The notes beneath the pieces were generated by a model. The model did not search any database and was not told where the DNA came from. It worked only from the letters and a program-made list of their open reading frames with translations. A stretch of 64,000 bases of DNA from Phycisphaerae bacterium (GTDB lineage: Bacteria > Planctomycetota > Phycisphaerae > Sedimentisphaerales > Anaerobacaceae). Below, piece after piece: positions 1-64,000 of this stretch. The translations under genes and the position numbers were made by a program. How positions within the stretch are numbered: the first letter of the stretch is position 1; each line of letters opens with the position of its first letter. The stretch lies in assembly GCA_026386805.1 (NCBI GenBank), contig JAPLMX010000080.1:1-64000 (forward strand), given 5' to 3'.

Positions 1-33
1 AGCGGTCCAAGTCGACCTAGCAGATGTCGTATC

Positions 34-88
34 CATACCAACCTCCTTGTCGGATGTCTGTCACAACACCCATCGGAAGGTTGGTATG
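34..88. repeat. 11-bp perfect inverted repeat (CATACCAACCT / AGGTTGGTATG), 33-nt spacer
   Basis: Arms read directly at 34-44 and 78-88. Confidence 0.6.
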
Positions 89-348
89 TTTCTCTTGATA
101 CCACATCCCCAATTACCCCCTCAAAAAGTGCGAAAGTTCACCGTATAGAACATGGAAGATATTAGTACCCGATCTCGCTAATGTTCAAGAGTAAACGGAA
201 CCACTATAGTAGGATTTGTCGTGCGAAAATGGGGGGATTTGGGGAAGGTACAGAAACGGTGATTCTGCCAAGAAACGGCCCCCAAGAGGGCGTAGAGCCT
301 GTTCTGTGGGCTCGGAAGAAGGGAGGATTTTGAGGGAGGATTGTGGTG

Positions 349-1656
349 CTATTTACTTGGACACGGTACTATGTCAACCTCGTCGGGCGATAGGTCTATT
401 CTGTATGTACACGTGCGGCCCTTGACCTTCTTGATGGCCTTCGCAAGCCATTCCAATCCGGCCCCCTTGAGCATATTTCTCAGCATCTTCGGTTGATTCT
501 TTCTTGTGCCGTGCTTCTTTTCGTCGAATGGAATCCCCACGTGCTCCCCTTTGAGGTCGCTCAGGAGATCCTCAAGGAATGGGTAGCTACCCTTCGTCTT
601 CGCATTGAACTTATCGAGAGAGACCTGAGTCTTGTGATGTGTACCTGGGGCGGTCTTTCGCGACTTTCCCGGCAGCGGCCTGGCCTCTGCCTGCGTCGCA
701 CCGCCCGCCGGTGGCGTCTCGCTTGATTCTGGTTTGCTCTCGCCTGGCCCTGTTCCGCCGCTCGCGGCCCTCGTGAGTTCGGAGGCGGCCAAAAACCATT
801 GCTCCAGTCGAAGGAAATCGCTCACCTCTATGATGTGGTCGTCCGCGAGGATGGGTACATCCGGCAGATGGCACTCAGGGAAATGATGGCGAACCTCCAA
901 GGCGGCATTTACGAACATTTTCATGATGCGCTGATTCATCCACCGGCAGTCTGGCTCAAGCGCCGCATAGGACCATAACTCGGCGTCGTCAAGGATGAGC
1001 CGGCGGTAACGCTTGAGTTCCATGTAAGTCCTATGCGGGATCGCCACATCAGGGACAACAGCGTAAAAGCCCTGCTCTATCTCCCGCAGTCCTTCAAGAT
1101 ACCGTTCGGCTTCCCCGTGGCTCTTCAGCCGACGGATGGCAGCCACGGGCAGGTCCTTCTCGACCGCCCGCCGTGCTGCTTGGATGAATTCGGTCTTGTC
1201 GCTATAGGCCGGATGGAAAACATAGGACGCCAGATTCCAAATGGTCTCCGGCCGACCATAGACCCGCCAGGATTCCTTCTGGTCTTGCCCGGTCGGTAGG
1301 CTCTTCGGTTCTTCGTACCCCGGCCAGATGTCGGCGGCTATGCTCGTGTACCCTTGCCCGGCCGTATCATGCAGGATGATGCAGGCGGCGTAGTAGCAGA
1401 GAAGGCCTTCATCTTCGTACTTCTCGGTGAATTCGGCTATGTCGGCCTTCCCATCGGTCGGCGTACCCATCCAACGCAGAATCGGGTGGAACGTCGATTC
1501 TCCCCGTTCGTAGGCTTCGCACTGCTCAAGGATCTCTCTGGCCTTGTCTCGCCAGAAGAGCCACGGGTCGTCGGTGAACCACTCATCAACCTGTCGGGCC
1601 GCCGCTCGCTTCGCCTTCTCGTATGCTTTGAGTTCTTCGCTGTCCATTGTGCCCAC
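349..1656 (-). CDS. hypothetical protein, no family recognised
   Basis: 435-aa ORF, low-complexity PES/TQAEAR linker separating N- and C-terminal regions; lower GC than the rest of the window. Confidence 0.6.
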   Translation of the reverse strand: MGTMDSEELKAYEKAKRAAARQVDEWFTDDPWLFWRDKAREILEQCEAYERGESTFHPILRWMGTPTDGKADIAEFTEKYEDEGLLCYYAACIILHDTAGQGYTSIAADIWPGYEEPKSLPTGQDQKESWRVYGRPETIWNLASYVFHPAYSDKTEFIQAARRAVEKDLPVAAIRRLKSHGEAERYLEGLREIEQGFYAVVPDVAIPHRTYMELKRYRRLILDDAELWSYAALEPDCRWMNQRIMKMFVNAALEVRHHFPECHLPDVPILADDHIIEVSDFLRLEQWFLAASELTRAASGGTGPGESKPESSETPPAGGATQAEARPLPGKSRKTAPGTHHKTQVSLDKFNAKTKGSYPFLEDLLSDLKGEHVGIPFDEKKHGTRKNQPKMLRNMLKGAGLEWLAKAIKKVKGRTCTYRIDLSPDEVDIVPCPSK

Positions 1657-1809
1657 CTTATAACGGATGTTCCATATCGATTCTGACCTAAGGCTTTATT
1701 GGAACTTGAGTTATGACGATTTGTGCCGAAATATGTAGCCAGTAATTTATACGCCATATTTTTGATATGTTGTGATTTTATTATTGACTTGTGGTTTTAG
1801 TGGGCTACA

Positions 1810-3486
1810 ATGGTAGCCAGTATGTACCTCGAGAAGACCCAGAGCCAAGGCAAGTACACCTGCTATCTGCTGCGGGAGACCTACCGCCAGGACGGCAAGG
1901 TCAAGCATCGAACCATTGCCAACCTCTCCCGCTGCTCGCCCCAAGAGATTGAAGCCATCCGCCTGGCCCTCCAGCACAAGGACGAACTGACCGAGCCACT
2001 GTCACTGCCGAGCCAGCAGATCAATCTGCGACAGGGATTGTCCGTGGGGGCCGTAGGGCTGCTGTATGACCTGGGCAAACAACTGGGCCTGGTCCAGGCC
2101 CTGGGTCCCAGCCGCGAAGGCCGGTTGGCCCTCTGGCAGGTCATCGCCCGGGTCCTCGATCAAGGCTCGCGCCTGTCGGCCGTCCGACTGGCCGGTCGGC
2201 ATGCGGCCTGTGACATCCTCGGCTTGGACCGCTTTCATGAAGATGATCTCTCTGCCAATCTGGATTGGCTGGCAGAACACCAGGACCGGATCGAAGACCG
2301 GCTGTTCCCGCGTTGGCATCCGGCGCAGACACCGGGTCTGTATCTCTATGATGTGACCAGCAGCTACCTCGAAGGCACCCAGAATGAGCGGGGTGCCTTC
2401 GGCTATAACCGTGATGGCAAGAAAGGCAAACGTCAGATCGTCATCGGTCTGTTGTGCGATGCGTCGGGCCAGCCCCTGTCGATCGAGGTATTCGCGGGCA
2501 ATACGGCGGATGTCAAGACCCTGGCCCGTCAGATTCGCAAGGCCGCCGATCGCTTGGGGGGCGGGTCTGTGACGTTCGTGGGCGACCGGGGGATGATCAA
2601 GAGCCCCCAGATCACGGACCTGAACGAAGAGGGGTTTCATTACATCACCGCCTTGACCAAGTCCCAGATCGACAAGCTCCTTTCGCAGGGGGTTCTGCAA
2701 ATGAGTCTGTTCGATCAGCCCTTGGCGGAGGTTTGCACCGCGGAGGGACTACGCTACATTCTGCGTCGCAATCCGACTCGCGCCGAGGAGATCCGTCAGT
2801 CGCGTCAACAGAAGGTATCGAGTCTGCGAAGTCTCGTGGCCGCCCAGAATACCTACTTGGCCGAGCATCCCCGAGCGACGGTGGAGCGAGCCTTGCATCA
2901 GGTGACGGAGTATGCCGACAAGCTGAAGGTGTCGATTTGGGTAACCATCTCGGGGTCAGACAGAGTCCTGGAGGTCTCTGTCAATCCAGCCGTGTTGGCG
3001 GAGCTCGAGTCCTTGGACGGCTGTTACGCCTTGAAGACAGACCTGTCGTGCGCCCAGGCGGACAAGGAGACCATTCATTCGCGGTATCGGGACCTTTCGT
3101 TAGTAGAACAGGCCTTTCGGACCAGCAAGACCGTGGAACTGGAGATGCGTCCGATTCATGTCCGCTTGGCCCGTCGGACGCGGGGACATGCGTTGGTGGT
3201 GATGCTGGGCTATCGCCTGGTGCAGGAGTTGGCCAAACGTTGGAGCTCCCTGAACCTGACGGTTCAGGAGGGTCTGGATGAGTTGAGCAGTCTCTGTGCC
3301 ACCGAGGTGTTGTTGCAAGGATCGGTTCGCTACAAAAAGATTCCGACTCCCCGAGCGTCCGTAGCGGAGTTGCTCCAGCGGGCCGAGGTCAAGTTGCCCG
3401 AGGTCCTGCCCAGTCGAGGTGTTACTGTAGCCACCCGCAAGAAGCTGCCTGAGAATCGCCCAAAGCACGCTAAACAAAGCACTTAG
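1810..3486 (+). mobile_element. IS1634-type (IS4-like DDE) transposase
   Basis: 558 aa; VTSSYLEG, GNTADVKTL, VGDRGMI and Y-x2-R-x-LSLVEQAFRTSKTVELEMRPI motifs typical of IS1634 transposases. Confidence 0.88.
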
Positions 3487-3511
3487 ATCGCAAATTACCA
3501 GGCACCAAAAG

Positions 3512-4063
3512 GTGGAACATCCGTTGTATGGGGGTGTGGCGGACGGGGCAAGGGACAACTGGGTGTTCTGGGAAACCCATACCCACCGTCGCATCGTGGA
3601 TTTCTACCATGCCCGAGAATACATCAGCAAAGCGGCCACCGCCATTTTCGGGCGGGATACGAAGAGTCGGGACGTATGGGTCGAGGACTGGAGCCACAGA
3701 TTGAAACACAAACCAGGCACCGCCGGCCGATTGCTCAAGGAACTGGAGGTTCGCAGGGCCGCTCTCGACAGCCAGAATTTCATCGAACGGGATGAAGCAC
3801 TGCGTCAGGTGATCGTATACTACACCAACAACAGGAACAGGATGGGCTACCCGAATCACTTGAAACATAAGCTGCCTCTTGGCAGTGGTGTCACGGAGGC
3901 CGCTTGCAAAACGGTGGTCAAGCAACGCATGTGTGTGTCTGGGTCGAGGTGGAAAGACAGCGGGGCCAGTTGTGTTCTAGCCTTGCGAACTCTGAAGTTG
4001 ACGCCCGGCCGCTGGCAACAGTTCTGGAACTACGTCATGAGGCACGGATGTACACTATATTAA
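3512..4063 (+). pseudogene. ISKra4-type transposase, C-terminal remnant
   Basis: 183 aa with ADGARDNWVF, DFYHAREYI, GSGVTEAACKTVVKQRM; N-terminal half absent upstream. Confidence 0.75.
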
Positions 4064-4181
4064 GCGAGCACCCCCGCCCTGAGCAGTAAGTGCTGGGGGA
4101 AAAAAAGGTTATGAGCAATCGACCCCCGGGAGGGGTTCGGAAAAACAAAGCCAATTCTCCCGACGGCAGGCAGGGGTGACA

Positions 4182-4206
4182 GTCATTCCCGCGAAGGCAG
4201 GAATTG
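4182..4206. repeat. degenerate copy of the widespread TCATTCCCGCGAAnGCnGGAAT palindromic repeat
   Basis: gtcattcccgcgaaggcaggaattg. Confidence 0.4.
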
Positions 4207-4214
4207 GGCCGCTC

Positions 4215-5033
4215 TCAGCCCGGGCGAGAGCGAAGGAGCTTGGATTTCTCACCCGTGCTTCGGGGCTTTGGGATCTCCGTAATGATTCGACCGACGCGGA
4301 AGATGGTGATCGAGCCGGTGGACTCGCTGACCGTAACGGCGATGGAGTCTGTTACCGCCGTGATGGCCGCCGCGGCGTGGTGCCGGGCGCCGAGGCCCCG
4401 CGGCAGCTCATACTCCGGCTGGCTGGTTGTGCGGATATAGGTGCCGCAGGTCTCCATGACGCCATCACCGTGCAGGATGAAGGCCCCATCGAGCGTCGCC
4501 AGCTCCTTGACGGTCTCTTCCAGCGAGTAATCAAGGATATTCCGCTCTTGCGGCGGGTAGCCTTTGAACGGGTTCAGCACGAGCTGGCGGGTCAAGGGCA
4601 GAACATGGTCCGTATCGCCGATCACGAACATGGCCCCCACCGCCCGGCCTTCGCGGCCTTCGCTGCCCAGCTCCGAGGCAATATCCACCACCCGCTCGAT
4701 GACTTCGGGCAGGATGTGCGACGACGCCGTCATGAGATCGACGCCCGAGGCCAGAATCTCGTATTCCCGGCCTACCTCGGTTACGATGATCGTATCAAGC
4801 GTCTTGGCGGCCGCCAGGCCGGAGAGGAAAACTACCCGGTCGCCATACTTGATCAGGCCCCTGGAAAGGGCCAAAAACACGGCGATTTTGACCTGCCCGA
4901 TGCGAGTCAGAGGCACGTTCGGAATGCGCAGGCACTGGCGAGCGCCCACTTGGGGCTCTTTCTCGTCCGGGGCGGCCTTCGTCACACAGAAAACCTCGGC
5001 CATGACGAGCCGAACGATGCTTGCGATGCTCAT
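4215..5033 (-). CDS. diadenylate cyclase (DisA_N/DAC domain) with N-terminal alpha/beta domain
   Basis: GREGRAVGAMFVIGD, LNPFKGY, LDGAFILHGDGV, LPRGLGARHHAAAAIT, TVSESTG motifs; start placed at internal ATG after GGAG. Confidence 0.85.
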   Translation of the reverse strand: MSIASIVRLVMAEVFCVTKAAPDEKEPQVGARQCLRIPNVPLTRIGQVKIAVFLALSRGLIKYGDRVVFLSGLAAAKTLDTIIVTEVGREYEILASGVDLMTASSHILPEVIERVVDIASELGSEGREGRAVGAMFVIGDTDHVLPLTRQLVLNPFKGYPPQERNILDYSLEETVKELATLDGAFILHGDGVMETCGTYIRTTSQPEYELPRGLGARHHAAAAITAVTDSIAVTVSESTGSITIFRVGRIITEIPKPRSTGEKSKLLRSRPG

Positions 5034-5248
5034 CTCCACACCCCCCAGTGCCAGGTTTTGTTCACATCTCGTACGCCCGAACTCCCGCAAGGGCTCATCC
5101 CAGTTTTACCGAACAAAGCGCCAGCCGGCCGGTAGAAACAGGTTGGCAGCCCCTTGTTGACCGGTCCTGCCGGATCGGCCGGTTCGGAGGGCTCTCGGAG
5201 GTGGAGCTGTACCTCCAACACACGCGTCTGGCACAGAAAGGAACACGT

Positions 5249-5749
5249 ATGGGCATCTTTGAATTCGCGATGGAGAAGGAGAAATTCAGCGAGGAATACT
5301 ATCGCGATTTGGCGAATCGAACCAATCACGTGGGGCTCAAGAACATCCTGACCATGCTGGCCGACGAGGAGGCAAAACATTATCAGGCCATCGAACGAAT
5401 GAAGACCGAGACGCCGAAGCAGGTGACCGACGTGCCCGTTCTGCAACGCGCGCGGGAAGTTTTCGAGAAGATGCGAGGCTTGCCAAAGAAATTCAACTTC
5501 CGGGTCAGCGAAGCGGGACTCTACCGAAAAGCGTGCCAGATTGAGGAACAAAGCAAGAAGTTCTACTTAGAAAAGGCCAAAGAGGCCCAGGACCCCGATC
5601 AAGGGCGGGTTCTCAGGCTGCTGGCTCAGGAGGAGGATAAGCACCTGCTTCTGATGGAGAACATCTACAGCTTCGTGTCCAAACCGGAGAGCTTCCTGGA
5701 AAACGCCGAGATGTACCACTTCGACGACTACGTCGAGGGCGTGCTGTGA
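5249..5749 (+). CDS. ferritin-like/rubrerythrin-type diiron protein
   Basis: MGIFEFAMEKEKFSEEYYRDLA...DEEAKHYQAIERM...EEQSKKFYLEKA...EEDKHLLLMENI: paired E..EE..H helices. Confidence 0.8.
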   Translation: MGIFEFAMEKEKFSEEYYRDLANRTNHVGLKNILTMLADEEAKHYQAIERMKTETPKQVTDVPVLQRAREVFEKMRGLPKKFNFRVSEAGLYRKACQIEEQSKKFYLEKAKEAQDPDQGRVLRLLAQEEDKHLLLMENIYSFVSKPESFLENAEMYHFDDYVEGVL

Positions 5750-5754
5750 AAGAC

Positions 5755-5826
5755 AAAGGTAAGACGGTAAGAGCCAAATCCTGCCCCTTCTTTCCTTTTT
5801 ACGTTCTTACTTTTCTACCTTCTCCT
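5755..5826. repeat. A/T-rich short-periodic stem-loop between convergent genes
   Basis: aaaggtaagacggtaagag ... ctttcctttttacgttcttacttttctaccttctcc. Confidence 0.5.
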
Positions 5827-6448
5827 CCCGGGCGACCGCCTTCTCAATATCCGGCTCCAAACGGGTCAGGATGTCCGTAAGGCTCTTATCGAGCGCTTCG
5901 ACAACCGCCTCGGCGGTCTTGGCTGAAACAGGGCACTCGGCCCTGTACGTCCGGGCCAAACCAACCGTCTCCCTGGCATCCGGGCCGGTTAGGAGAAAGA
6001 AGCGGATCTCCACGACGGCCACGGGCGACGATTCGTTCCTGAAGTCCGCGTAAAGGCCTATGACGTTTCCCTCCAGCATGTACGTGGACTCCAACCGGCT
6101 GCCCACCGAGGAGACTCGCCCGAACAAGCCGGAGTCCGCCAGCCAGTCGCGCGTCTTTTCCGTAACCATGACCCCCGGCAGAACCAGGAATTCGCGGTAG
6201 TAGTCCGATTCATACCGGAACTCATCGAGGCGGTAGACCAATTGCCTGGTCGCAAAAGCCTCATCCACGTTGAACCGGCGAATCCGCAGGGTGGCGTCGG
6301 TGTGGACCTTGGCCGGCCCCCCTTGGCGCTCGGCCTCCAGGATATAGTACTTCCTGTTGGTGGCATCGCTCTGGACGCACCCGGACAGGGTCAAGGCGAA
6401 CCCCAGCAAAGCAAGACACAGGAGCCAGCACGGTCGAATACGGGTCAT
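5807..6448 (-). CDS. ABC-type transport auxiliary lipoprotein (PqiC-like)
   Basis: Lipobox LTLSGC; YYILEAERQGGP; operonic with MCE/MlaF/MlaE genes. Confidence 0.75.
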   Translation of the reverse strand: MTRIRPCWLLCLALLGFALTLSGCVQSDATNRKYYILEAERQGGPAKVHTDATLRIRRFNVDEAFATRQLVYRLDEFRYESDYYREFLVLPGVMVTEKTRDWLADSGLFGRVSSVGSRLESTYMLEGNVIGLYADFRNESSPVAVVEIRFFLLTGPDARETVGLARTYRAECPVSAKTAEAVVEALDKSLTDILTRLEPDIEKAVAREEKVEK

Positions 6449-7677
6449 TTCACTACCTCCGATCTCTTGGGCGGCTTGCTGAACAGCAGCTCCGACGGAT
6501 TCTGTTCCACCGTGGAAATCAGCTCCTTCAAGCTGTCGGTGATTTCTCGCAGGTCGCTGAGGACCCTCTCGATGCCGGGCCGCTCGGTGGAAACCAAGGC
6601 GTTGAAGTTCACCAGGGCCTGGTTGAGCTTGGCGACCGCCTCCGGCACATTCGGCGGATGAGGGACCCCTTCCGGGATCGCGAACAACTGCTGAAGGTAC
6701 TTGTTCGTTGTCCGCAGCTCGGCGATGAAGGTCTGTGTTTGCCCGCTGAGGGCGGGCACGTTCGCATCCACGACGGCCCGATCCAGGGAGGTCAGCAGCC
6801 GTTCGAGGTCCGCGTTGATCCTCTCAGCATCCACGGCGGACAGCTTTCGGTCCATTTGGGCCAGAATCCCGCGGATTTGCCGGCTCAACTGCGGGACGTT
6901 GGCCTCATCCACCGCCTGGTTCAGAGAGGCCAGGAACTGCTGCGCGGACGCATTGATTTTGGCCATCTCCAGGGCCTCCACCTTCTGCTGACTGATCCGC
7001 AGCAAGCCGTGGGCGTCCCTGCTGAGCTGCGCGATGTCCGCCTCCGTGATGGCCGTATTCAGCGCGGTGAACACCTTCTCCAGGCTGTTGGAAAGACCTT
7101 TCGCGTCAATCCCCTGCAACTGGGTCAGGATCTTGTCGATGGAGTCCTTCATCGTCGTGAACTCCCCCGGCGCCGAGGGAATGACCGGGTATTTCGACTG
7201 CCAGGGGACCGGCTCCGCCGGGAACCGGTTCGGATCGAGGAGATCGGCCTCGAGATAGGCTTGCTGCGTCAGGAGATTCGAGGAGACGCGAACGCGCAGT
7301 CCCTGATCGACCATCCGGGATAACAAGGCCTCGGCATGGGGATACGACGGCTCGGGGAGCTTGGACCGCAGCACCCCACTGACCACCCGCACGCAAGAGG
7401 CGAACCGGGCGCCGGCGGCCGTGTTCGGGTCCAGCGAATACTCGCTCCCCACGAATCCAATCTGTTCGACCTGACCGACTTGCACACCCCGGAACTCCAG
7501 CGGTGAGCCGACACTCAGACCCGTGATGGAATCCGCAAAGTAAGACTCGACATGCAGCTTCTCTGGGGCGAACAATCCGGCCCCGAACAGAATGATAGCC
7601 ACCACGATCAAGGTCAGGGCGGCCAGGACAAATAGGCCTATCCGGAAATAATGAGGCTTGGCATCCATCCAATTCAC
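6445..7677 (-). CDS. mlaD: MlaD/MCE-domain protein
   Basis: N-terminal TM then ESYFADSITGLSVGSPLEFRGVQVGQVEQIGFV (MCE domain). Confidence 0.88.
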   Translation of the reverse strand: MNWMDAKPHYFRIGLFVLAALTLIVVAIILFGAGLFAPEKLHVESYFADSITGLSVGSPLEFRGVQVGQVEQIGFVGSEYSLDPNTAAGARFASCVRVVSGVLRSKLPEPSYPHAEALLSRMVDQGLRVRVSSNLLTQQAYLEADLLDPNRFPAEPVPWQSKYPVIPSAPGEFTTMKDSIDKILTQLQGIDAKGLSNSLEKVFTALNTAITEADIAQLSRDAHGLLRISQQKVEALEMAKINASAQQFLASLNQAVDEANVPQLSRQIRGILAQMDRKLSAVDAERINADLERLLTSLDRAVVDANVPALSGQTQTFIAELRTTNKYLQQLFAIPEGVPHPPNVPEAVAKLNQALVNFNALVSTERPGIERVLSDLREITDSLKELISTVEQNPSELLFSKPPKRSEVVK

Positions 7678-8456
7678 CTGTGCAAATCAGTCTTGGCTTC
7701 CAACGGATTGAGCTGACGGTGGAAAAACTGCCGGACCACGGGATTGTCGCTGTTGTCGCGCAGCTCCTGCGGCTTGCCTGCGGCCACGATCGTCTTGGCT
7801 TCCTTATCGACCATGATCACCCGATCCGCCACGGTGAAAATGCTCGGCAGCTCGTGGGTCACAATGACAAACGTGATCCCCAGGTCGTGCGACAGTTCCA
7901 GGATCAGCTCGTCGAGCTGGGCCGAGGTGATCGGGTCCAGGCCGGCCGACGGCTCGTCGAGAAACAGGATCTTTGGGTCCATCGCCAGGGCCCGGGCGAT
8001 GGCGGCGCGTTTGCGCATCCCGCCGCTGAGCTCGGAAGGCATTTTGTACGCCGCGGCCTGCAGCCCGACGGCCTTGAGCTTCATCTGCGCAATCATCTCG
8101 ATTGCGTGGCGGGGCAGATCCGTGAATTCCTCCAGAGCCAGCGAGACATTCGTGAGGACCGTCATCGAGCCGAACAGGGCACCGCTCTGGTACGCCACCC
8201 CGATCTTCTTGAGCACGCTCAGCCACTGCTCACCCTCGGCGGTGACGATGTCGGTCCCCTCGATCAGGATGGCCCCGCGTAGCGGCTTTTGCAGACCGAT
8301 CATGTTCTTGAGCAGCGTGGTCTTGCCGGAGCCGGAACCGCCCAGGATGGCGAAGATCTCGCCCATCCGGACCTCGAAGTTGATGTCCTGCAAGACCACC
8401 GTGTCGCCGTAGCCGGCCGCAAGATCCTTCACCTGAATGATGGGTTCATCTGCCAT
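7674..8456 (-). CDS. mlaF: ABC transporter ATP-binding protein, MlaF type
   Basis: GGSGSGKTTLLKNMIGL Walker A, LSGGMRKRAAIARAL signature, LFLDEPSAGLDP Walker B. Confidence 0.92.
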   Translation of the reverse strand: MADEPIIQVKDLAAGYGDTVVLQDINFEVRMGEIFAILGGSGSGKTTLLKNMIGLQKPLRGAILIEGTDIVTAEGEQWLSVLKKIGVAYQSGALFGSMTVLTNVSLALEEFTDLPRHAIEMIAQMKLKAVGLQAAAYKMPSELSGGMRKRAAIARALAMDPKILFLDEPSAGLDPITSAQLDELILELSHDLGITFVIVTHELPSIFTVADRVIMVDKEAKTIVAAGKPQELRDNSDNPVVRQFFHRQLNPLEAKTDLHR

Positions 8457-8466
8457 TCAACTCTTC

Positions 8467-8556
8467 GATTTTTGATTGTTGATGTCTGATTTTTGATGGA
8501 AGAGGCCGCGCCGCGCGAATCCCAGATCAACCATCAAAAATCAGACCTCTTCTTCA
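8467..8556. repeat. heptad-periodic stem-loop (GATTTTT GATTGTT GATGTCT GATTTTT GATGGAA ... CCATCAAAAATCAGA)
   Basis: 7-nt register read directly; inverted arm at 8531-8545; lies between mlaE and mlaF inside an operon. Confidence 0.75.
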
Positions 8557-9687
8557 GATTCCCAAGTAGTAGTAGGCCACCGCGAATACCCCGTCGGCGG
8601 CAATGACCGCGATCAGGCCGCTGACCACGGCGCGGGTGGTCGAATCACCGACCGCGGTCGGACCGGTGCCGGTCTGGAGGCCCCGCAGACAACCGATCCC
8701 CGCAATCAGGCCGCCAAAGACGAACGTCTTGACGAGGCCCCCGAAGAAGTCCGTCAGGGTCGCGGCGCGGCAAATCCTCTCCATAAAGATCGAGGAGGGC
8801 ACGTCCCAGATACCCATGACCAATCCACAACCAACCAGACCGAGAAGCTCGTTGAACAAAGTCAGCAACGGGATCACGCACAAGACCGCCACCAGCCGCG
8901 GCAGGACCAGAAACTGCACCGGGTCCACGCCCATCGTGAACAGGGCGTCGACCTCTTCATTGACCTTCATCGTGCCCAGCTCGGCGGCGAAGGCCGATCC
9001 GCTGCGGCTGGTCAGAAGAACGGCCGTCAGCAACGGCCCCAGCTCGCGAAAGAGCACCACCACCACGAGATCGGCCACGAAAACCTCCGCGCCGAACTTC
9101 CGCATGGCGGCCGCCGTCTGAAAGGCCAGGATCGTCCCGATCAGGAAGCCCAGCAGACCCGTGATGCCAATGGCGTTGGCGCCGGCCTTCTCGGCGATGA
9201 TCAAGGTGTCCTTCCAGCGCAGGGCCCTCGGGTGCAGCAGGACCTTGAGCAGTTTCGCGAGGACCTCGCCGGTGAAGCTCGTCTCCATCATCATTTCGCG
9301 CGCGGAGCCGTGGGTCCACTTGCCAAGCCCCCCGATAGTGCCCGAGACCGGCCCGGGTGATTTTGGGGGTGATACGAGCCGGTCGGTCTGAAACAAGGCC
9401 ATCAACTGCTGGAATTGGGGTCGAAGGTCGCGAATCTCGATCTGCCCGCCATTGGCCTGCTGAATGTGCCGGTACTCCACGAGCAGCGCGAGGCCCGCCC
9501 CGTCGCAGTAGACAACGTCGCCGGCCTGCACGATCAGCCGCGGCACCCTGGCCTGCCGCAGCAGATGCGTGCTTCGGCGCCAGAGGGAGGCGGTCGTATC
9601 GCGGTCCAGCCTGCCCGCCAGAATCAGGCGTCCCTGGCCGTTCTCGTCCTGTTGAAAATCGAATGTCGCCTTGTCCGTGTCTTCCAT
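8554..9687 (-). CDS. mlaE: MlaE permease with N-terminal STAS (MlaB-like) domain
   Basis: STAS-like N-terminus plus ...FGAEVFVADLVVVVLFRELGPLLTAVLLTSRSGSAFAAELGTMKVNEEVDAL. Confidence 0.9.
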   Translation of the reverse strand: MEDTDKATFDFQQDENGQGRLILAGRLDRDTTASLWRRSTHLLRQARVPRLIVQAGDVVYCDGAGLALLVEYRHIQQANGGQIEIRDLRPQFQQLMALFQTDRLVSPPKSPGPVSGTIGGLGKWTHGSAREMMMETSFTGEVLAKLLKVLLHPRALRWKDTLIIAEKAGANAIGITGLLGFLIGTILAFQTAAAMRKFGAEVFVADLVVVVLFRELGPLLTAVLLTSRSGSAFAAELGTMKVNEEVDALFTMGVDPVQFLVLPRLVAVLCVIPLLTLFNELLGLVGCGLVMGIWDVPSSIFMERICRAATLTDFFGGLVKTFVFGGLIAGIGCLRGLQTGTGPTAVGDSTTRAVVSGLIAVIAADGVFAVAYYYLGI

Positions 9688-9860
9688 GACGTCCGGTTGC
9701 CTAATGGGTCTTGTTGTCCCATTCTAAACGGGTGGTGGAGCATTTGCAAAGCCTTTGCCGGATGGTTGGCATATGGAATATGCGCGATTAGAATGGTGCG
9801 TGCCCCAATGGCATCGTAGTCATCCAGGGATTTCGGTAGGAAGAATAAGGAGGCCGGCCT

Positions 9861-11066
9861 ATGTTGAACGACCCTATCCATACGATGGTTCGTCGTGAAT
9901 TCCTTGAGCGGATCGGACAAGTCTCGCTGGGAACGGTAGCCGTCGCCGATCTGGCCGGACGGGCGGCCCTCGGCAAGGAGTCGCCGCCACAAAAGCCGTG
10001 GCAGCCCATCTCCGACCGAAAAGTGCGTGTCGGCATCGTCGGCTACGGCGTCTGCCAGTTCGGGGCGGCCTTTGGCTTCCAGGATCATCCGAACGTCGAG
10101 ATTGTCGCCGTCAGCGACCTGATCCCCGAACGGCGCAAGGGCCTGATGAAAGCCTGCCGCTGCGACAAATCGTATGAGTCTCTCGAAGTGCTGGTCGAAG
10201 ACCCGAAAATCGAGGCGGTGTTCGTCGCTACCGATGCCCCGAGTCATCCACGGCACTGCATCGAGGTCCTCAACCACGGCAAGCACGTGATGTCCGCCGT
10301 GCCGGCCGTGCTCGGATCGATCGAGGAGGCCGAACAACTGCTTGAGACCGTCAAGAGAACTGGTCTGAAGTACATGATGGCTGAGACAAGCTGCTATCGG
10401 GACGACTGCTACGCGATGCGGCAGATCTATCGCGCTGGGGGCTTTGGGCGGCTTGTCTACTCCGAGGGCGAGTACTATCATTTCTGCCCGACGCCCATTG
10501 ACTCTTACAAAGGCTGGCGGATTGGCCTGCCGCCCCTATGGTATCCCACCCACTCGACGGCCTACTACGTCGGCGTGGCCGGAAAGCGGTTCATCTCCGT
10601 TTCCTGCGTCGGCTTCGACGCCGGTCTGCCAGATCGCCGGCCCGGCGCGAATCGATACAACAACCAGTTCAGTGACGAGGTGGCGCTGTTCCAGACCAGC
10701 GAAGGCGGCTCCTCCCGCATGCTCATGTGCATGGGCGTCCACAGCCTCGTCGTCGAGCAAGGTCGTGTCTTCGGCGAAAAGGGCTGGATGGACGGGACCA
10801 AATATCAGGGTGCAATCAAGGAGCTTCCCGACATCGCGCGTCCGGCGCTGCCGCCCGGAGTGGCCGCCGGCGGGCACGGCGGCTCTCACGGACATCTGAC
10901 CGACGAGTTCATCACCTCGATTCTCAAGGATCGCCAGCCATTGGTGAACATCTACGAGGCACTGGCCCTGACCGTGCCGGGCATCGTCGCCCACCAGTCC
11001 GCCCTCAAAGGCGGCGAGAGGCTCAAGGTCCCGCAGTACGACCCACCCAAAGGACCGACGGAATGA
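9861..11066 (+). CDS. Gfo/Idh/MocA family oxidoreductase
   Basis: VRVGIVGYGVCQFGAAFGFQDHPNVEIVAVSDLIPER; DAPSHPRHCIEVLNHGKHVMSAVPA. Confidence 0.88.
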   Translation: MLNDPIHTMVRREFLERIGQVSLGTVAVADLAGRAALGKESPPQKPWQPISDRKVRVGIVGYGVCQFGAAFGFQDHPNVEIVAVSDLIPERRKGLMKACRCDKSYESLEVLVEDPKIEAVFVATDAPSHPRHCIEVLNHGKHVMSAVPAVLGSIEEAEQLLETVKRTGLKYMMAETSCYRDDCYAMRQIYRAGGFGRLVYSEGEYYHFCPTPIDSYKGWRIGLPPLWYPTHSTAYYVGVAGKRFISVSCVGFDAGLPDRRPGANRYNNQFSDEVALFQTSEGGSSRMLMCMGVHSLVVEQGRVFGEKGWMDGTKYQGAIKELPDIARPALPPGVAAGGHGGSHGHLTDEFITSILKDRQPLVNIYEALALTVPGIVAHQSALKGGERLKVPQYDPPKGPTE

Positions 11067-11157
11067 GTATGATGTCGCCTGAATCGAGGTGAGGTCATGA
11101 AACTGACAAGCGTCTTGAAGGCGCTCCTCCGTCTGACGATTTCTGAAGGGGACTCTC

Positions 11158-11442
11158 ATGCACGAGAAATCAATTCACTGGGTCGCGTCGTTGGCCCTTA
11201 GTCTGGTTGTCGCGCCAGCGGCGACTCAGGGAGAAGTTGTCAATCTGGTGCGGAACCCAAGTTTCGAGGAGGACGAGATCATCTTGGATGACCCGGCCTG
11301 GGATAATTGGTGCACCTGGGGCGAAGACACCGGAGTCAACAGCACCGTCAAGTTCGACACGAGCGAGTGCATTGACGGCGTCCGAAGCCTCCGCGTTTCC
11401 TTGCGGCGGCAGTGGCACAAGCGTTACAATCGGGCGCAATAA
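11158..11442 (+). pseudogene. truncated secreted protein with carbohydrate-binding-like N-terminus
   Basis: Signal peptide then NLVRNPSFEEDE...SLRVSLRRQWHKRYN; stops early at 94 aa. Confidence 0.45.
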
Positions 11443-11461
11443 AGAATGCTTGGATGCGACC

Positions 11462-12748
11462 ATGAGAGAGTCATGTCTGAAAACGGGCTGTGTGTTAGGA
11501 TTGTTCCTGTTTGTCTTGATGATGAGCTGCCATTCCACCACGGAGAGGGCGGGCAAACAGACCGATCTATCCGGCGTATGGTGGGGGTCAGATTGGGGCT
11601 GGGTGACGCTCCGAGGCAACCGTGGTACATACACTTACTCGAATGGCCCCCAACCTGGCAAACTCGAATTCCACAGGACCGGAGAGAACACCTACCGCGG
11701 CACTTGGGGCGACCAGAAGGAACACGGGCCGATGTCTTTCACGGTTTCAGAAGATGGCCAGAAGATTGTCGGGACTTACACGAACGACAAAGACCGTAAG
11801 ATCCCTCCGGAACCCGCAACGATCTTATGGGTTCGCAAATCATGGCATGAGGGCCAAGTGAATGCGGTTGCCTTTTCACCGGACGGGCGCACGGTAGCCT
11901 CGGGGAGCGCAGACCGCACCGTTCAGTTGTGGCAGGCGACGAACGGCTCTTGCGTCCGAAGGCTACTGGGCCACGAGGGCTGGGTCATGTGCGTGGCTTT
12001 CTCTCCCGATGGGACCACGCTGGTCTCCGGCGGCGAGGACAAGACAGTCCGCCTCTGGCGCGTGACGGACGGCTCCTGTGTGAGAGAACTATCCGGACAC
12101 GCTGCTGCGGTGGCGGCGGTAGCTTTCTCGCCCGACGGAGCCATGTTGGCGACGGGCAGCCTCGACAGCAGCATCAAGCTTTGGCGGGTGTCTGATGGAG
12201 CGGTTCTACGGACTCTGACCGGCCACGCGGACTTCGTCAATTCTGTTGCTTTCTCCCCGGATGGAAAGATGCTGGCATCCGGGGGTGATGATCGGGCCAT
12301 CCGATTGTGGCGCGTGTCGGATGGAGCGGAACTGAGGGCTCTGACCGGCCACCAGGATTATGTCTTGTGCGTAGCCTTTTCGCCCGATGGACAACGGTTG
12401 GCTTCGGGGGGAGGATCGCAGGATAGGACCCTCCGGTTGTGGCGCGTCTCGGACGGCACCTTACAGCAAAGCTGGAAGGCCTCTGCCAATGCGGTGACGT
12501 CGGTGGCGTTCTCTCCGGACGGTATTACGATTGCCGCGGGAGCAGGTCGGAACGACAATTCGGTCGGCCTCTGGCAGGTGGGTCAGGATGCACCGCTGTG
12601 CAAGCTTACGGGGCACTCGGGGTCGGTCCTGTCCGTGGCTGTCTCTCCTGACGGCACCAACCTCGTCACAGGCAGCATAGATAAGACCTTGCGGATGTGG
12701 CGTGTGGCCGACGGTACACTTGTGTGGATGGCCACGGGGCCAGGATAG
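11462..12748 (+). CDS. WD40-repeat lipoprotein, seven repeats
   Basis: Lipobox-like LFVLMMSC; seven copies of VAFSPDGxxLASGSxDxTxRLWR. Confidence 0.88.
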   Translation: MRESCLKTGCVLGLFLFVLMMSCHSTTERAGKQTDLSGVWWGSDWGWVTLRGNRGTYTYSNGPQPGKLEFHRTGENTYRGTWGDQKEHGPMSFTVSEDGQKIVGTYTNDKDRKIPPEPATILWVRKSWHEGQVNAVAFSPDGRTVASGSADRTVQLWQATNGSCVRRLLGHEGWVMCVAFSPDGTTLVSGGEDKTVRLWRVTDGSCVRELSGHAAAVAAVAFSPDGAMLATGSLDSSIKLWRVSDGAVLRTLTGHADFVNSVAFSPDGKMLASGGDDRAIRLWRVSDGAELRALTGHQDYVLCVAFSPDGQRLASGGGSQDRTLRLWRVSDGTLQQSWKASANAVTSVAFSPDGITIAAGAGRNDNSVGLWQVGQDAPLCKLTGHSGSVLSVAVSPDGTNLVTGSIDKTLRMWRVADGTLVWMATGPG

Positions 12749-12915
12749 TGAGAGATCGGCTGGCGAAGAGGATCGTTCATTGTAGTGGCCAGTAGCGGTT
12801 ATGGCGTTCCTGCTTGTGTGGGGGACTTCACGGTTCACGCGGCGGCTGTTCGGTTGGGCGAAAGGCAGGGTGGGGTCCCGCGAGGGATCGTGGTCCGATG
12901 CCTGCCCAGGCAAGC

Positions 12916-14871
12916 TCAAGGGCGCACCGGGATCTTGAGGGCCGGGTCGCCCAAGAGGACAAACTCGAAAGCACTGAACACGTTGCAGGGATTTCCAGCC
13001 ATATCCACGTTCGACACAAACTCGAAGAGGGAATCGGCATAGAGTTGGCCGAGTGTGTCCGCTCCTTGACGACGGCTTTGCATGATGCCGTATAGCAATG
13101 CCCCCACATAGCACTGCTTCCCCCGTGCCAGCCTCTGGCGCGGCCGCGGTGGGCTGCGGCTGCCGAGGCCACCCCGGCTGCATCCGAAATAGGCGATCCC
13201 GGCAGCGGGTGACTTCAGCACCGCTTCTCCGAAGGAATGGGTACCGGAGCAAAGGCTGTATGAGCACTCCATCAGGTCCAGGTCAAACGCTCCGCCGTAG
13301 CAGGAGATCGAAATGAAAATGGGAACCTTGATGTGAGGCGCATAGTGCAGGAGCTCGTCCGTCCCAAGCCGTGATCCAGTGAATGACAGGCCGGAAATGC
13401 TCCCGTGACAGGTGCACCAAAAGATACCGGTATCTCGGATGGTCAGGGCAGGCTCCAGAAAGACCCGGTCACTACGGTCGTCGTCAGGACAGCAGGTCTT
13501 GAGGTTCATGCCCTCGAACAACCCCCAACTCTCCTGAATGATAGTGGCGGCCCGCGACCTTTCGGTCCCGCCGAGTTGGACATTCCTGAACCATGACCAG
13601 TCGGCATTCTCGTGCCACCGAATGACTTTGTCGACGACCTGCGCGGCCTCGTTGGCATCGTTTACGGAGAGCCGCCCAATCCGATAATTGGGAACCCAGT
13701 CGTAATCGGGAGATGCGTAGAACAGGTCGGTGGGAACCCATTTATCGTGGATTCTGTGGTCCGGTGGGAAGCGGTATGGAGGACCGTTCACGGCGTCGTA
13801 CCGGCGCCAATAATAGTAGAAACTCGGCGGAACCAGCAAACCGTCTCCCACGATCGTCACGTACACCAGGCGCGGGTGAGCAGGCTGGTCCCGCAGGTAG
13901 GCGACGATCTTCTTGGCCAAGGCGTAATCGTAATGCCTGATCCGATCCCATCCCCCAAGCTGAGCATTCTGGTAGCCTTCAAACGGCGGATCCTCCGCAG
14001 GCGTATAAGCCTGGCCGATCGCCTCGGTGGTCACGACGGTCGACGTGATTCCCTCTTGGGTAGTATGAAACCGACTCAGTCTCTCTGCCTGCTGCCGCAG
14101 CGTGGCAGGGCACAGCACCACACATTGAGCCTCGGTGGCCAGCCCCCCGGCTTGATCCCTCTGCGTCCGCTTGGAAGTAGTGGCCTGTTCCGAGACACCT
14201 GCCGGACTTTTCAGTCGGTAATAGAGTTTGAGGGTGGCTTGCGTCAGGAGCATGGCCTTCTTCTTCGCGGGTGCGTACTGGACAGGGAACAGGCGTGCAA
14301 AGACGTACTGACGCTGATTGTCAGCGCCGTGCTCGATACCTACCAACCGACCTGGGAACAAGGCGTCGGAGGAATAGATCTTCTCATCGGCGATGACCTT
14401 CTGTGCATTCCTTAAGTCCCCCACCTGGGCAGCCGGGAGGAGATTCAGTTCCGTCTTGATCTCATGGAACGTTCCTTCGACCACCTCCAGCCCCAGTATC
14501 TCCGTCTCCCTGTCCAATTCCACCCTGAACGTCTTCATGGGCAGCCACGGCTGGCCGGGGTTGGCTTCCGGCCAAAGCTTTCCTAGCGCAATGTAGTCAT
14601 AGCCCTCAACTGTGCGATAATAGATGAAGCAGTCCTGCTCGTCTATCTGGAAGGTCAGGCTCTGAGTGTTGACATCGCCAGCCGCGAGTGTCGTCGAACC
14701 TGCCTGCTTCTCAACCGCCAGGCCCGACAGGTTGATCGGCGGTCCCAGTTCAGCCACGCCTTCCTTTGGTGAGGGGCCCGGTGCGCTGGCCGAAAGCGCT
14801 GCACCGACCGTGACGCATAGGCTCACTGCGAAAGCCAGAGAAAGCCGACGGATGTTCAACAAGGATCGCAT
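12916..14871 (-). CDS. C25 (gingipain-like) cysteine peptidase, secreted
   Basis: Signal peptide; catalytic-type CHGS and ISCYGGAF motifs, VTIVGDG, GRLSVNDANEA, FGEAVLKSPAAGIAYFG, FVLLGDPAL. Confidence 0.8.
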   Translation of the reverse strand: MRSLLNIRRLSLAFAVSLCVTVGAALSASAPGPSPKEGVAELGPPINLSGLAVEKQAGSTTLAAGDVNTQSLTFQIDEQDCFIYYRTVEGYDYIALGKLWPEANPGQPWLPMKTFRVELDRETEILGLEVVEGTFHEIKTELNLLPAAQVGDLRNAQKVIADEKIYSSDALFPGRLVGIEHGADNQRQYVFARLFPVQYAPAKKKAMLLTQATLKLYYRLKSPAGVSEQATTSKRTQRDQAGGLATEAQCVVLCPATLRQQAERLSRFHTTQEGITSTVVTTEAIGQAYTPAEDPPFEGYQNAQLGGWDRIRHYDYALAKKIVAYLRDQPAHPRLVYVTIVGDGLLVPPSFYYYWRRYDAVNGPPYRFPPDHRIHDKWVPTDLFYASPDYDWVPNYRIGRLSVNDANEAAQVVDKVIRWHENADWSWFRNVQLGGTERSRAATIIQESWGLFEGMNLKTCCPDDDRSDRVFLEPALTIRDTGIFWCTCHGSISGLSFTGSRLGTDELLHYAPHIKVPIFISISCYGGAFDLDLMECSYSLCSGTHSFGEAVLKSPAAGIAYFGCSRGGLGSRSPPRPRQRLARGKQCYVGALLYGIMQSRRQGADTLGQLYADSLFEFVSNVDMAGNPCNVFSAFEFVLLGDPALKIPVRP

Positions 14872-14998
14872 AGGGTCATCCTCCGTCTTCTGCGACGCTG
14901 CGAAGGAATGTATCCATCCGCTCGGCACAAGGACACCTTGGGAATGGCGCAATCCCTCGTGCCGCGAGGGCAATTATCCCCCGCCTCTGCCAGAGTTG

Positions 14999-16159
14999 TC
15001 AACTATCACTTATCGATTCCGTTGCACCGCTCGCCTGGGATTCGAGGGCGGCGGTGAACAGCTTGTGCCAGAGCGCGCTCTCTTCGGGCGTGGCGCAGCC
15101 GGCGAATCGTCCGGGCGTCTCGCCTCGCTCCAATTCGTAGAGGAAGGCCGCCCACATCTGCAGGATCACATCACAGACGCCGCACTGGAAGATCTCGCTC
15201 GTGATGGACTGGTACGTCACCTCGTGGCCCATGCCAACCTTCTGCCAGCTTTGTGCGCCGCCCGGGGTGTATTCAAGCAACTCAAGCGTGTTGGCCTCGT
15301 TGAGGCTGTAGCGGACGGAGGCTCGCGTTCCATAGATCTCGATATACCAGTTGTTCTTCTGGCCGGGCGCGATTCGCTCCGTCCTTAGAGTGAACGGAAA
15401 GGCGCTGCCCGAAGCCGGGTCCTGAGCCTCGCAGAGGAGGGTCGCATTGTCCCACGTCTCGCACGGAGCCATCCCGCCTTTGCCGTCCGGGCGCTCCCGC
15501 ACGATGTTGGACAGGACCGCGCGCACGTTCCTGGGAATCCAGCCGGCCCGAAACGGCACGGTGCAAACGTGTGGGCCGAGGTCCCCCATGACGCCGTACT
15601 CACCGTTGTCTTTGACGATGCGTTTCCAATTGATGGGCTTCCGTGGATTCAGATCGCTGCCGTGCAGGAAGCCGGCGTTGACTTCGATGATCTGGCCGAA
15701 GGCCCCGGCCTCGATCATCCGCCCGATCCTCTGGACCGCGGGGAAGAAGACGAACTGCGAGGCACATCGGACAAAGCAATCCGGGTGCTTCCTGACGGCG
15801 GCCAGGATCGACTCGTTGGCCGCCAGATCGATGCCGAAGGGCTTCTCACCCATCAGGTGTTTGCCGGCGTCGAGAGCGGCTGTATAGAACTCCTCGTGCA
15901 GGTTGTGCGGCACCGCGATATAGACCGCCTCGACTTGGGGATTGCTCAAAAGCTCGCGATAGTCGCTCGTGACCTGCGTCAGCGTGGGGATGTTCTTGCG
16001 AAACCAGTCGATCTTGGGCGCATCGAGGGTGCGGTTGCAGACGGCCACGATCTCGGGCCGGATGGTCATCTCGGGCAGATGCAGCCACCGCGCCGCCGCA
16101 CTGACAAACTCGCGGCCCATCATACCACCGCCAATGATCCCGAATCGAACCGTCCGCAT
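14999..16159 (-). CDS. Gfo/Idh/MocA family oxidoreductase
   Basis: VRFGIIGGGMMGREF; VEAVYIAVPHNLHEEFYTAALDAGKHLMGEKPFG. Confidence 0.88.
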   Translation of the reverse strand: MRTVRFGIIGGGMMGREFVSAAARWLHLPEMTIRPEIVAVCNRTLDAPKIDWFRKNIPTLTQVTSDYRELLSNPQVEAVYIAVPHNLHEEFYTAALDAGKHLMGEKPFGIDLAANESILAAVRKHPDCFVRCASQFVFFPAVQRIGRMIEAGAFGQIIEVNAGFLHGSDLNPRKPINWKRIVKDNGEYGVMGDLGPHVCTVPFRAGWIPRNVRAVLSNIVRERPDGKGGMAPCETWDNATLLCEAQDPASGSAFPFTLRTERIAPGQKNNWYIEIYGTRASVRYSLNEANTLELLEYTPGGAQSWQKVGMGHEVTYQSITSEIFQCGVCDVILQMWAAFLYELERGETPGRFAGCATPEESALWHKLFTAALESQASGATESISDS

Positions 16160-16160
16160 T

Positions 16161-16200
16161 GTGATCTATATCATAAATCATCAATCATAAATCGTCAACT
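16161..16200. repeat. heptad-periodic repeat (ATATCAT AAATCAT CAATCAT AAATCGT)
   Basis: 7-nt register 16168-16195, overlapping the stop codon of the RND gene. Confidence 0.65.
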
Positions 16201-19200
16201 CCTGGCGTAGGCCATGAAGTAGATCATGGGCACGACGACCAGCGTGAACAGCGTCGAGACGAGCAGGCCGAAGATCAGCGACCAGGCTAGGCCGGAGAAG
16301 ATCGGGTCCAGGGTAATGGGCCAGGCCGCCAGCATGGCCGCCAGCGAGGTCAGCAGGATCGGCCGGGTCCGCAGGGCGCCCGCTTCGAGCAATGAGTTCA
16401 GGAGCGGCTTGCCCTCCTTCTTGCGCTCTTCGACGAACTCGATGAGCAGAATCGCATTGCGCGTGGCGATGCCGGAAAGGGCGATGATCCCGATCATCGC
16501 GGTCGCCGTGAAGTAGACCGGGTCGCTCCAACCATCCACGTTTTTCGCGGTCAGCGCGTTGAGCAGCCAAAAGCCCGGCATGATGCCGATCACCGTCAGC
16601 GGCAAGGCAACCAGTTGGATCGCCGGCAGCAGATAGCTCTGCGTCTGGTACAGCAACAGGACGTAGATCCCCAGCACAGCCACGCTAAAGGCGATTCCCA
16701 GGTCGCGGAAGACCCGGATGGTGACTTCCCACTCCCCTTCCCCTGCCCATTTGACCATCAAGTTGCTCAAGGCGGGCTCGTTCTTCACCTTGTCCTCCAG
16801 TTGAAAGACGGCCACCGGCGGCGGCAGACCCGCCGTGTCCCCGAAAACGTAGACCACCGGCCGCAGGTTCTTGTGATAGATGGGCTGGTCGATCGTCGTT
16901 TCCTCAAATCGGCCCAGTTCCACGAGCGGGACCGCCTCGCCACCAGCGCTGCGGACCGTAAGCTGCCCGAGCCGGCTCACTTGGCTTCGCTGGTCCCGCG
17001 GCAGCCGCAAGGCAATCCATACGGGGTTCACCTGGTCGCCCAGCCGCAGTGATACGGGCTTGGAGCCTTGCACCGCGCCATCGAGCAATTGGGCGATCTG
17101 GGAATCGGTGATGCCGTTGAGCGCCGCCTTGGTACGATCCACCACGAAACGCAGCCGGGTCTGCGGGGCGACCAGCACATCGTCCACGTCCACGACGTTC
17201 GGCGTCTGTTCCATCAGCCTGCGAACCTGGCGTGCTCCGGCCGCCAGATCGCTATAGGACTGCCCGGCCGAGCCGTACACCTCGGCCACCAGCGTGCTGA
17301 TGACCGGCGGTCCCGGCGGGGATTCGACGATCTTGATATTCGCCCCGTCCTTGGCCGCGATGGCCTGCAGGTCGTTCCGCACACGCAGGGCAATGGCGTG
17401 GCTCTGCTGCGCCCGGCGTTTCTTGGACACGAGATTGAAGCGGACATCCGCCACGTTGGCCCCCTGCCGGAGGTAGTAGTGCCGGACCAGCCCGTTGAAG
17501 TCGATCGGGCTGCTCGTCCCGGCGGTCGTCGTCACGTCCGTCACTTCTGGCAGCCGCATCAGGTATTCGGCAAGGTCCTGGGCCACCGCTTCGGTCGCTT
17601 CGAGGGTTGTGCCCTCCGGCATATCAATCACAACCTGCAACTCGCTCTTATTGTCGAAGGGAAGCATCTTGAGCGGCACGGCCTGCCACAGGACCAGCAA
17701 TCCGGCAAAGACCAGCAACAGGACAATCGCACCCAGAATGCCCCATTGCAAAGACCGGCGGTCGAAGATCGGCATCATAATCCCTCTGTACACGCGATAC
17801 AGCCGGCTTTCTTCGAGGACGAAGGTCTTGGCGTGCGAATGCCCGGCGGCGGCCCGCAGGAACCGATAGCTCAGCCACGGCGTGATCGTGAACGCCACGA
17901 GCAGACTCATGAGCATGGCGATGGGCACGTTTAGCGCCATCGGGGCCATGTAGGGTCCCATCATGCCCGTAATGAAGAACATCGGGATGAACGAGATGAT
18001 AACCGCCAGGGTCGCCAGGATGATCGGCGGCCGGACTTCATTGACGGCCCGCACGATGGCCCGGTACGGGTCCAGCAGCCGCATGGCGAAATGCCGGTGG
18101 ATATTCTCCACGTCCACAATCGGGTCATCCACCACCAGCCCCAGCGAGAGAATCAACGCAAAGAGTGTCACGCGGTTGATCGTGTAGCCCAAGAGCAGGT
18201 TGATGAGCAGCGTGATGCTGAACGTGATCGGCACGGCCACCGCGATGATCAGCCCCTCCCGCCAGCCCAGACTGTAGGCCAGCAGCGCCACGACAATCGC
18301 AATCGCCACCAATAGCGCCTCGATCAGATCGTTGACCTTCTCATTGGCGGTGTGGCCGTAATCGCGCGTCACCCGCACGTGGACGTCTTCCGGCAAGACC
18401 TCCTTCTGAAATGTCAGGGCTGTCTTCTTTACATCCTGGGACACCACGACGGCATTGGTCCCCTTGCGCTTGGCGACCGCCACCGTTACCGCGGCGTAGT
18501 CCTGCTGCCTCCCAATGCCGGCGGGCATCGCCTCCGCCTCTGCCAACGGATCATACTCCGTATACGCCTGGGGTCCGAAGATGATCCGGGAGTATGTCGT
18601 GGCCTCCGCCGGACCATCCTCCACGTCGGCCACCTGCTTGAGGAACACCGGCCTCTGGTCGTTGACGCTCACGACGAGGTTCTCGACCGTCTCGGCCGTG
18701 CCCAGGAATTCACCTGCTTGGAGCCGAATTGCCTGGTCCGTCTGCACCAGTTCGCCGCTCAGGAGCGACGCATTCGCTCCCTGCAAGGCCCGCTGTATAT
18801 CGCACAGGGTCACGTTATGCCCGGCCATTCTGTTGGCCGAAAGGCGCACGGCGATCTCCCGGGGCCGGCCCCCGACCACATAAGTCCGTCCGGCATTCTT
18901 CACGGCCTGTAAGCGAATCTCCAGCTCCTCCGCCATCCGCCGAAGCTCATAATCGCTGTAGGCCGGGCTGTATAAGGTCAGGTTCACGATGGGCACATCG
19001 TCGATCTCGACCGGCTTGACGACCCACCCCGTGACGCCCGGGGGCACCTGGTCGATATTGGCCTGGATCTTGTTGTGCAGCTTGACCCAGCTCCGCTCCA
19101 GATCCTGGCCTACGTAGAAGCGGACGGTGACGACCGCCTGGCTGGGCATGCTCGTCGAGTACACGTATTCCACGCCGGGGATCTGGTAGATCAGCTTTTC

Positions 19201-19473
19201 GAGCCGGGTGGAGACCTGCCGCTCCACTTCCGCTGCGTCGGCCCCCGGCATGGAGATCATCACGTCCGCCATGGGCACGATGATCTGCGGGTCTTCCTCG
19301 CGCGGCGTAATCAGCAGCGACGCCACCCCGGCGATCAAGCTCATGATAATCAGCAGGACCGACAGATTGCCCTTGAGAAACGTCTCGACAATCCGCGTCA
19401 TCCAGTCATGGCCTTCGCCGGCCTTGCCTGACGAATGAGTCTCGTGCTCAACTTCTTTGTCTGGTTTGCCCAT
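16195..19473 (-). CDS. efflux RND transporter permease (AcrB/HAE1-like)
   Basis: 1092 aa; SMPGADAAEVERQVSTRLE, GLVVDDPIVDVENI, ALSGIATRNAILLIEF. Confidence 0.9.
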   Translation of the reverse strand: MGKPDKEVEHETHSSGKAGEGHDWMTRIVETFLKGNLSVLLIIMSLIAGVASLLITPREEDPQIIVPMADVMISMPGADAAEVERQVSTRLEKLIYQIPGVEYVYSTSMPSQAVVTVRFYVGQDLERSWVKLHNKIQANIDQVPPGVTGWVVKPVEIDDVPIVNLTLYSPAYSDYELRRMAEELEIRLQAVKNAGRTYVVGGRPREIAVRLSANRMAGHNVTLCDIQRALQGANASLLSGELVQTDQAIRLQAGEFLGTAETVENLVVSVNDQRPVFLKQVADVEDGPAEATTYSRIIFGPQAYTEYDPLAEAEAMPAGIGRQQDYAAVTVAVAKRKGTNAVVVSQDVKKTALTFQKEVLPEDVHVRVTRDYGHTANEKVNDLIEALLVAIAIVVALLAYSLGWREGLIIAVAVPITFSITLLINLLLGYTINRVTLFALILSLGLVVDDPIVDVENIHRHFAMRLLDPYRAIVRAVNEVRPPIILATLAVIISFIPMFFITGMMGPYMAPMALNVPIAMLMSLLVAFTITPWLSYRFLRAAAGHSHAKTFVLEESRLYRVYRGIMMPIFDRRSLQWGILGAIVLLLVFAGLLVLWQAVPLKMLPFDNKSELQVVIDMPEGTTLEATEAVAQDLAEYLMRLPEVTDVTTTAGTSSPIDFNGLVRHYYLRQGANVADVRFNLVSKKRRAQQSHAIALRVRNDLQAIAAKDGANIKIVESPPGPPVISTLVAEVYGSAGQSYSDLAAGARQVRRLMEQTPNVVDVDDVLVAPQTRLRFVVDRTKAALNGITDSQIAQLLDGAVQGSKPVSLRLGDQVNPVWIALRLPRDQRSQVSRLGQLTVRSAGGEAVPLVELGRFEETTIDQPIYHKNLRPVVYVFGDTAGLPPPVAVFQLEDKVKNEPALSNLMVKWAGEGEWEVTIRVFRDLGIAFSVAVLGIYVLLLYQTQSYLLPAIQLVALPLTVIGIMPGFWLLNALTAKNVDGWSDPVYFTATAMIGIIALSGIATRNAILLIEFVEERKKEGKPLLNSLLEAGALRTRPILLTSLAAMLAAWPITLDPIFSGLAWSLIFGLLVSTLFTLVVVPMIYFMAYARS

Positions 19474-19493
19474 GCAATTCCCTCTCTATCTTT

Positions 19494-19583
19494 GATTTTT
19501 GATTGTCTATTTTTGATTGAGGAGCTGCACCGCACTCCTTCTTCAATCAACAATCAGACATCAAAAATCAAAAATCGACGATC
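19494..19583. repeat. heptad-periodic stem-loop (GATTTTT GATTGTC TATTTTT GATTGAG ... TTCAATC AACAATC AGACATC AAAAATC AAAAATC)
   Basis: Perfect 7-nt register on both arms; overlaps 3' end of the adaptor CDS. Confidence 0.75.
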
Positions 19584-20950
19584 ACTCGCTCCGCCGGCTT
19601 GAGGCCACTGAGCACCTCGACCGTGTCGTCGTGCGGCCGGCCGAGAGTCACGAACCGCCGATGCGGGACGCCTCTGGCATCGATGACATCCAGGAGATGG
19701 AGCTGACCGACCTGGCGGACCGCCCGTGCCGGGATGACCAGCGCCTGGTACGTGCCCGTCGGAACCGCCAGCGTGCCGAACTGCCCGCTGACCAAGCCTG
19801 CCTGCGCCGGCAGCGAGATTTTGACCAGCAACGTCCGCGTGCGCGGGTCGGCCTGCGGGACGATCTCTCGAACCGTCCCCTGCAGTGTCTGCTGGATGGC
19901 GTCGATTCGCACGTCGAGCTTCTGGTCGAATTTCATCCCCGCCACGAGCGATTCCGCCACCACGGCATGGAACTCCGGCTCGGCTGACTTTTCGATGACA
20001 AAGAGAGGCTGCCCCGGCATGACCATGTCGCCGGCGTCGATTGTCTTCCGCACGAGCCTACCACTGAACGGGGCCTCGATGGTCGTGTAGCTGAGCATCA
20101 CCTGCGCCTCGCGGACCGCGGCAACCGATTGCTCCCTCTGGGCCTCCAGGCGTGCCGCGTCGCTGCGAACCGCCACCACCTGCTGGACCGCAGCCCGGAC
20201 CTGGGCCTCGGCGACCTCCTTCTGGGCGCGGGCGTGGTCAAGCTGCTGGCTGGTCCCCGCCCCACTGGCCTGCAGGGTCTCCATCCGCTTGAAATCCGTC
20301 AGGGCCTGCTCGGCCTGGGCTTCGACCACCTGTTGCTGGGCCTGGGCCGCCGCCAGTTGCGCCGCCGCTCCGGCCAGGGCCTTTTCCGACGCCGTGACCT
20401 GGGTCTGGGCCTGGCTGAGCTTCGCTTCAATGTCCCGGCTGTCCAACCGGGCCAGCACGGTCGGCCCCAGTGTCGAGGGCGTGGGGCCCCCCAACGCGGA
20501 ATTATGCGTTGGGGACCCCGTCCCGCCCTCGGATCGCGGGCTGGAAGCCCGCGACACGGACCCGGCCTCCGGCCCCGTCACCGCCTGGCCTTCCTGCACG
20601 AGCACCTCGCGAACCTGGGCCATGATCCGTCCGGCCACCTCGGCCCGCGCGCGAGTCTGCACCGTGCCCACTTGGTCAACAATCAATGGGAAGGTCCGCA
20701 TCTCGACGGGTTGGCTCCGCGCCGCGGTGGCCGGAGCCTTTGCGGGCGTCGCGGGCGCGGCGGCTCGGATCTTGTCGAGAAAAGCACCCGATAGCCATAG
20801 CATCAGGACGATCAAGACCGCCACGAGCATCAGTATCTTGCCGATTTCCCAAACGGCCGCCTGGGAGCGTCTCAGCGCCGAAAGCAATGTTCGGGGAATC
20901 TTCTTCGTTGCACGGATGATCCTGTTCATGGCCATAGGTTCTCCATACAA
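19568..20950 (-). CDS. efflux RND periplasmic adaptor (HlyD/AcrA-like); start probably at a downstream Met
   Basis: Coiled-coil hairpin AQTQVTASEKALAGAAAQLAAAQAQ; YTTIEAPFSGRLVRKTIDAGDMV. Confidence 0.87.
   Translation of the reverse strand: MYGEPMAMNRIIRATKKIPRTLLSALRRSQAAVWEIGKILMLVAVLIVLMLWLSGAFLDKIRAAAPATPAKAPATAARSQPVEMRTFPLIVDQVGTVQTRARAEVAGRIMAQVREVLVQEGQAVTGPEAGSVSRASSPRSEGGTGSPTHNSALGGPTPSTLGPTVLARLDSRDIEAKLSQAQTQVTASEKALAGAAAQLAAAQAQQQVVEAQAEQALTDFKRMETLQASGAGTSQQLDHARAQKEVAEAQVRAAVQQVVAVRSDAARLEAQREQSVAAVREAQVMLSYTTIEAPFSGRLVRKTIDAGDMVMPGQPLFVIEKSAEPEFHAVVAESLVAGMKFDQKLDVRIDAIQQTLQGTVREIVPQADPRTRTLLVKISLPAQAGLVSGQFGTLAVPTGTYQALVIPARAVRQVGQLHLLDVIDARGVPHRRFVTLGRPHDDTVEVLSGLKPAERVIVDF
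20470..20557. repeat. 88-nt nested palindromic element inside the adaptor CDS (encodes SVSRASSPRSEGGTGSPTHNSALGGPTPST)
   Basis: Ends GTGTCG...CGACAC; inner GGGGTCCCCAACGC...GCGTTGGGGGGCCCC palindrome. Confidence 0.8.
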
Positions 20951-21046
20951 TCCTTGTCACGGAAGTTTATACCAAATACCGCCTTTCCAGCCAAGAGGTC
21001 CGTTCTTCCCTCAGAAAACCACGGCTGGCCGGCAGATCCCGCTCGC

Positions 21047-21421
21047 TCACCGCACGTCTGGCTCATCCGTGGGGTCACAGGAAACCTTGCGCCAGGGAAA
21101 CAGGATGGACTTGGCGCAGGTTTTGATCCAGGTCCAGTGCAGAACGATGTGGACCAGGATCAAGAAGACGAACACCAAGGCCAGGATGAAGTGAACGTCG
21201 CCCCAATCATGCCGGCCCAGGCCGAGCAGTTGCTTGACCTGATCGCCTCCGGGTCCGGGACCACGGCCTCCGCGAAAGCCATAGCCATACCCGCGCCCAC
21301 CACCGCCCGAGCCCGGCGGCAGCACCCATCTCATGACAGAACCCGTCGCCGCCAACAAGAGCAGGTTGACAAAGGCGATCAAGTCCACGACGAAATTCAA
21401 CGTTGCACGTCTCATGGCCAT
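21047..21421 (-). CDS. DUF4405-type membrane protein
   Basis: NFVVDLIAFVNLLLLAATGSVMRWVLPPG ... WGDVHFILALVFVFLILVHIVLHWTWI. Confidence 0.75.
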   Translation of the reverse strand: MAMRRATLNFVVDLIAFVNLLLLAATGSVMRWVLPPGSGGGGRGYGYGFRGGRGPGPGGDQVKQLLGLGRHDWGDVHFILALVFVFLILVHIVLHWTWIKTCAKSILFPWRKVSCDPTDEPDVR

Positions 21422-21539
21422 GCTCCATAGTCTCAGTGTTTGCGTTTCACATGCGGATGAATGAGACAGATCATTCGCAGTGAATCACCCCAGATCTTGA
21501 CAAGGATTTCCCACTTGACTTCGCAAATCATACTCCTGT

Positions 21540-21624
21540 ATGCTGCACGCTGCATAATATGACATGCTGCACCCGATTTCAACGGTCGTCTTGTATTGAA
21601 ATCGTGTGTCCGTCATCTTGTATT
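21540..21624. promoter_or_regulatory. candidate operator region: two direct-repeat pairs upstream of the metal cluster
   Basis: ATGCTGCAC at 21540-21548 and 21564-21572; GTC(G/A)TCTTGTATT at 21585-21597 and 21612-21624. Confidence 0.35.
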
Positions 21625-21664
21625 CGGTAAGCGCACGGTAGATGTTATGCTCCCGGGGTAAGGT

Positions 21665-22000
21665 GTGAAGCAAGCTAAGCCCATCATTGCGACGGCTGTC
21701 GTGCTATGCGTGGCGATGGTGAACGCCGGTGTCTTGCATGCGGTGCACATGCACCAGCATAGCACCAGTCGCAGCGCCTCGGGCGGCTCTCCGCCGGCCG
21801 GCCACCACCATGACCCCAGCACGTGTCCTTTTTGCATCCAGTTTGCATCCGGTAACAAAACGGTTTCGCCCGACTTCGGCGGACCCGTCAGTTTCACCCT
21901 CGGCCCGGTCCAGGACGTGATTTCTTTCTGGACGTTCTTTCTGCCGAGCGTGTCCCTTCCATCCTCACCCGCCCGCGCCCCGCCGTCTATCTGCCTGTAG
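21665..22000 (+). CDS. small His/Cys-containing exported protein (DUF2946-like)
   Basis: TM/signal, HAVHMHQH, GHHHDPSTCPFCIQF, C-terminal RAPP; first in the metal cluster. Confidence 0.55.
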   Translation: MKQAKPIIATAVVLCVAMVNAGVLHAVHMHQHSTSRSASGGSPPAGHHHDPSTCPFCIQFASGNKTVSPDFGGPVSFTLGPVQDVISFWTFFLPSVSLPSSPARAPPSICL

Positions 22001-22098
22001 ATTCAAATCGTAGTCAGTCGGTAGGATGTGGGTTTCACATCGACCCCTACCGGCAAAACCAGCGGAGTGCTTTCCTATGAACGTGTGGAGGCAGACAC

Positions 22099-23382
22099 AT
22101 GCAGATACGAGCATTTGGGTGTGGTCCTTGCTTTGCCGTCTTCCTGTTCTTTGCCTGCGCCGGTCTGGCGGGGCAAACGAACATCGCCGGCGATGAACAG
22201 CAGTCTCTGCGGGAGCAGATCGCGCGGCTTCAGCGGGAGATCAAGGACGCCAATGACCGACACGTGGCGGACCTGAAGAAACTGCACGAGGAAGTGGAGT
22301 CTCTCAGGCTGAAGGCGGCGGAGCCTAATGAGTCCGCGACAACGCCTGAGCAGAATCAGGGTGGGCCGGGGCCCTTGGGCCGGATCGCGCGGAGCTTCAA
22401 TCCGGAAATCTCCGCCATAGGCGACGTCCTCTTTCACGCCGGAAAGAACGACGAGGGCGAGAACGAGAACCAGTTTCGCTTCCGGGAGTTGGAGCTGGCT
22501 CTTGGCAGTGCGGTGGACCCGTTTGGACGGGCGGATTTCTTTCTCGGCATTGAAGAAGAGGAGGGCGAATGGGGCGTCAATCTGGAGGAAGGGTATTTTA
22601 CGTTCGACACGCTGCCGTATGATCTCAAGGCACGCGCAGGGAAGTTCTTCTCCGCCTTCGGAAAGGCCAACCAGCTCCATACGCATGCCATGCCCTGGGT
22701 GGACAAACCCCTGATGATCCGCAACTACTTCGGCGAAGAAGGCATGAGCGAGCCGGGGGCGGAACTGTCGTGGCTCGTGCCCAATCCGTGGGAGAAATAC
22801 ATCGAGCTGCTCTTTCAGGTCCAGAACAATGGAAACGAGCCGAGCTTTGCGGGCGGGCAGTCCAGAGACCTGATGTACGTCGCGCATCTGAAGAACTTCT
22901 TCGATCTCGACAGTGCTTCCAGCCTGGAAGTGGGCGGCAGTCTTGCCACCGGCGCCAACGCCGCTACCGGCGGGGGCCATCAGACGAACCTGGAAGGAGT
23001 CGATGTGACCTACAAGTGGCGGCCTCCCCAGCAGGGACTTTACAGATTGCTGACCTGGATGAACGAGCTTCTGCTCAGTCAGAAACAGCAGGGGGCCGAG
23101 GATACGGTGGATTCGCATGGGCTGTACAGCTCGCTGGAGTATCAGTTCAGCAGGCGATGGAGCGTTATGGGGCGATACGACTACTCCCAATTCCCGGACG
23201 ATAACGACTCGCACGAGAATGCGTATACTGGCGGCCTGACGTTTGCCCAGAGCGAGTTCTGCTTCTGGCGAGCCCAGTTCACTCACACCGACGGAGACGG
23301 AGTCTCGGCGCCGGGCAGCCGGAATGAGTTCTTTTTGCAGTTGGACTTCGGGATCGGGCCGCACCGTGCCCATCCGTATTGA
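22099..23382 (+). CDS. outer-membrane porin-like protein with N-terminal coiled coil
   Basis: Signal peptide, coiled coil, beta-barrel-like pattern; directly upstream of znuA. Confidence 0.65.
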   Translation: MQIRAFGCGPCFAVFLFFACAGLAGQTNIAGDEQQSLREQIARLQREIKDANDRHVADLKKLHEEVESLRLKAAEPNESATTPEQNQGGPGPLGRIARSFNPEISAIGDVLFHAGKNDEGENENQFRFRELELALGSAVDPFGRADFFLGIEEEEGEWGVNLEEGYFTFDTLPYDLKARAGKFFSAFGKANQLHTHAMPWVDKPLMIRNYFGEEGMSEPGAELSWLVPNPWEKYIELLFQVQNNGNEPSFAGGQSRDLMYVAHLKNFFDLDSASSLEVGGSLATGANAATGGGHQTNLEGVDVTYKWRPPQQGLYRLLTWMNELLLSQKQQGAEDTVDSHGLYSSLEYQFSRRWSVMGRYDYSQFPDDNDSHENAYTGGLTFAQSEFCFWRAQFTHTDGDGVSAPGSRNEFFLQLDFGIGPHRAHPY

Positions 23383-23398
23383 AAAGGAGATGCCAATT

Positions 23399-24460
23399 AT
23401 GAACGCTAATTTCATAGACGGATTCAGTCGGAGAGCTTGCTTGTTCTTCCTTGTTCTGGGTGTTCTTTTGGCCTGCCCGTTGCGGCCGTGCCAGGCCAAA
23501 GACAAGCTCGATATCGTAACGACGACCACAAACCTGGAATCCATTGCCAAGGCCGTCGGCGGCGACCATGTCAATGTCTCCGCGATTTCCACTGGTAAAG
23601 AGGACCCGCATTTCATTTCCGCCAAGCCGAGCTACATGCTCAAGGCCAAGAAAGCGGACCTGTGGATTCGCGTCGGTTTGGAGCTGGAAATCGGCTACGA
23701 AGGGCTGATTCTGGAGGGGGCCCGCAACCCCAAGATTCACGTCGGCTCGCCTGGGCATCTGGATGCTTCCGAGGGGATTGCCCCTCTGGAAGTCCCCACT
23801 GGGAAGGTCAGCCGCACGATGGGGGATGTCCATCCCCTGGGAAACCCCCATTACTGGCTCGACCCGTACAATGGCCGGATCAGCGCCCGGAACATCTGCC
23901 GACGTCTGAAGCAGCTCGACTCGGAGCATGCCGGGGATTACGACCGCAATCTGGCTGCCTTTGTTCTGAACGTGGACAATGCGATGTTCGGCGTCAGACT
24001 GGTGGAAGCCCTAGGCGGGGGGAAGCTCTGGAAGATGCAGTCTGATGGCACCCTCGACGGCTTCCTCAAAGACCAATCGCTTTCGCTGGATGGCTGGCTG
24101 GCCAAGCTCAAGCCGTTTGAAGGGGCCAAGATCGTCACGTACCATCGCAGTTGGCCCTATTTTGCCCGTCGGTTTCATCTGGACGTTGTCGCGGAGCTGG
24201 AACCGAAGCCGGGGATTCCGCCAGGGCCGGGGCACCTTCGGGACGTGATCAACACGATGAAATCCGACAAGGTGGGCATCATTCTGATGGAGCCTTTCTA
24301 CCACCACGCCGACGCCGACGCGGTGGCCGAAAAGACCGGAGCGAAAGTCGTTGTGGTCGCCGCCGCCGTGAACGGCCGGGAGGAAGCGGTCAGTTACATC
24401 GCCATGATCGACAATATCGTCACCCGGCTTGGCAGTGCCCTGAGCGAGGTGTCGAAATGA
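23399..24460 (+). CDS. znuA: metal ABC transporter substrate-binding protein (ZnuA-like)
   Basis: IVTTTTNLESIAKAVGGDHVNVSAISTGKEDPHF; HPLGNPHYWLDP; YHRSWPYF. Confidence 0.88.
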   Translation: MNANFIDGFSRRACLFFLVLGVLLACPLRPCQAKDKLDIVTTTTNLESIAKAVGGDHVNVSAISTGKEDPHFISAKPSYMLKAKKADLWIRVGLELEIGYEGLILEGARNPKIHVGSPGHLDASEGIAPLEVPTGKVSRTMGDVHPLGNPHYWLDPYNGRISARNICRRLKQLDSEHAGDYDRNLAAFVLNVDNAMFGVRLVEALGGGKLWKMQSDGTLDGFLKDQSLSLDGWLAKLKPFEGAKIVTYHRSWPYFARRFHLDVVAELEPKPGIPPGPGHLRDVINTMKSDKVGIILMEPFYHHADADAVAEKTGAKVVVVAAAVNGREEAVSYIAMIDNIVTRLGSALSEVSK

Positions 24461-25299
24461 GCGGTATGCTGGAGCTTCTGTTCATCCCTTTTCTGGCGTG
24501 TCTGATCCTCACCGGGATTCACTGCTACCTGGGTATTCACATCGTTTCTCGCGGGGTCATTTTCGTGGACTTGTCGCTGGCCCAGGTGGCCGCATTGGGC
24601 AGTACCGTTGCGCTGCTGGCCGGGTACGAGCTGAACAGCACGGAAGCGTATCTGATCTCTCTGGGCTTTACATTCCTTGGCGCCGGGGTCTTCGCCCTGG
24701 GGCAGACCCGCGACAAGTCCGTCCCGCAGGAGGCGATCATCGGCATTGTGTACGCCGTCAGCTCTGCCGCCGCGATTCTCGTCCTCGACAAGGCCCCGCA
24801 CGGCGAAGAGGCGATCAAGGCGATGCTGGTCGGGAGCATTCTCTTTGCCACCTGGCGCCAGATCGCCGAGATATCGATCATCTATCTCGCCGTCGCTGTG
24901 TTGCACTTCTTGCTGAGGAAGAAGTTCCTCTTGATCTCCATGAATCCGGACCTGGCCCGGCAGAGCGGCCTGTGGATTCGCTTCTGGGACTTCATTTTCT
25001 ACCTCACGTTCGGATTCGTTGTGACGAGCTCGGTGCATATTGCCGGCGTGCTGCTGGTCTTCAGTTATCTCGTCGTGCCGGCCGTGTGTGCGATGTTCTT
25101 CGTCCGGGGTGTGGCCCATCGCCTGTTGGTCGGTTGGGGGCTGGGATTTATCGCGAGCGTCCTGGGGCTGTACGCTTCCGCGAGATGGGATTTCCCCACC
25201 GGAGCGTCCGTCGTCACCATGTTCGGCGTCGTGCTGGTCGTTTGTGCGGCAGTGAAGGGTGTGGTCGGTTTGACAACCGGGCTTCCGCAGAAAGCATGA
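24457..25299 (+). CDS. znuB: metal ABC transporter permease (ZnuB-like)
   Basis: ATGA overlap with znuA; multi-TM; GVIFVDLSLAQVAALGS, FSYLVVPAVCAMFF. Confidence 0.87.
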   Translation: MSGMLELLFIPFLACLILTGIHCYLGIHIVSRGVIFVDLSLAQVAALGSTVALLAGYELNSTEAYLISLGFTFLGAGVFALGQTRDKSVPQEAIIGIVYAVSSAAAILVLDKAPHGEEAIKAMLVGSILFATWRQIAEISIIYLAVAVLHFLLRKKFLLISMNPDLARQSGLWIRFWDFIFYLTFGFVVTSSVHIAGVLLVFSYLVVPAVCAMFFVRGVAHRLLVGWGLGFIASVLGLYASARWDFPTGASVVTMFGVVLVVCAAVKGVVGLTTGLPQKA

Positions 25300-25304
25300 G
25301 GCGA

Positions 25305-27890
25305 TCATCCAATGAACAGATTGACGTTCGCCGACCCGGCTCTGTCCAGGTACATGGCCACGCCCCCTTCTTCGACGCCGTCGATCAGCTCCTCCCGCTT
25401 GATGCCCATGAGGTCCATCGTCATCGTGCAGGCGACCAAGTGCACGCCGCCTTGTTGGGCGGCGGCAATCAGCTCGGGCAGGGAAAGGACGTTCTTCTTC
25501 TTCATAATGCTCTTGATCATCGCGGTTCCCAGGCCAGCCATGTTCATCTGGGACAGCGTCGTCTTATCCGCCCCGCGCGGCATCATCCAGCCGAACATCC
25601 TCTCTATAGGGGTCTTCTGGACCGGCACCGCCTGCGAGCGGCGCAGCAGGTTCAGGCCCCAGAACGTGAAGAACATCGTCACGTCGCTGCCCATCGCCAC
25701 GGCCCCGTTGGCGATGATGAAGGCGGCCATCGCCTTGTCGAAGGCGTCGCTGAAAACGACGAGGGTCTTGTGCGCATTTGTAGGGGCAACCCCCTGTGGT
25801 TGCCCAGGGCAGGCACGGGGGCCTGCCCCTACAGGCCCCTTCTCCACCACGGCGACAAACACTCCTTTGTTGAGTTGCCTGTCCTGCACGCGGTTGCCGG
25901 TGGTATGACACCAGCCGTCCAAGTCGGCAGCGAAAGCAGGTTCCGATACGGAGATTCGCACGGCCTGGCCGGGCCGAATCTGATCGATAGCCTGTTTGAG
26001 CTGCATGATGGGACCCGGGCACTGCAAGCCGCAGGCGTCGATCTCCTTGACAACCTGAACGGGACCGTTCGTAGTGACGCCGTCAGGCGTTTCTTTCGAT
26101 GCCCTTACGGGCACACTACCAACTTGCCCAGTGTCCTCCTTGACCTCGCGCGGAGCTTTGGGTTTGTCGGACATCAGGCCCATGGTGTGGCCATAGGTCT
26201 TGTATCCGCCCGTGAGATTGCGGCAGGCGATGCCGTTCTGGGAGAGGATGCGACAGGCCAGATAGCCCCGCAGACCGACCTGGCAGAAGGCCAGCACCTC
26301 CTTGTCCTTGGGCAACTCGCCGAGCCGCTTGCGCAATTCGTCAACCGGGATGTGAATCGATCCGGGGATGGTGCCCTGCTGGACCTCCGGCGTGGTGCGC
26401 ACGTCCAGGATGATCTGGTTGGGGCCTGCATTAGCCACGTCCGCCACATGGCAGAGCCGGACCTCTTTTCGCAGCACATTGGCTGCCACGAATCCTGCGT
26501 AATTGACCGGGTCTTTGGCAGAGCCGAAGGGCGGGGCATAAGCCAGTTCGAGTTTCTCCAGATCGTACACGGTCATGCCGGCCCGGATGGCGACCGCCAG
26601 AACGTCGATCCGCTTGGCCACGCCGTCCGCCCCGACGCACTGGGCGCCCAGAATCTTGCCGTTGTTGGGGTCGAAGAGGAGTTTCAGGCTCATCTGCATG
26701 GCGCCCGGATAGTAGCCGGCGTGGCTGGCCGGGTGCACGTACACCTTCTCATAGGCCAGGCCCGCCCGCTTGAGAGCTTTCTCGCTGAGCCCGGTCATGC
26801 CAATGGCCAGGTCAAAGACCTTGCAGATGGCGGTGCCCTGGGTCCGGTCATAGGCGGCGTCTCCGCCCAGGGCGTTAATGGCCGCGATTCGGCCCTGCCG
26901 ATTGGCCGGGCCGGCCAACGGGATCACGGTGGCGAAACCGCCGACCAGGTCCTGGACCTCCACGGCGTCGCCGACCGCGTAGATATCAGGGTCCGAGGTC
27001 CGCATGTGGTCGTCCACGACAATGCCTTTGCGCTGGCCAATGGTCAGGCCGGCTTCCGCTGCGAGCTTAACCTCCGGCCGGACCCCTACGGCGAGGATAA
27101 CCAAACCGCACGGGATGACCCGGCCCGTAGGGGCAGCCCCTGTGGCTGCCCAGGGCGGGCACGGGGGCCTGCCCCTACCAGCACCTCCAAATTGGCCGTC
27201 TCGGTCTTGGATGGCTGTCACGCTGGTGTTGAGGCACAGGTCCACGCCCTTCTGACGCAGATGCTCGTGCAGAGGTGTGGCCATCTCCGGGTCGATCGGG
27301 CCCATCACCTGGGATTCGAGCTCCACCAGCGATACGGCCAGCCCGCGATGGGTCAGGACCTCGGCCATTTCCAAGCCAATGTACCCACCCCCAACCACGA
27401 CGGCCGTACGGGCGAAAGATGTTTCGCCCCTACCGCCCGCATCCACGACCGCCTTGATTGCGTCCATGTCCGCCAGGCTGCGGAGCGTGAAGACCTTCTG
27501 GTGGTCCGCACCGGGGATCGGCGGCCGGACCGGCTCGGCGCCGGGGCTCAGGATCAGAGCATCATAAGGCTGTTCATACTGCTTGTCCTTCGCCTTGTCG
27601 TGCACCACCACGGTCTTCTGTTGGCGATTGATGCGGATGACCTCGCTCTGAGTACGGACATCGACGGCAAAACGCAGACGCATCGCCTGCGGGCTTTGGA
27701 CCAGGAGCCGGGCCCGGTCCTGGATGATGCCGCCAACGTGGTAGGGAAGACCGCAGTTGGCGAAGGAAATGTCGCTGCCGCGCTCGAACAGGATGATCTC
27801 CGCGTCTTCGCTCACGCGTCTGGCCTTGGCCGCCGCGGACGCCCCGCCTGCCACCCCACCCACAATCACAACACGCTTACGTTGCCCCAT
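25305..27890 (-). CDS. CoA-disulfide-reductase-like FAD protein fused to rhodanese, TusA and DsrE-family domains
   Basis: VVIVGGVAGGASAAAKARR...FANCGLPYH; rhodanese FCQVGLRG; TusA CGLQCPGP; C-terminal DsrE-like TLVVFSDAFDKAMAAFIIANGA. Confidence 0.88.
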   Translation of the reverse strand: MGQRKRVVIVGGVAGGASAAAKARRVSEDAEIILFERGSDISFANCGLPYHVGGIIQDRARLLVQSPQAMRLRFAVDVRTQSEVIRINRQQKTVVVHDKAKDKQYEQPYDALILSPGAEPVRPPIPGADHQKVFTLRSLADMDAIKAVVDAGGRGETSFARTAVVVGGGYIGLEMAEVLTHRGLAVSLVELESQVMGPIDPEMATPLHEHLRQKGVDLCLNTSVTAIQDRDGQFGGAGRGRPPCPPWAATGAAPTGRVIPCGLVILAVGVRPEVKLAAEAGLTIGQRKGIVVDDHMRTSDPDIYAVGDAVEVQDLVGGFATVIPLAGPANRQGRIAAINALGGDAAYDRTQGTAICKVFDLAIGMTGLSEKALKRAGLAYEKVYVHPASHAGYYPGAMQMSLKLLFDPNNGKILGAQCVGADGVAKRIDVLAVAIRAGMTVYDLEKLELAYAPPFGSAKDPVNYAGFVAANVLRKEVRLCHVADVANAGPNQIILDVRTTPEVQQGTIPGSIHIPVDELRKRLGELPKDKEVLAFCQVGLRGYLACRILSQNGIACRNLTGGYKTYGHTMGLMSDKPKAPREVKEDTGQVGSVPVRASKETPDGVTTNGPVQVVKEIDACGLQCPGPIMQLKQAIDQIRPGQAVRISVSEPAFAADLDGWCHTTGNRVQDRQLNKGVFVAVVEKGPVGAGPRACPGQPQGVAPTNAHKTLVVFSDAFDKAMAAFIIANGAVAMGSDVTMFFTFWGLNLLRRSQAVPVQKTPIERMFGWMMPRGADKTTLSQMNMAGLGTAMIKSIMKKKNVLSLPELIAAAQQGGVHLVACTMTMDLMGIKREELIDGVEEGGVAMYLDRAGSANVNLFIG
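25782..25834. repeat. 53-nt GC-rich palindromic element inside the CDS (encodes VGAGPRACPGQPQGVAPT)
   Basis: gtaggggcaaccccctgtggttgcccagggcaggcacgggggcctgcccctac. Confidence 0.85.
27128..27179. repeat. second, 52-nt copy of the same element in the same CDS (encodes GRGRPPCPPWAATGAAPT)
   Basis: gtaggggcagcccctgtggctgcccagggcgggcacgggggcctgcccctac. Confidence 0.85.
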
Positions 27891-27983
27891 ACCTATACAT
27901 ACCTCATTTAGATCGAAACTCCAGGTGCCGCCAACATCCGTGCAACGCCTATACCCGACATTCGCCGCCTGAGTTCACAAGCG

Positions 27984-28370
27984 TCAACCGTGGTGAGGAC
28001 ACCCCGAGCCTTCTCCATGCCCTGCACAGGTGTGCTCCCAGGCGACTTCTTTCAAACCGCCTTTTTTCAGGAGCGCAACCACCTCGGCCACCGTTTCGCC
28101 TGCCGCCTGATAGACCTTGATTCCGGCTTGGCGAAGTCCCATCAAAGCCCCGGCCCCGATCCCGCCGACCACAACCGCATCCGGTTTTGCGCCGGCGAGC
28201 GCCTCGACCGGGCTGCATTGGCCGTGGACGTGTGCCTGGTCCTGGTTCCCCAGAGACTCGACCGACATCGTTTCTGAATCCACAAGGACAAATACGGGAG
28301 CGGACCCGAAGTGCCCATACACCAGGCTCTCCAGTCCGAAATCCTCTGCAACAGGTATGGCGACTTTCAT
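27984..28370 (-). CDS. NifX/NifB-type dinitrogenase iron-molybdenum cofactor family protein
   Basis: MKVAIPVAEDFGLESLVYGHFGSAPVFVLVD; DAVVVGGIGAGALMGLRQAGIKVY. Confidence 0.82.
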   Translation of the reverse strand: MKVAIPVAEDFGLESLVYGHFGSAPVFVLVDSETMSVESLGNQDQAHVHGQCSPVEALAGAKPDAVVVGGIGAGALMGLRQAGIKVYQAAGETVAEVVALLKKGGLKEVAWEHTCAGHGEGSGCPHHG

Positions 28371-28876
28371 GATTTCTGCTGTCCTTTCTGCGTTTCGCTC
28401 TCACGTTGGGTTTCATCCGCCGCCGGACTGCCTGCGGCCTTATGACGCCCACGGCACGGTCCAACTCGCGGACCACCGGCGGCCTTCCGGCCTCGGTGCC
28501 GTCCACAACCGCAGGGGCCAAGCCCCATGCCGGGTCCCGGACCGACCGGGCCGGTTCCATCTCTTCCTGGCATTTCCGCTTCTCCTTTCATTCTCACGGT
28601 ACCGCCTTCCAGGCGAAGCGACTTGCCGTGAATCAAGGCATCCGCCACTTTGCGCCGGGCTTCCTCGACGATCCGGGAGAAGGTCGACCTCGAAATCTTC
28701 ATCTCCGCAGCCGCCTGCTCCTGGTAGAGCCCATTCAGGTCGGCCAGCCGCAACGCTTCGACTTCATCCAGGGTCAGGGTTACCCGTTCGAGAGTGCACG
28801 CCGGAACCCCCGCTGGCTTGAAGAGGCCGGCACACGGTTTGAAACCGATATGACGCAAGCAACAGGGCCTTGGCAT
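28367..28876 (-). CDS. DUF134 family DNA-binding protein
   Basis: MPRPCCLRHIGFKP...LTLDEVEALRLADLNGLYQEQAAAEMKISRSTFSRIVEEARRKVADAL; ATGA overlap with the NifX-like gene. Confidence 0.85.
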   Translation of the reverse strand: MPRPCCLRHIGFKPCAGLFKPAGVPACTLERVTLTLDEVEALRLADLNGLYQEQAAAEMKISRSTFSRIVEEARRKVADALIHGKSLRLEGGTVRMKGEAEMPGRDGTGPVGPGPGMGLGPCGCGRHRGRKAAGGPRVGPCRGRHKAAGSPAADETQRESETQKGQQKS

Positions 28877-29017
28877 CCAACGTCTCCATTTCTTTGATTC
28901 AATTATGAGCATATGTTCATAACTGCAGGTCGTCAAGGGGTTTTTCTAATCGTTTTCTCATGCGCGATCTCCTACGATGAGCCGGTCGCAATACAATTGC
29001 CCAGAAAGGAGCAGATT

Positions 29018-30196
29018 ATGTTAAAGCGATGGATGAAAGCAACGCTGTTGGCGGTAGGACTTCTTAGTATCAGTGCGGCCCCCCTCCTCGCCCAGGACGC
29101 CGCCAAGCCGGTGCCGGCCAAGAAGAAGGCCAAGCCAGCTAAAGCCGCGACGGCCCAGACAGAGTTCCAGGACACTTTCAACATGGACAAGGCGGCCTTG
29201 CTGAACAAGGGTTCCAACACCTACATGATTCTCGAGCCGGGCTACAAGCTGACTCTCGCCGCCGGCAAGGACACCCTATTGATTACGGTCCTGGATGAGA
29301 CCAAGGTGGTCGATGGCGTCCCGACCCGCATTGTCGAGGAGCGAGAAACCAAGAGCGGCAAGCTGGCCGAGGTCTCCCGCAACTACTTCGCCTTCGACAA
29401 GGCCACCGGCGACCTCTACTACTTCGGCGAGGACGTCGACATGTACGATGCGAAGGGCAACATCACCAACCATGAGGGAAGCTGGCTGTCCGGCGTCAAT
29501 AGGGCCAAATTCGGCCTGATGATACCGGGCAAACCCAAAGTGGGCGACCGGTATCAGCAGGAAGTGGCACCGGGCGCGGCGATGGACCGTGCGGAAGTCG
29601 TCAGCATCACCGAGAAGGTCAAAGTGCCCGCCGGGACGTTCAAGGATTGCCTCAAGACCAGGGAATCGAGCAGCCTGGAGAAGGGCGTCGAAGAAAAGCT
29701 GTTCGCCCCCGGCGTCGGCCTCCTGAAGGATGGCGGTTTCAAACTGGCAAAGATTGAAAAACCGGCGGTCAAATTGCCCGATCCAGTAGCGAGGACCTTC
29801 CAGGCGGCGTTCCCCAAGGCCGAAATCCTCAAGGTGGACGCGGAGGAAGAGAACGGTGTCACCGTCTATGATTTCGAGTTCAAGGATGGAGCGCTCGAAA
29901 AGGAAACGGACATCACCGCCGACGGGACCATGTTGGAATTCACGATCGTGGTCCGCGTCAAAGAGGTGCCCGCCCCCGCGCTGAAGGCGGTCCGGGCAGC
30001 GGCCAAGGGTGCGAAAATCGGGCGAATCGAGCGAGTCGAGATCAGCTACGAGACCAAGGACGGCAAGGCTGTCAAACTGGGCAAGCCCGTCACCCACTAT
30101 GCGGTGGAGATCATCAAGGGCGGCAAGACCTCAGAGATTGTCGTGGCCCCCGACGGCACCATGGTCGAGCCGGCCGGACTTGACGCCAAAAATTGA
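29018..30196 (+). CDS. secreted protein with C-terminal PepSY-like domains
   Basis: Signal peptide; repeated VxxAFPKAEIxKVDxEEENGVTVYDFEFKDG / RAAAKGAKIGRIERVEISYETKDG pattern. Confidence 0.6.
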   Translation: MLKRWMKATLLAVGLLSISAAPLLAQDAAKPVPAKKKAKPAKAATAQTEFQDTFNMDKAALLNKGSNTYMILEPGYKLTLAAGKDTLLITVLDETKVVDGVPTRIVEERETKSGKLAEVSRNYFAFDKATGDLYYFGEDVDMYDAKGNITNHEGSWLSGVNRAKFGLMIPGKPKVGDRYQQEVAPGAAMDRAEVVSITEKVKVPAGTFKDCLKTRESSSLEKGVEEKLFAPGVGLLKDGGFKLAKIEKPAVKLPDPVARTFQAAFPKAEILKVDAEEENGVTVYDFEFKDGALEKETDITADGTMLEFTIVVRVKEVPAPALKAVRAAAKGAKIGRIERVEISYETKDGKAVKLGKPVTHYAVEIIKGGKTSEIVVAPDGTMVEPAGLDAKN

Positions 30197-30215
30197 AGAG
30201 GTTACAAATGAGCTC

Positions 30216-31655
30216 ATGCAAGGGATAAGTATCGTGAAATCCGTGGCAGTCGCCGTGGCCGGACTGTGTCTTCTGGCAGGTTGCGCCCACTTCGAAGCCA
30301 AGCCCTTATCGCCCGATCAGACGGCGGCCCAGTTCGAGGCTCGTACGCTCGATGACCCGGCACTGAAGCAGTTCCTGGAGCAGAACCTCAAGCGCGATCT
30401 CCCGAGTTGGCCATTGCGGGAATGGGACAGCAGCACGCTCACGCTTCTGGCCCTCTTTTATCATCCCAGCCTGGATGTGGCGCGAGCCCAGTGGGCGGTC
30501 GCCCAGGCCGGCATCCGGACCGCCGGCGAGCGCCCCAACCCCACCTTCGGCGTGACGCCGGGGTTCAATTCCACCACGGGGTCCGGTGCCTCCATCTCCC
30601 CCTGGATCGTGAATGCGGCGTTGGATCTGCCTATCGAGACCGCCGGCAAGCGGGGATATCGGATGGCTCAGGCTCAGTACCTCTCGGAGGCCGCCCGACT
30701 GCAAATTGCCCAGACAGCGTGGCAGCTCCGTCACCAGGTGCGGGAGACGCTGCTGGACCTGTATGCGGCGAGCCAAACCGAAGTCCTGCTTCGCGACGGC
30801 CTCAAGCTCCGCGAGAACACCGTCAAGCTGCTGGAGCAACTGCTCCGCCTGGGAGAGATTACGGCCAATGAGTTGGGACAGGCTCGAATTCTTCGCGACG
30901 AGGCTCACTTGGCGTGGCTCGATGCCGGCAAACAGCAGGCCCAAGCCCGCCTGCGGCTGGCGGCCGCAACGGGTGTGCCCGCCAGGGCCCTGGTGTCGAT
31001 CCGCCTCTCCTTCGACACATTCGAGCTATTGCCCGAGGAGGTGCCGCCGACGGAGGCCCAACGCCGAGCCCTGTTGAATCGGGAGGACCTGCTCGCCGCG
31101 CTGGCGGAGTATCAAGCCAGCCAGTCTTCGCTGCAATTGGAAATCGCTCGCCAGTATCCGGATGTGCAGCTTGGTCCGGGATACGAGTTCGATCAGAGCG
31201 AAGATAAGTGGATGCTGGGGCTGAGTGTAACGCTGCCGGTATTCAACCAGAACCAGGGGGCGATTGCCACCGCCGAGGCGCATCGTGAGGAGGCCGCCGC
31301 GAAGTTCCGGGCCGTGCAGGGCGAGATCATCGGGGCCGTCGAGCAGGCCGTGGCAAGCTATCGTGCGTCCCTGACGAAGGTCAAGACGGCCGAGGCCTTG
31401 GCGGCAGAGATCCGCGCGACCGTGGAACGTACCCGCAAGATGGTTGAGCTGGGGGAAGTGGTCGCGTTGACCGTCACGGCTGCAGAACTCGAACGGAATG
31501 CCAATGCCGTGAACCAGTTCAACGCCCGCATCGAGGCCTTGCGGGCGCTCGGTCAGCTTGAGGATGCGACGCACGTGGCGGCCGATCTGCCGGATTGGTC
31601 GCAACAGATCCCGGCAAAACGCACCGCGACTAGGGGAAACGAAGATCATGAGTAA
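30216..31655 (+). CDS. TolC-family outer membrane efflux lipoprotein
   Basis: Lipobox LCLLAGC; YHPSLDVARAQWAVAQAGI...PIETAGKRGYRMAQA; NREDLLAALAEYQAS. Confidence 0.85.
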   Translation: MQGISIVKSVAVAVAGLCLLAGCAHFEAKPLSPDQTAAQFEARTLDDPALKQFLEQNLKRDLPSWPLREWDSSTLTLLALFYHPSLDVARAQWAVAQAGIRTAGERPNPTFGVTPGFNSTTGSGASISPWIVNAALDLPIETAGKRGYRMAQAQYLSEAARLQIAQTAWQLRHQVRETLLDLYAASQTEVLLRDGLKLRENTVKLLEQLLRLGEITANELGQARILRDEAHLAWLDAGKQQAQARLRLAAATGVPARALVSIRLSFDTFELLPEEVPPTEAQRRALLNREDLLAALAEYQASQSSLQLEIARQYPDVQLGPGYEFDQSEDKWMLGLSVTLPVFNQNQGAIATAEAHREEAAAKFRAVQGEIIGAVEQAVASYRASLTKVKTAEALAAEIRATVERTRKMVELGEVVALTVTAAELERNANAVNQFNARIEALRALGQLEDATHVAADLPDWSQQIPAKRTATRGNEDHE

Positions 31656-32754
31656 CAAACTCGGTACTGTTGTCGGGTTGCTTGTCCTGCTGGCCGGCGC
31701 AGCGGGCACTTATATTCTCTCTCGGCAGAGGCCCCCTGTGGAAGAAGCATCGGAGGTCCAGGTACAAACCGTCGTGCCGGTGGAAGTGGCGCAGATTCGG
31801 CGGATGACCCTGCACGATACCCTCGAGGCCTACGGCTCGGTCGTCCCCAATCCCGGCACCGCCGGCGTCGCCCCGGCGAGTGTGAGCATCGACTCGCCTC
31901 TGGATGGCATCATTACGGAGGTCCATTGCTTCATGGGCCAGGAAGTCCAGAAAGGCGAGGTCCTGTTTGCCTTGTACGACCAGCCGGCCCAACTGGCGGT
32001 GGAACAGGCCCAGAAGGCCGTGACTTTCGCCCGGGCGAATTTCGAGCGCCAGGAGAACCTTCAGAAGGTCCAGGGCACCTCGGCGAAGCTTTACCTGGAG
32101 GCCCAGCAGCAGCTTGATAATGCGCGTAACGATCTCGCCCGGGCCCAGGCACAGTGGCAGTTGCACCAGGTCATGGCTCCATTCGACGGCAGGATCATGG
32201 AGGTCCGCGCCAGAGCCGGCGCGGCGGTCGCGTCCACAGGCGCCCTGGCCCGGCTGACCGACCTGAGGCGTCTGGTGGTCAAGGCCGGCGTCCCCAGCCG
32301 CCAGGCGGACAAGCTGCAATTGGGCCAGCGTGTGGAGATCGAGCGCAGCGCCGTGACCGCCGGGGGGGACGCCTCGGCTCCGACCTCGTCGCTGCGGGTG
32401 GACTACATCGATCGGCAAGTCGATCCCAATAATGACACGGTTGCCGTGCTGGTCGGATTGCCGGCGGACACCCCCTTGTGTCTGGGCCAGCTTGTCCGGG
32501 TTCGGATTGTGGTGGCCCAGTACCCCGATCAACTGGCGGTCCCGGAGGAGAGCGTCGTGACGACCCTCGAGGGCCAGACCGTCGTTGCGATCGTGCAGGG
32601 AGATGAGGCAATTCCCATACCTGTCAAACGCGGGGTCAGTGAAGATCATTGGGTCCAAGTCGAAGGACAGGGACTGGAGCCGGGCCTGAACGTCGTGACG
32701 GCAGGGGCTTACGGCCTGCCCGGCAAAACCAGGGTCCGGGTGATCAGCCACTGA
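31648..32754 (+). CDS. efflux RND periplasmic adaptor
   Basis: SPLDGIITEVHCFMGQEVQKGEVLFALYD; QVMAPFDGRIMEVRARAGAAV. Confidence 0.85.
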   Translation: MSNKLGTVVGLLVLLAGAAGTYILSRQRPPVEEASEVQVQTVVPVEVAQIRRMTLHDTLEAYGSVVPNPGTAGVAPASVSIDSPLDGIITEVHCFMGQEVQKGEVLFALYDQPAQLAVEQAQKAVTFARANFERQENLQKVQGTSAKLYLEAQQQLDNARNDLARAQAQWQLHQVMAPFDGRIMEVRARAGAAVASTGALARLTDLRRLVVKAGVPSRQADKLQLGQRVEIERSAVTAGGDASAPTSSLRVDYIDRQVDPNNDTVAVLVGLPADTPLCLGQLVRVRIVVAQYPDQLAVPEESVVTTLEGQTVVAIVQGDEAIPIPVKRGVSEDHWVQVEGQGLEPGLNVVTAGAYGLPGKTRVRVISH

Positions 32755-32780
32755 ACACGGGAAGAACGCCGGAGCAGGAC

Positions 32781-35700
32781 ATGGGAACGCCAGAGCCTTC
32801 AAATCACCAGGAACAGTACTCTTTGTTGGGACGGTTTGCCACCCACCACGGCATAGCCATCGTCTTCATCGCCCTGTCGTTGTGTCTTGGGGGGGTCTAT
32901 TGCGCCTTCCACATCCCGTCCTCGGTCTTCCCCCAGACGAACTTTCCGCGCGTGGTCATTCTCGTCGACAACGGCGTGATGCCGGCCGATGAAATGATGG
33001 CCACGATCACCCGACCGATCGAAGAGGCCATGAAAGATATCCCCGGAGCGACCACGATTCGCACGGCCACGGGAAGAGGCTCGGCCGAGGTGAACGTCTT
33101 CTTCAACTGGAAGGTGGACATGATCCAGTCGGAGCTGTATGTGCTGGGACGCCTGTCCCAGATCCGGGGCACCCTGCCTGCGACGGCAACGACCGATGTC
33201 CGTCGCCTGACCTTCTCGGCGTTTCCGATTATCGGGGTCAGCCTGACCAGTAAAACCCGCGATATCACGCATCTGTGGGAGACGGCCCGCTACGACCTCA
33301 AACCTCGCTTCCTGAGAATTCCCGGCGTGGCCCGCGTGGACCTGGTCGGCGGCCGGACCACGGAGTATCATGTGATCGTCGATCCGTTGCGCTTGCAGGC
33401 ATTGAGCCTGAGCCTGTCGGACGTGACGGCGGCCTTGGAACGGAACAACCTCATCGCACCGGCCGGAATGCATGAGGAGAACCACTTCCTGTACCTGACC
33501 CTCGTGGACGGCCGGTTGAAGAACCCCGGCCAGATCGCCGATTTCCCCGTCAAGGTCATCAGTGGACATCCGGTATACGTTCGGGATTTTGCCCGCGTGG
33601 AGAGGGGACCCGAGCCCATTTTCAACATCGTCACCGCCGATGGCGTCGAAGCCGTCTTGTTGAACATCCGCAGCCAGCCCGACGGCAGCACGCTCGATAT
33701 CGCCAAGGCTCTCCGCCAAGACAGCAAGGCCCTCAAGCAGGAGTTGCCGCCGGACATGAAGCTGGCTTTCTTCTACGATCAATCCCTGATCGTGCGGCAG
33801 TCGGTCCGAAGTGTCTGGGAGGCGATTCTATTCGGGCTGATGCTCTCCGTGGCCATCCTCTACCTGTTCTTGAAGAGTTGGCGCTCCACGCTGGTGGCCG
33901 CGCTGGTCATTCCCCTGACGGTCCTGATCACACTGGTGACGATGAAGCTGGCGGGATTGACTTTCAACCTGATGACCCTGGGCGGCATTGCCGCCGCCAT
34001 TGGCCTGGTGATCGACGACGCGATTGTCGTCGTCGAGGCCATTCACACCAAGCTCAGCGCCGGCCTGAAACGCGGGAACGCCGTGCAGAGCGGTATCGGG
34101 GAGATCCTCAGGCCCTTGGTGGCCTCCACCCTGACGCCGGTGGTGGTCTTCATCCCGTTGGCGTTTCTGGACGGCATCACGGGGGTGTTCTTCCGGGCTT
34201 TGGCCATGACGATGGTGGTCTCCCTGTTGATGTCTCTGGTCCTGGCGGTTACGGTAACCCCGTCGCTGGCCGCCTGGCTCATGAAAGTGCGCGGCTCGCA
34301 GGTCCCGTCGGATCATGCGGCCGAAGGAGGGGCGGTTCTGAAACGCGTGATCGGGTTGTACGAGCTGACGATACGGGCGGCCCTGCGACACTGCTGGGTG
34401 ACCTTGGGATTGTGTGTGCTGATCTTATGGGCCGGTCTCCAAATTTATGGACGGCTGGAAAGCGAGTTTCTGCCGCCTATGGACGAGGGGGGATTCGTGA
34501 TCGACTATCAAGGTCGGCCCGGAACCAGTCTGGCCCAGACCAATCAGATGTTGATGCAGGCGGAACAGATTCTACGAACGATCCCGGACGTGGAGAGTTA
34601 CTCCCGGCGCACCGGCGCCCGCCTGGCGCTGGCCATCGCGGAACCCCACACGGGGGACTTCCTCGTCAAATTGAAGCCGGACCGTCAGCGGTCCACGGAG
34701 CAAGTCATCTCGGATCTGCGTCAACAGTTCAACACGGCGGTGCCCGGTCTGCGGTGGGAGTTCCCGGGCATCCTGGGAGATCTGATTGGCGATCTGATGT
34801 GGTCCCCGGCCCCCATCGAGATCAAGCTGTTTTCGACGGATATCGACTTCCTCAAGAAGAAGGCCCCCCAGATCGAAGAGAGCATCCAGAAGGTCAAGGG
34901 GGTTGTCGATACCTTCAATGGGTTGGTCTACACGGGCAATTCGATCCACCTGCAGGTCAGGACTGCGGACGCGGAGCGTTTCGGTCTGACCGTCGAGGAG
35001 ATTGCGAAGGCGGTCAATACCGCCATGCTGGGGCAGACGGCCTCTTCGATCCTGGAAGGGGATCGCATCATCGAGATTCGTGTCCTGATCGAGCCGAAGA
35101 CAATCGACCGAATCAAGACCTTGCAGGATCTGCCGATTCGAACACCGTCCGGGCCGATCGTCCAAGTCTCCCAGGTGGCCGATGTTGTGGAGGAGGCCGG
35201 ACAACTGGAGCTGCGCCGTGAGGATATGCGTCAGGATGTAGCCGTCACGGCACGCCTGGAGAATCGTGACATGGGCAGCGCCATGGCCGAAATTCGCGAG
35301 CGGCTCAACAAGGACGCGTCGATTCCGCCCGGGACCCTGGATTTCGGCGGGCTTTATGAACAGCAACAAGAATCGTTCTTCAATTTGTTGATTGTCCTAA
35401 TCATGGCGATCGTATTAGTGTTTACCGTCCTCTTGATCGAATTTCGCGAGTTTTCCGAGCCTATCGCCATCGTGCTCGGTGCCGTTCTCGCGCTGTTCGG
35501 CACGGTGATGGCCCTGTATCTGACGGGGACGTCACTCAATGTCGTCTCGTTCCTGGGAGCCATCATTGGGGTGGGCATTGTCGCCAAGAACGGTATCCTG
35601 ATGCTCGACTTCGTGAACCACCTGTTGGAGCAGGGTCTCTCGCCGGATGAAGCCCTGGTGCGGTCGGGCCGGCGCCGTCTGCGTCCCGTGCTGATGACCT

Positions 35701-35873
35701 CTCTGGCCGCCGTCCTGGGAATGCTGCCGCTGGCTTATGGCATCGGGTCGGGGGCCGACATGCTCAGGCCGCTGGCGATTGCGGTGATCGGCGCGGTCTG
35801 TATTTCGATCTTGTTCTCCCTGATCGCCACGCCGACATTCTATCGCCTCCTGCTGAGGATCAAGGGGGGTTAG
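32781..35873 (+). CDS. efflux RND transporter permease
   Basis: FPRVVILVDNGVMPADEMMATITRPIEEAMKDIPGA; GLVIDDAIVVVEAIHTKL; GVGIVAKNGILMLDFVNHL. Confidence 0.9.
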   Translation: MGTPEPSNHQEQYSLLGRFATHHGIAIVFIALSLCLGGVYCAFHIPSSVFPQTNFPRVVILVDNGVMPADEMMATITRPIEEAMKDIPGATTIRTATGRGSAEVNVFFNWKVDMIQSELYVLGRLSQIRGTLPATATTDVRRLTFSAFPIIGVSLTSKTRDITHLWETARYDLKPRFLRIPGVARVDLVGGRTTEYHVIVDPLRLQALSLSLSDVTAALERNNLIAPAGMHEENHFLYLTLVDGRLKNPGQIADFPVKVISGHPVYVRDFARVERGPEPIFNIVTADGVEAVLLNIRSQPDGSTLDIAKALRQDSKALKQELPPDMKLAFFYDQSLIVRQSVRSVWEAILFGLMLSVAILYLFLKSWRSTLVAALVIPLTVLITLVTMKLAGLTFNLMTLGGIAAAIGLVIDDAIVVVEAIHTKLSAGLKRGNAVQSGIGEILRPLVASTLTPVVVFIPLAFLDGITGVFFRALAMTMVVSLLMSLVLAVTVTPSLAAWLMKVRGSQVPSDHAAEGGAVLKRVIGLYELTIRAALRHCWVTLGLCVLILWAGLQIYGRLESEFLPPMDEGGFVIDYQGRPGTSLAQTNQMLMQAEQILRTIPDVESYSRRTGARLALAIAEPHTGDFLVKLKPDRQRSTEQVISDLRQQFNTAVPGLRWEFPGILGDLIGDLMWSPAPIEIKLFSTDIDFLKKKAPQIEESIQKVKGVVDTFNGLVYTGNSIHLQVRTADAERFGLTVEEIAKAVNTAMLGQTASSILEGDRIIEIRVLIEPKTIDRIKTLQDLPIRTPSGPIVQVSQVADVVEEAGQLELRREDMRQDVAVTARLENRDMGSAMAEIRERLNKDASIPPGTLDFGGLYEQQQESFFNLLIVLIMAIVLVFTVLLIEFREFSEPIAIVLGAVLALFGTVMALYLTGTSLNVVSFLGAIIGVGIVAKNGILMLDFVNHLLEQGLSPDEALVRSGRRRLRPVLMTSLAAVLGMLPLAYGIGSGADMLRPLAIAVIGAVCISILFSLIATPTFYRLLLRIKGG

Positions 35874-35885
35874 AAATGGGCTCCT

Positions 35886-35985
35886 GCAAGGGACAACGAT
35901 CGTGAGATCCGTCGCCATTGAAATATTTTGGCCCCTCCACCGTCTGTCGTGACAGGCAAGGGATAACCATCGTGAGATCCGTCGC
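35886..35985 (+). repeat. direct duplication of the TolC translation-initiation region (70-bp offset)
   Basis: GCAAGGGA(C/T)AAC(G/C)ATCGTGAGATCCGTCGC at 35886 and 35956. Confidence 0.8.
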
Positions 35986-37369
35986 AATCTCGGTGGCCGG
36001 CTTGTGTTTTCTGGCCGGTTGCGCCCACTTTGAGGCCAAGCCCCTGTCGCCCGAGCCAACGGCGGCCCAGTTCGAGGCCCGCACGCTCGATGACCCGGGG
36101 CTGCGTCGGTATATCGAGGGAAACGGCTTCTCGACGGCGAAGGAGTGGCCGCGCCCATCGTGGGATTTGCCCGCGCTGACGCTGGCCGCCTTCTATTACC
36201 ACCCTGACATGGAAGTGGCGCGGGCGAAGCTGGCCGGCGCTGAGGCAGCGATCCTCACCGCCGGGGCAAGGCCAAATCCGACCGCCGCTTTTTCGCCGAC
36301 AACCAATGCCGACGCAGGAGGACTCTCGCCTTGGACGCTCGGTTTCACGCTGGATGCACCCATCGAGACAGCGGGCAAACGCGGTTATCGCATCGCCCAG
36401 GCGCGCTATCTGGCCAACTCGGCCCGGCTGAACGTGGCGGCGACCGCCTGGCTGATCCGCAGCCGCGTCCGCCGCAGCTTGCTGGAGTTGTATGCCGCGA
36501 ATTTGAACCAGCAACTCTTGACCCAGCAACAGGCGGTGCAGACCCAGACCGTGGAAGTGTTGGAAGATCGATGGAAGGCCGGACAAAGTTCGCTTTTTGA
36601 AGTGCAGTTCGTGCGCGTGGCCGCCGCACAGACCACCCTTCAGCTCCGCGATGCGCAAAAGCAGAGCGATCAGGCACGCGTCCGGCTGGCTGATGCTATC
36701 GGGGCGCCGGTCGATGCTCTCACGGACATCGTCTTTTCCTTTTCGACGTTTGACCGCTTGCCCGCCTCGGAAGATGCCGGAGCGTTCCGACGGGAGGCGC
36801 TGCTCAATCGCCCGGATGTCCTCGGCGCGCTCGCCGATTACGACGCGAGCCAATCGGCCCTTCAGCTCGAAATTGCCAAGCAGTACCCCGACCTCCATTT
36901 GGGGCCGGGCCATGCGTGGGACCAGGGCGCAAACAAGTATTCGCTGGGCGTCTCACTCATGCTCCCGGTCTTCAATCAAAACCAAGGACCTATTGCCGAG
37001 GCCGAGGCGCATCGCCGCCAAGCCGGCGCCGCGCTGGCCGCCCTGCAAGCGCGAGTCCTCGGCGAAGTGGACGCCGCGTTTGCCGGATACCGCGACGCGT
37101 TGCGTAAGCGGAACACCACCGACAGCCTTTGGGCCGATCAGCAACAGCGAATGCAGTCCATGCAGGAATTATTCGATGCGGGGGCGGCCGACCGGCTCGA
37201 ATGGCTGCAAACGCAACGGGAACTTCACGCCGGCGAGTTGACGCAGTCGACGGCTCTCGTCGAGGCGCAGCAAGCCTTGGGTTTGCTCGAAGACGCGATG
37301 CAGCGGCCGAGCGACACCATCGGAAGGTCTGGTTCACCGCCACTGCCCCCCGAAAGGAAACCGGATTGA
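35972..37369 (+). CDS. TolC-family outer membrane efflux protein, GTG start
   Basis: VRSVAISVAGLCFLAGCAHFEAKPLSPEPTAAQFEARTLDDPG; PIETAGKRGYRIAQARYLAN. Confidence 0.82.
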   Translation: MRSVAISVAGLCFLAGCAHFEAKPLSPEPTAAQFEARTLDDPGLRRYIEGNGFSTAKEWPRPSWDLPALTLAAFYYHPDMEVARAKLAGAEAAILTAGARPNPTAAFSPTTNADAGGLSPWTLGFTLDAPIETAGKRGYRIAQARYLANSARLNVAATAWLIRSRVRRSLLELYAANLNQQLLTQQQAVQTQTVEVLEDRWKAGQSSLFEVQFVRVAAAQTTLQLRDAQKQSDQARVRLADAIGAPVDALTDIVFSFSTFDRLPASEDAGAFRREALLNRPDVLGALADYDASQSALQLEIAKQYPDLHLGPGHAWDQGANKYSLGVSLMLPVFNQNQGPIAEAEAHRRQAGAALAALQARVLGEVDAAFAGYRDALRKRNTTDSLWADQQQRMQSMQELFDAGAADRLEWLQTQRELHAGELTQSTALVEAQQALGLLEDAMQRPSDTIGRSGSPPLPPERKPD

Positions 37370-37376
37370 AAGAACC

Positions 37377-38435
37377 ATGAAATCGTTTTGGAAAAGACTC
37401 CTGGTCGTCATTGTCGCTGGGGGGTTGACGGTCGGCCTCGTCGTCGCTTTCCTGGAAGGCCGCAAGAAAGCGGCGGCGGAAGCGGAACGCGAAAGACCCG
37501 TCAAGGCCCCGACGCGAGTGGAAGTCGCCAATGGCGAAAACGTCGTCACGCTCGACCAGGCCACGCAGACCCACAGCGGTATCACGCTGGCGCCACTCGA
37601 AATGATTTCGCATCGCCGGCAACTATCGGCTTACGGAGCGGTCGTTGACCTTCAGGAATTGACTGATTTGCGCAACGCCTTCGAAACCGCCCAAGCTCAG
37701 CTCGGCAAAGCCCGGACGTCGCGAGGAGTCGCCCAGGCAGATTACGAGCGGGTCAAGGCTCTTTTCGGGAGAAACCAGAACGTCTCTCAGAAGACGGTTC
37801 AGGTCGCCGAAGGAACGCTGCAGACCGAAGAGTCGAACGTGCAAACCGCGCGGGCCGCCCTGCACGCCGCGCAAGCGACCGCCTTGCAGCACTGGGGCGG
37901 TGTTCTCACCGAATGGCTGGCGCAAGCCGCGCCCGAGTTTGAGCAACTGCGGTTACAAAAACATCTGCTCGTCCAAGTCACCTTGGCCGCCGGCCAGGCA
38001 AGCATCGCCGCGCCGCAAACGGCGCAGGTGCAAACCGCCGATGGCCGGCTCGTCTCTGCTGCGTTCGTCTCGCCCGCCCCGCGCACGGACCCGAAGATTC
38101 AAGGCAGGAGTTTTTTCTACGTCATTGCCGCCGAAGGCGCGAATCTCCTGCCCGGCATGAACGTGACCGCGCTGCTGCCCGTAGGTGAACCAGCGGCAGG
38201 CGTCGTCGTGCCGGCCTCGGCTGTGGTCTGGTTGCAGGGCAAAGCATGGGCGTACGCACAAATCCACCCGGACCGCTTCGCGCGGCGCGAAGTCTCCACC
38301 GAAGAGCCGGTGCCGGGAGGCTGGTTCGAGCCGCCAAGTTTTTCCACGGGCCAACGGTTCGTGGTCGAAGGGCCGCAGGTTTTGCTCTCCGAAGAATTCC
38401 GCGCGCAGATCTCGGTTGGGGAGGAGGGCAAATAG
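37377..38435 (+). CDS. efflux RND periplasmic adaptor (CusB/HlyD-like)
   Basis: N-terminal TM; lies between TolC and the CzcA-like permease; VGEPAAGVVVPASAVVWLQGKAWAY. Confidence 0.78.
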   Translation: MKSFWKRLLVVIVAGGLTVGLVVAFLEGRKKAAAEAERERPVKAPTRVEVANGENVVTLDQATQTHSGITLAPLEMISHRRQLSAYGAVVDLQELTDLRNAFETAQAQLGKARTSRGVAQADYERVKALFGRNQNVSQKTVQVAEGTLQTEESNVQTARAALHAAQATALQHWGGVLTEWLAQAAPEFEQLRLQKHLLVQVTLAAGQASIAAPQTAQVQTADGRLVSAAFVSPAPRTDPKIQGRSFFYVIAAEGANLLPGMNVTALLPVGEPAAGVVVPASAVVWLQGKAWAYAQIHPDRFARREVSTEEPVPGGWFEPPSFSTGQRFVVEGPQVLLSEEFRAQISVGEEGK

Positions 38436-38439
38436 GGCC

Positions 38440-41400
38440 ATGTTGAACCGCCTCGTCCACTTCTCCCTCCGCTTTCGCGGCGTCATCCTCGCCCTGGCCT
38501 GCGCGCTGGCCGGCTATGGAATTTATTCCTTCACACAGGCCCAATACGATGTTTTCCCGGAATTCGCGCCGCCGACGGTGTCCCTTCAGGCGGAAGCGCC
38601 GGGCCTGGCGCCGGAGCAAGTCGAACGGCTGGTGACGCAGCCCGTGGAAAACGCCCTCAACGGCGTGGAGGGCATCGAGGCGCTGCGCTCGCAGTCCATC
38701 CAAGGGCTGGGTCTCATCACCGTGACGTTCCGCTCGGGCAGCGACATTTACCGGGCGCGCCAGGTTATCGCCGAGCGGCTCGCGACCGTGGCGGGCCAGT
38801 TGCCGCAGGGCGTGCCGCCGCCCGTGATGACGCCGCTGACTTCCTCCACCAGTGTCCTGCTGGTAGCGGGACTTACCTCCGAAAGACGTTCGCTGATGGA
38901 ACTACGCACCTTGGCGGACTGGACGATCAAACAGCGGCTCCTGTCGGTGCCGGGCGTGGCCAAGGTCGCCGTCTTCGGCGGCGAAGTGAGACAATTCCAG
39001 GTCCAAGTCCAACCCGAGCGCGTCGTGGCTTACGATCTGGCCCTCGATGACGTGCTCGCCGCCGCGCAGCGTGCTACCGCCGTGCGCGGCGCGGGCTTCC
39101 TCGAGAACGACAGCCAGCGCATCGTCTTGCTGAGTGAAGGCCAGTCTTTGACGGCGGAGCAATTGGCCAGGAGCGTCGTCCGCCAGAGTCAGGGCGCCCT
39201 CGTCAGGCTCGGCGATTTGGGCCCCGTGGTGGAGGCGCCCGAGCCGCCCGTGGGCGCGGCGGCCATCATGGGAAAACCAGGCGTCGTCCTCGTCGTTTCC
39301 TCGCAGTTCGGCGCGAACACCCTGGAGGTCACACGCAAGGTGGAGCAGGCGCTGGCGGACCTGAAACCGGCGCTGGAAGCGCAGGACGTGGTTTTGCACT
39401 CCGACCTGTTTCGGCCCGCCAATTTCATTCAAACCTCGACGCACAACGTCCAAAGCTCGCTCCTGATCGGCGCCGTGCTGGTAGTGGCGGTGCTGATGCT
39501 GTTCCTGTTCAACCTGCGCACCGCGGCCATTTCCTGCTCCGCCATCCCTCTCTCGCTCTTGGCGGCGGTCATCCTGCTCCAAAGACTGGGTTTCAGCCTG
39601 AACACGATGACCCTGGGCGGCTTGGCCATTGCGATCGGCGAAGTGGTGGATGATGCGGTGATTGATGTCGAGAACATCCTGCGCCGGTTGCGCGAGAACC
39701 GGCGGTTGCCGGAGCCGTTGTCCGCATTCCGGGTCGTGCTCAATGCCTCCATCGAGGTCCGCAGCGCCGTGGTCTATGCCACCTTGGCCGTCATCCTGGT
39801 TTTTGTCCCTATCCTCACCATGAGCGGCTTGGCCGGGCGGCTGTTCGCGCCGCTGGGGGTGGCTTACATCCTTGCCATTCTTGCGTCACTGCTGGTTGCA
39901 CTCACCGTGACGCCCGCTCTCTGTCTGGTGTTGCTCGGCGGGCAACAGGTCGCGGAGGTGGAGCCTCCGGTGGTGCGCCGGCTCAAAGCCCGTTACGTGG
40001 GCGTGCTCCAGCGGGTGGAGACCAACTCGAAAAAAGTGCTTCTCGCGGTCGTGGTCTTCACGGGAGTCGGACTGGCGGCGCTGCCGTTCCTCGGCGGGGG
40101 ATTTCTGCCCGAGTTGAATGAAGGCCACTTCATCGTCCACATGTCCGCCGTGCCGGGAACCTCCTTGAACGCTTCCCTGGCTTGGGGCCGACAGGTGACA
40201 CAGGCATTGCTGAAACTCCCCTTCGTGCGCTCGGTCTCGCAGAACGTGGGACGCGCCGAGCTGGCCGATGACACTTGGGGCACGCATTACAGCGAATTCA
40301 ACGTGGACTTGAAGCCGTTGGCCGGCGAGGAGGCCGAGGCCGCACAGTCTCAAGTGCGCCGGGCGCTGGCCGAATTCCCTGGCGTCAATTTTGCGGTGAA
40401 GACTTTTCTCACCGAGCGCGTGGAAGAAACGCTTTCCGGCTACACCGCCTCGGTTGTCATCAACATCTTCGGCCCCGACCTTGATGCCTTGGACGCGAAG
40501 GCGAAGGAAATTGCCCGCCTGCTCAACACCGTCCCCGGGGCCGCCGATGTGCAGGTGCAATCCCCGCCGGGCACCCCGCAACTGATCCTTCGATTGAAGC
40601 CGGCAGCACTGGCACGCTGGGGCTTCAATGCCGTCCGCGTGCTCGACGGCATTCGCACGGCGTATCAAGGGACGACCGTCGGGCAAGTTTACGAGGGCAA
40701 CCGAGTCTTCAATGTTTCGGTCATCCTCGACTCCGCCAGCCGCCGGCAGATCACCCAAGTGGCGGCGTTGCCGATGAAAAGTCCCGGCGGGGTGCATGTG
40801 CCGCTCGGACAGTTGGCCGACATTTATCAGGCCGCCGGGCGCTACGTGGTGTTGCACGAAGGCGCCCAGCGCGTGCAGACCATCACCTGCAACGTCGGCG
40901 GGCGCGATGTGACCACGTTCGTGGCGGATGCGCAGCGCCGCATCCAAGCCGAGATCAAACTGCCTCCGGCAAGCTATCTCAAGTTCGGCGGCACCGCTGC
41001 CGGACAGGCGCGCTCGCGGCGCGATTTATTCGTCCACTCGCTGCTGGCCGCCCTGGGGATCACCCTGCTCTTGTCCATCGTCATGGGCAGCGAGCGCAAC
41101 CTGCTTCTCGTTTTGCTGAACCTGCCCTTTGCGCTGGTCGGTGGCGTGCTGGCCGTCTTCGGTTTCGGCGGGATGCTTTCCCTGGGTGCGCTGGTGGGGT
41201 TTGTGACGCTCTTCGGCATCACGCTGCGCAACTCCATCATGATGATTTCACACTACGAGCACCTGGTCGCCGTCGAGGGCCAGACGTGGGGACCGGAAAC
41301 CGCGTTGCGCGGGGCTTCCGAACGTCTCGCGCCCATCCTCATGACCGCGCTCGTGACCGGCCTCGGTCTGCTGCCTTTGGCCCTGGGCACGGGCGAAGCC

Positions 41401-41538
41401 GGCCGCGAGATCGAAGGCCCGATGGCCATCGTCATCCTCGGCGGCCTCGTAACCTCGACCGTGCTCAACCTCTTCGTGCTCCCCACCCTGGCCCTGCGCT
41501 ACGGCCGATTCGTGCCGAGGGAGGCCACGGAGGATTAG
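38440..41538 (+). CDS. CzcA/CusA-like heavy-metal RND permease
   Basis: DVFPEFAPPTVSLQAEAPGLAPEQVERLVTQPVENALNGVEGIEALRSQSIQGLGLITVTF. Confidence 0.9.
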   Translation: MLNRLVHFSLRFRGVILALACALAGYGIYSFTQAQYDVFPEFAPPTVSLQAEAPGLAPEQVERLVTQPVENALNGVEGIEALRSQSIQGLGLITVTFRSGSDIYRARQVIAERLATVAGQLPQGVPPPVMTPLTSSTSVLLVAGLTSERRSLMELRTLADWTIKQRLLSVPGVAKVAVFGGEVRQFQVQVQPERVVAYDLALDDVLAAAQRATAVRGAGFLENDSQRIVLLSEGQSLTAEQLARSVVRQSQGALVRLGDLGPVVEAPEPPVGAAAIMGKPGVVLVVSSQFGANTLEVTRKVEQALADLKPALEAQDVVLHSDLFRPANFIQTSTHNVQSSLLIGAVLVVAVLMLFLFNLRTAAISCSAIPLSLLAAVILLQRLGFSLNTMTLGGLAIAIGEVVDDAVIDVENILRRLRENRRLPEPLSAFRVVLNASIEVRSAVVYATLAVILVFVPILTMSGLAGRLFAPLGVAYILAILASLLVALTVTPALCLVLLGGQQVAEVEPPVVRRLKARYVGVLQRVETNSKKVLLAVVVFTGVGLAALPFLGGGFLPELNEGHFIVHMSAVPGTSLNASLAWGRQVTQALLKLPFVRSVSQNVGRAELADDTWGTHYSEFNVDLKPLAGEEAEAAQSQVRRALAEFPGVNFAVKTFLTERVEETLSGYTASVVINIFGPDLDALDAKAKEIARLLNTVPGAADVQVQSPPGTPQLILRLKPAALARWGFNAVRVLDGIRTAYQGTTVGQVYEGNRVFNVSVILDSASRRQITQVAALPMKSPGGVHVPLGQLADIYQAAGRYVVLHEGAQRVQTITCNVGGRDVTTFVADAQRRIQAEIKLPPASYLKFGGTAAGQARSRRDLFVHSLLAALGITLLLSIVMGSERNLLLVLLNLPFALVGGVLAVFGFGGMLSLGALVGFVTLFGITLRNSIMMISHYEHLVAVEGQTWGPETALRGASERLAPILMTALVTGLGLLPLALGTGEAGREIEGPMAIVILGGLVTSTVLNLFVLPTLALRYGRFVPREATED

Positions 41539-41596
41539 TGATTTGTGATGGCTGATTTCTGAATCATCAATCAGCAATCATCCATCATCAATGTCA
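41538..41596. repeat. heptad-periodic stem-loop between convergent genes (GTGATTT GTGATGG CTGATTT CTGAATC ATCAATC AGCAATC ATCCATC ATCAATG)
   Basis: Eight consecutive 7-nt units in register. Confidence 0.8.
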
Positions 41597-42328
41597 CAGG
41601 ATCTGCATGATGGCGAAGATAACGAGAAAACCGGCGACCGTTGAGAGGAGCGAGACCAACGGCGGGTTCTTCTCGTGGGCCTCCGGCAGCAGGTCGCTGG
41701 CCCCGAGATAGAGAAAACCGCCCGCAAAGAAAGGCAGCAGGTACACCAGGACCGATGGCGGAGCAACAATGAAAAGGGTGCTGACCGCGCCCAGCACCGG
41801 CGCGACGGCGTCGACGATCAGCATTTTCAGGGACGACCTCAAGGAGTTGCCCGCGTGGAGCATGACCGTCACCGTGTTCATGCCATCGGAGAAGTCGTGC
41901 GCGATCACCGCCATGGCTACGACCAGGCCGGCCTCGGCACTCGCCTGAAAGCCCAGCCCAATCGCGAAGCCGTCCATGAAGCTGTGAATGGAAAGCTCAG
42001 AGGCACCGAACCAGCCCGCCTGCGGATGACGCACGTTGCGGCACACGCCGTTTTCGCAAATCCGGTGGACGGAGATGTATCGGCTCAGCGTCAGAAGAAA
42101 CAGAAATCCCGCCGCCACGGTGTACATGACGTCTTGAGGCGGTATGCCCACTTCGGCGCCGAGATGCAATGCCTCCGGCAGCAGATCGAACAAAGGCACA
42201 GCGATCAGCACGCCCGCCACGAACGCGGCGAGAGTGCCAAACCACGTGCGAAAACGGGCCGCCGCCAGCCCTCCCAGGAGGGTGGAAAGGAAAGCCACGG
42301 CACTGAAGAGGACAGCGTCCCTGCTCAC
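41594..42328 (-). CDS. ZIP family metal transporter (GTG start)
   Basis: HSFMDGFAIGLGFQASAEAGLVVAMAVIAHDFSDGMNTV; GTGA overlap with msrAB stop. Confidence 0.83.
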   Translation of the reverse strand: MSRDAVLFSAVAFLSTLLGGLAAARFRTWFGTLAAFVAGVLIAVPLFDLLPEALHLGAEVGIPPQDVMYTVAAGFLFLLTLSRYISVHRICENGVCRNVRHPQAGWFGASELSIHSFMDGFAIGLGFQASAEAGLVVAMAVIAHDFSDGMNTVTVMLHAGNSLRSSLKMLIVDAVAPVLGAVSTLFIVAPPSVLVYLLPFFAGGFLYLGASDLLPEAHEKNPPLVSLLSTVAGFLVIFAIMQIL

Positions 42329-43359
42329 GGATGGGCCGCCTCGACAGGCACAGACGGGAAGATCGGGCGGTAGATGTGGCAATAGGGCGTCTTGCCGTTG
42401 TTCTTATAGTAATCCTGGTGGTAGTCTTCCGCCGGCCAGAACTGGCCCGCGGGCGCGACCTCGGTCTTGACACTGTAACCCATCTTCCTCAGCTCCTGTA
42501 CCAAGCGTTCGGCGGTCTGCTTTTGCTCCTCGTTCAAATAGAAGATCGCCGAGCGGTATTGCGTGCCAATGTCCGGGCCCTGGCGGTTCAACTGCGTGAA
42601 GTCGTGGGTCTCGAAAAAGAGCTTGGCCAGCTTCTCATAGCTGGTCTTCGAAGGATCGTAGACGACCTCGACCGACTCGGCGTGCCCCGTCCGGCCGGTG
42701 CAGACCTGCTCGTAGGTCGGATGGTCGACGTGGCCCCCCGTGAAGCCGACGGCTGTGGAAATCACGCCGGGGGCTTTCTGCAGGTAATACTCCGTTCCCC
42801 AGAAGCAGCCGGAAGCGAAGATCGCCCGCTCCTGGGATTGCGGATTGGGGATTGCGGAGCGCGGATTTGAGACGGTTCCGGCATCCGTCTTCCGGACTCG
42901 TTGCTCGGCCGGAATGAAGCCCATCGAGATCGAGTTCACACAGTACCGCGTGTTCTTCTCGGTGAAGCGCTCGCCAACAAAGATGTGGCCGAGATGGGCG
43001 CCGCAGTTGGCGCAGAGGATCTCGGTTCGCATGCCGTCCGCATCCGGCTGCCATTTGACGTGCCCGGGGATCTGGTCGTCGAAGCTCGGCCAGCCGCAGT
43101 CCGACCGGAACTTGGACGAGGACTCGAACAGCTCGGCTCCGCACCGCCGGCAGGTGTAGACCCCTTTCTCGAAGTGCTGGTAGAACTTGCCGGTAAACGG
43201 CTGCTCCGTGCCCTTGCGAACGATAACCCGTTGCTCTTGCGGTGTTAATGGCCTATTCATACTCCGCTCTCGATACGCTGCTGCGCCGACGGCAACCAGA
43301 AAAGCGGCCGCCACCATCGCGGCAATACCCCATTTCGCACTCATGGTCGCACCTTTCAC
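42325..43359 (-). CDS. msrAB: bifunctional peptide-methionine sulfoxide reductase, MsrB-MsrA fusion, membrane-anchored or secreted
   Basis: MsrB CGWPSFDDQI, RYCVNSISMGF and CxxC zinc pairs; MsrA AIFASGCFWGTEYYLQ. Confidence 0.92.
   Translation of the reverse strand: MKGATMSAKWGIAAMVAAAFLVAVGAAAYRERSMNRPLTPQEQRVIVRKGTEQPFTGKFYQHFEKGVYTCRRCGAELFESSSKFRSDCGWPSFDDQIPGHVKWQPDADGMRTEILCANCGAHLGHIFVGERFTEKNTRYCVNSISMGFIPAEQRVRKTDAGTVSNPRSAIPNPQSQERAIFASGCFWGTEYYLQKAPGVISTAVGFTGGHVDHPTYEQVCTGRTGHAESVEVVYDPSKTSYEKLAKLFFETHDFTQLNRQGPDIGTQYRSAIFYLNEEQKQTAERLVQELRKMGYSVKTEVAPAGQFWPAEDYHQDYYKNNGKTPYCHIYRPIFPSVPVEAAHP
42836..42870. repeat. heptad repeat encoding the MsrB-MsrA interdomain linker (GATTGCG GATTGGG GATTGCG GAGCGCG GATTTGA)
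   Basis: Five 7-nt units in register; encodes SNPRSAIPNPQSQ on the minus strand. Confidence 0.85.
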
Positions 43360-43462
43360 AGAGGTTTCACCATATCATATACATGCGTCATCGGGTAATT
43401 GTTTTGACCGTCTGGTGCGAATCCGCATCGGCGAGGGTTGGGCCGCAGGACTGCCCCGCCCT

Positions 43463-43605
43463 TTATGGTAGCGGGTCCATGACTTCCACAAATGGGAATC
43501 GACGGAAGTCCGAATCGTGGGTGTAAATCCGCTTGATTCCGTGTTCTCTCATGAGAACCACCGCATGCACGTCAAACAGGAGATTGCCGGCGACGGTCTG
43601 TCAAG
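43463..43605 (-). pseudogene. PIN-domain (VapC-like) toxin, C-terminal remnant
   Basis: Reverse-strand reading frame TVAGNLLFDVHAVVLMREHGIKRIYTHDSDFRRFPFVEVMDPLP*; no N-terminal half seen upstream. Confidence 0.6.
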
Positions 43606-43821
43606 CGAAACAGGTTCGTTTCCCCCGCAGGCACCCCCTAGCGCAGATGGCGTCGGCGAGCTTTTGAATTTGACGCATCGGAGAGAGGTGACTACAATCG
43701 CGCCCGGTATGGTTGGCCGTCACAGGGCGAAGTAGGGTTCCCAAACGCGATGGGTCGCGTCTGGGGTCCCGATCCGCCGCCGAAACCGGGTCCGTCACAG
43801 AGAAAGAAGAGGTGAAGGAGC

Positions 43822-44703
43822 ATGAAGACACAATCGACCAATTCCAATTTGTCCCGCCGGGGCTTCCTGGCGACCACGGCATCCGCCGCCGCTCTGGCCG
43901 TCGTCGGCACAGGCTGCACGGAGGAAGCTCAGACCAAGGAGGTGGCGAAAAGGGGAAAGATCCCGATAGGGCTACAAATCTACTCTGTCCGCAGCGAGGC
44001 GGAGAAAGACCTGCCCGGCGTGCTGGCGAAGGTCGCGAAGATGGGCTACCAGGGCGTGGAATTCGCAGGGTATTATGGTCATGAGGCCAAGGGCATCCGC
44101 AAGATGCTCGACGCCGACAAGCTGGTCTGCTGCGGCACACACACCCCAATGGCGGACCTCACCGACGACAAGCTGGCCGCCACGCTCGAGTTCAACAAAA
44201 TCCTGGGCAACAAGTACGTCATCGTCCCCTGGCTCCAGCCGAACGACAAGAATCCCAAAGAGGCCTGGCTCGGATACGCCAAGCGGCTCAATGTCCTGGC
44301 CGAGAAGCTCAAGCCGCAGGGGATGTGGATCGGCTATCACGCCCACCAGCATGATTTCGCTGCTCTTGGCGACACGACCCCCTGGGATATCATCGCCAGC
44401 AACACCGGCAAAGATGTCATCATGCAGCTCGACCTCGGCAACTGCATGGACGGCGGCGGCGACCCGGTCAAGTATCTCAAGCTCTATCCCGGCCGAGCCA
44501 TCACGATCCATCTCAAGGAATTCTCCGCCACAAACAAGAAGGCCATGATCGGCGAAGGCGACGTCAAGTGGGCCGAGATCTTCAAGCTCGTCCGCGCCGC
44601 CGGCACGACAAAGTGGTACATCATTGAGGAAGAAAAAGACGCGGTCCCGCCGCTCCAAGGCGCGGAAATCTCGCTGACCAACCTGAAGAAAATGCGGATG
44701 TGA
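43822..44703 (+). CDS. sugar phosphate isomerase/epimerase (TIM barrel), Tat/lipoprotein-type leader
   Basis: SRRGFLATTASAAALAVVGTGC; GLQIYSVRSEAEKDLPGVLAKVAKMGYQGVEFAGYYG. Confidence 0.87.
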   Translation: MKTQSTNSNLSRRGFLATTASAAALAVVGTGCTEEAQTKEVAKRGKIPIGLQIYSVRSEAEKDLPGVLAKVAKMGYQGVEFAGYYGHEAKGIRKMLDADKLVCCGTHTPMADLTDDKLAATLEFNKILGNKYVIVPWLQPNDKNPKEAWLGYAKRLNVLAEKLKPQGMWIGYHAHQHDFAALGDTTPWDIIASNTGKDVIMQLDLGNCMDGGGDPVKYLKLYPGRAITIHLKEFSATNKKAMIGEGDVKWAEIFKLVRAAGTTKWYIIEEEKDAVPPLQGAEISLTNLKKMRM

Positions 44704-44717
44704 AAAAGCAATTGGAC

Positions 44718-44805
44718 GTAAAAGGGAAAAAGGCAAAAGGAAAAAGTAGAACCGATGGGGCGCCGCTCCTACCTTTTTACCTTTTGCCTTTTACCTTTTT
44801 CCCTG
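44718..44805. repeat. heptad-periodic stem-loop between convergent genes (GTAAAAG GGAAAAA GGCAAAA GGAAAAA GTAGAAC ... TTACCTT TTGCCTT TTACCTT)
   Basis: 7-nt register on both arms. Confidence 0.8.
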
Positions 44806-44809
44806 TTCT

Positions 44810-45304
44810 TCACCCCAGCGGCTCGGTCGTATAACTCATGTCCTCAAGCTCGACAATCGCCACCCGGGCGGAGCCGGTGATCCAGTCCGTGGCTTCGCCC
44901 GGGTTGACGATCAAGGTCCTGCCTTCGCGGCGGATGTCCTGGCGATGCGTGTGGCCGTAGACGACCAGGTCGTACATCTGGCTCCTGACCGCATCCTCAG
45001 CCAGATGGTCCGTGTGCATCATGCAGACCTTGCGGCCGCCCAGCTCGCCCTTGTAGCAGTATTCATGAATCTCGCCGCCAAAGCTCTCGACGACGGATTT
45101 CAGACGGAGCTTCTCACCGTCATTGTTCCCGAAGACCGCGATGAGCTTCGCGTCCCGCAATTCAGAAAACGCCTGAATCGTGAACGGCGCGACGATGTCG
45201 CCGCCGTGCAGAACGTACTGCACCCCCTGCCTGCGAAAGATCTCGATCGCCTGCATGACGTGACGATGATGATCGTGCGTATCCGAGATAATCCCAATTC
45301 GCAT
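44810..45304 (-). CDS. YfcE/MJ0936-type metallophosphoesterase
   Basis: MRIGIISDTHDHHRHV; VLHGGDIV; FGNNDGE; YGHTHRQ; NPGEA. Confidence 0.88.
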   Translation of the reverse strand: MRIGIISDTHDHHRHVMQAIEIFRRQGVQYVLHGGDIVAPFTIQAFSELRDAKLIAVFGNNDGEKLRLKSVVESFGGEIHEYCYKGELGGRKVCMMHTDHLAEDAVRSQMYDLVVYGHTHRQDIRREGRTLIVNPGEATDWITGSARVAIVELEDMSYTTEPLG

Positions 45305-45332
45305 CGCTATCCTCCTTGACAGTCGAACGATC

Positions 45333-48290
45333 TCAACGGGCCTTCGGCTCCCGTGCGGCCCGCAGGTCCTCCGGGGCGATGCCGGCCCCCGGCTGGAACT
45401 CGTCGCTCATCGTATAGCGAATCAGCTCGTCCAGGCAATAGGCGGCTGCCGGATCGCCTGCCGGCACCGCGGCGGAGAAGTTGAACCCGCTGACTAAGAG
45501 TCTTCCCGGACCGACCTTCGTCTCGAACAGAAGGGCTTTGCGCGTCAGGCGCTGGGGCGTATCAATCATGCGGACGATGGGCTCGCCGGTCACGTGGGTC
45601 TGGTCGAGGAGAATCGCCTTGCCGCCCTGGACGAGGTCGTAGAACTGCAGGTCGCACCAGCCTTCTGTGGGCATGGCCTTCAGCGCCGGGTGTTGCGGAT
45701 CGAAGATCGTGCCGACGTGGCCGGCGGGGTCGCCCGGGTCCCAGCCGGAGGGCCGAAAGCGCGTCATGGCCGTGGGAAACACCGGTCCCGGATCAAGCAT
45801 CAGCACCCGTCCGCCGGCCGCCAAGCGATCTAACACTCCTTGCTCCCAGCGGTCGGCGACCAGTACCGCTGTCGGTGCGGAGGTCGATCGAGGGTACTGG
45901 CGCCGGAGCCATTCGGAGCCGAGGACCATGAATTCGCCCCGCACGACCCGCTCGGCCGGGAAGCACCAGAGTTTCCAGTCGTTCGTCGCGGTGCCGTGCT
46001 TGTCTTCGAGCCGGACGACTAAGCCAAGCTGCTCCGCGTGCGGCCGCTGCGGAATCTCGAACGAGATGGTTGTCAACTGCCTGACCTCGCCACAGGGGAT
46101 CGTCAGGCCCGCCTGTGACCCGCTCGCCAGACGTTCATCCCCGGCAAGCAACTCCCATCGCAGAGTCGCACCCTGCGTGGCCTCCTGCTCGTAGCGTGAC
46201 ACATACAACGGGAACTCGGCCTTTTCGCCAAACCGGTAATTGCGCCGGTCCTGGGCGATCAGCAGGACCGTTGGAGCATTGAACTTGCGGAACTCCTCGC
46301 TTGTGACCGCCTTCGGCCGATAGAACATGTCCACGACGCCCTCAGCGCACCAGGGATAGTCCTGAAAGAGCCAGACGTGATAGCCCTGGAGGTTCGACCG
46401 CCGGGCCGCTTCGATGTTCGTCTTGAGGCACGCGGCCTGGAGCCGATTCGAGCGATCCACCCACTGCGCGTAGACATCCTCCCACGTGTCGCGGGCTTCC
46501 AGCCCGCGATTCGAGGGCGGGACGCCCTCGACACCAACGGCCACACCCACCTTTCTGGCATTGTCTCTCGCATCGTACAACCAATAGGGTCTCAGACCCT
46601 CGTGGAACAGGTCGATCTGCCGCAGATCGGGCAGCGTGACAAAATAGCCCATCTCGTGAGCGCCGACCGGCGGTGGCACAGGATCGAACCGATACTTGGC
46701 ATCCTTGTACCCGCACGATGACGACTCGTTGAACTGCCACACGCCAAAGTCGAGGGTTGGGCGGGGCTTACGCGAGACGCCGTCCGAGTCGATCACCGGC
46801 CGGGTCGGATCGAGCTCCTTGGCCAGCCTGTACATCTCGGGGGCCTGCTCGAAGCTGTCGTACAGCTCGTTGCCCATGCACCAGGTGACAATTGAAGGAT
46901 GATTGCGGTTCCGCTGAATCACTTCTTGCCAGAGCTTGAGATAGAGAGCCTTGGTCTCGGGTTTCGACGCGAGGTCCCAACGGTAGGCGATAGGGAACTC
47001 CGGCTGGAGCATGATGCCCATCTCGTCAGCAACGTCGAGATACTCCTGCCCGGGCATCCAACTGTGGTGCCGGGCGTAATTGAAGCCGAAGTCCTTGACG
47101 ATCCGGAAGCGTCGTCGGTACTCGTTCTGATCGGCGGGCGGCGCGATGGTATTCGGGTAGATGCAGTCGTCGCCATAGCCCCGCAGAAAGATCGGCCGGC
47201 CGTTGAGCAGGAACTTTCCGCCCTCGACCCGGAACTCGCGCATGCCGAACCGAACCCGCGTCTCATCAAGCTGATTCTCCCCATCGAAAAGCGTCACGCG
47301 AGCAGAGTAAAGGTACGGCGTCGAGGGCGACCACAGCTTTGCTCCGGGAAGCTTCAGCGTCACCACGCCCGGCGAGCCTGCTGACAATGCCCTCTCCCCT
47401 TGCGTAAGGCGCTGCCCCTGCTGATCGAACACCTGCACACCGACCCGCAACTGGTCGCGTCCTGCGTCGCCTGCGTGCCCGGGCGTCACGCGAACCTCCG
47501 CTTCCTCTTGGGAAACGTGCGGCACCACAAAAGCGTCGTCGATCCACGTATCCTCCGTCGCCTCCAGTGAGACCTTGCGATGAACGCCGCCCCACGTGAG
47601 ATAGAGGAAGTCGAGCGTATCCATGCAGCCCATGAGCGGATCGATATCACGATTTCGCCGAGCATCAACCCGCAAAGTGATCGTCGCATCCCGTCCCGCC
47701 GAGACGAGCTTCGTCACATCACATTCGAACGGCACCACGTAACCGATGTGCGCACCGACATGTCTGCCGTCGATCCAGACATCGGCGTTCCGATGCACGC
47801 CGCCGAACTTGAGCCAGATCGTCCTGCCCTGCCAGTCCTCCGGGACATGGATGACCCGCCGATACCAGCCCGGCCCCGGATAAACATGAAAGAGCCTGTC
47901 CGCTTCCGTGCCGGGGCCGCGCAGTTTCTCCTCGACCGGCTTGGCCAAGTACCGCTGCAACTGCTCCTTCGTATCGAACTCAATGCCCTGCGCGTTCCAC
48001 GCCCCCGGCACTTGGATCCGACGCTGGAACTGCCGCCCATCCTCAAACCACTTGTCGCGAACACCCACATCCTCCGGATCGGTTTCGAACTGCCATGCAC
48101 CGCAAAGGTCAACTTCACGCAGAGCCTGAGCCACAGGAAGGCGATCGGCACCTGATTCGGCAGCGGTGGCCGCACTGCTCGCAAGGGCGGGCCAGGCCGC
48201 CGCCCCGGCAGCCGCCGCTGGATAGATCAAGCTCCCGATGAGAAAAACACGAAACGACACTGATGACCCCCACCGCATCCACTGACGCAT
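45333..48290 (-). CDS. glycoside hydrolase family 2 protein
   Basis: 985 aa; sugar-binding, Ig-like and TIM-barrel segments; RYHHSWMPGQEYLDVADEMG..., WCMGNELYDSF. Confidence 0.85.
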   Translation of the reverse strand: MRQWMRWGSSVSFRVFLIGSLIYPAAAAGAAAWPALASSAATAAESGADRLPVAQALREVDLCGAWQFETDPEDVGVRDKWFEDGRQFQRRIQVPGAWNAQGIEFDTKEQLQRYLAKPVEEKLRGPGTEADRLFHVYPGPGWYRRVIHVPEDWQGRTIWLKFGGVHRNADVWIDGRHVGAHIGYVVPFECDVTKLVSAGRDATITLRVDARRNRDIDPLMGCMDTLDFLYLTWGGVHRKVSLEATEDTWIDDAFVVPHVSQEEAEVRVTPGHAGDAGRDQLRVGVQVFDQQGQRLTQGERALSAGSPGVVTLKLPGAKLWSPSTPYLYSARVTLFDGENQLDETRVRFGMREFRVEGGKFLLNGRPIFLRGYGDDCIYPNTIAPPADQNEYRRRFRIVKDFGFNYARHHSWMPGQEYLDVADEMGIMLQPEFPIAYRWDLASKPETKALYLKLWQEVIQRNRNHPSIVTWCMGNELYDSFEQAPEMYRLAKELDPTRPVIDSDGVSRKPRPTLDFGVWQFNESSSCGYKDAKYRFDPVPPPVGAHEMGYFVTLPDLRQIDLFHEGLRPYWLYDARDNARKVGVAVGVEGVPPSNRGLEARDTWEDVYAQWVDRSNRLQAACLKTNIEAARRSNLQGYHVWLFQDYPWCAEGVVDMFYRPKAVTSEEFRKFNAPTVLLIAQDRRNYRFGEKAEFPLYVSRYEQEATQGATLRWELLAGDERLASGSQAGLTIPCGEVRQLTTISFEIPQRPHAEQLGLVVRLEDKHGTATNDWKLWCFPAERVVRGEFMVLGSEWLRRQYPRSTSAPTAVLVADRWEQGVLDRLAAGGRVLMLDPGPVFPTAMTRFRPSGWDPGDPAGHVGTIFDPQHPALKAMPTEGWCDLQFYDLVQGGKAILLDQTHVTGEPIVRMIDTPQRLTRKALLFETKVGPGRLLVSGFNFSAAVPAGDPAAAYCLDELIRYTMSDEFQPGAGIAPEDLRAAREPKAR
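46486..46534. repeat. 49-nt palindromic element inside the GH2 CDS (encodes GVEGVPPSNRGLEARDT)
   Basis: GTGTCGCGGGCTTCCAGCCCGCGATTCGAGGGCGGGACGCCCTCGACAC. Confidence 0.85.
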
Positions 48291-48543
48291 GATTCAATCC
48301 CCTTTCCGGCCGAGTTCGCGTGATACTTTCAGAGCAAACGCCCTATCTCCGCATAATATAGCAGATCGCTTCCCCGGCTGAATACTCTGGTGCGTGCACG
48401 ACACCACTGGCTCGTCGGGACGGGCACGGTTCCGAATGTACCGCCTCCCCTGCAGACGCACAACAGAGTTGCGTTCTCAGACGGCTGCCCGTATGATGGG
48501 ATCGTATGGAGCGGATACACAGTCTGATTCGAGGAGTATAGTG

Positions 48544-49365
48544 ATGCGAGAACGACGCGGATTCACACTCATCGAGTTGCTCGTGGTCATCGCCATCATC
48601 GCGCTGCTGATGGCCATTCTCATGCCCAGCCTGCAGCGGGTCCGCCAGCAGGCGCGGGGCGTCGCGTGCAAGGCCAACCTGCACCAGTGGGGGCTGATGT
48701 TCGCAATGTACACGGACGACAACAACGGCTACTTCTACAGCGGCTATCTGCACGGGTCCTCATCGAGCATGGAAAACGGCGAATGGTGGCGGGAGTGCAT
48801 GCGGCCGCTGTCTCAGGACAAGAAGATGTGGCTGTGCCCCACGGCGGTCAAAAGCCGTTCGAGCGTGGTCGTCACCACCAGCTCGCCCGCGATCAATCCC
48901 TTCGACGCGTGGCGGGTCCCCGCCTCCCAGGGCGGCGATGAGGGCAGCTACGCCCCGAACGGCTGGATGTGCAATCCCCCCGCCGGAGTGACCAGCCTGT
49001 GGGGACGCAGCCCCATCGAATACCACTGGCGGACCCACCAGGTCCAGGGGGCGTACAACATCCCGGTCTTCACTGAGGGCTGGTGGGTGGACGGCTGGCC
49101 CCGGCACACCGATAGTCCCGCCGCCTACGGGGACCGGACGCCGACCCTCAGTTCCGACGAGATGCAGCGCCTGTGCGTCAACCGCCATGGCGGCGCCCAG
49201 TACTGCCTCTTCGCCGACTGGTCCGTCAGGAAGGTCTCGCTCAAGCAGCTCTGGCAGCTCAAATGGAACCGTCAGTTCGACACCAATGGCGTATGGACCA
49301 AGACCGGCGGCGTCACAGACAGCGACTGGCCCAAATGGATGGCCGGCTTCAAGGACGAATACTGA
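48544..49365 (+). CDS. type II secretion/prepilin-like protein with N-terminal methylation motif
   Basis: [36 protein letters not shown]-terminal [20 protein letters not shown]. Confidence 0.87.
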
Positions 49366-49492
49366 CCGCCCGCGGCGTGAGGAGCTTGGTGGACAACCCG
49401 TGGGGACGCAGGCGATCCGTGTTATGCGGAAACCGTATGGGACGCCGACTTCTCGCAAAGACAATTTTGAACTTTTGACCAAACACGGCTTA

Positions 49493-49513
49493 GACCCAAG
49501 ACCCAAGACCCAA
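49493..49513. repeat. three perfect GACCCAA heptamers in tandem
   Basis: gacccaagacccaagacccaa. Confidence 0.85.
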
Positions 49514-49588
49514 GTGAACGCGTCGTATTATCTGGACAAGAAATTTGAAAGTGGGTATATTGAGAAATTGTATGAACAGAAGTAAGCC

Positions 49589-50767
49589 ATGAAGAGAATG
49601 AACCCCAAAAAGAGAAAAGGAAGAATGTCATACCCATCAGTTGACCAACTCCAAAAGGTTCTCACCGAAGAGGTATTTCACTACGCCAAAGATTCCAAGA
49701 AAGCCGCTGGGCGCGCGCTTGGTACCCTTGTCGAGATCATCACGTTCTATGCCCTCAAGTCATGGGGACTTGAGCGAAACGTTGCGATAGAGAAGCCCCT
49801 ACCTGAGTTTGGAAACGACGACATCACCCACAACGTTGAGTATAGCCTTCATCCGTCAACCCCTCTGATAACGGCGGCGTTCAATCGGGATGCGCTTCCC
49901 ATCACGGCAAAGAAGATCGCCAAGAATCAACGGCTTGCCGAACTTGGAATCTCTGCGGATTCGATGAAGTCGCACGCATTGTTGAGCAAAGACTTGATTC
50001 TCCGGAACTCCTGCACGGTCTGCGACCTTGGCGAGACCTTCATAAATGCGTACCTCGACCAGATCGGAGAGGCCGGAGGACGGTATTCCGTGGTGACCCT
50101 TCGACATCGCCCATTCGCAATTTTCGAGTGTAAGCGGGTCGGGGTCGAAGAAAGAATGCGGAAAGGACCGCAGACGATCGAAAAGGCGAAGCAAGGGGCC
50201 TATGTCGCTCGAACCGTTTCAGCGTTGCAGAAGATCAGGTTAACCGATGGCAGCCTGGGCGGTTTGATTCAGAAACGTGATGGATCGTTCCGACATGGTG
50301 ACTACTACAAGCTGATGGCAGAAATCATTGCATCTGGCGATCCAGAACTACTTTCGCGTTTCATTCTGACGGTCGGAATCGTCAGCAATCACGGCAATTG
50401 GTTCACCTGCGAGAATCACAATAAGGAACTGAAGGTCCTCGCTCAATCCTACGACTGGCTTCTTCTCTTGACCGATACGGGAATTGCCCAGTTCATTGAC
50501 GAGTTGTTGTTCCATCCCGCAAAGGAACTGATGGCAGCCAAAGAGGCATTTCTATCGAGCTACACAGGCAAGAAGGGAGCCAATCAGTTCACGAAGGTTC
50601 GGATTTCCCTTGCAGCCGACGCCGCTCTCCAATCCTATTTCAAGTCGCATATGGAGGGGATCGAGGGCTGGTTCAACATCATCGCCCCAGTGGGGAAACG
50701 GCTTGCTGTCCTCAAGGATGAACTTGACACCTTGAAACGAAAGAACTGGCAGGAGATACACTCGTGA
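49589..50767 (+). CDS. putative restriction endonuclease, possible PD-(D/E)xK fold
   Basis: Translationally coupled to an adenine methyltransferase; FGNDDI ... RPFAIFECKRVGVEERMRKGPQTIEKAKQ resembles D-x(n)-ExK. Confidence 0.6.
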   Translation: MKRMNPKKRKGRMSYPSVDQLQKVLTEEVFHYAKDSKKAAGRALGTLVEIITFYALKSWGLERNVAIEKPLPEFGNDDITHNVEYSLHPSTPLITAAFNRDALPITAKKIAKNQRLAELGISADSMKSHALLSKDLILRNSCTVCDLGETFINAYLDQIGEAGGRYSVVTLRHRPFAIFECKRVGVEERMRKGPQTIEKAKQGAYVARTVSALQKIRLTDGSLGGLIQKRDGSFRHGDYYKLMAEIIASGDPELLSRFILTVGIVSNHGNWFTCENHNKELKVLAQSYDWLLLLTDTGIAQFIDELLFHPAKELMAAKEAFLSSYTGKKGANQFTKVRISLAADAALQSYFKSHMEGIEGWFNIIAPVGKRLAVLKDELDTLKRKNWQEIHS

Positions 50768-51360
50768 CGGCTGGAAGGACAGTCAATTCGCAGAGTGTCA
50801 ACTGGTGTACACCTCCAAAGTATGTTGACGCCGTCAGAAAAGTCTTCGGCGGCAAGATATCTCTGGACCCATGCTCGAATGAGTGGTCCATCGTCCACGC
50901 GGAGACAGAATACCGCCTGCCAGAAAAGGACGGACTCAAGGAATCATGGAATTATCCCACAATCTATGTGAATCCCCCTTATGGATCTGACAGGGAGAAT
51001 GGAACAACGATAAAGCACTGGCTTTATAAGTGTGCCCATGCGCACAAGAACTATGGATCGGAAATTCTTGCCTTAGTACCTGTTGCAACCAACACCAGTC
51101 ACTGGAAGGAATACGTCTGGGGACGAGCAACCGCTGTCTGCTTTCTGTACGATACGAGACTGCGTTTTCTCGTTGATGGCAAGGATGAAGGCAAGGGGGC
51201 GCCAATGTCATGTGCCATGATCTATTGGAATAAGGACATTGATGCATTCCGCGAGGTGTTCATTGAATATGGGGCCGTTGTTGATCTGAGGCCGTTGCAG
51301 GGAAAAGTGATAGGTGCCAAAAAGAGACTGCATCAACCCAGACTATTCGATGTGATTTAA
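50764..51360 (+). CDS. Dam-type DNA N6-adenine methyltransferase (phage-type)
   Basis: NWCTPPKYVDAVRKVFGGKISLDPCSN; YVNPPYGS catalytic motif; GTG start overlaps upstream stop (GTGA). Confidence 0.85.
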   Translation: MTAGRTVNSQSVNWCTPPKYVDAVRKVFGGKISLDPCSNEWSIVHAETEYRLPEKDGLKESWNYPTIYVNPPYGSDRENGTTIKHWLYKCAHAHKNYGSEILALVPVATNTSHWKEYVWGRATAVCFLYDTRLRFLVDGKDEGKGAPMSCAMIYWNKDIDAFREVFIEYGAVVDLRPLQGKVIGAKKRLHQPRLFDVI

Positions 51361-51431
51361 GGCTAACAACCGGTTGTAGTGGATAGCGATGCGTGCGGCC
51401 GCTGAACCGGACTGTTCGACGAGGAAACCAA

Positions 51432-51674
51432 ATGATAAGAGCCAATCCTTCAACGGATCCGTTCGCGCCGGAGGCGGCACGGCGATGGGAGAGAGTCCCC
51501 CAATGGGCCCAGGAGAAGATTCTCGAGAACGTCTACTGCGGGCAGTGCGTCGCGCCTGTTCCGATTGTCCTGGAGACGGCAGAAATGGAGGGGGAAGATC
51601 TCATCCTTCGAGGCAAGTGCAAGACCTGCGGTGAAACCGTTTGCAGAGTGGTTGAATCAGAATCACAACGGTAG
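51432..51674 (+). CDS. small zinc-ribbon-like protein
   Basis: CGQC ... CKTCGETVC spacing. Confidence 0.5.
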   Translation: MIRANPSTDPFAPEAARRWERVPQWAQEKILENVYCGQCVAPVPIVLETAEMEGEDLILRGKCKTCGETVCRVVESESQR

Positions 51675-51706
51675 GACGTCGGGCGAGAATGAATTGACTC
51701 CGATTG

Positions 51707-52432
51707 TTACGCAGCGAAAGGCGGCTGGCGTTTGTGATGGTCGTCCATGAAGGTTTTGTACGTCCTGTAGTGATCGGTCTCTTCGTAGGGAATCGGCGTG
51801 ATGGGGGCGGAATCGAAGCTGTAGATCGTGGCGCCGGGGCAGGAGAGGAGGATCGGGGAGTGCGTGGCGACGAGGAATTGGGCGTGGCCGGCGGCGCTCA
51901 TTTTCTCCAGCAGGTCGAGCAGAGCGATTTGTGTCTTGGGCGATAGCGCCGTCTCCGGCTCGTCGAGCAGGTACAGGCCCTTGATCGCGTAGCGGGCTTT
52001 GAAGAAGGACATGATCGACTGGCCGTGAGACTGGGTCAGCAGGGACTGGCCGCCGAAGTAATCGAGCTGGCCGGGATCGGTCGCCGCCTACTCGTCGAGG
52101 ATGCGGGCGAAGTCCTGGAAGACGGAGGAGCCGAAGAACGAGCCCGGCACGCAGTCGTTGACCCATTCGACCGAGAGGTAGTGACAGAGTTTGTCCTCGT
52201 AGGGGTTCACATCGTAGCGGGTCCGGCCGCCTTCCTGCCAGATGAAGATGCCGCACCGGCGGGCAATCGCCTGCAGCAGCGTCGATTTACCCGTGCCGTT
52301 CTCGCCGACGAACAGCGTCACCGGCGTGCGGAAGTCGAGCCCAGCCGTTTTGTGAAAGAGATCGAGCTTGAAGGGAGAGTGCTCCCGCGTCGGATATCGA
52401 TCCGGATGAAAATTCACACGTTTCAAATGCAT
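51707..52432 (-). pseudogene. AAA/ABC-type ATPase interrupted by an in-frame TAG
   Basis: GENGTGKSTLLQAI and LYLLDEPETALSPKTQ in one frame, separated by TAG at 52088-52090; both flanking ORFs share register. Confidence 0.75.
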
Positions 52433-52554
52433 TCCTGTACCTCTTGCGTCATCTATCTTCATGCACACGGAATCGCATCATACTTGAGGGACGGCGAACT
52501 GGATAGCGTGAGGCATACCCGTTAGGCGTCCATCGGCAAGGGGTTGCGCAGCTC

Positions 52555-52696
52555 GTGGCGAGGGCGTCCCGCCCTTGCGTGTCGCGGGCATCCTGCCCGC
52601 GATCCGAGGGCCGGGGTCCCCCAACGCGATCTCTTCGCGTTTGGGAACCCACGAGGCCCTCGTCACGAAAGAGCAAGGCCGGGACGGCCTCGCCAC
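52555..52696. repeat. 142-nt composite nested palindromic element
   Basis: Outer arms GTGGCGAGGGCGTCCCGCCCTTG / CAAGGCCGGGACGGCCTCGCCAC enclosing the GTGTCGCGGGC..GCCCGCGATCCGAG and GGGGTCCCCCAACGC..GCGTTTGGGAACCC modules. Confidence 0.85.
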
Positions 52697-52848
52697 AGCG
52701 CCCATGCCGCTCGACACTCCACGCAACCGATACGAGCCTCGCACCCTTGTCACCCTGGACCTCGATCCGGGGCACAACCGCTTGACGACCTTTTTGTGGT
52801 GGGCGCGGGGACTTGGGGACAGTAGAATCGGGTGCCGGTTGACAGTTG

Positions 52849-52890
52849 AACTGAGAACTGCCCACTGGGAACTGAGAACTGAGAACTCAT
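52849..52890. repeat. heptad repeat (AACTGAG AACTGCC CACTGGG AACTGAG AACTGAG AACTCAT) in the 5' leader of the next gene
   Basis: Six 7-nt units in register, ending 14 nt before the ATG at 52905. Confidence 0.85.
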
Positions 52891-52904
52891 TCAAGGAGAC
52901 TGCC

Positions 52905-54218
52905 ATGTCGGAGAAGAAACGCAATCTTTCGCGGCGCGTATTCCTGGGGCGCACGGCGGCGTTGGCTGCCATCCCGTATATCGTGCCGGCCTCGGTGTTC
53001 GGCCGCGACGGCTCGGTCCCGCCCAGCGAGCGCATTGTGCTCGGCGGCATCGGTGTTGGCCGGCGCGGCACGGACGACCTGAACTGGATGCTGCCGGAAC
53101 GTGACGTGCAGTTCGTGGCGGACTGCGATCCCCAGAGACAGCGCCGCGAGGCCGTCAAGAGGCTCGTGGACACACGCTATGGCAACAGCGACTGCAAGCT
53201 GTATGCCGACATCCGCGAGTTCCTGGCCACCCGCACCGATATCGACGCGGTCCTGAGCACGACCGGCGACCGCTGGCACGCGACGGCAGCGGTCATGGCG
53301 ATGCGGGCGGGCAAGGACGTGTACTCGGAGAAGCCGTCGGCTATGACCATCGCGGAGGGACAAGCGGTCGTGGAGACCGCCCGGCGATACCGGCGCATCT
53401 ACCAGTCTGGCATTCAGCGGCTCAGCGAGGGCAACTTCACCTTCGCCAACGAGCTGCTGCGGCTCGGCTATCTGGGCAAGGTCCACACCGTCCGGGCGCA
53501 CATCGCCCCGTGGGACGCCGCCGAGATGCGGCACGACTGGCTGCCCGCGCAGCCTTTGCCTCCCAAGGAGGAGGTGGACTGGGACGCCTGGCTGGGCCCG
53601 TGCCCCTGGCGACCTTACAACGCCGCCTACTGCCGGGGCGACTGACGCAATCACTATGACTTCCACACGAGCTGTATCGGCGAATGGGGCGCCCACACGT
53701 TCGCCCAGTGCCAGGTGGCGCTCGGTCTGTGGGAGACGTCGCCGGTCGAGTACAAGTACGTGAACAACGACAGCGGCGACGGCATGGTCGCGACGTTCGC
53801 CAACGGCGTGAAGCTGGTCCTCGAACGCGATATGGCCGGGAAGATCTGGCACGGCTCCTGCGGCGTCCGCTACGAGGGCACGGAGGGCTGGGTCGCGATT
53901 GCCGACGGCTACTCCAAGCCGGACGTCTCGAATCCCGCCTGGATGGCCGACTTCAAGAAGCTCGTCGATGACTACTGCGCCCGCACGCAACGGCCGATGA
54001 GCCACGTCCGCAACCTCTTCGACTGCATCAAGTCGCGCCGCCAGACCGTGGCCAATCCGGTGATGATGCACCGCTCGATGTCCACGGTACACGCGGCCAA
54101 CATCTGCATGTGGCTCAAGCGTGACCTGAAGTTCGACCCGGCCAAAGAGGAGTTCGTGAACGATACCGAAGCGAACCGCTTCCGCGCACGCGCCATGCGG
54201 GAGCCGTGGATCATCTGA
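52905..54218 (+). pseudogene. Gfo/Idh/MocA oxidoreductase with Tat leader, interrupted by in-frame TGA
   Basis: SRRVFLGRTAALAAIPYIVPASVFG; ...NAAYCRGD-TGA-RNHYDFHTSCIGEWGAHTFAQ continues in the same frame to 54218. Confidence 0.8.
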
Positions 54219-54230
54219 AGACAAAAGCAT

Positions 54231-54285
54231 GTAGGGTGGGGCTTGCCCCACCGAGACCGGTTTGGTGGGGCAAGCCCCACCTTAC
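54231..54285. repeat. intergenic palindrome GTAGGGTGGGGCTTGCCCCACC ... GGTGGGGCAAGCCCCACCTTAC
   Basis: Inverted arms read directly. Confidence 0.85.
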
Positions 54286-54307
54286 GAACCTGTTCGAGGA
54301 GATTACC

Positions 54308-56278
54308 ATGTCAAGATCAAGGATATACATCGTACTGACGGTCGCGTTGCTGTCGGCTTTTGCCGTGCCGACACTTGCACAGACCGTCGCACCGAAGGGG
54401 GACGAGGCCAAGCTGATCGCCGTGCTCAAGAGCGCGGACGCCTCACGGAAAGACAAGATCGACGCCTGCCGGCAGTTGGCCATCATCGGCGGCAAGGATT
54501 CCATCGCCCCGCTGGCCGCTCTGCTCGGCAACGAAGAACTCTCTCATAACGCCCGTTACGCCCTGGAACCGAACCCGGACCCGGCGGTCAATGAGGCCCT
54601 GCGCGATGCGCTTGGCAAGCTCAAGGGCGGCCCGCTCGTCGGCGTCATCGGCAGCATCGGCGTCCGGCGTGACGCCAAGGCGGTCGGTGCCTTGGCAAAG
54701 CTGCTCCGTGACTCCGACGCGGTGGTCGCTCGGGCTGCCGCCAGGGCAATGGGCAAGATCGGCACCCTGGAGGCCGCAGAGGCCCTACAACAGGCGCTGC
54801 CCAAAGCCTCAACCGAGAATAGGCTCGATTTCTGTGAAGGCCTATTCCGCTGCGCCGAGACCCTGGCCGCCAATGGCCAAAAGCCGCAGGCCGTGGCGAT
54901 TTACGACCAATTGCGGAAGCTTGATTCTCCCCACCAGGTCCGAGGCGGAGCCTTGCGGGGCGCGATCCTCGCGCGCGGCCAAGAGGGCGTGAGTCTGCTG
55001 CGCGAGCATTTGCGCAGTAATGACTACATCCTGTTCTCTGCGGCCGTTCAGGCTTCGCAGGAGATGCCAGGGCCCGAAGTCACGAAGGCGCTGCTGGAGG
55101 AGATGAAGGGCCGATCTGCCGACAACCGGATTGTCATGATCCAGGCGCTCGGCCGTCGCGGCGACAAGGCGGCGGTGCCGGCGCTGCTGGATACGGTCAA
55201 GAGCGGTGAGAAGCCCGTGCGCCTGGCGGCCCTCGCGACCGTCACGGAGATGGGCGACGCCTCCGCCGTGCCCGTATTCGTAGGACTGCTGGGCGACAGC
55301 GACCGTGAGATTGCCCAGGCCGCACAAGGGAGCCTCGCGACGATCCCGTGCCACGAGGCCGATGCGGCCGTGACGGAGATGTTCGCCAGCGGCGACATCG
55401 ACAAGCAGCGCATGGCCCTCGATCTGATGGGACGGCGGCGCATGGCGGACGGCATTCCCATCTTGCTGAAAGCCGCCCGCAGCGCGAATGAACAGATTCG
55501 GCCGGACGCGATCAAGATGATCGGCGACCTCGGCGGCGCCGACCAACTACCCACCCTGCTCGAACTGCTCGATACGATAGACAGGCCCGAGGACTTGGCC
55601 GCCGCCGAGCAGGCCATCGCGTCGGCCTGCACGAAAGCCAAGGACCCGCAGGCTCAGGCCGACAAGCTCACCGGCCGGCTCCCGCAGGCCAAGCCCGCTC
55701 AGCAGGCGGTCCTGCTCAGGGTCCTCGCCGCCGTCGGCGGGCCGAATTCTCTGAAGGCCGTCCGCACCCTGATCGACAGCGGCAATGCGGATGTGCGTTC
55801 TGCCGCAATCCGCGCGCTCGGCAATTGGAGAACCGCCGACGCCGCACCCGACCTGCTGGCCCTGGCCAAGACGAGCGACTCCGCCCAGAAAACCCTGCTC
55901 CTGCGCAGCTACCTCAATCCGGCGGTTCGCGGCGAGATGCCGGTCGAGCAACGGCTCGAAATGTGCAAGCAGGCCGCCAGCCTGGTTCAACGCGACGAGG
56001 AGAAGAGACTCCTGCTCGGCACGCTGAGCAACATCGAATCGCCCGACGCGATGGGCCTGATCCTGCCCTACTTGAGCGATGCGAACCTCCGGCAGGAAGC
56101 CGGCCTGGCTGCCGTGACGCTCGCCCAGAAACTGTTGCGCGGCCGCGGTCCATCGAAGGTGGCGGCCCAATTGATCGAGCCGCTCGAAAAGGTAGCGCAG
56201 GCCGTGACCAATGACGACGTGGCCAAGCGCGCCGAGACCCTTCTGCAGCAGGCCAAGACCAGAAGCAGCAGCAACTGA
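54308..56278 (+). CDS. secreted HEAT-repeat protein
   Basis: Signal peptide; repeated [25 protein letters not shown]-type units. Confidence 0.85.
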
Positions 56279-56354
56279 CGTATCTCCATTGGCAACCTCT
56301 ACGGGTGGCGGTCCACGGTGTCGGACTGCCACCCCTTCTTCTTCGAGGAGTCCT

Positions 56355-57806
56355 ATGGCTGAGACATTTGCACCGCTTCCGTGGGAAGATCTGCGTCGCA
56401 TGGAGGGCGATCTCCCGTGGCCCGCCCTGGAGACCTTTGCCGAGGCCGTCGTGGGCAATCCTGACCTGACCCAGGAGCTTTTCGCTGAATACAACCGAGC
56501 GTGGCAGGCCGTGGATGTGCCTACGTACCTTGATCTGTACGTACCGGCCATCTTCGCGCTGGCCGCGCCTAGGCTTGGTGACGAACAGCGCTGCCAGATC
56601 GGCGACTTCCTGGTCGACAAGCTGATCGAGGCCGGCGAGGAGGATGCGGAAATAACCGAGGACACCTTGTTGGCCGCCTGTGGTTCTATGGGACCCGTCA
56701 TCTTGCCCAAGGTCCTCGATACGCTCGAAGCGACGCTCGACGCCTCTGGGGGATCGTCGCGGTGCTGGAACTTGACGGCGTTGGCCGCCAAGACCGAGGA
56801 TGCCGCCGTTCGCCATCGGACGACCCAGGCGTGTGTCCGGCTGCTCGAACAAATCGAGCGCGGCGCCGTCGAGGAATTCCTGGGTATCTCCGCCGCCTGG
56901 ACTCTGGCTTTGCTCAAGTGCGCCGAGGCCGTCCCGCTGCTCCAGCGTTTGAGCAAGAACTGCAGTTGGCTCAATGGCGGCGCGGATTATCAAGAGGCGA
57001 TGGAATTCCTGCAAGGACATCCCGACCGCACGGCGTACAAGGAGGCGTGGGAGCGGCCGGTCAAAGAGTGGCTCGAGCCTTCCTGGCGGACGGCCCGGAA
57101 GTGGTTTGCCTCGCGCGATTCCGAGGGCTCGGATGAAGAGGACGAGGAAAGGGAAGAGACCGCCTCCCGGAAGCGCGAGTGCGAGCTGACCGACAGGTTC
57201 ACGGCCTCGCTTTTGGCGACGGATTTGCCGCAAAACCTGAGGGAAGATGCCCCTTGCATCGCGCATACGTTGCTGGAGTATGCCCACGTGCATGAGGGGG
57301 CGGCCCCCGAAGAATTCACGCAGCAGACTCTGCGGGCCGTGTTGCTGGACATGTTTCCCCGTAAGATCAGCGCCGAGCGCGAGTACTTCGAGAAAGTGCC
57401 GCCGGTGGTCGAGACCTTTCTCCGATGGTTGGCCTCCGAAAGAATCCTGCCCGACGGGGAATCCTTGGCACAGACGGTACGAAGCTGGTCCGACGAGATC
57501 GTGGCGACAGCCATGGACCCCGAAAACTGGGGACCGGCCAAGAACGTCACGATGCAGGCCCTGCGCGCCGGTGTCGATACGACCGATCAGGATGCGATGC
57601 GAAAGTACTTGTACGAGCAGACTCAAAAGGCCCTTGAGGAGCGTGCCTACGAATCCGCGTACGAGACGCCCGTCTCTCCGCCCATTCCGATCGTGGAGCA
57701 TTCGCCGAAGGTCGGCCGCAACGATCCCTGCCCGTGCGGCAGCGGCAGGAAATATAAAAAGTGCTGCGGCGCTCCGACCAAAGGGCAGGCGGCAAGGGTA
57801 GAGTAG
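56355..57806 (+). CDS. helical-repeat protein with C-terminal SEC-C zinc motif
   Basis: [20 protein letters not shown] at C-terminus. Confidence 0.75.
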
Positions 57807-57898
57807 GGGCACTCGTACCGCATTTCGCAAGTCGTGAGTCATGCGGGGGGAGATTGCTTCGTCGTGAATACGAATTCGCATCAATCCTTGCGCTTCGC

Positions 57899-58000
57899 TT
57901 GTCATCCTGAGCGTAGCGAAGGATCTGGGCTGCGAGCGAGAGGAGCCTCTCGTTCGGTGGCCAGATCCTTCACTCCGCTACGCTCCGTTCAGGATGACAA
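57899..58000. repeat. intergenic palindromic repeat TGTCATCCTGAGCGTAGCGAAGGATCTGG ... CCAGATCCTTCACTCCGCTACGCTCCGTTCAGGATGACA
   Basis: Inverted arms read directly; commonly seen dispersed bacterial repeat. Confidence 0.85.
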
Positions 58001-58136
58001 GGACGTGAATGACAAGTGACTTGACTGCCTTCCTGTGCGCCCCCTACTGGTTGCGTCGTTTTACCCAAGAGCATATCATGGTTCCGACGATGTGCCTGTT
58101 AAGGGTTTTGCCGACATCTGAATTGGAGGAAAACAA

Positions 58137-60251
58137 GTGAGTCCTGTACATCCCGCACTTTGGAGTCTCGTGTTGGCCGTATCGGTCCTGGCCGGCGACG
58201 ACGGTATCATCATCCGCAACAACGAACGGACGCTGGAACAGGTTCAGAAAGCGTACGCGGAGATCCCGCCGGTGCAATACAGCCCGCCCGCCGAGCGGTG
58301 GGAGAAGCTGCCGAAGACAAGCAAACTGCTGGCGGACGGCGGCACACTACGCGTTGTCATGCTGGGCGACAGCATCGTCAACGACACCAGCCGCTCGTGC
58401 TGGAACTTCATCGTCGAGCGGCGCCAGCCGACGTGCCGGATTGAGAAAATCACGTGCGTGCGAGGCTCTACCGGCTGCTGGTGGTACAAAGAGCCGGGCC
58501 GGGTTCAGAAGTACGTGCTCGACCACAAGCCCGATCTGGTCATCATCGGTGGCATCAGTCATCGCGACGACGTCGAGTCCATCCGCGATGTGATTCGCCA
58601 AATTCAAGCCGCTTCGCAACCCGACGTTCTGCTCATGACGGGGGCCTTCGGCTCGGCCGATCCTCGCAACGACGACCAGTGGCAGAGAGTCTCCGATCCA
58701 AGCCGCTACAGCAACTACCGCAAGGGCTTGGAGAAACTCGCCGGTGAGGTGGGAGCAGCGTTTCTCGACATGGAGGCCGCCTGGGCCAAATATATCCGAG
58801 ATTCCAGTAAGGAACTGGATTCTTTCAAGCGTGACCCTGTTCACGCCAACGCCCAGGGCGAACAGATTCTCGGCCATATCCTCGCGAACTACCTCTCGTA
58901 TCCGCCGACCTCAAAGCAATCGGCAGCCGATCAGGAGACCGATCCGCTCGTGTGGGACAAGCTCGACCGGTTCCAGGACTGGAAGCTCGGCTTCATGATG
59001 CACTGGGGCATCTACAGCCAGTGGGGCTGCATCGAATCGTGGCCGCTGGTCGAGGCGGACCCGTGGGCCCGGCCGGATGACCTGCCCGCCTGGACCGAGC
59101 GCGGCAAGGACTTCGGCCGATTCTTCGCCGATTATGTGGCCCTCAACAAGACCTTCAACCCGCAGAAGTTCGATCCGACAAAGTGGGCCGCCGCCGCCAA
59201 GGACGCGGGCATGAAGTACGTCGTCTTCACGACGAAGCATCACGACGGTTTTTGCCTATTCGACACGAAGCAGACGGACTACCGCACGACCGACGCGTCC
59301 TGCCCGTTCCGTACCAATCCGAAGGCTGACGTTGTCAAGGAGGTCTTCACGACGTTCCGCAACGAGGGTTTCGGCATCGGCGCCTACTACTCGAAATCCG
59401 ACTGGCACCATCCCGGGTACTGGTCCCCCGACTGGCCACACAAAGACCGCAATGTCAACTATGACACGAGCAAATACCCGGACAAGTGGTCCACATTTGT
59501 CGACTTTACATATAATATCGTCCAGGAGCTGATGACGAACTATGGCCCGGTCGATATCCTCTGGCTGGACGGCGGCCAAGTCCGCCCGCCCCAGCAGGAC
59601 ATCAACATGCCCAAGCTGGCCGCGATGGCGCGAAGTCACCAGAGCGGCTTGCTCGTGGTCGATCGCACGGTCGGCGGCCGCTATGAGAACTACCGCACGC
59701 CCGAGCAGGAAGTCCCCGAGAAGGCCATGCCCTACGTCTGGGAGACCTGCATGACGATGGCAACCCAGTGGTCGTACAAGCCCGATGACAAGTACAAATC
59801 CACACGGCAGCTCATTCACCTGCTCGTCAACATCGTGGCCAAGGGCGGCAATTTCCTCGTCAACGTCGGCCCGAGCCCCGACGGCGAGTTGCCCGAGCCG
59901 GCCCTGCAACGCATGAAAGAGATCGGCGCGTGGATGCGAATCAACGGCGAGGCGATCTACGGCACCCGGCCCATCCCGCCGTACAAGGTCAACCAAGTCT
60001 GCCTGACGAAGAAAGGTGAGAAGCTCTACGCCGTCTGTCTGGCCGAAGGGGGACAGGCCACCTTACCCGAACGGATTCAAGTCCCGCCGGTCAAAGCCGC
60101 CAAGTCAGTGAAGCTGCTTGGATCGAGAGTTGCCCTCGAATGGACGGTTACGCCGGAAGGTCTGTCGGTCTCTGTCCCACAGGACGTTCGCAAGTCCCCG
60201 CCTTGCGAGCACGCTTGGGCATTCGTCATCGAGGGTGGACGCATGGAATAG
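58137..60251 (+). CDS. fusion of SGNH/GDSL hydrolase and GH29 alpha-L-fucosidase
   Basis: MLGDSIVND ... DPVHANAQG (SGNH); FMMHWGIYSQWG, YVVFTTKHHDGFCLFDTK, DILWLDGGQ (GH29). Confidence 0.85.
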   Translation: MSPVHPALWSLVLAVSVLAGDDGIIIRNNERTLEQVQKAYAEIPPVQYSPPAERWEKLPKTSKLLADGGTLRVVMLGDSIVNDTSRSCWNFIVERRQPTCRIEKITCVRGSTGCWWYKEPGRVQKYVLDHKPDLVIIGGISHRDDVESIRDVIRQIQAASQPDVLLMTGAFGSADPRNDDQWQRVSDPSRYSNYRKGLEKLAGEVGAAFLDMEAAWAKYIRDSSKELDSFKRDPVHANAQGEQILGHILANYLSYPPTSKQSAADQETDPLVWDKLDRFQDWKLGFMMHWGIYSQWGCIESWPLVEADPWARPDDLPAWTERGKDFGRFFADYVALNKTFNPQKFDPTKWAAAAKDAGMKYVVFTTKHHDGFCLFDTKQTDYRTTDASCPFRTNPKADVVKEVFTTFRNEGFGIGAYYSKSDWHHPGYWSPDWPHKDRNVNYDTSKYPDKWSTFVDFTYNIVQELMTNYGPVDILWLDGGQVRPPQQDINMPKLAAMARSHQSGLLVVDRTVGGRYENYRTPEQEVPEKAMPYVWETCMTMATQWSYKPDDKYKSTRQLIHLLVNIVAKGGNFLVNVGPSPDGELPEPALQRMKEIGAWMRINGEAIYGTRPIPPYKVNQVCLTKKGEKLYAVCLAEGGQATLPERIQVPPVKAAKSVKLLGSRVALEWTVTPEGLSVSVPQDVRKSPPCEHAWAFVIEGGRME

Positions 60252-60421
60252 GAGCCCTTCGCCCGACGCTGTGACGCGAGAAATGGAGCCGCGAACAGGT
60301 GAACCGCCTTGCCTCACGGCCGTAAGGAGTGTCCGGAGGCCCGGGAGTTCGTTTGTGTCACGGATGCGGGCTGTGACAACAACATTGACATGAACGATTG
60401 ATCTGGTAGGGGATATCGGCG

Positions 60422-61606
60422 ATGAGAGTTGGAGTTGTTGGTGCAGGACATGCGGGCGTGGAGGCCGCTCTGCGGGCGAGCGAGCTTGGCGCCCGGGTCG
60501 TGCTTTTCTCCAGCGAGCCGGTGCTTCCGTACTTCAGGCCCAAAGTGGTCGCTCTGGCCTTCGGCCAAGTGGAGCTGGCCGGCATCTGCTTGAGGCCGCA
60601 GCAGTGGTATCATGAGCACGGCATCGACCTGCGGCTGGACTCTGAAGCAACTCACATTGACGCGCACGCCAAGGCGGTCACCGCCGGAGGACGAGAAGAG
60701 ACATTCGACGCCCTGGTCATCGCGACGGGGGCGGCGCCGACTCTTCTGGCTTTTGTCCAGGAGTTCCCTAACGATGTCATTCCTCTCTGGGGCGTCCGAG
60801 AGAGCCTGGCGATCCGGGACCGCCTCGGCGGCACGCGCCACCTTCTCATTCTCGGCGGCGGCATCAGCGGGGTCGAGTCGGCCTTGTACGCCCGCGAGGC
60901 CGGGCTGGACGTGACGATCGTGGAAAAGATGAACCGCGTCATGTCACAGCAATTGGGCGTGGGCGCCGCCGGGGTCCTCACGCGCCGGCTGCAAAAAGCC
61001 GGGGTCAGCGTGGTGACCGGGCGGAGCGTAGAGACGCTGTCGAAGCAGGACGGGCGCCTCGACGTGGCCCTGGATGACGGCCGCGAGCTGGTCTGCGACC
61101 TGATTCTTACGACGGTGGGGACGACGAGAAGACTCAGGCTGTTCGAGCAGGCCGGGATCAAGATCGACCGAGGGATCGTCGTGGACGAGTACCAGCAGAC
61201 CTCCGTCCCCGGCGTCTTTGCCGGCGGCGACATCGTCCAACGGGACGGCGTCCGCACCGCCACCGTGGTCCGCGCCCACGAGCAAGGCCGCGGCGCCGGC
61301 GACAACGCCGTCGCTTTTATCCAGGGCCGCAAGCTGGCGTACGTCCCGGAGCCAACTTCGCCGCTTCTTTTCAAACACAAGGACGTGGAGATTCAGGCCG
61401 TCGGCCCGACGGCCGGCGACGGTCTCACGGAGAGAGTCCTCACAAACGACGGCGAAACCGTCTATCGCGCCGTCCTCCTGGAGAACAGCGATCCTTCGAC
61501 GGACTCCGGCGGGACCCTGCGCGGAGTGCAGATGATCGGCAGCCATGAAGGCTTCCGGCCCCTGCTGGATTCCCTCGGCAAGCCCTGGCAGGAAGTCACA
61601 CCGTGA
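60422..61606 (+). CDS. NAD(P)/FAD-dependent oxidoreductase (NADH-rubredoxin/nitrite reductase-like)
   Basis: VGVVGAGHAGVEAALRASELG; LILGGGISGVESALYAREAG; VPGVFAGGDIVQ. Confidence 0.85.
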   Translation: MRVGVVGAGHAGVEAALRASELGARVVLFSSEPVLPYFRPKVVALAFGQVELAGICLRPQQWYHEHGIDLRLDSEATHIDAHAKAVTAGGREETFDALVIATGAAPTLLAFVQEFPNDVIPLWGVRESLAIRDRLGGTRHLLILGGGISGVESALYAREAGLDVTIVEKMNRVMSQQLGVGAAGVLTRRLQKAGVSVVTGRSVETLSKQDGRLDVALDDGRELVCDLILTTVGTTRRLRLFEQAGIKIDRGIVVDEYQQTSVPGVFAGGDIVQRDGVRTATVVRAHEQGRGAGDNAVAFIQGRKLAYVPEPTSPLLFKHKDVEIQAVGPTAGDGLTERVLTNDGETVYRAVLLENSDPSTDSGGTLRGVQMIGSHEGFRPLLDSLGKPWQEVTP

Positions 61607-61639
61607 AGAACCGCCCACGAGAGGGTGACAAGCTCTGTG

Positions 61640-62563
61640 CTATGCAACGGCCAGCGGATGATCGGCGGCCACGCCGGGCAGGCAGGCCGCCTGGGCGTTG
61701 GATTGGACCTGCTCGACGTTCTTGCAGCCGGGGATAACGCAGGACACCGCCGGATGCTGAAGGCACCAGGCTAAGGCCCACTGGGCCATGGGCACGCCCT
61801 CGGGAACCTCACGTTTGGCCTGCTCGGCCTGTTCCGCCAGAAAGCGTCGCTCTTGGTCACTCTGCCATACGGCCCGGACGTCCGTACTGGCGAATTGCGA
61901 TTCTTTCGTGTACTTGCCGCTCAGGAACCCGCTGGCCAAAGGCACCCGCGCCAAGGCTCCCAGGTTCTGCCGCAGGCACGAGGGGAGGATTTCCTTCTCG
62001 GCGTCGTGCTCGATGCGGTTGTAGACCGTCTGGATCGTCTCGGCCCCGACCTCCGCTGCGCGGTTCACCTGCCGGATACTGGCGTTCTTCTTGCTGACGG
62101 AAATGCCCAAATGGCGGATGGTCCCGGCCTTGACCAACTCCCGCAGCATCTCCCACAGTCCCGGCGTCTCAAACATCGCGTCCGTGCCGCTGTGAAACTG
62201 GTAGAGATCGAGGTAGTCCGTACGCAGGGCCTGGAGCGACCGCTCCAACTGCTCCTGGACTTGGGCCGGCTCGAACACGCTGTCCCGTTGGAACGCCCCG
62301 TGGAACTTATGCCCGAACTTCGTGGCGAGTACCCATTTCTCGCGCCGACCCCGGATCGCCCGGCCGACAAGCTCTTCCGCCAGATGGTCGCCATAGCATT
62401 CGGCGGTGTCAATCAGGTTGACGCCCAGCTCGGCCGCCTTCGCAAGGATCGCATCCACCTCGGCTTGTTGGAAGTCCTTGCCCCACTCGCCCCCAAACTG
62501 CCACGTGCCGACCCCAATGACCGACACTCGCAGTCCTGCCTTCCCCAATCGCCGGTACTTCAT
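61640..62563 (-). CDS. aldo/keto reductase
   Basis: MKYRRLGKAGLRVSVIGVGTWQFGG; LIDTAECYGD; DYLDLYQFHSGTD. Confidence 0.9.
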   Translation of the reverse strand: MKYRRLGKAGLRVSVIGVGTWQFGGEWGKDFQQAEVDAILAKAAELGVNLIDTAECYGDHLAEELVGRAIRGRREKWVLATKFGHKFHGAFQRDSVFEPAQVQEQLERSLQALRTDYLDLYQFHSGTDAMFETPGLWEMLRELVKAGTIRHLGISVSKKNASIRQVNRAAEVGAETIQTVYNRIEHDAEKEILPSCLRQNLGALARVPLASGFLSGKYTKESQFASTDVRAVWQSDQERRFLAEQAEQAKREVPEGVPMAQWALAWCLQHPAVSCVIPGCKNVEQVQSNAQAACLPGVAADHPLAVA

Positions 62564-62696
62564 GAACGTCACTCCCACCGGGCGTCCGGCCCGATCACCT
62601 GCCAAGGAATTCTGCGGCTGCTACTGGCCCTGTAGTTCAACCTCTGTGGTAGAATCTGTCAACCAAGGATTTCCCCGGTACGACCTGACAGGAGAG

Positions 62697-62834
62697 CGCA
62701 GAACACAAGGGAACATCAGCGACTTCAGGACGGCGATGGAAGAAGCCGTACAGAAACCGCCGAGCCTCTTTCTCGTCAATGACCAGGGTTCCTTCCGCTA
62801 CCTGGTGATGGCGCCGCCGGAGAATAGTCCGTGA
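62697..62834 (+). pseudogene. possible remnant of a Do-like protease PDZ C-terminus
   Basis: ISDFRTAMEEAVQKPPSLFLVNDQGSFRYLVMAPP resembles the terminal strands of DegP-type PDZ domains. Confidence 0.35.
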
Positions 62835-62889
62835 CAGTCCTTCCTACGTTGCTGCGAAGACGTACCTGGCACCGTCGGTTCCTGAAGGA

Positions 62890-64000
62890 CTATTTGGGTG
62901 TCTCGGTATTCTCCGTGCCGAGGCAATGGATGTTCTTCAGTCCGACGAGGAAGAGTCGGCCCTTGGCCGCCGCCGGGGAGGGGTGATTGCCGTCGCCCAG
63001 ATCGTTGACGGCGAGGATCCGACACTGGGGCCCCGCCTGAACGACGTAGCTCTTGCCGGCGTTGGCGAAGAACAAACGCCCCTGGGGGTCGGCAATCGGA
63101 CTGGCCCAGGCGGTGGCTATGCCTTGGAGCCGCTCGGAATACATCTCTTTGCCGGTGGCCATGTCCCAACACTGGAGGAAGCCCGGCGTGCGCAGGCGAT
63201 ACAGATACTTGCCGACCACGATGGGCGAGCTCAGGGCTTCGCCCCTCTGCGTGAGGGTCCAGCGCACGTGCGTGCCGGAGACGTCGCCCGAGCCGGTCGG
63301 ATCGACCGCGACACCCGTACCGCCCCGGCCGTCGTCGAAGTAGATGAGGCCCTGCCCATAGGCGGGAGAGGAAGCGTCTCCTTCGCCCCGGCACCACCAC
63401 AGGAGGGTCCCGTCGGCCGGATCGAGACTTTGCAGGGCATCGCCCGCCGGCTCCATCCCCGACGCCAACACCAGCATCTGGGGTTTGCGATTGACCTCGA
63501 TCAACAGAGGCGTGCTGTGCCCGAACTGCATCTGCGGCAGTTTCCTCTCCCATCGTATCGCGCCGCTGGTCTTGTCGAAGGCGACGACGCGCGAGTCTTC
63601 CTTCTTGGCCATCGCGCACAGGAGAATGACGGTGTCGCCATAGAGAACCGGGCTGCTGCCCAGCGTGACGTCGAAGGAGTAGGGAACGATGGGCTGGCGC
63701 CACGCGAGGTGGCCCTGGAAGTCGATCGCGGCCAGGACCGAGGACGCGAACGCACAGTAAATGAGCTTGCCATCGGTGACCGGGGTGGCGGCGGCGTAAC
63801 CTCCGCCCGGCCCACTGCGGAAATCGGTCCGCAACCACGGTCCGGGTGGCACGAGCGTATCCCAGAGCACCTTGCCATCGGACGCGCGATAACAGGTGAC
63901 ATGATGGTCCGGGATAACTTTCTTGCGGTCGTTCACGTCCGCCGGCCAGTTGACGGTGCAGACGATGACCGCCTGATCCCAGACGATAGGACTGGCGTGC
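62890..64000 (-). CDS. PQQ-like beta-propeller repeat protein (partial, open at window edge)
   Basis: CYRASDGKVLWDTLVPPG, VAFDKTSGAIRWERKLP, SLDPADGTLLWWCRGEG; frame continues to 64000 (SPIVWDQAVIVCTVNWPADVNDRKKV). Confidence 0.85.
   Translation of the reverse strand, partial: HASPIVWDQAVIVCTVNWPADVNDRKKVIPDHHVTCYRASDGKVLWDTLVPPGPWLRTDFRSGPGGGYAAATPVTDGKLIYCAFASSVLAAIDFQGHLAWRQPIVPYSFDVTLGSSPVLYGDTVILLCAMAKKEDSRVVAFDKTSGAIRWERKLPQMQFGHSTPLLIEVNRKPQMLVLASGMEPAGDALQSLDPADGTLLWWCRGEGDASSPAYGQGLIYFDDGRGGTGVAVDPTGSGDVSGTHVRWTLTQRGEALSSPIVVGKYLYRLRTPGFLQCWDMATGKEMYSERLQGIATAWASPIADPQGRLFFANAGKSYVVQAGPQCRILAVNDLGDGNHPSPAAAKGRLFLVGLKNIHCLGTENTETPK

Follow-up and report, generated by a model that had tools for sequence, protein, structure and literature searches.

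A 37-nt palindrome in the hairpin loop of a REPIN-like element within a planctomycete adaptor gene

We found that an adaptor gene of a Phycisphaerae bacterium contains an 88-nt composite palindrome at positions 20470–20557 (minus strand), in which a 49-nt double hairpin (the host) is split by the 39-nt insertion of a second palindrome (the guest). It is very probable, in our view, that the locus unites two mobile families of very short palindromes, unrelated to each other: a REPIN-like host in the adaptor gene and a 37-nt guest in a loop of that host. Positions are those of the window, by which we mean the whole stretch of 64,000 nt that was analysed. A preliminary description of the window had proposed that one mobile palindrome sits inside another, and this is now supported by the independent occurrence of the two modules, by empty and filled sites and by the discrete nature of the 39-nt guest insertion.

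The composite and the adaptor gene

On the coding (minus) strand the composite consists of GTGTCGCGGGCTTCCAGCCCGCGATCCGAGGGCGGGAC, GGGGTCCCCAACGCATAATTCCGCGTTGGGGGGCCCC and ACGCCCTCGACAC in that order, and its coordinates, its sequence as a 49-nt element with a 39-nt insert, and its encoded peptide are all as first reported. The first host hairpin is arm A (TCGCGGGC-TTCCA-GCCCGCGA; 20534–20554, minus strand). The second, arm B (GAGGGC-GGGAC-GCCCTC; 20470–20532, minus strand, with the right outer CAC included), is an inverted copy of the arm-A type, and its loop is the one split by the guest. When the 39 nt are removed, a single-base difference (C/T) from the element at 46486–46534 is left, as had been claimed. 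The insert had also been described as a 39-nt palindrome. It is palindromic and its length is indeed 39 nt, but the imperfect palindrome itself occupies only 37 nt (20483–20519, minus strand) and the remaining 2 nt are a repeated AC. The first AC lies at 20520–20521 and the second at 20481–20482 (both minus strand; GT on the plus strand), forming a 2-nt target duplication. The guest was matched by covariance model R1 at G000:C190:20483-20519 (E 4.3e-9), where G000 denotes this genome.

The composite folds as DNA with a z-score of −7.5 and none of 200 shuffled sequences was as stable; the folded single strand has two stems, the second of which is lengthened by the guest. A 19-mer from the arm has five matches within the window, against 0.15 expected.

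The gene carrying the composite is an RND/HlyD-type periplasmic adaptor ORF (19568–20950, minus strand; Pfam HlyD_D23, 7.7e-14) that adjoins an RND pump ORF at 16195–19473, and its reading frame runs uninterrupted through the composite, as had been noted. We compared it with the adaptor of a same-genus genome (G002), which is 87% identical over the C-terminal part. The G002 protein is without the insert, having GPEAG-KEGKA-TVL where this adaptor has GPEAG-S...PSTLGP-TVL, a net difference of 28 residues or 84 nt. The alignment of orthologues suggested earlier, in search of a clean 80–90 nt indel, therefore did reveal an indel of that size but not a clean one: the net length is 84 nt rather than 88 or 90 because the linker beside the insert differs as well, and the boundaries of the host insertion are consequently not clean. 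The insert peptide might have been conserved in orthologues with unrelated DNA, which would have spoken against a mobile element; the single close orthologue (G002) lacks the peptide, and more distant adaptors are likewise without the insert.

In an AlphaFold model of the adaptor, residues 132–160 have pLDDT values below 50 and lie between two lipoyl-domain strands, while the rest is well modelled (mean 82). The residues encoded by the insert (about 130–160) are thus predicted to form a disordered loop. Given the orthologues without the insert and the position of the low-pLDDT segment between the lipoyl-domain strands, the insert is most simply seen as lengthening a surface loop that already varied. 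The host, a REPIN-like inverted doublet, would have entered this lipoyl-domain loop in frame, and the guest would have arrived later, entering the second host hairpin (GGGC-GGGAC-GCCC) at its 5-nt loop. The resulting insert would be nearly neutral for the adaptor, its stop-free peptide being accommodated as a disordered surface loop.

Host and guest families in this and related genomes

Thirty-three aligned copies of the host share the layout GTG-TCGCGGGC-NTCCN-GCCCGCGA-T-TCGAGGGC-NGGAN-GCCCTCGA-CAC. In each, the second hairpin repeats the type of the first in inverted orientation, the arrangement seen in REP doublets (REPINs). Among 20 distinct copies, the pair closing the first loop is A-T in 10, T-A in seven and G-C in one, and the covariation score of the host was reached by none of 500 shuffles. 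Copies start with GTGTCG and finish with CAC (mostly CGACAC, with a few CGCCAC), and the consensus, read off the sequence, is open in all six frames. A 22-mer host arm occurs at no fewer than 74 places in this genome with two mismatches or fewer, compared with none for the reversed control, and at nearly all host sites genome-wide the flanks are unrelated. The uninterrupted host at 46486–46534 (plus strand) lies inside a glycoside hydrolase family 2 ORF on the minus strand, whose G008 orthologue is empty. Empty sites of the host span net lengths of 39–90 nt, which gives no support to a fixed net length of 51 nt (49 + 2).

Of 52 complete host copies, 33 lie in frame in ORFs that bear a coding signature to either side of the element. 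Genes for CarA, a histidine kinase and glycoside hydrolases (Pfam) are among them, and within CarA the element is found between the CPSase and GATase domains. Coding status was assigned from GC content by codon position, supplemented by Pfam for ten genes (six with a strong match). As 58% of random G002 positions pass a similar coding test, hosts are not depleted in genes. Guests, in contrast, are depleted (18 of 78 copies in genes).

A single frame and orientation (xVEGVPPSNRGQDARDT) is used by 18 of the 33 in-gene host copies, with a nominal P of 8e-7 for a pattern noticed post hoc. Together with the very stable fold of the 88-nt composite as RNA (z −6.6), this over-used frame could be taken to mean that the nested hairpin persists because it has a function, either as an RNA structure acting in the mRNA or as a useful adaptor peptide. 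We consider such a function quite improbable, since the G002 orthologue does without the insert, the same modules also lie in intergenic DNA and, in several frames, within genes of unrelated kinds, and the encoded segment is predicted to be disordered.

Two further features of the host were seen in passing. One host is common to G000 and G002 (L129:1497-1545 and L212) and identical at 49 of 49 bases, with flanks that are only about 70–79% identical; this could reflect constraint, a conversion between copies or insertion in parallel. At four loci (L101, L109, L116 and L132) hosts are flanked by hairpins belonging to another palindrome family (GTAGTGACGCC.../...GGGCACACTAC), which gives mosaic arrays.

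The guest is a separate family. A 14-mer guest half gave 48 matches in this genome compared with one for the reversed control, corresponding to about 40 guest sites, mostly whole palindromes standing alone. One such solitary guest, missed by the earlier reading of the window, lies at 43735–43770 (plus strand) and is present at the same place in G002 (L209). The whole element is an inverted repeat, and so has the terminal inverted repeats of a MITE, with CG/AT covariation at a score reached by none of 500 shuffles. With respect to gene context, stem type CC differed between genes and non-genes (P 0.001, post hoc), and the difference in loop type was not significant (P 0.56).

Covariance models made with 33 host and 39 guest sequences detected the host in 22, and the guest in eight, of 63 related genera. 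Three of the genera (G015, G032 and G035) had 62, 47 and 56 hosts, respectively, and no guests. Guest copy number is high in G000, G002, G003 and G008 and very low in G001, G005 and G007. Counts near 75–85 in these searches should be read as at least that number, and the palindromes match both strands. This genome is a draft of 279 contigs, 93.5% complete, and the statistics are based on retrieved stretches. The separate and nested searches that had been suggested thus find each module alone in numbers as well as nested copies, and the possibility that the modules never occur independently is contradicted by the 74 or more host sites, the roughly 40 guests and the genera with hosts only.

Two other readings of the palindromes were rejected. 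A known RNA family was set aside as Rfam gave no match in the 64,000-nt window. A phage origin was discarded because viral contigs gave no exact match to the host and only two guest-like matches, one palindrome each in the IMG/VR contigs L253 and L254.

Guest insertion sites, target duplication and nested copies

The guest is a discrete 39-nt insertion. In a sigma-factor-like ORF (L133:628-1242), a guest that adds 13 residues in frame near the N-terminus of the protein is absent from three G002 relatives, the difference being exactly 39 nt, i.e. 37 nt plus GT. The filled site reads GCGT[37]GTCCCC and the empty site in G002 reads GCGTCCCC. At a second locus, a guest fills a host hairpin loop in G002 (L201) and the orthologous site in G000 (L123) is empty over 39 alignment columns. 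Since 37 + 2 = 39, the guest preserves the reading frame.

In 23 of 78 copies the 2 nt that directly precede the guest are the same as the 2 nt that directly follow it, compared with 5.6 after permutation (maximum 12 in 1000). This was repeated with a fresh sample of 40 G003 and G008 guests, taken from model hits and separate from the copies that had shaped the hypothesis, in which 25 of 40 had the duplication, versus 6.5 for the permuted data. When only one copy per flank cluster was counted (the largest cluster contained 17 of 118 copies), the values were 26 of 77 observed and 6.0 permuted (maximum 14 in 2000). The guest therefore has a 2-nt target-site duplication, like a MITE; some nested guests (L172 and L194) are without it.

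That the 39 nt arose by local expansion of the hairpin, through slippage or templated repair, rather than by insertion from elsewhere, is hardly credible. The palindromic guest does sit at a stem tip, where both processes can act; however, dozens of unrelated places carry almost the same 37 nt (the guest at L032 differs by one base), and neither the empty sites nor the 2-nt duplications fit such an expansion.

We examined the potential of the guest targets to form hairpins. A stem of at least 6 bp spans the guest insertion in 12 of 78 copies, where the permuted mean was 2.8 (maximum eight in 500) and random positions gave 1.9%. For the fresh G003 and G008 sample the same measure gave 20 of 40 (permuted mean 7.7, maximum 14), a figure in which several G003 copies, and with them part of the G003 nested excess, are instances of a single larger repeat. 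When each flank cluster was counted once, stems of at least 6 bp were found in 10 of 77 (permuted 2.1, maximum nine in 2000) and stems of at least 7 bp in eight of 77 (permuted mean 0.8, maximum six in 2000). Deleting 37 + 2 nt rebuilds host-type hairpins, for instance CATGGGC-TTCCA-GCCCATG at L217, and joining the flanks restores a REP hairpin at L217, L286, L185, L137 and L091, the behaviour that characterizes REP-targeting insertion sequences (ISs). At L203 one guest sits in the loop of another, and AA is duplicated there. The average guest target is weakly symmetric, with G enriched on its left side and C on its right. The majority of guests lie outside hairpin loops, and loop targeting is thus a preference rather than a requirement.

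Nested copies of host and guest are not confined to the adaptor gene and recur in other genomes of the genus. A second copy within the window (52579–52669, plus strand), missed previously, has a different guest in the loop of the second hairpin of a host double hairpin, with a slightly different junction. A looser nested pattern gave seven matches in G000, nine in G002 and 17 in G003, compared with none for the reversed controls; in these counts a site may match on both strands, and a few matches lie outside a host hairpin. In G003, a larger repeat (CGCACGACATCTTC-GGCGAGCG-GGGAC[guest]ACGCTCGCC-CTACGAAGAGCG) occurs at many places (L256, L258, L262, L266-L269 and L274), and the loop of its nested guest varies.

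The junction CGAGGGCGGGAC/GGGGTCCCC is common to the adaptor, G002:C322, G003:C899 and L093 (Planctomycetota MAG, VGYL01000899.1), which are non-orthologous places. Its recurrence, and that of the G003 larger repeat with the same outer flanks around a nested guest, would fit a composite that is itself mobile, host and guest having been joined once elsewhere and having entered the adaptor as a ready-made 88-nt element. We regard this history as possible but doubtful. Among copies with the same junction, both the host arms (TTCCA, ATCTT, ATCCT) and the guest loops (ATAATTCC, GCAATTCT, GATTCAGC) vary, which argues against recent co-copying of host and guest, and in G000 guest-free hosts at about the same spot are far more common (two nested copies have a full host arm, among at least 74 host sites). 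As the arms and loops vary around an identical junction, the composite may move as a unit or the same loop position may be struck repeatedly.

As an independent element, the guest inserts as a unit, generates a 2-nt target duplication and favours hairpin loops or the centre of short symmetric targets. The combination of a 2-nt footprint and loop targets suggests a hairpin-recognising enzyme, which might act on cruciforms that have been extruded or, at the replication fork, on single-stranded DNA. The duplication would then come from a staggered cut made by the enzyme or from single-strand insertion at an extruded or single-stranded hairpin. It is possible, though less likely than not, that the guest ranks with the smallest insertion elements of bacteria that combine a defined target duplication with a loop preference, and that an enzyme recognising hairpins as both substrate and target moves it in trans; its 37 + 2 nt would make it frame-neutral in genes.

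Relation to known elements and the search for a mobilising enzyme

It has long been asked how REPs and other tiny palindromes spread. An element of 37 nt whose target (the hairpin loop) can be read, and which leaves a 2-nt footprint and has numerous empty sites across species, provides a concrete system in which to find the enzyme. It also illustrates that hairpins as small as 37 bases can act in the manner of insertion elements with a preference for hairpin loops, and that very short selfish DNA can build up in genes as disordered linker peptide without breaking them.

Rickettsia palindromic elements (RPE; PMC3733652) are short palindromes found in frame in many unrelated genes, where they are tolerated as extra peptide. 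The host resembles RPE in that its palindromes lie in frame in many unrelated ORFs, as in the 33 of 52 copies above. It differs in its termini (GTGTCG/CGACAC versus CGTC) and in forming a nested composite, RPE being compared by description only. The small dispersed repeats of cyanobacteria, reportedly the subject of work by Elhai et al. in 2008 (cited in PMC3116915), are likewise very small and mobile; they belong to a different phylum and are likened here by description.

REP doublets (REPINs) and BIMEs consist of two short inverted hairpins with a short spacer, dispersed at high copy number (PMC3116915; PMC2817692), and the host shares all of these features. In contrast to REPINs and BIMEs, well over half of its complete copies lie in coding-like ORFs. 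Both a tag and an association with RAYT were looked for: the host has neither a GTAG head nor a CGTC tag and no flanking RAYT among those found, and we therefore do not class it as a RAYT-REPIN. REPs inside larger or smaller palindromes have been described in A. variabilis, T. roseum and H. neapolitanus, as have in-frame REPs in proteins (Di Nocera et al. 2013, PMC3733652). There the REPs are the inner elements, whereas here the 37-nt family is inner and the REPIN-like doublet outer, with the addition of a 2-nt target duplication and cross-species empty sites.

For the guest, two comparisons are relevant. IS1397, IS621, ISKpn1 and ISPsy8 insert within REP palindromes and joining their flanks restores the REP (PMC1525189). 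The guest likewise enters a REP hairpin that is restored on joining the flanks, but those elements are full ISs with a transposase, whereas the guest is 37 nt long and has no coding capacity. The GC clusters of yeast mitochondria include GC42, a 42-nt GC-rich mobile palindrome with a putative 2-nt target duplication and merging units (PMC4478555). The guest is similar as a mobile palindrome of about 40 nt with a 2-nt duplication and merged units; GC42 is mitochondrial and has the target AG, and the likeness is by description, with no sequence relation claimed. Nested palindromes and REP-targeting ISs therefore have precedent, and the present case is a new combination of known features.

Ten Y1_Tnp loci were found in G000, and none of these genes has a host or guest on both sides; a host-flanked RAYT could be missing as the genome is 93.5% complete. 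The Y1_Tnp genes are flanked by other REPs or by none, and a RAYT was rejected as the mobiliser. Three RAYT-like genes (L068, L069 and L070) have hairpins of their own, some with GTAG-type heads (GTAGGGTGGGGC...GCCCCACC), which are unlike host and guest. A search of about 1.3 Mb for an autonomous IS with guest ends gave no convincing pair of ends around a transposase-sized gap. Facing guest-like ends, possibly chance matches or degraded copies, occur 1802 nt apart at L205:7026-8828 and 460 nt apart at L176:16821-17281. Finally, an ORF of about 949 aa (L143; G000:C226:60000-65300) contains at least three guests, with more guest-like stretches beside them.
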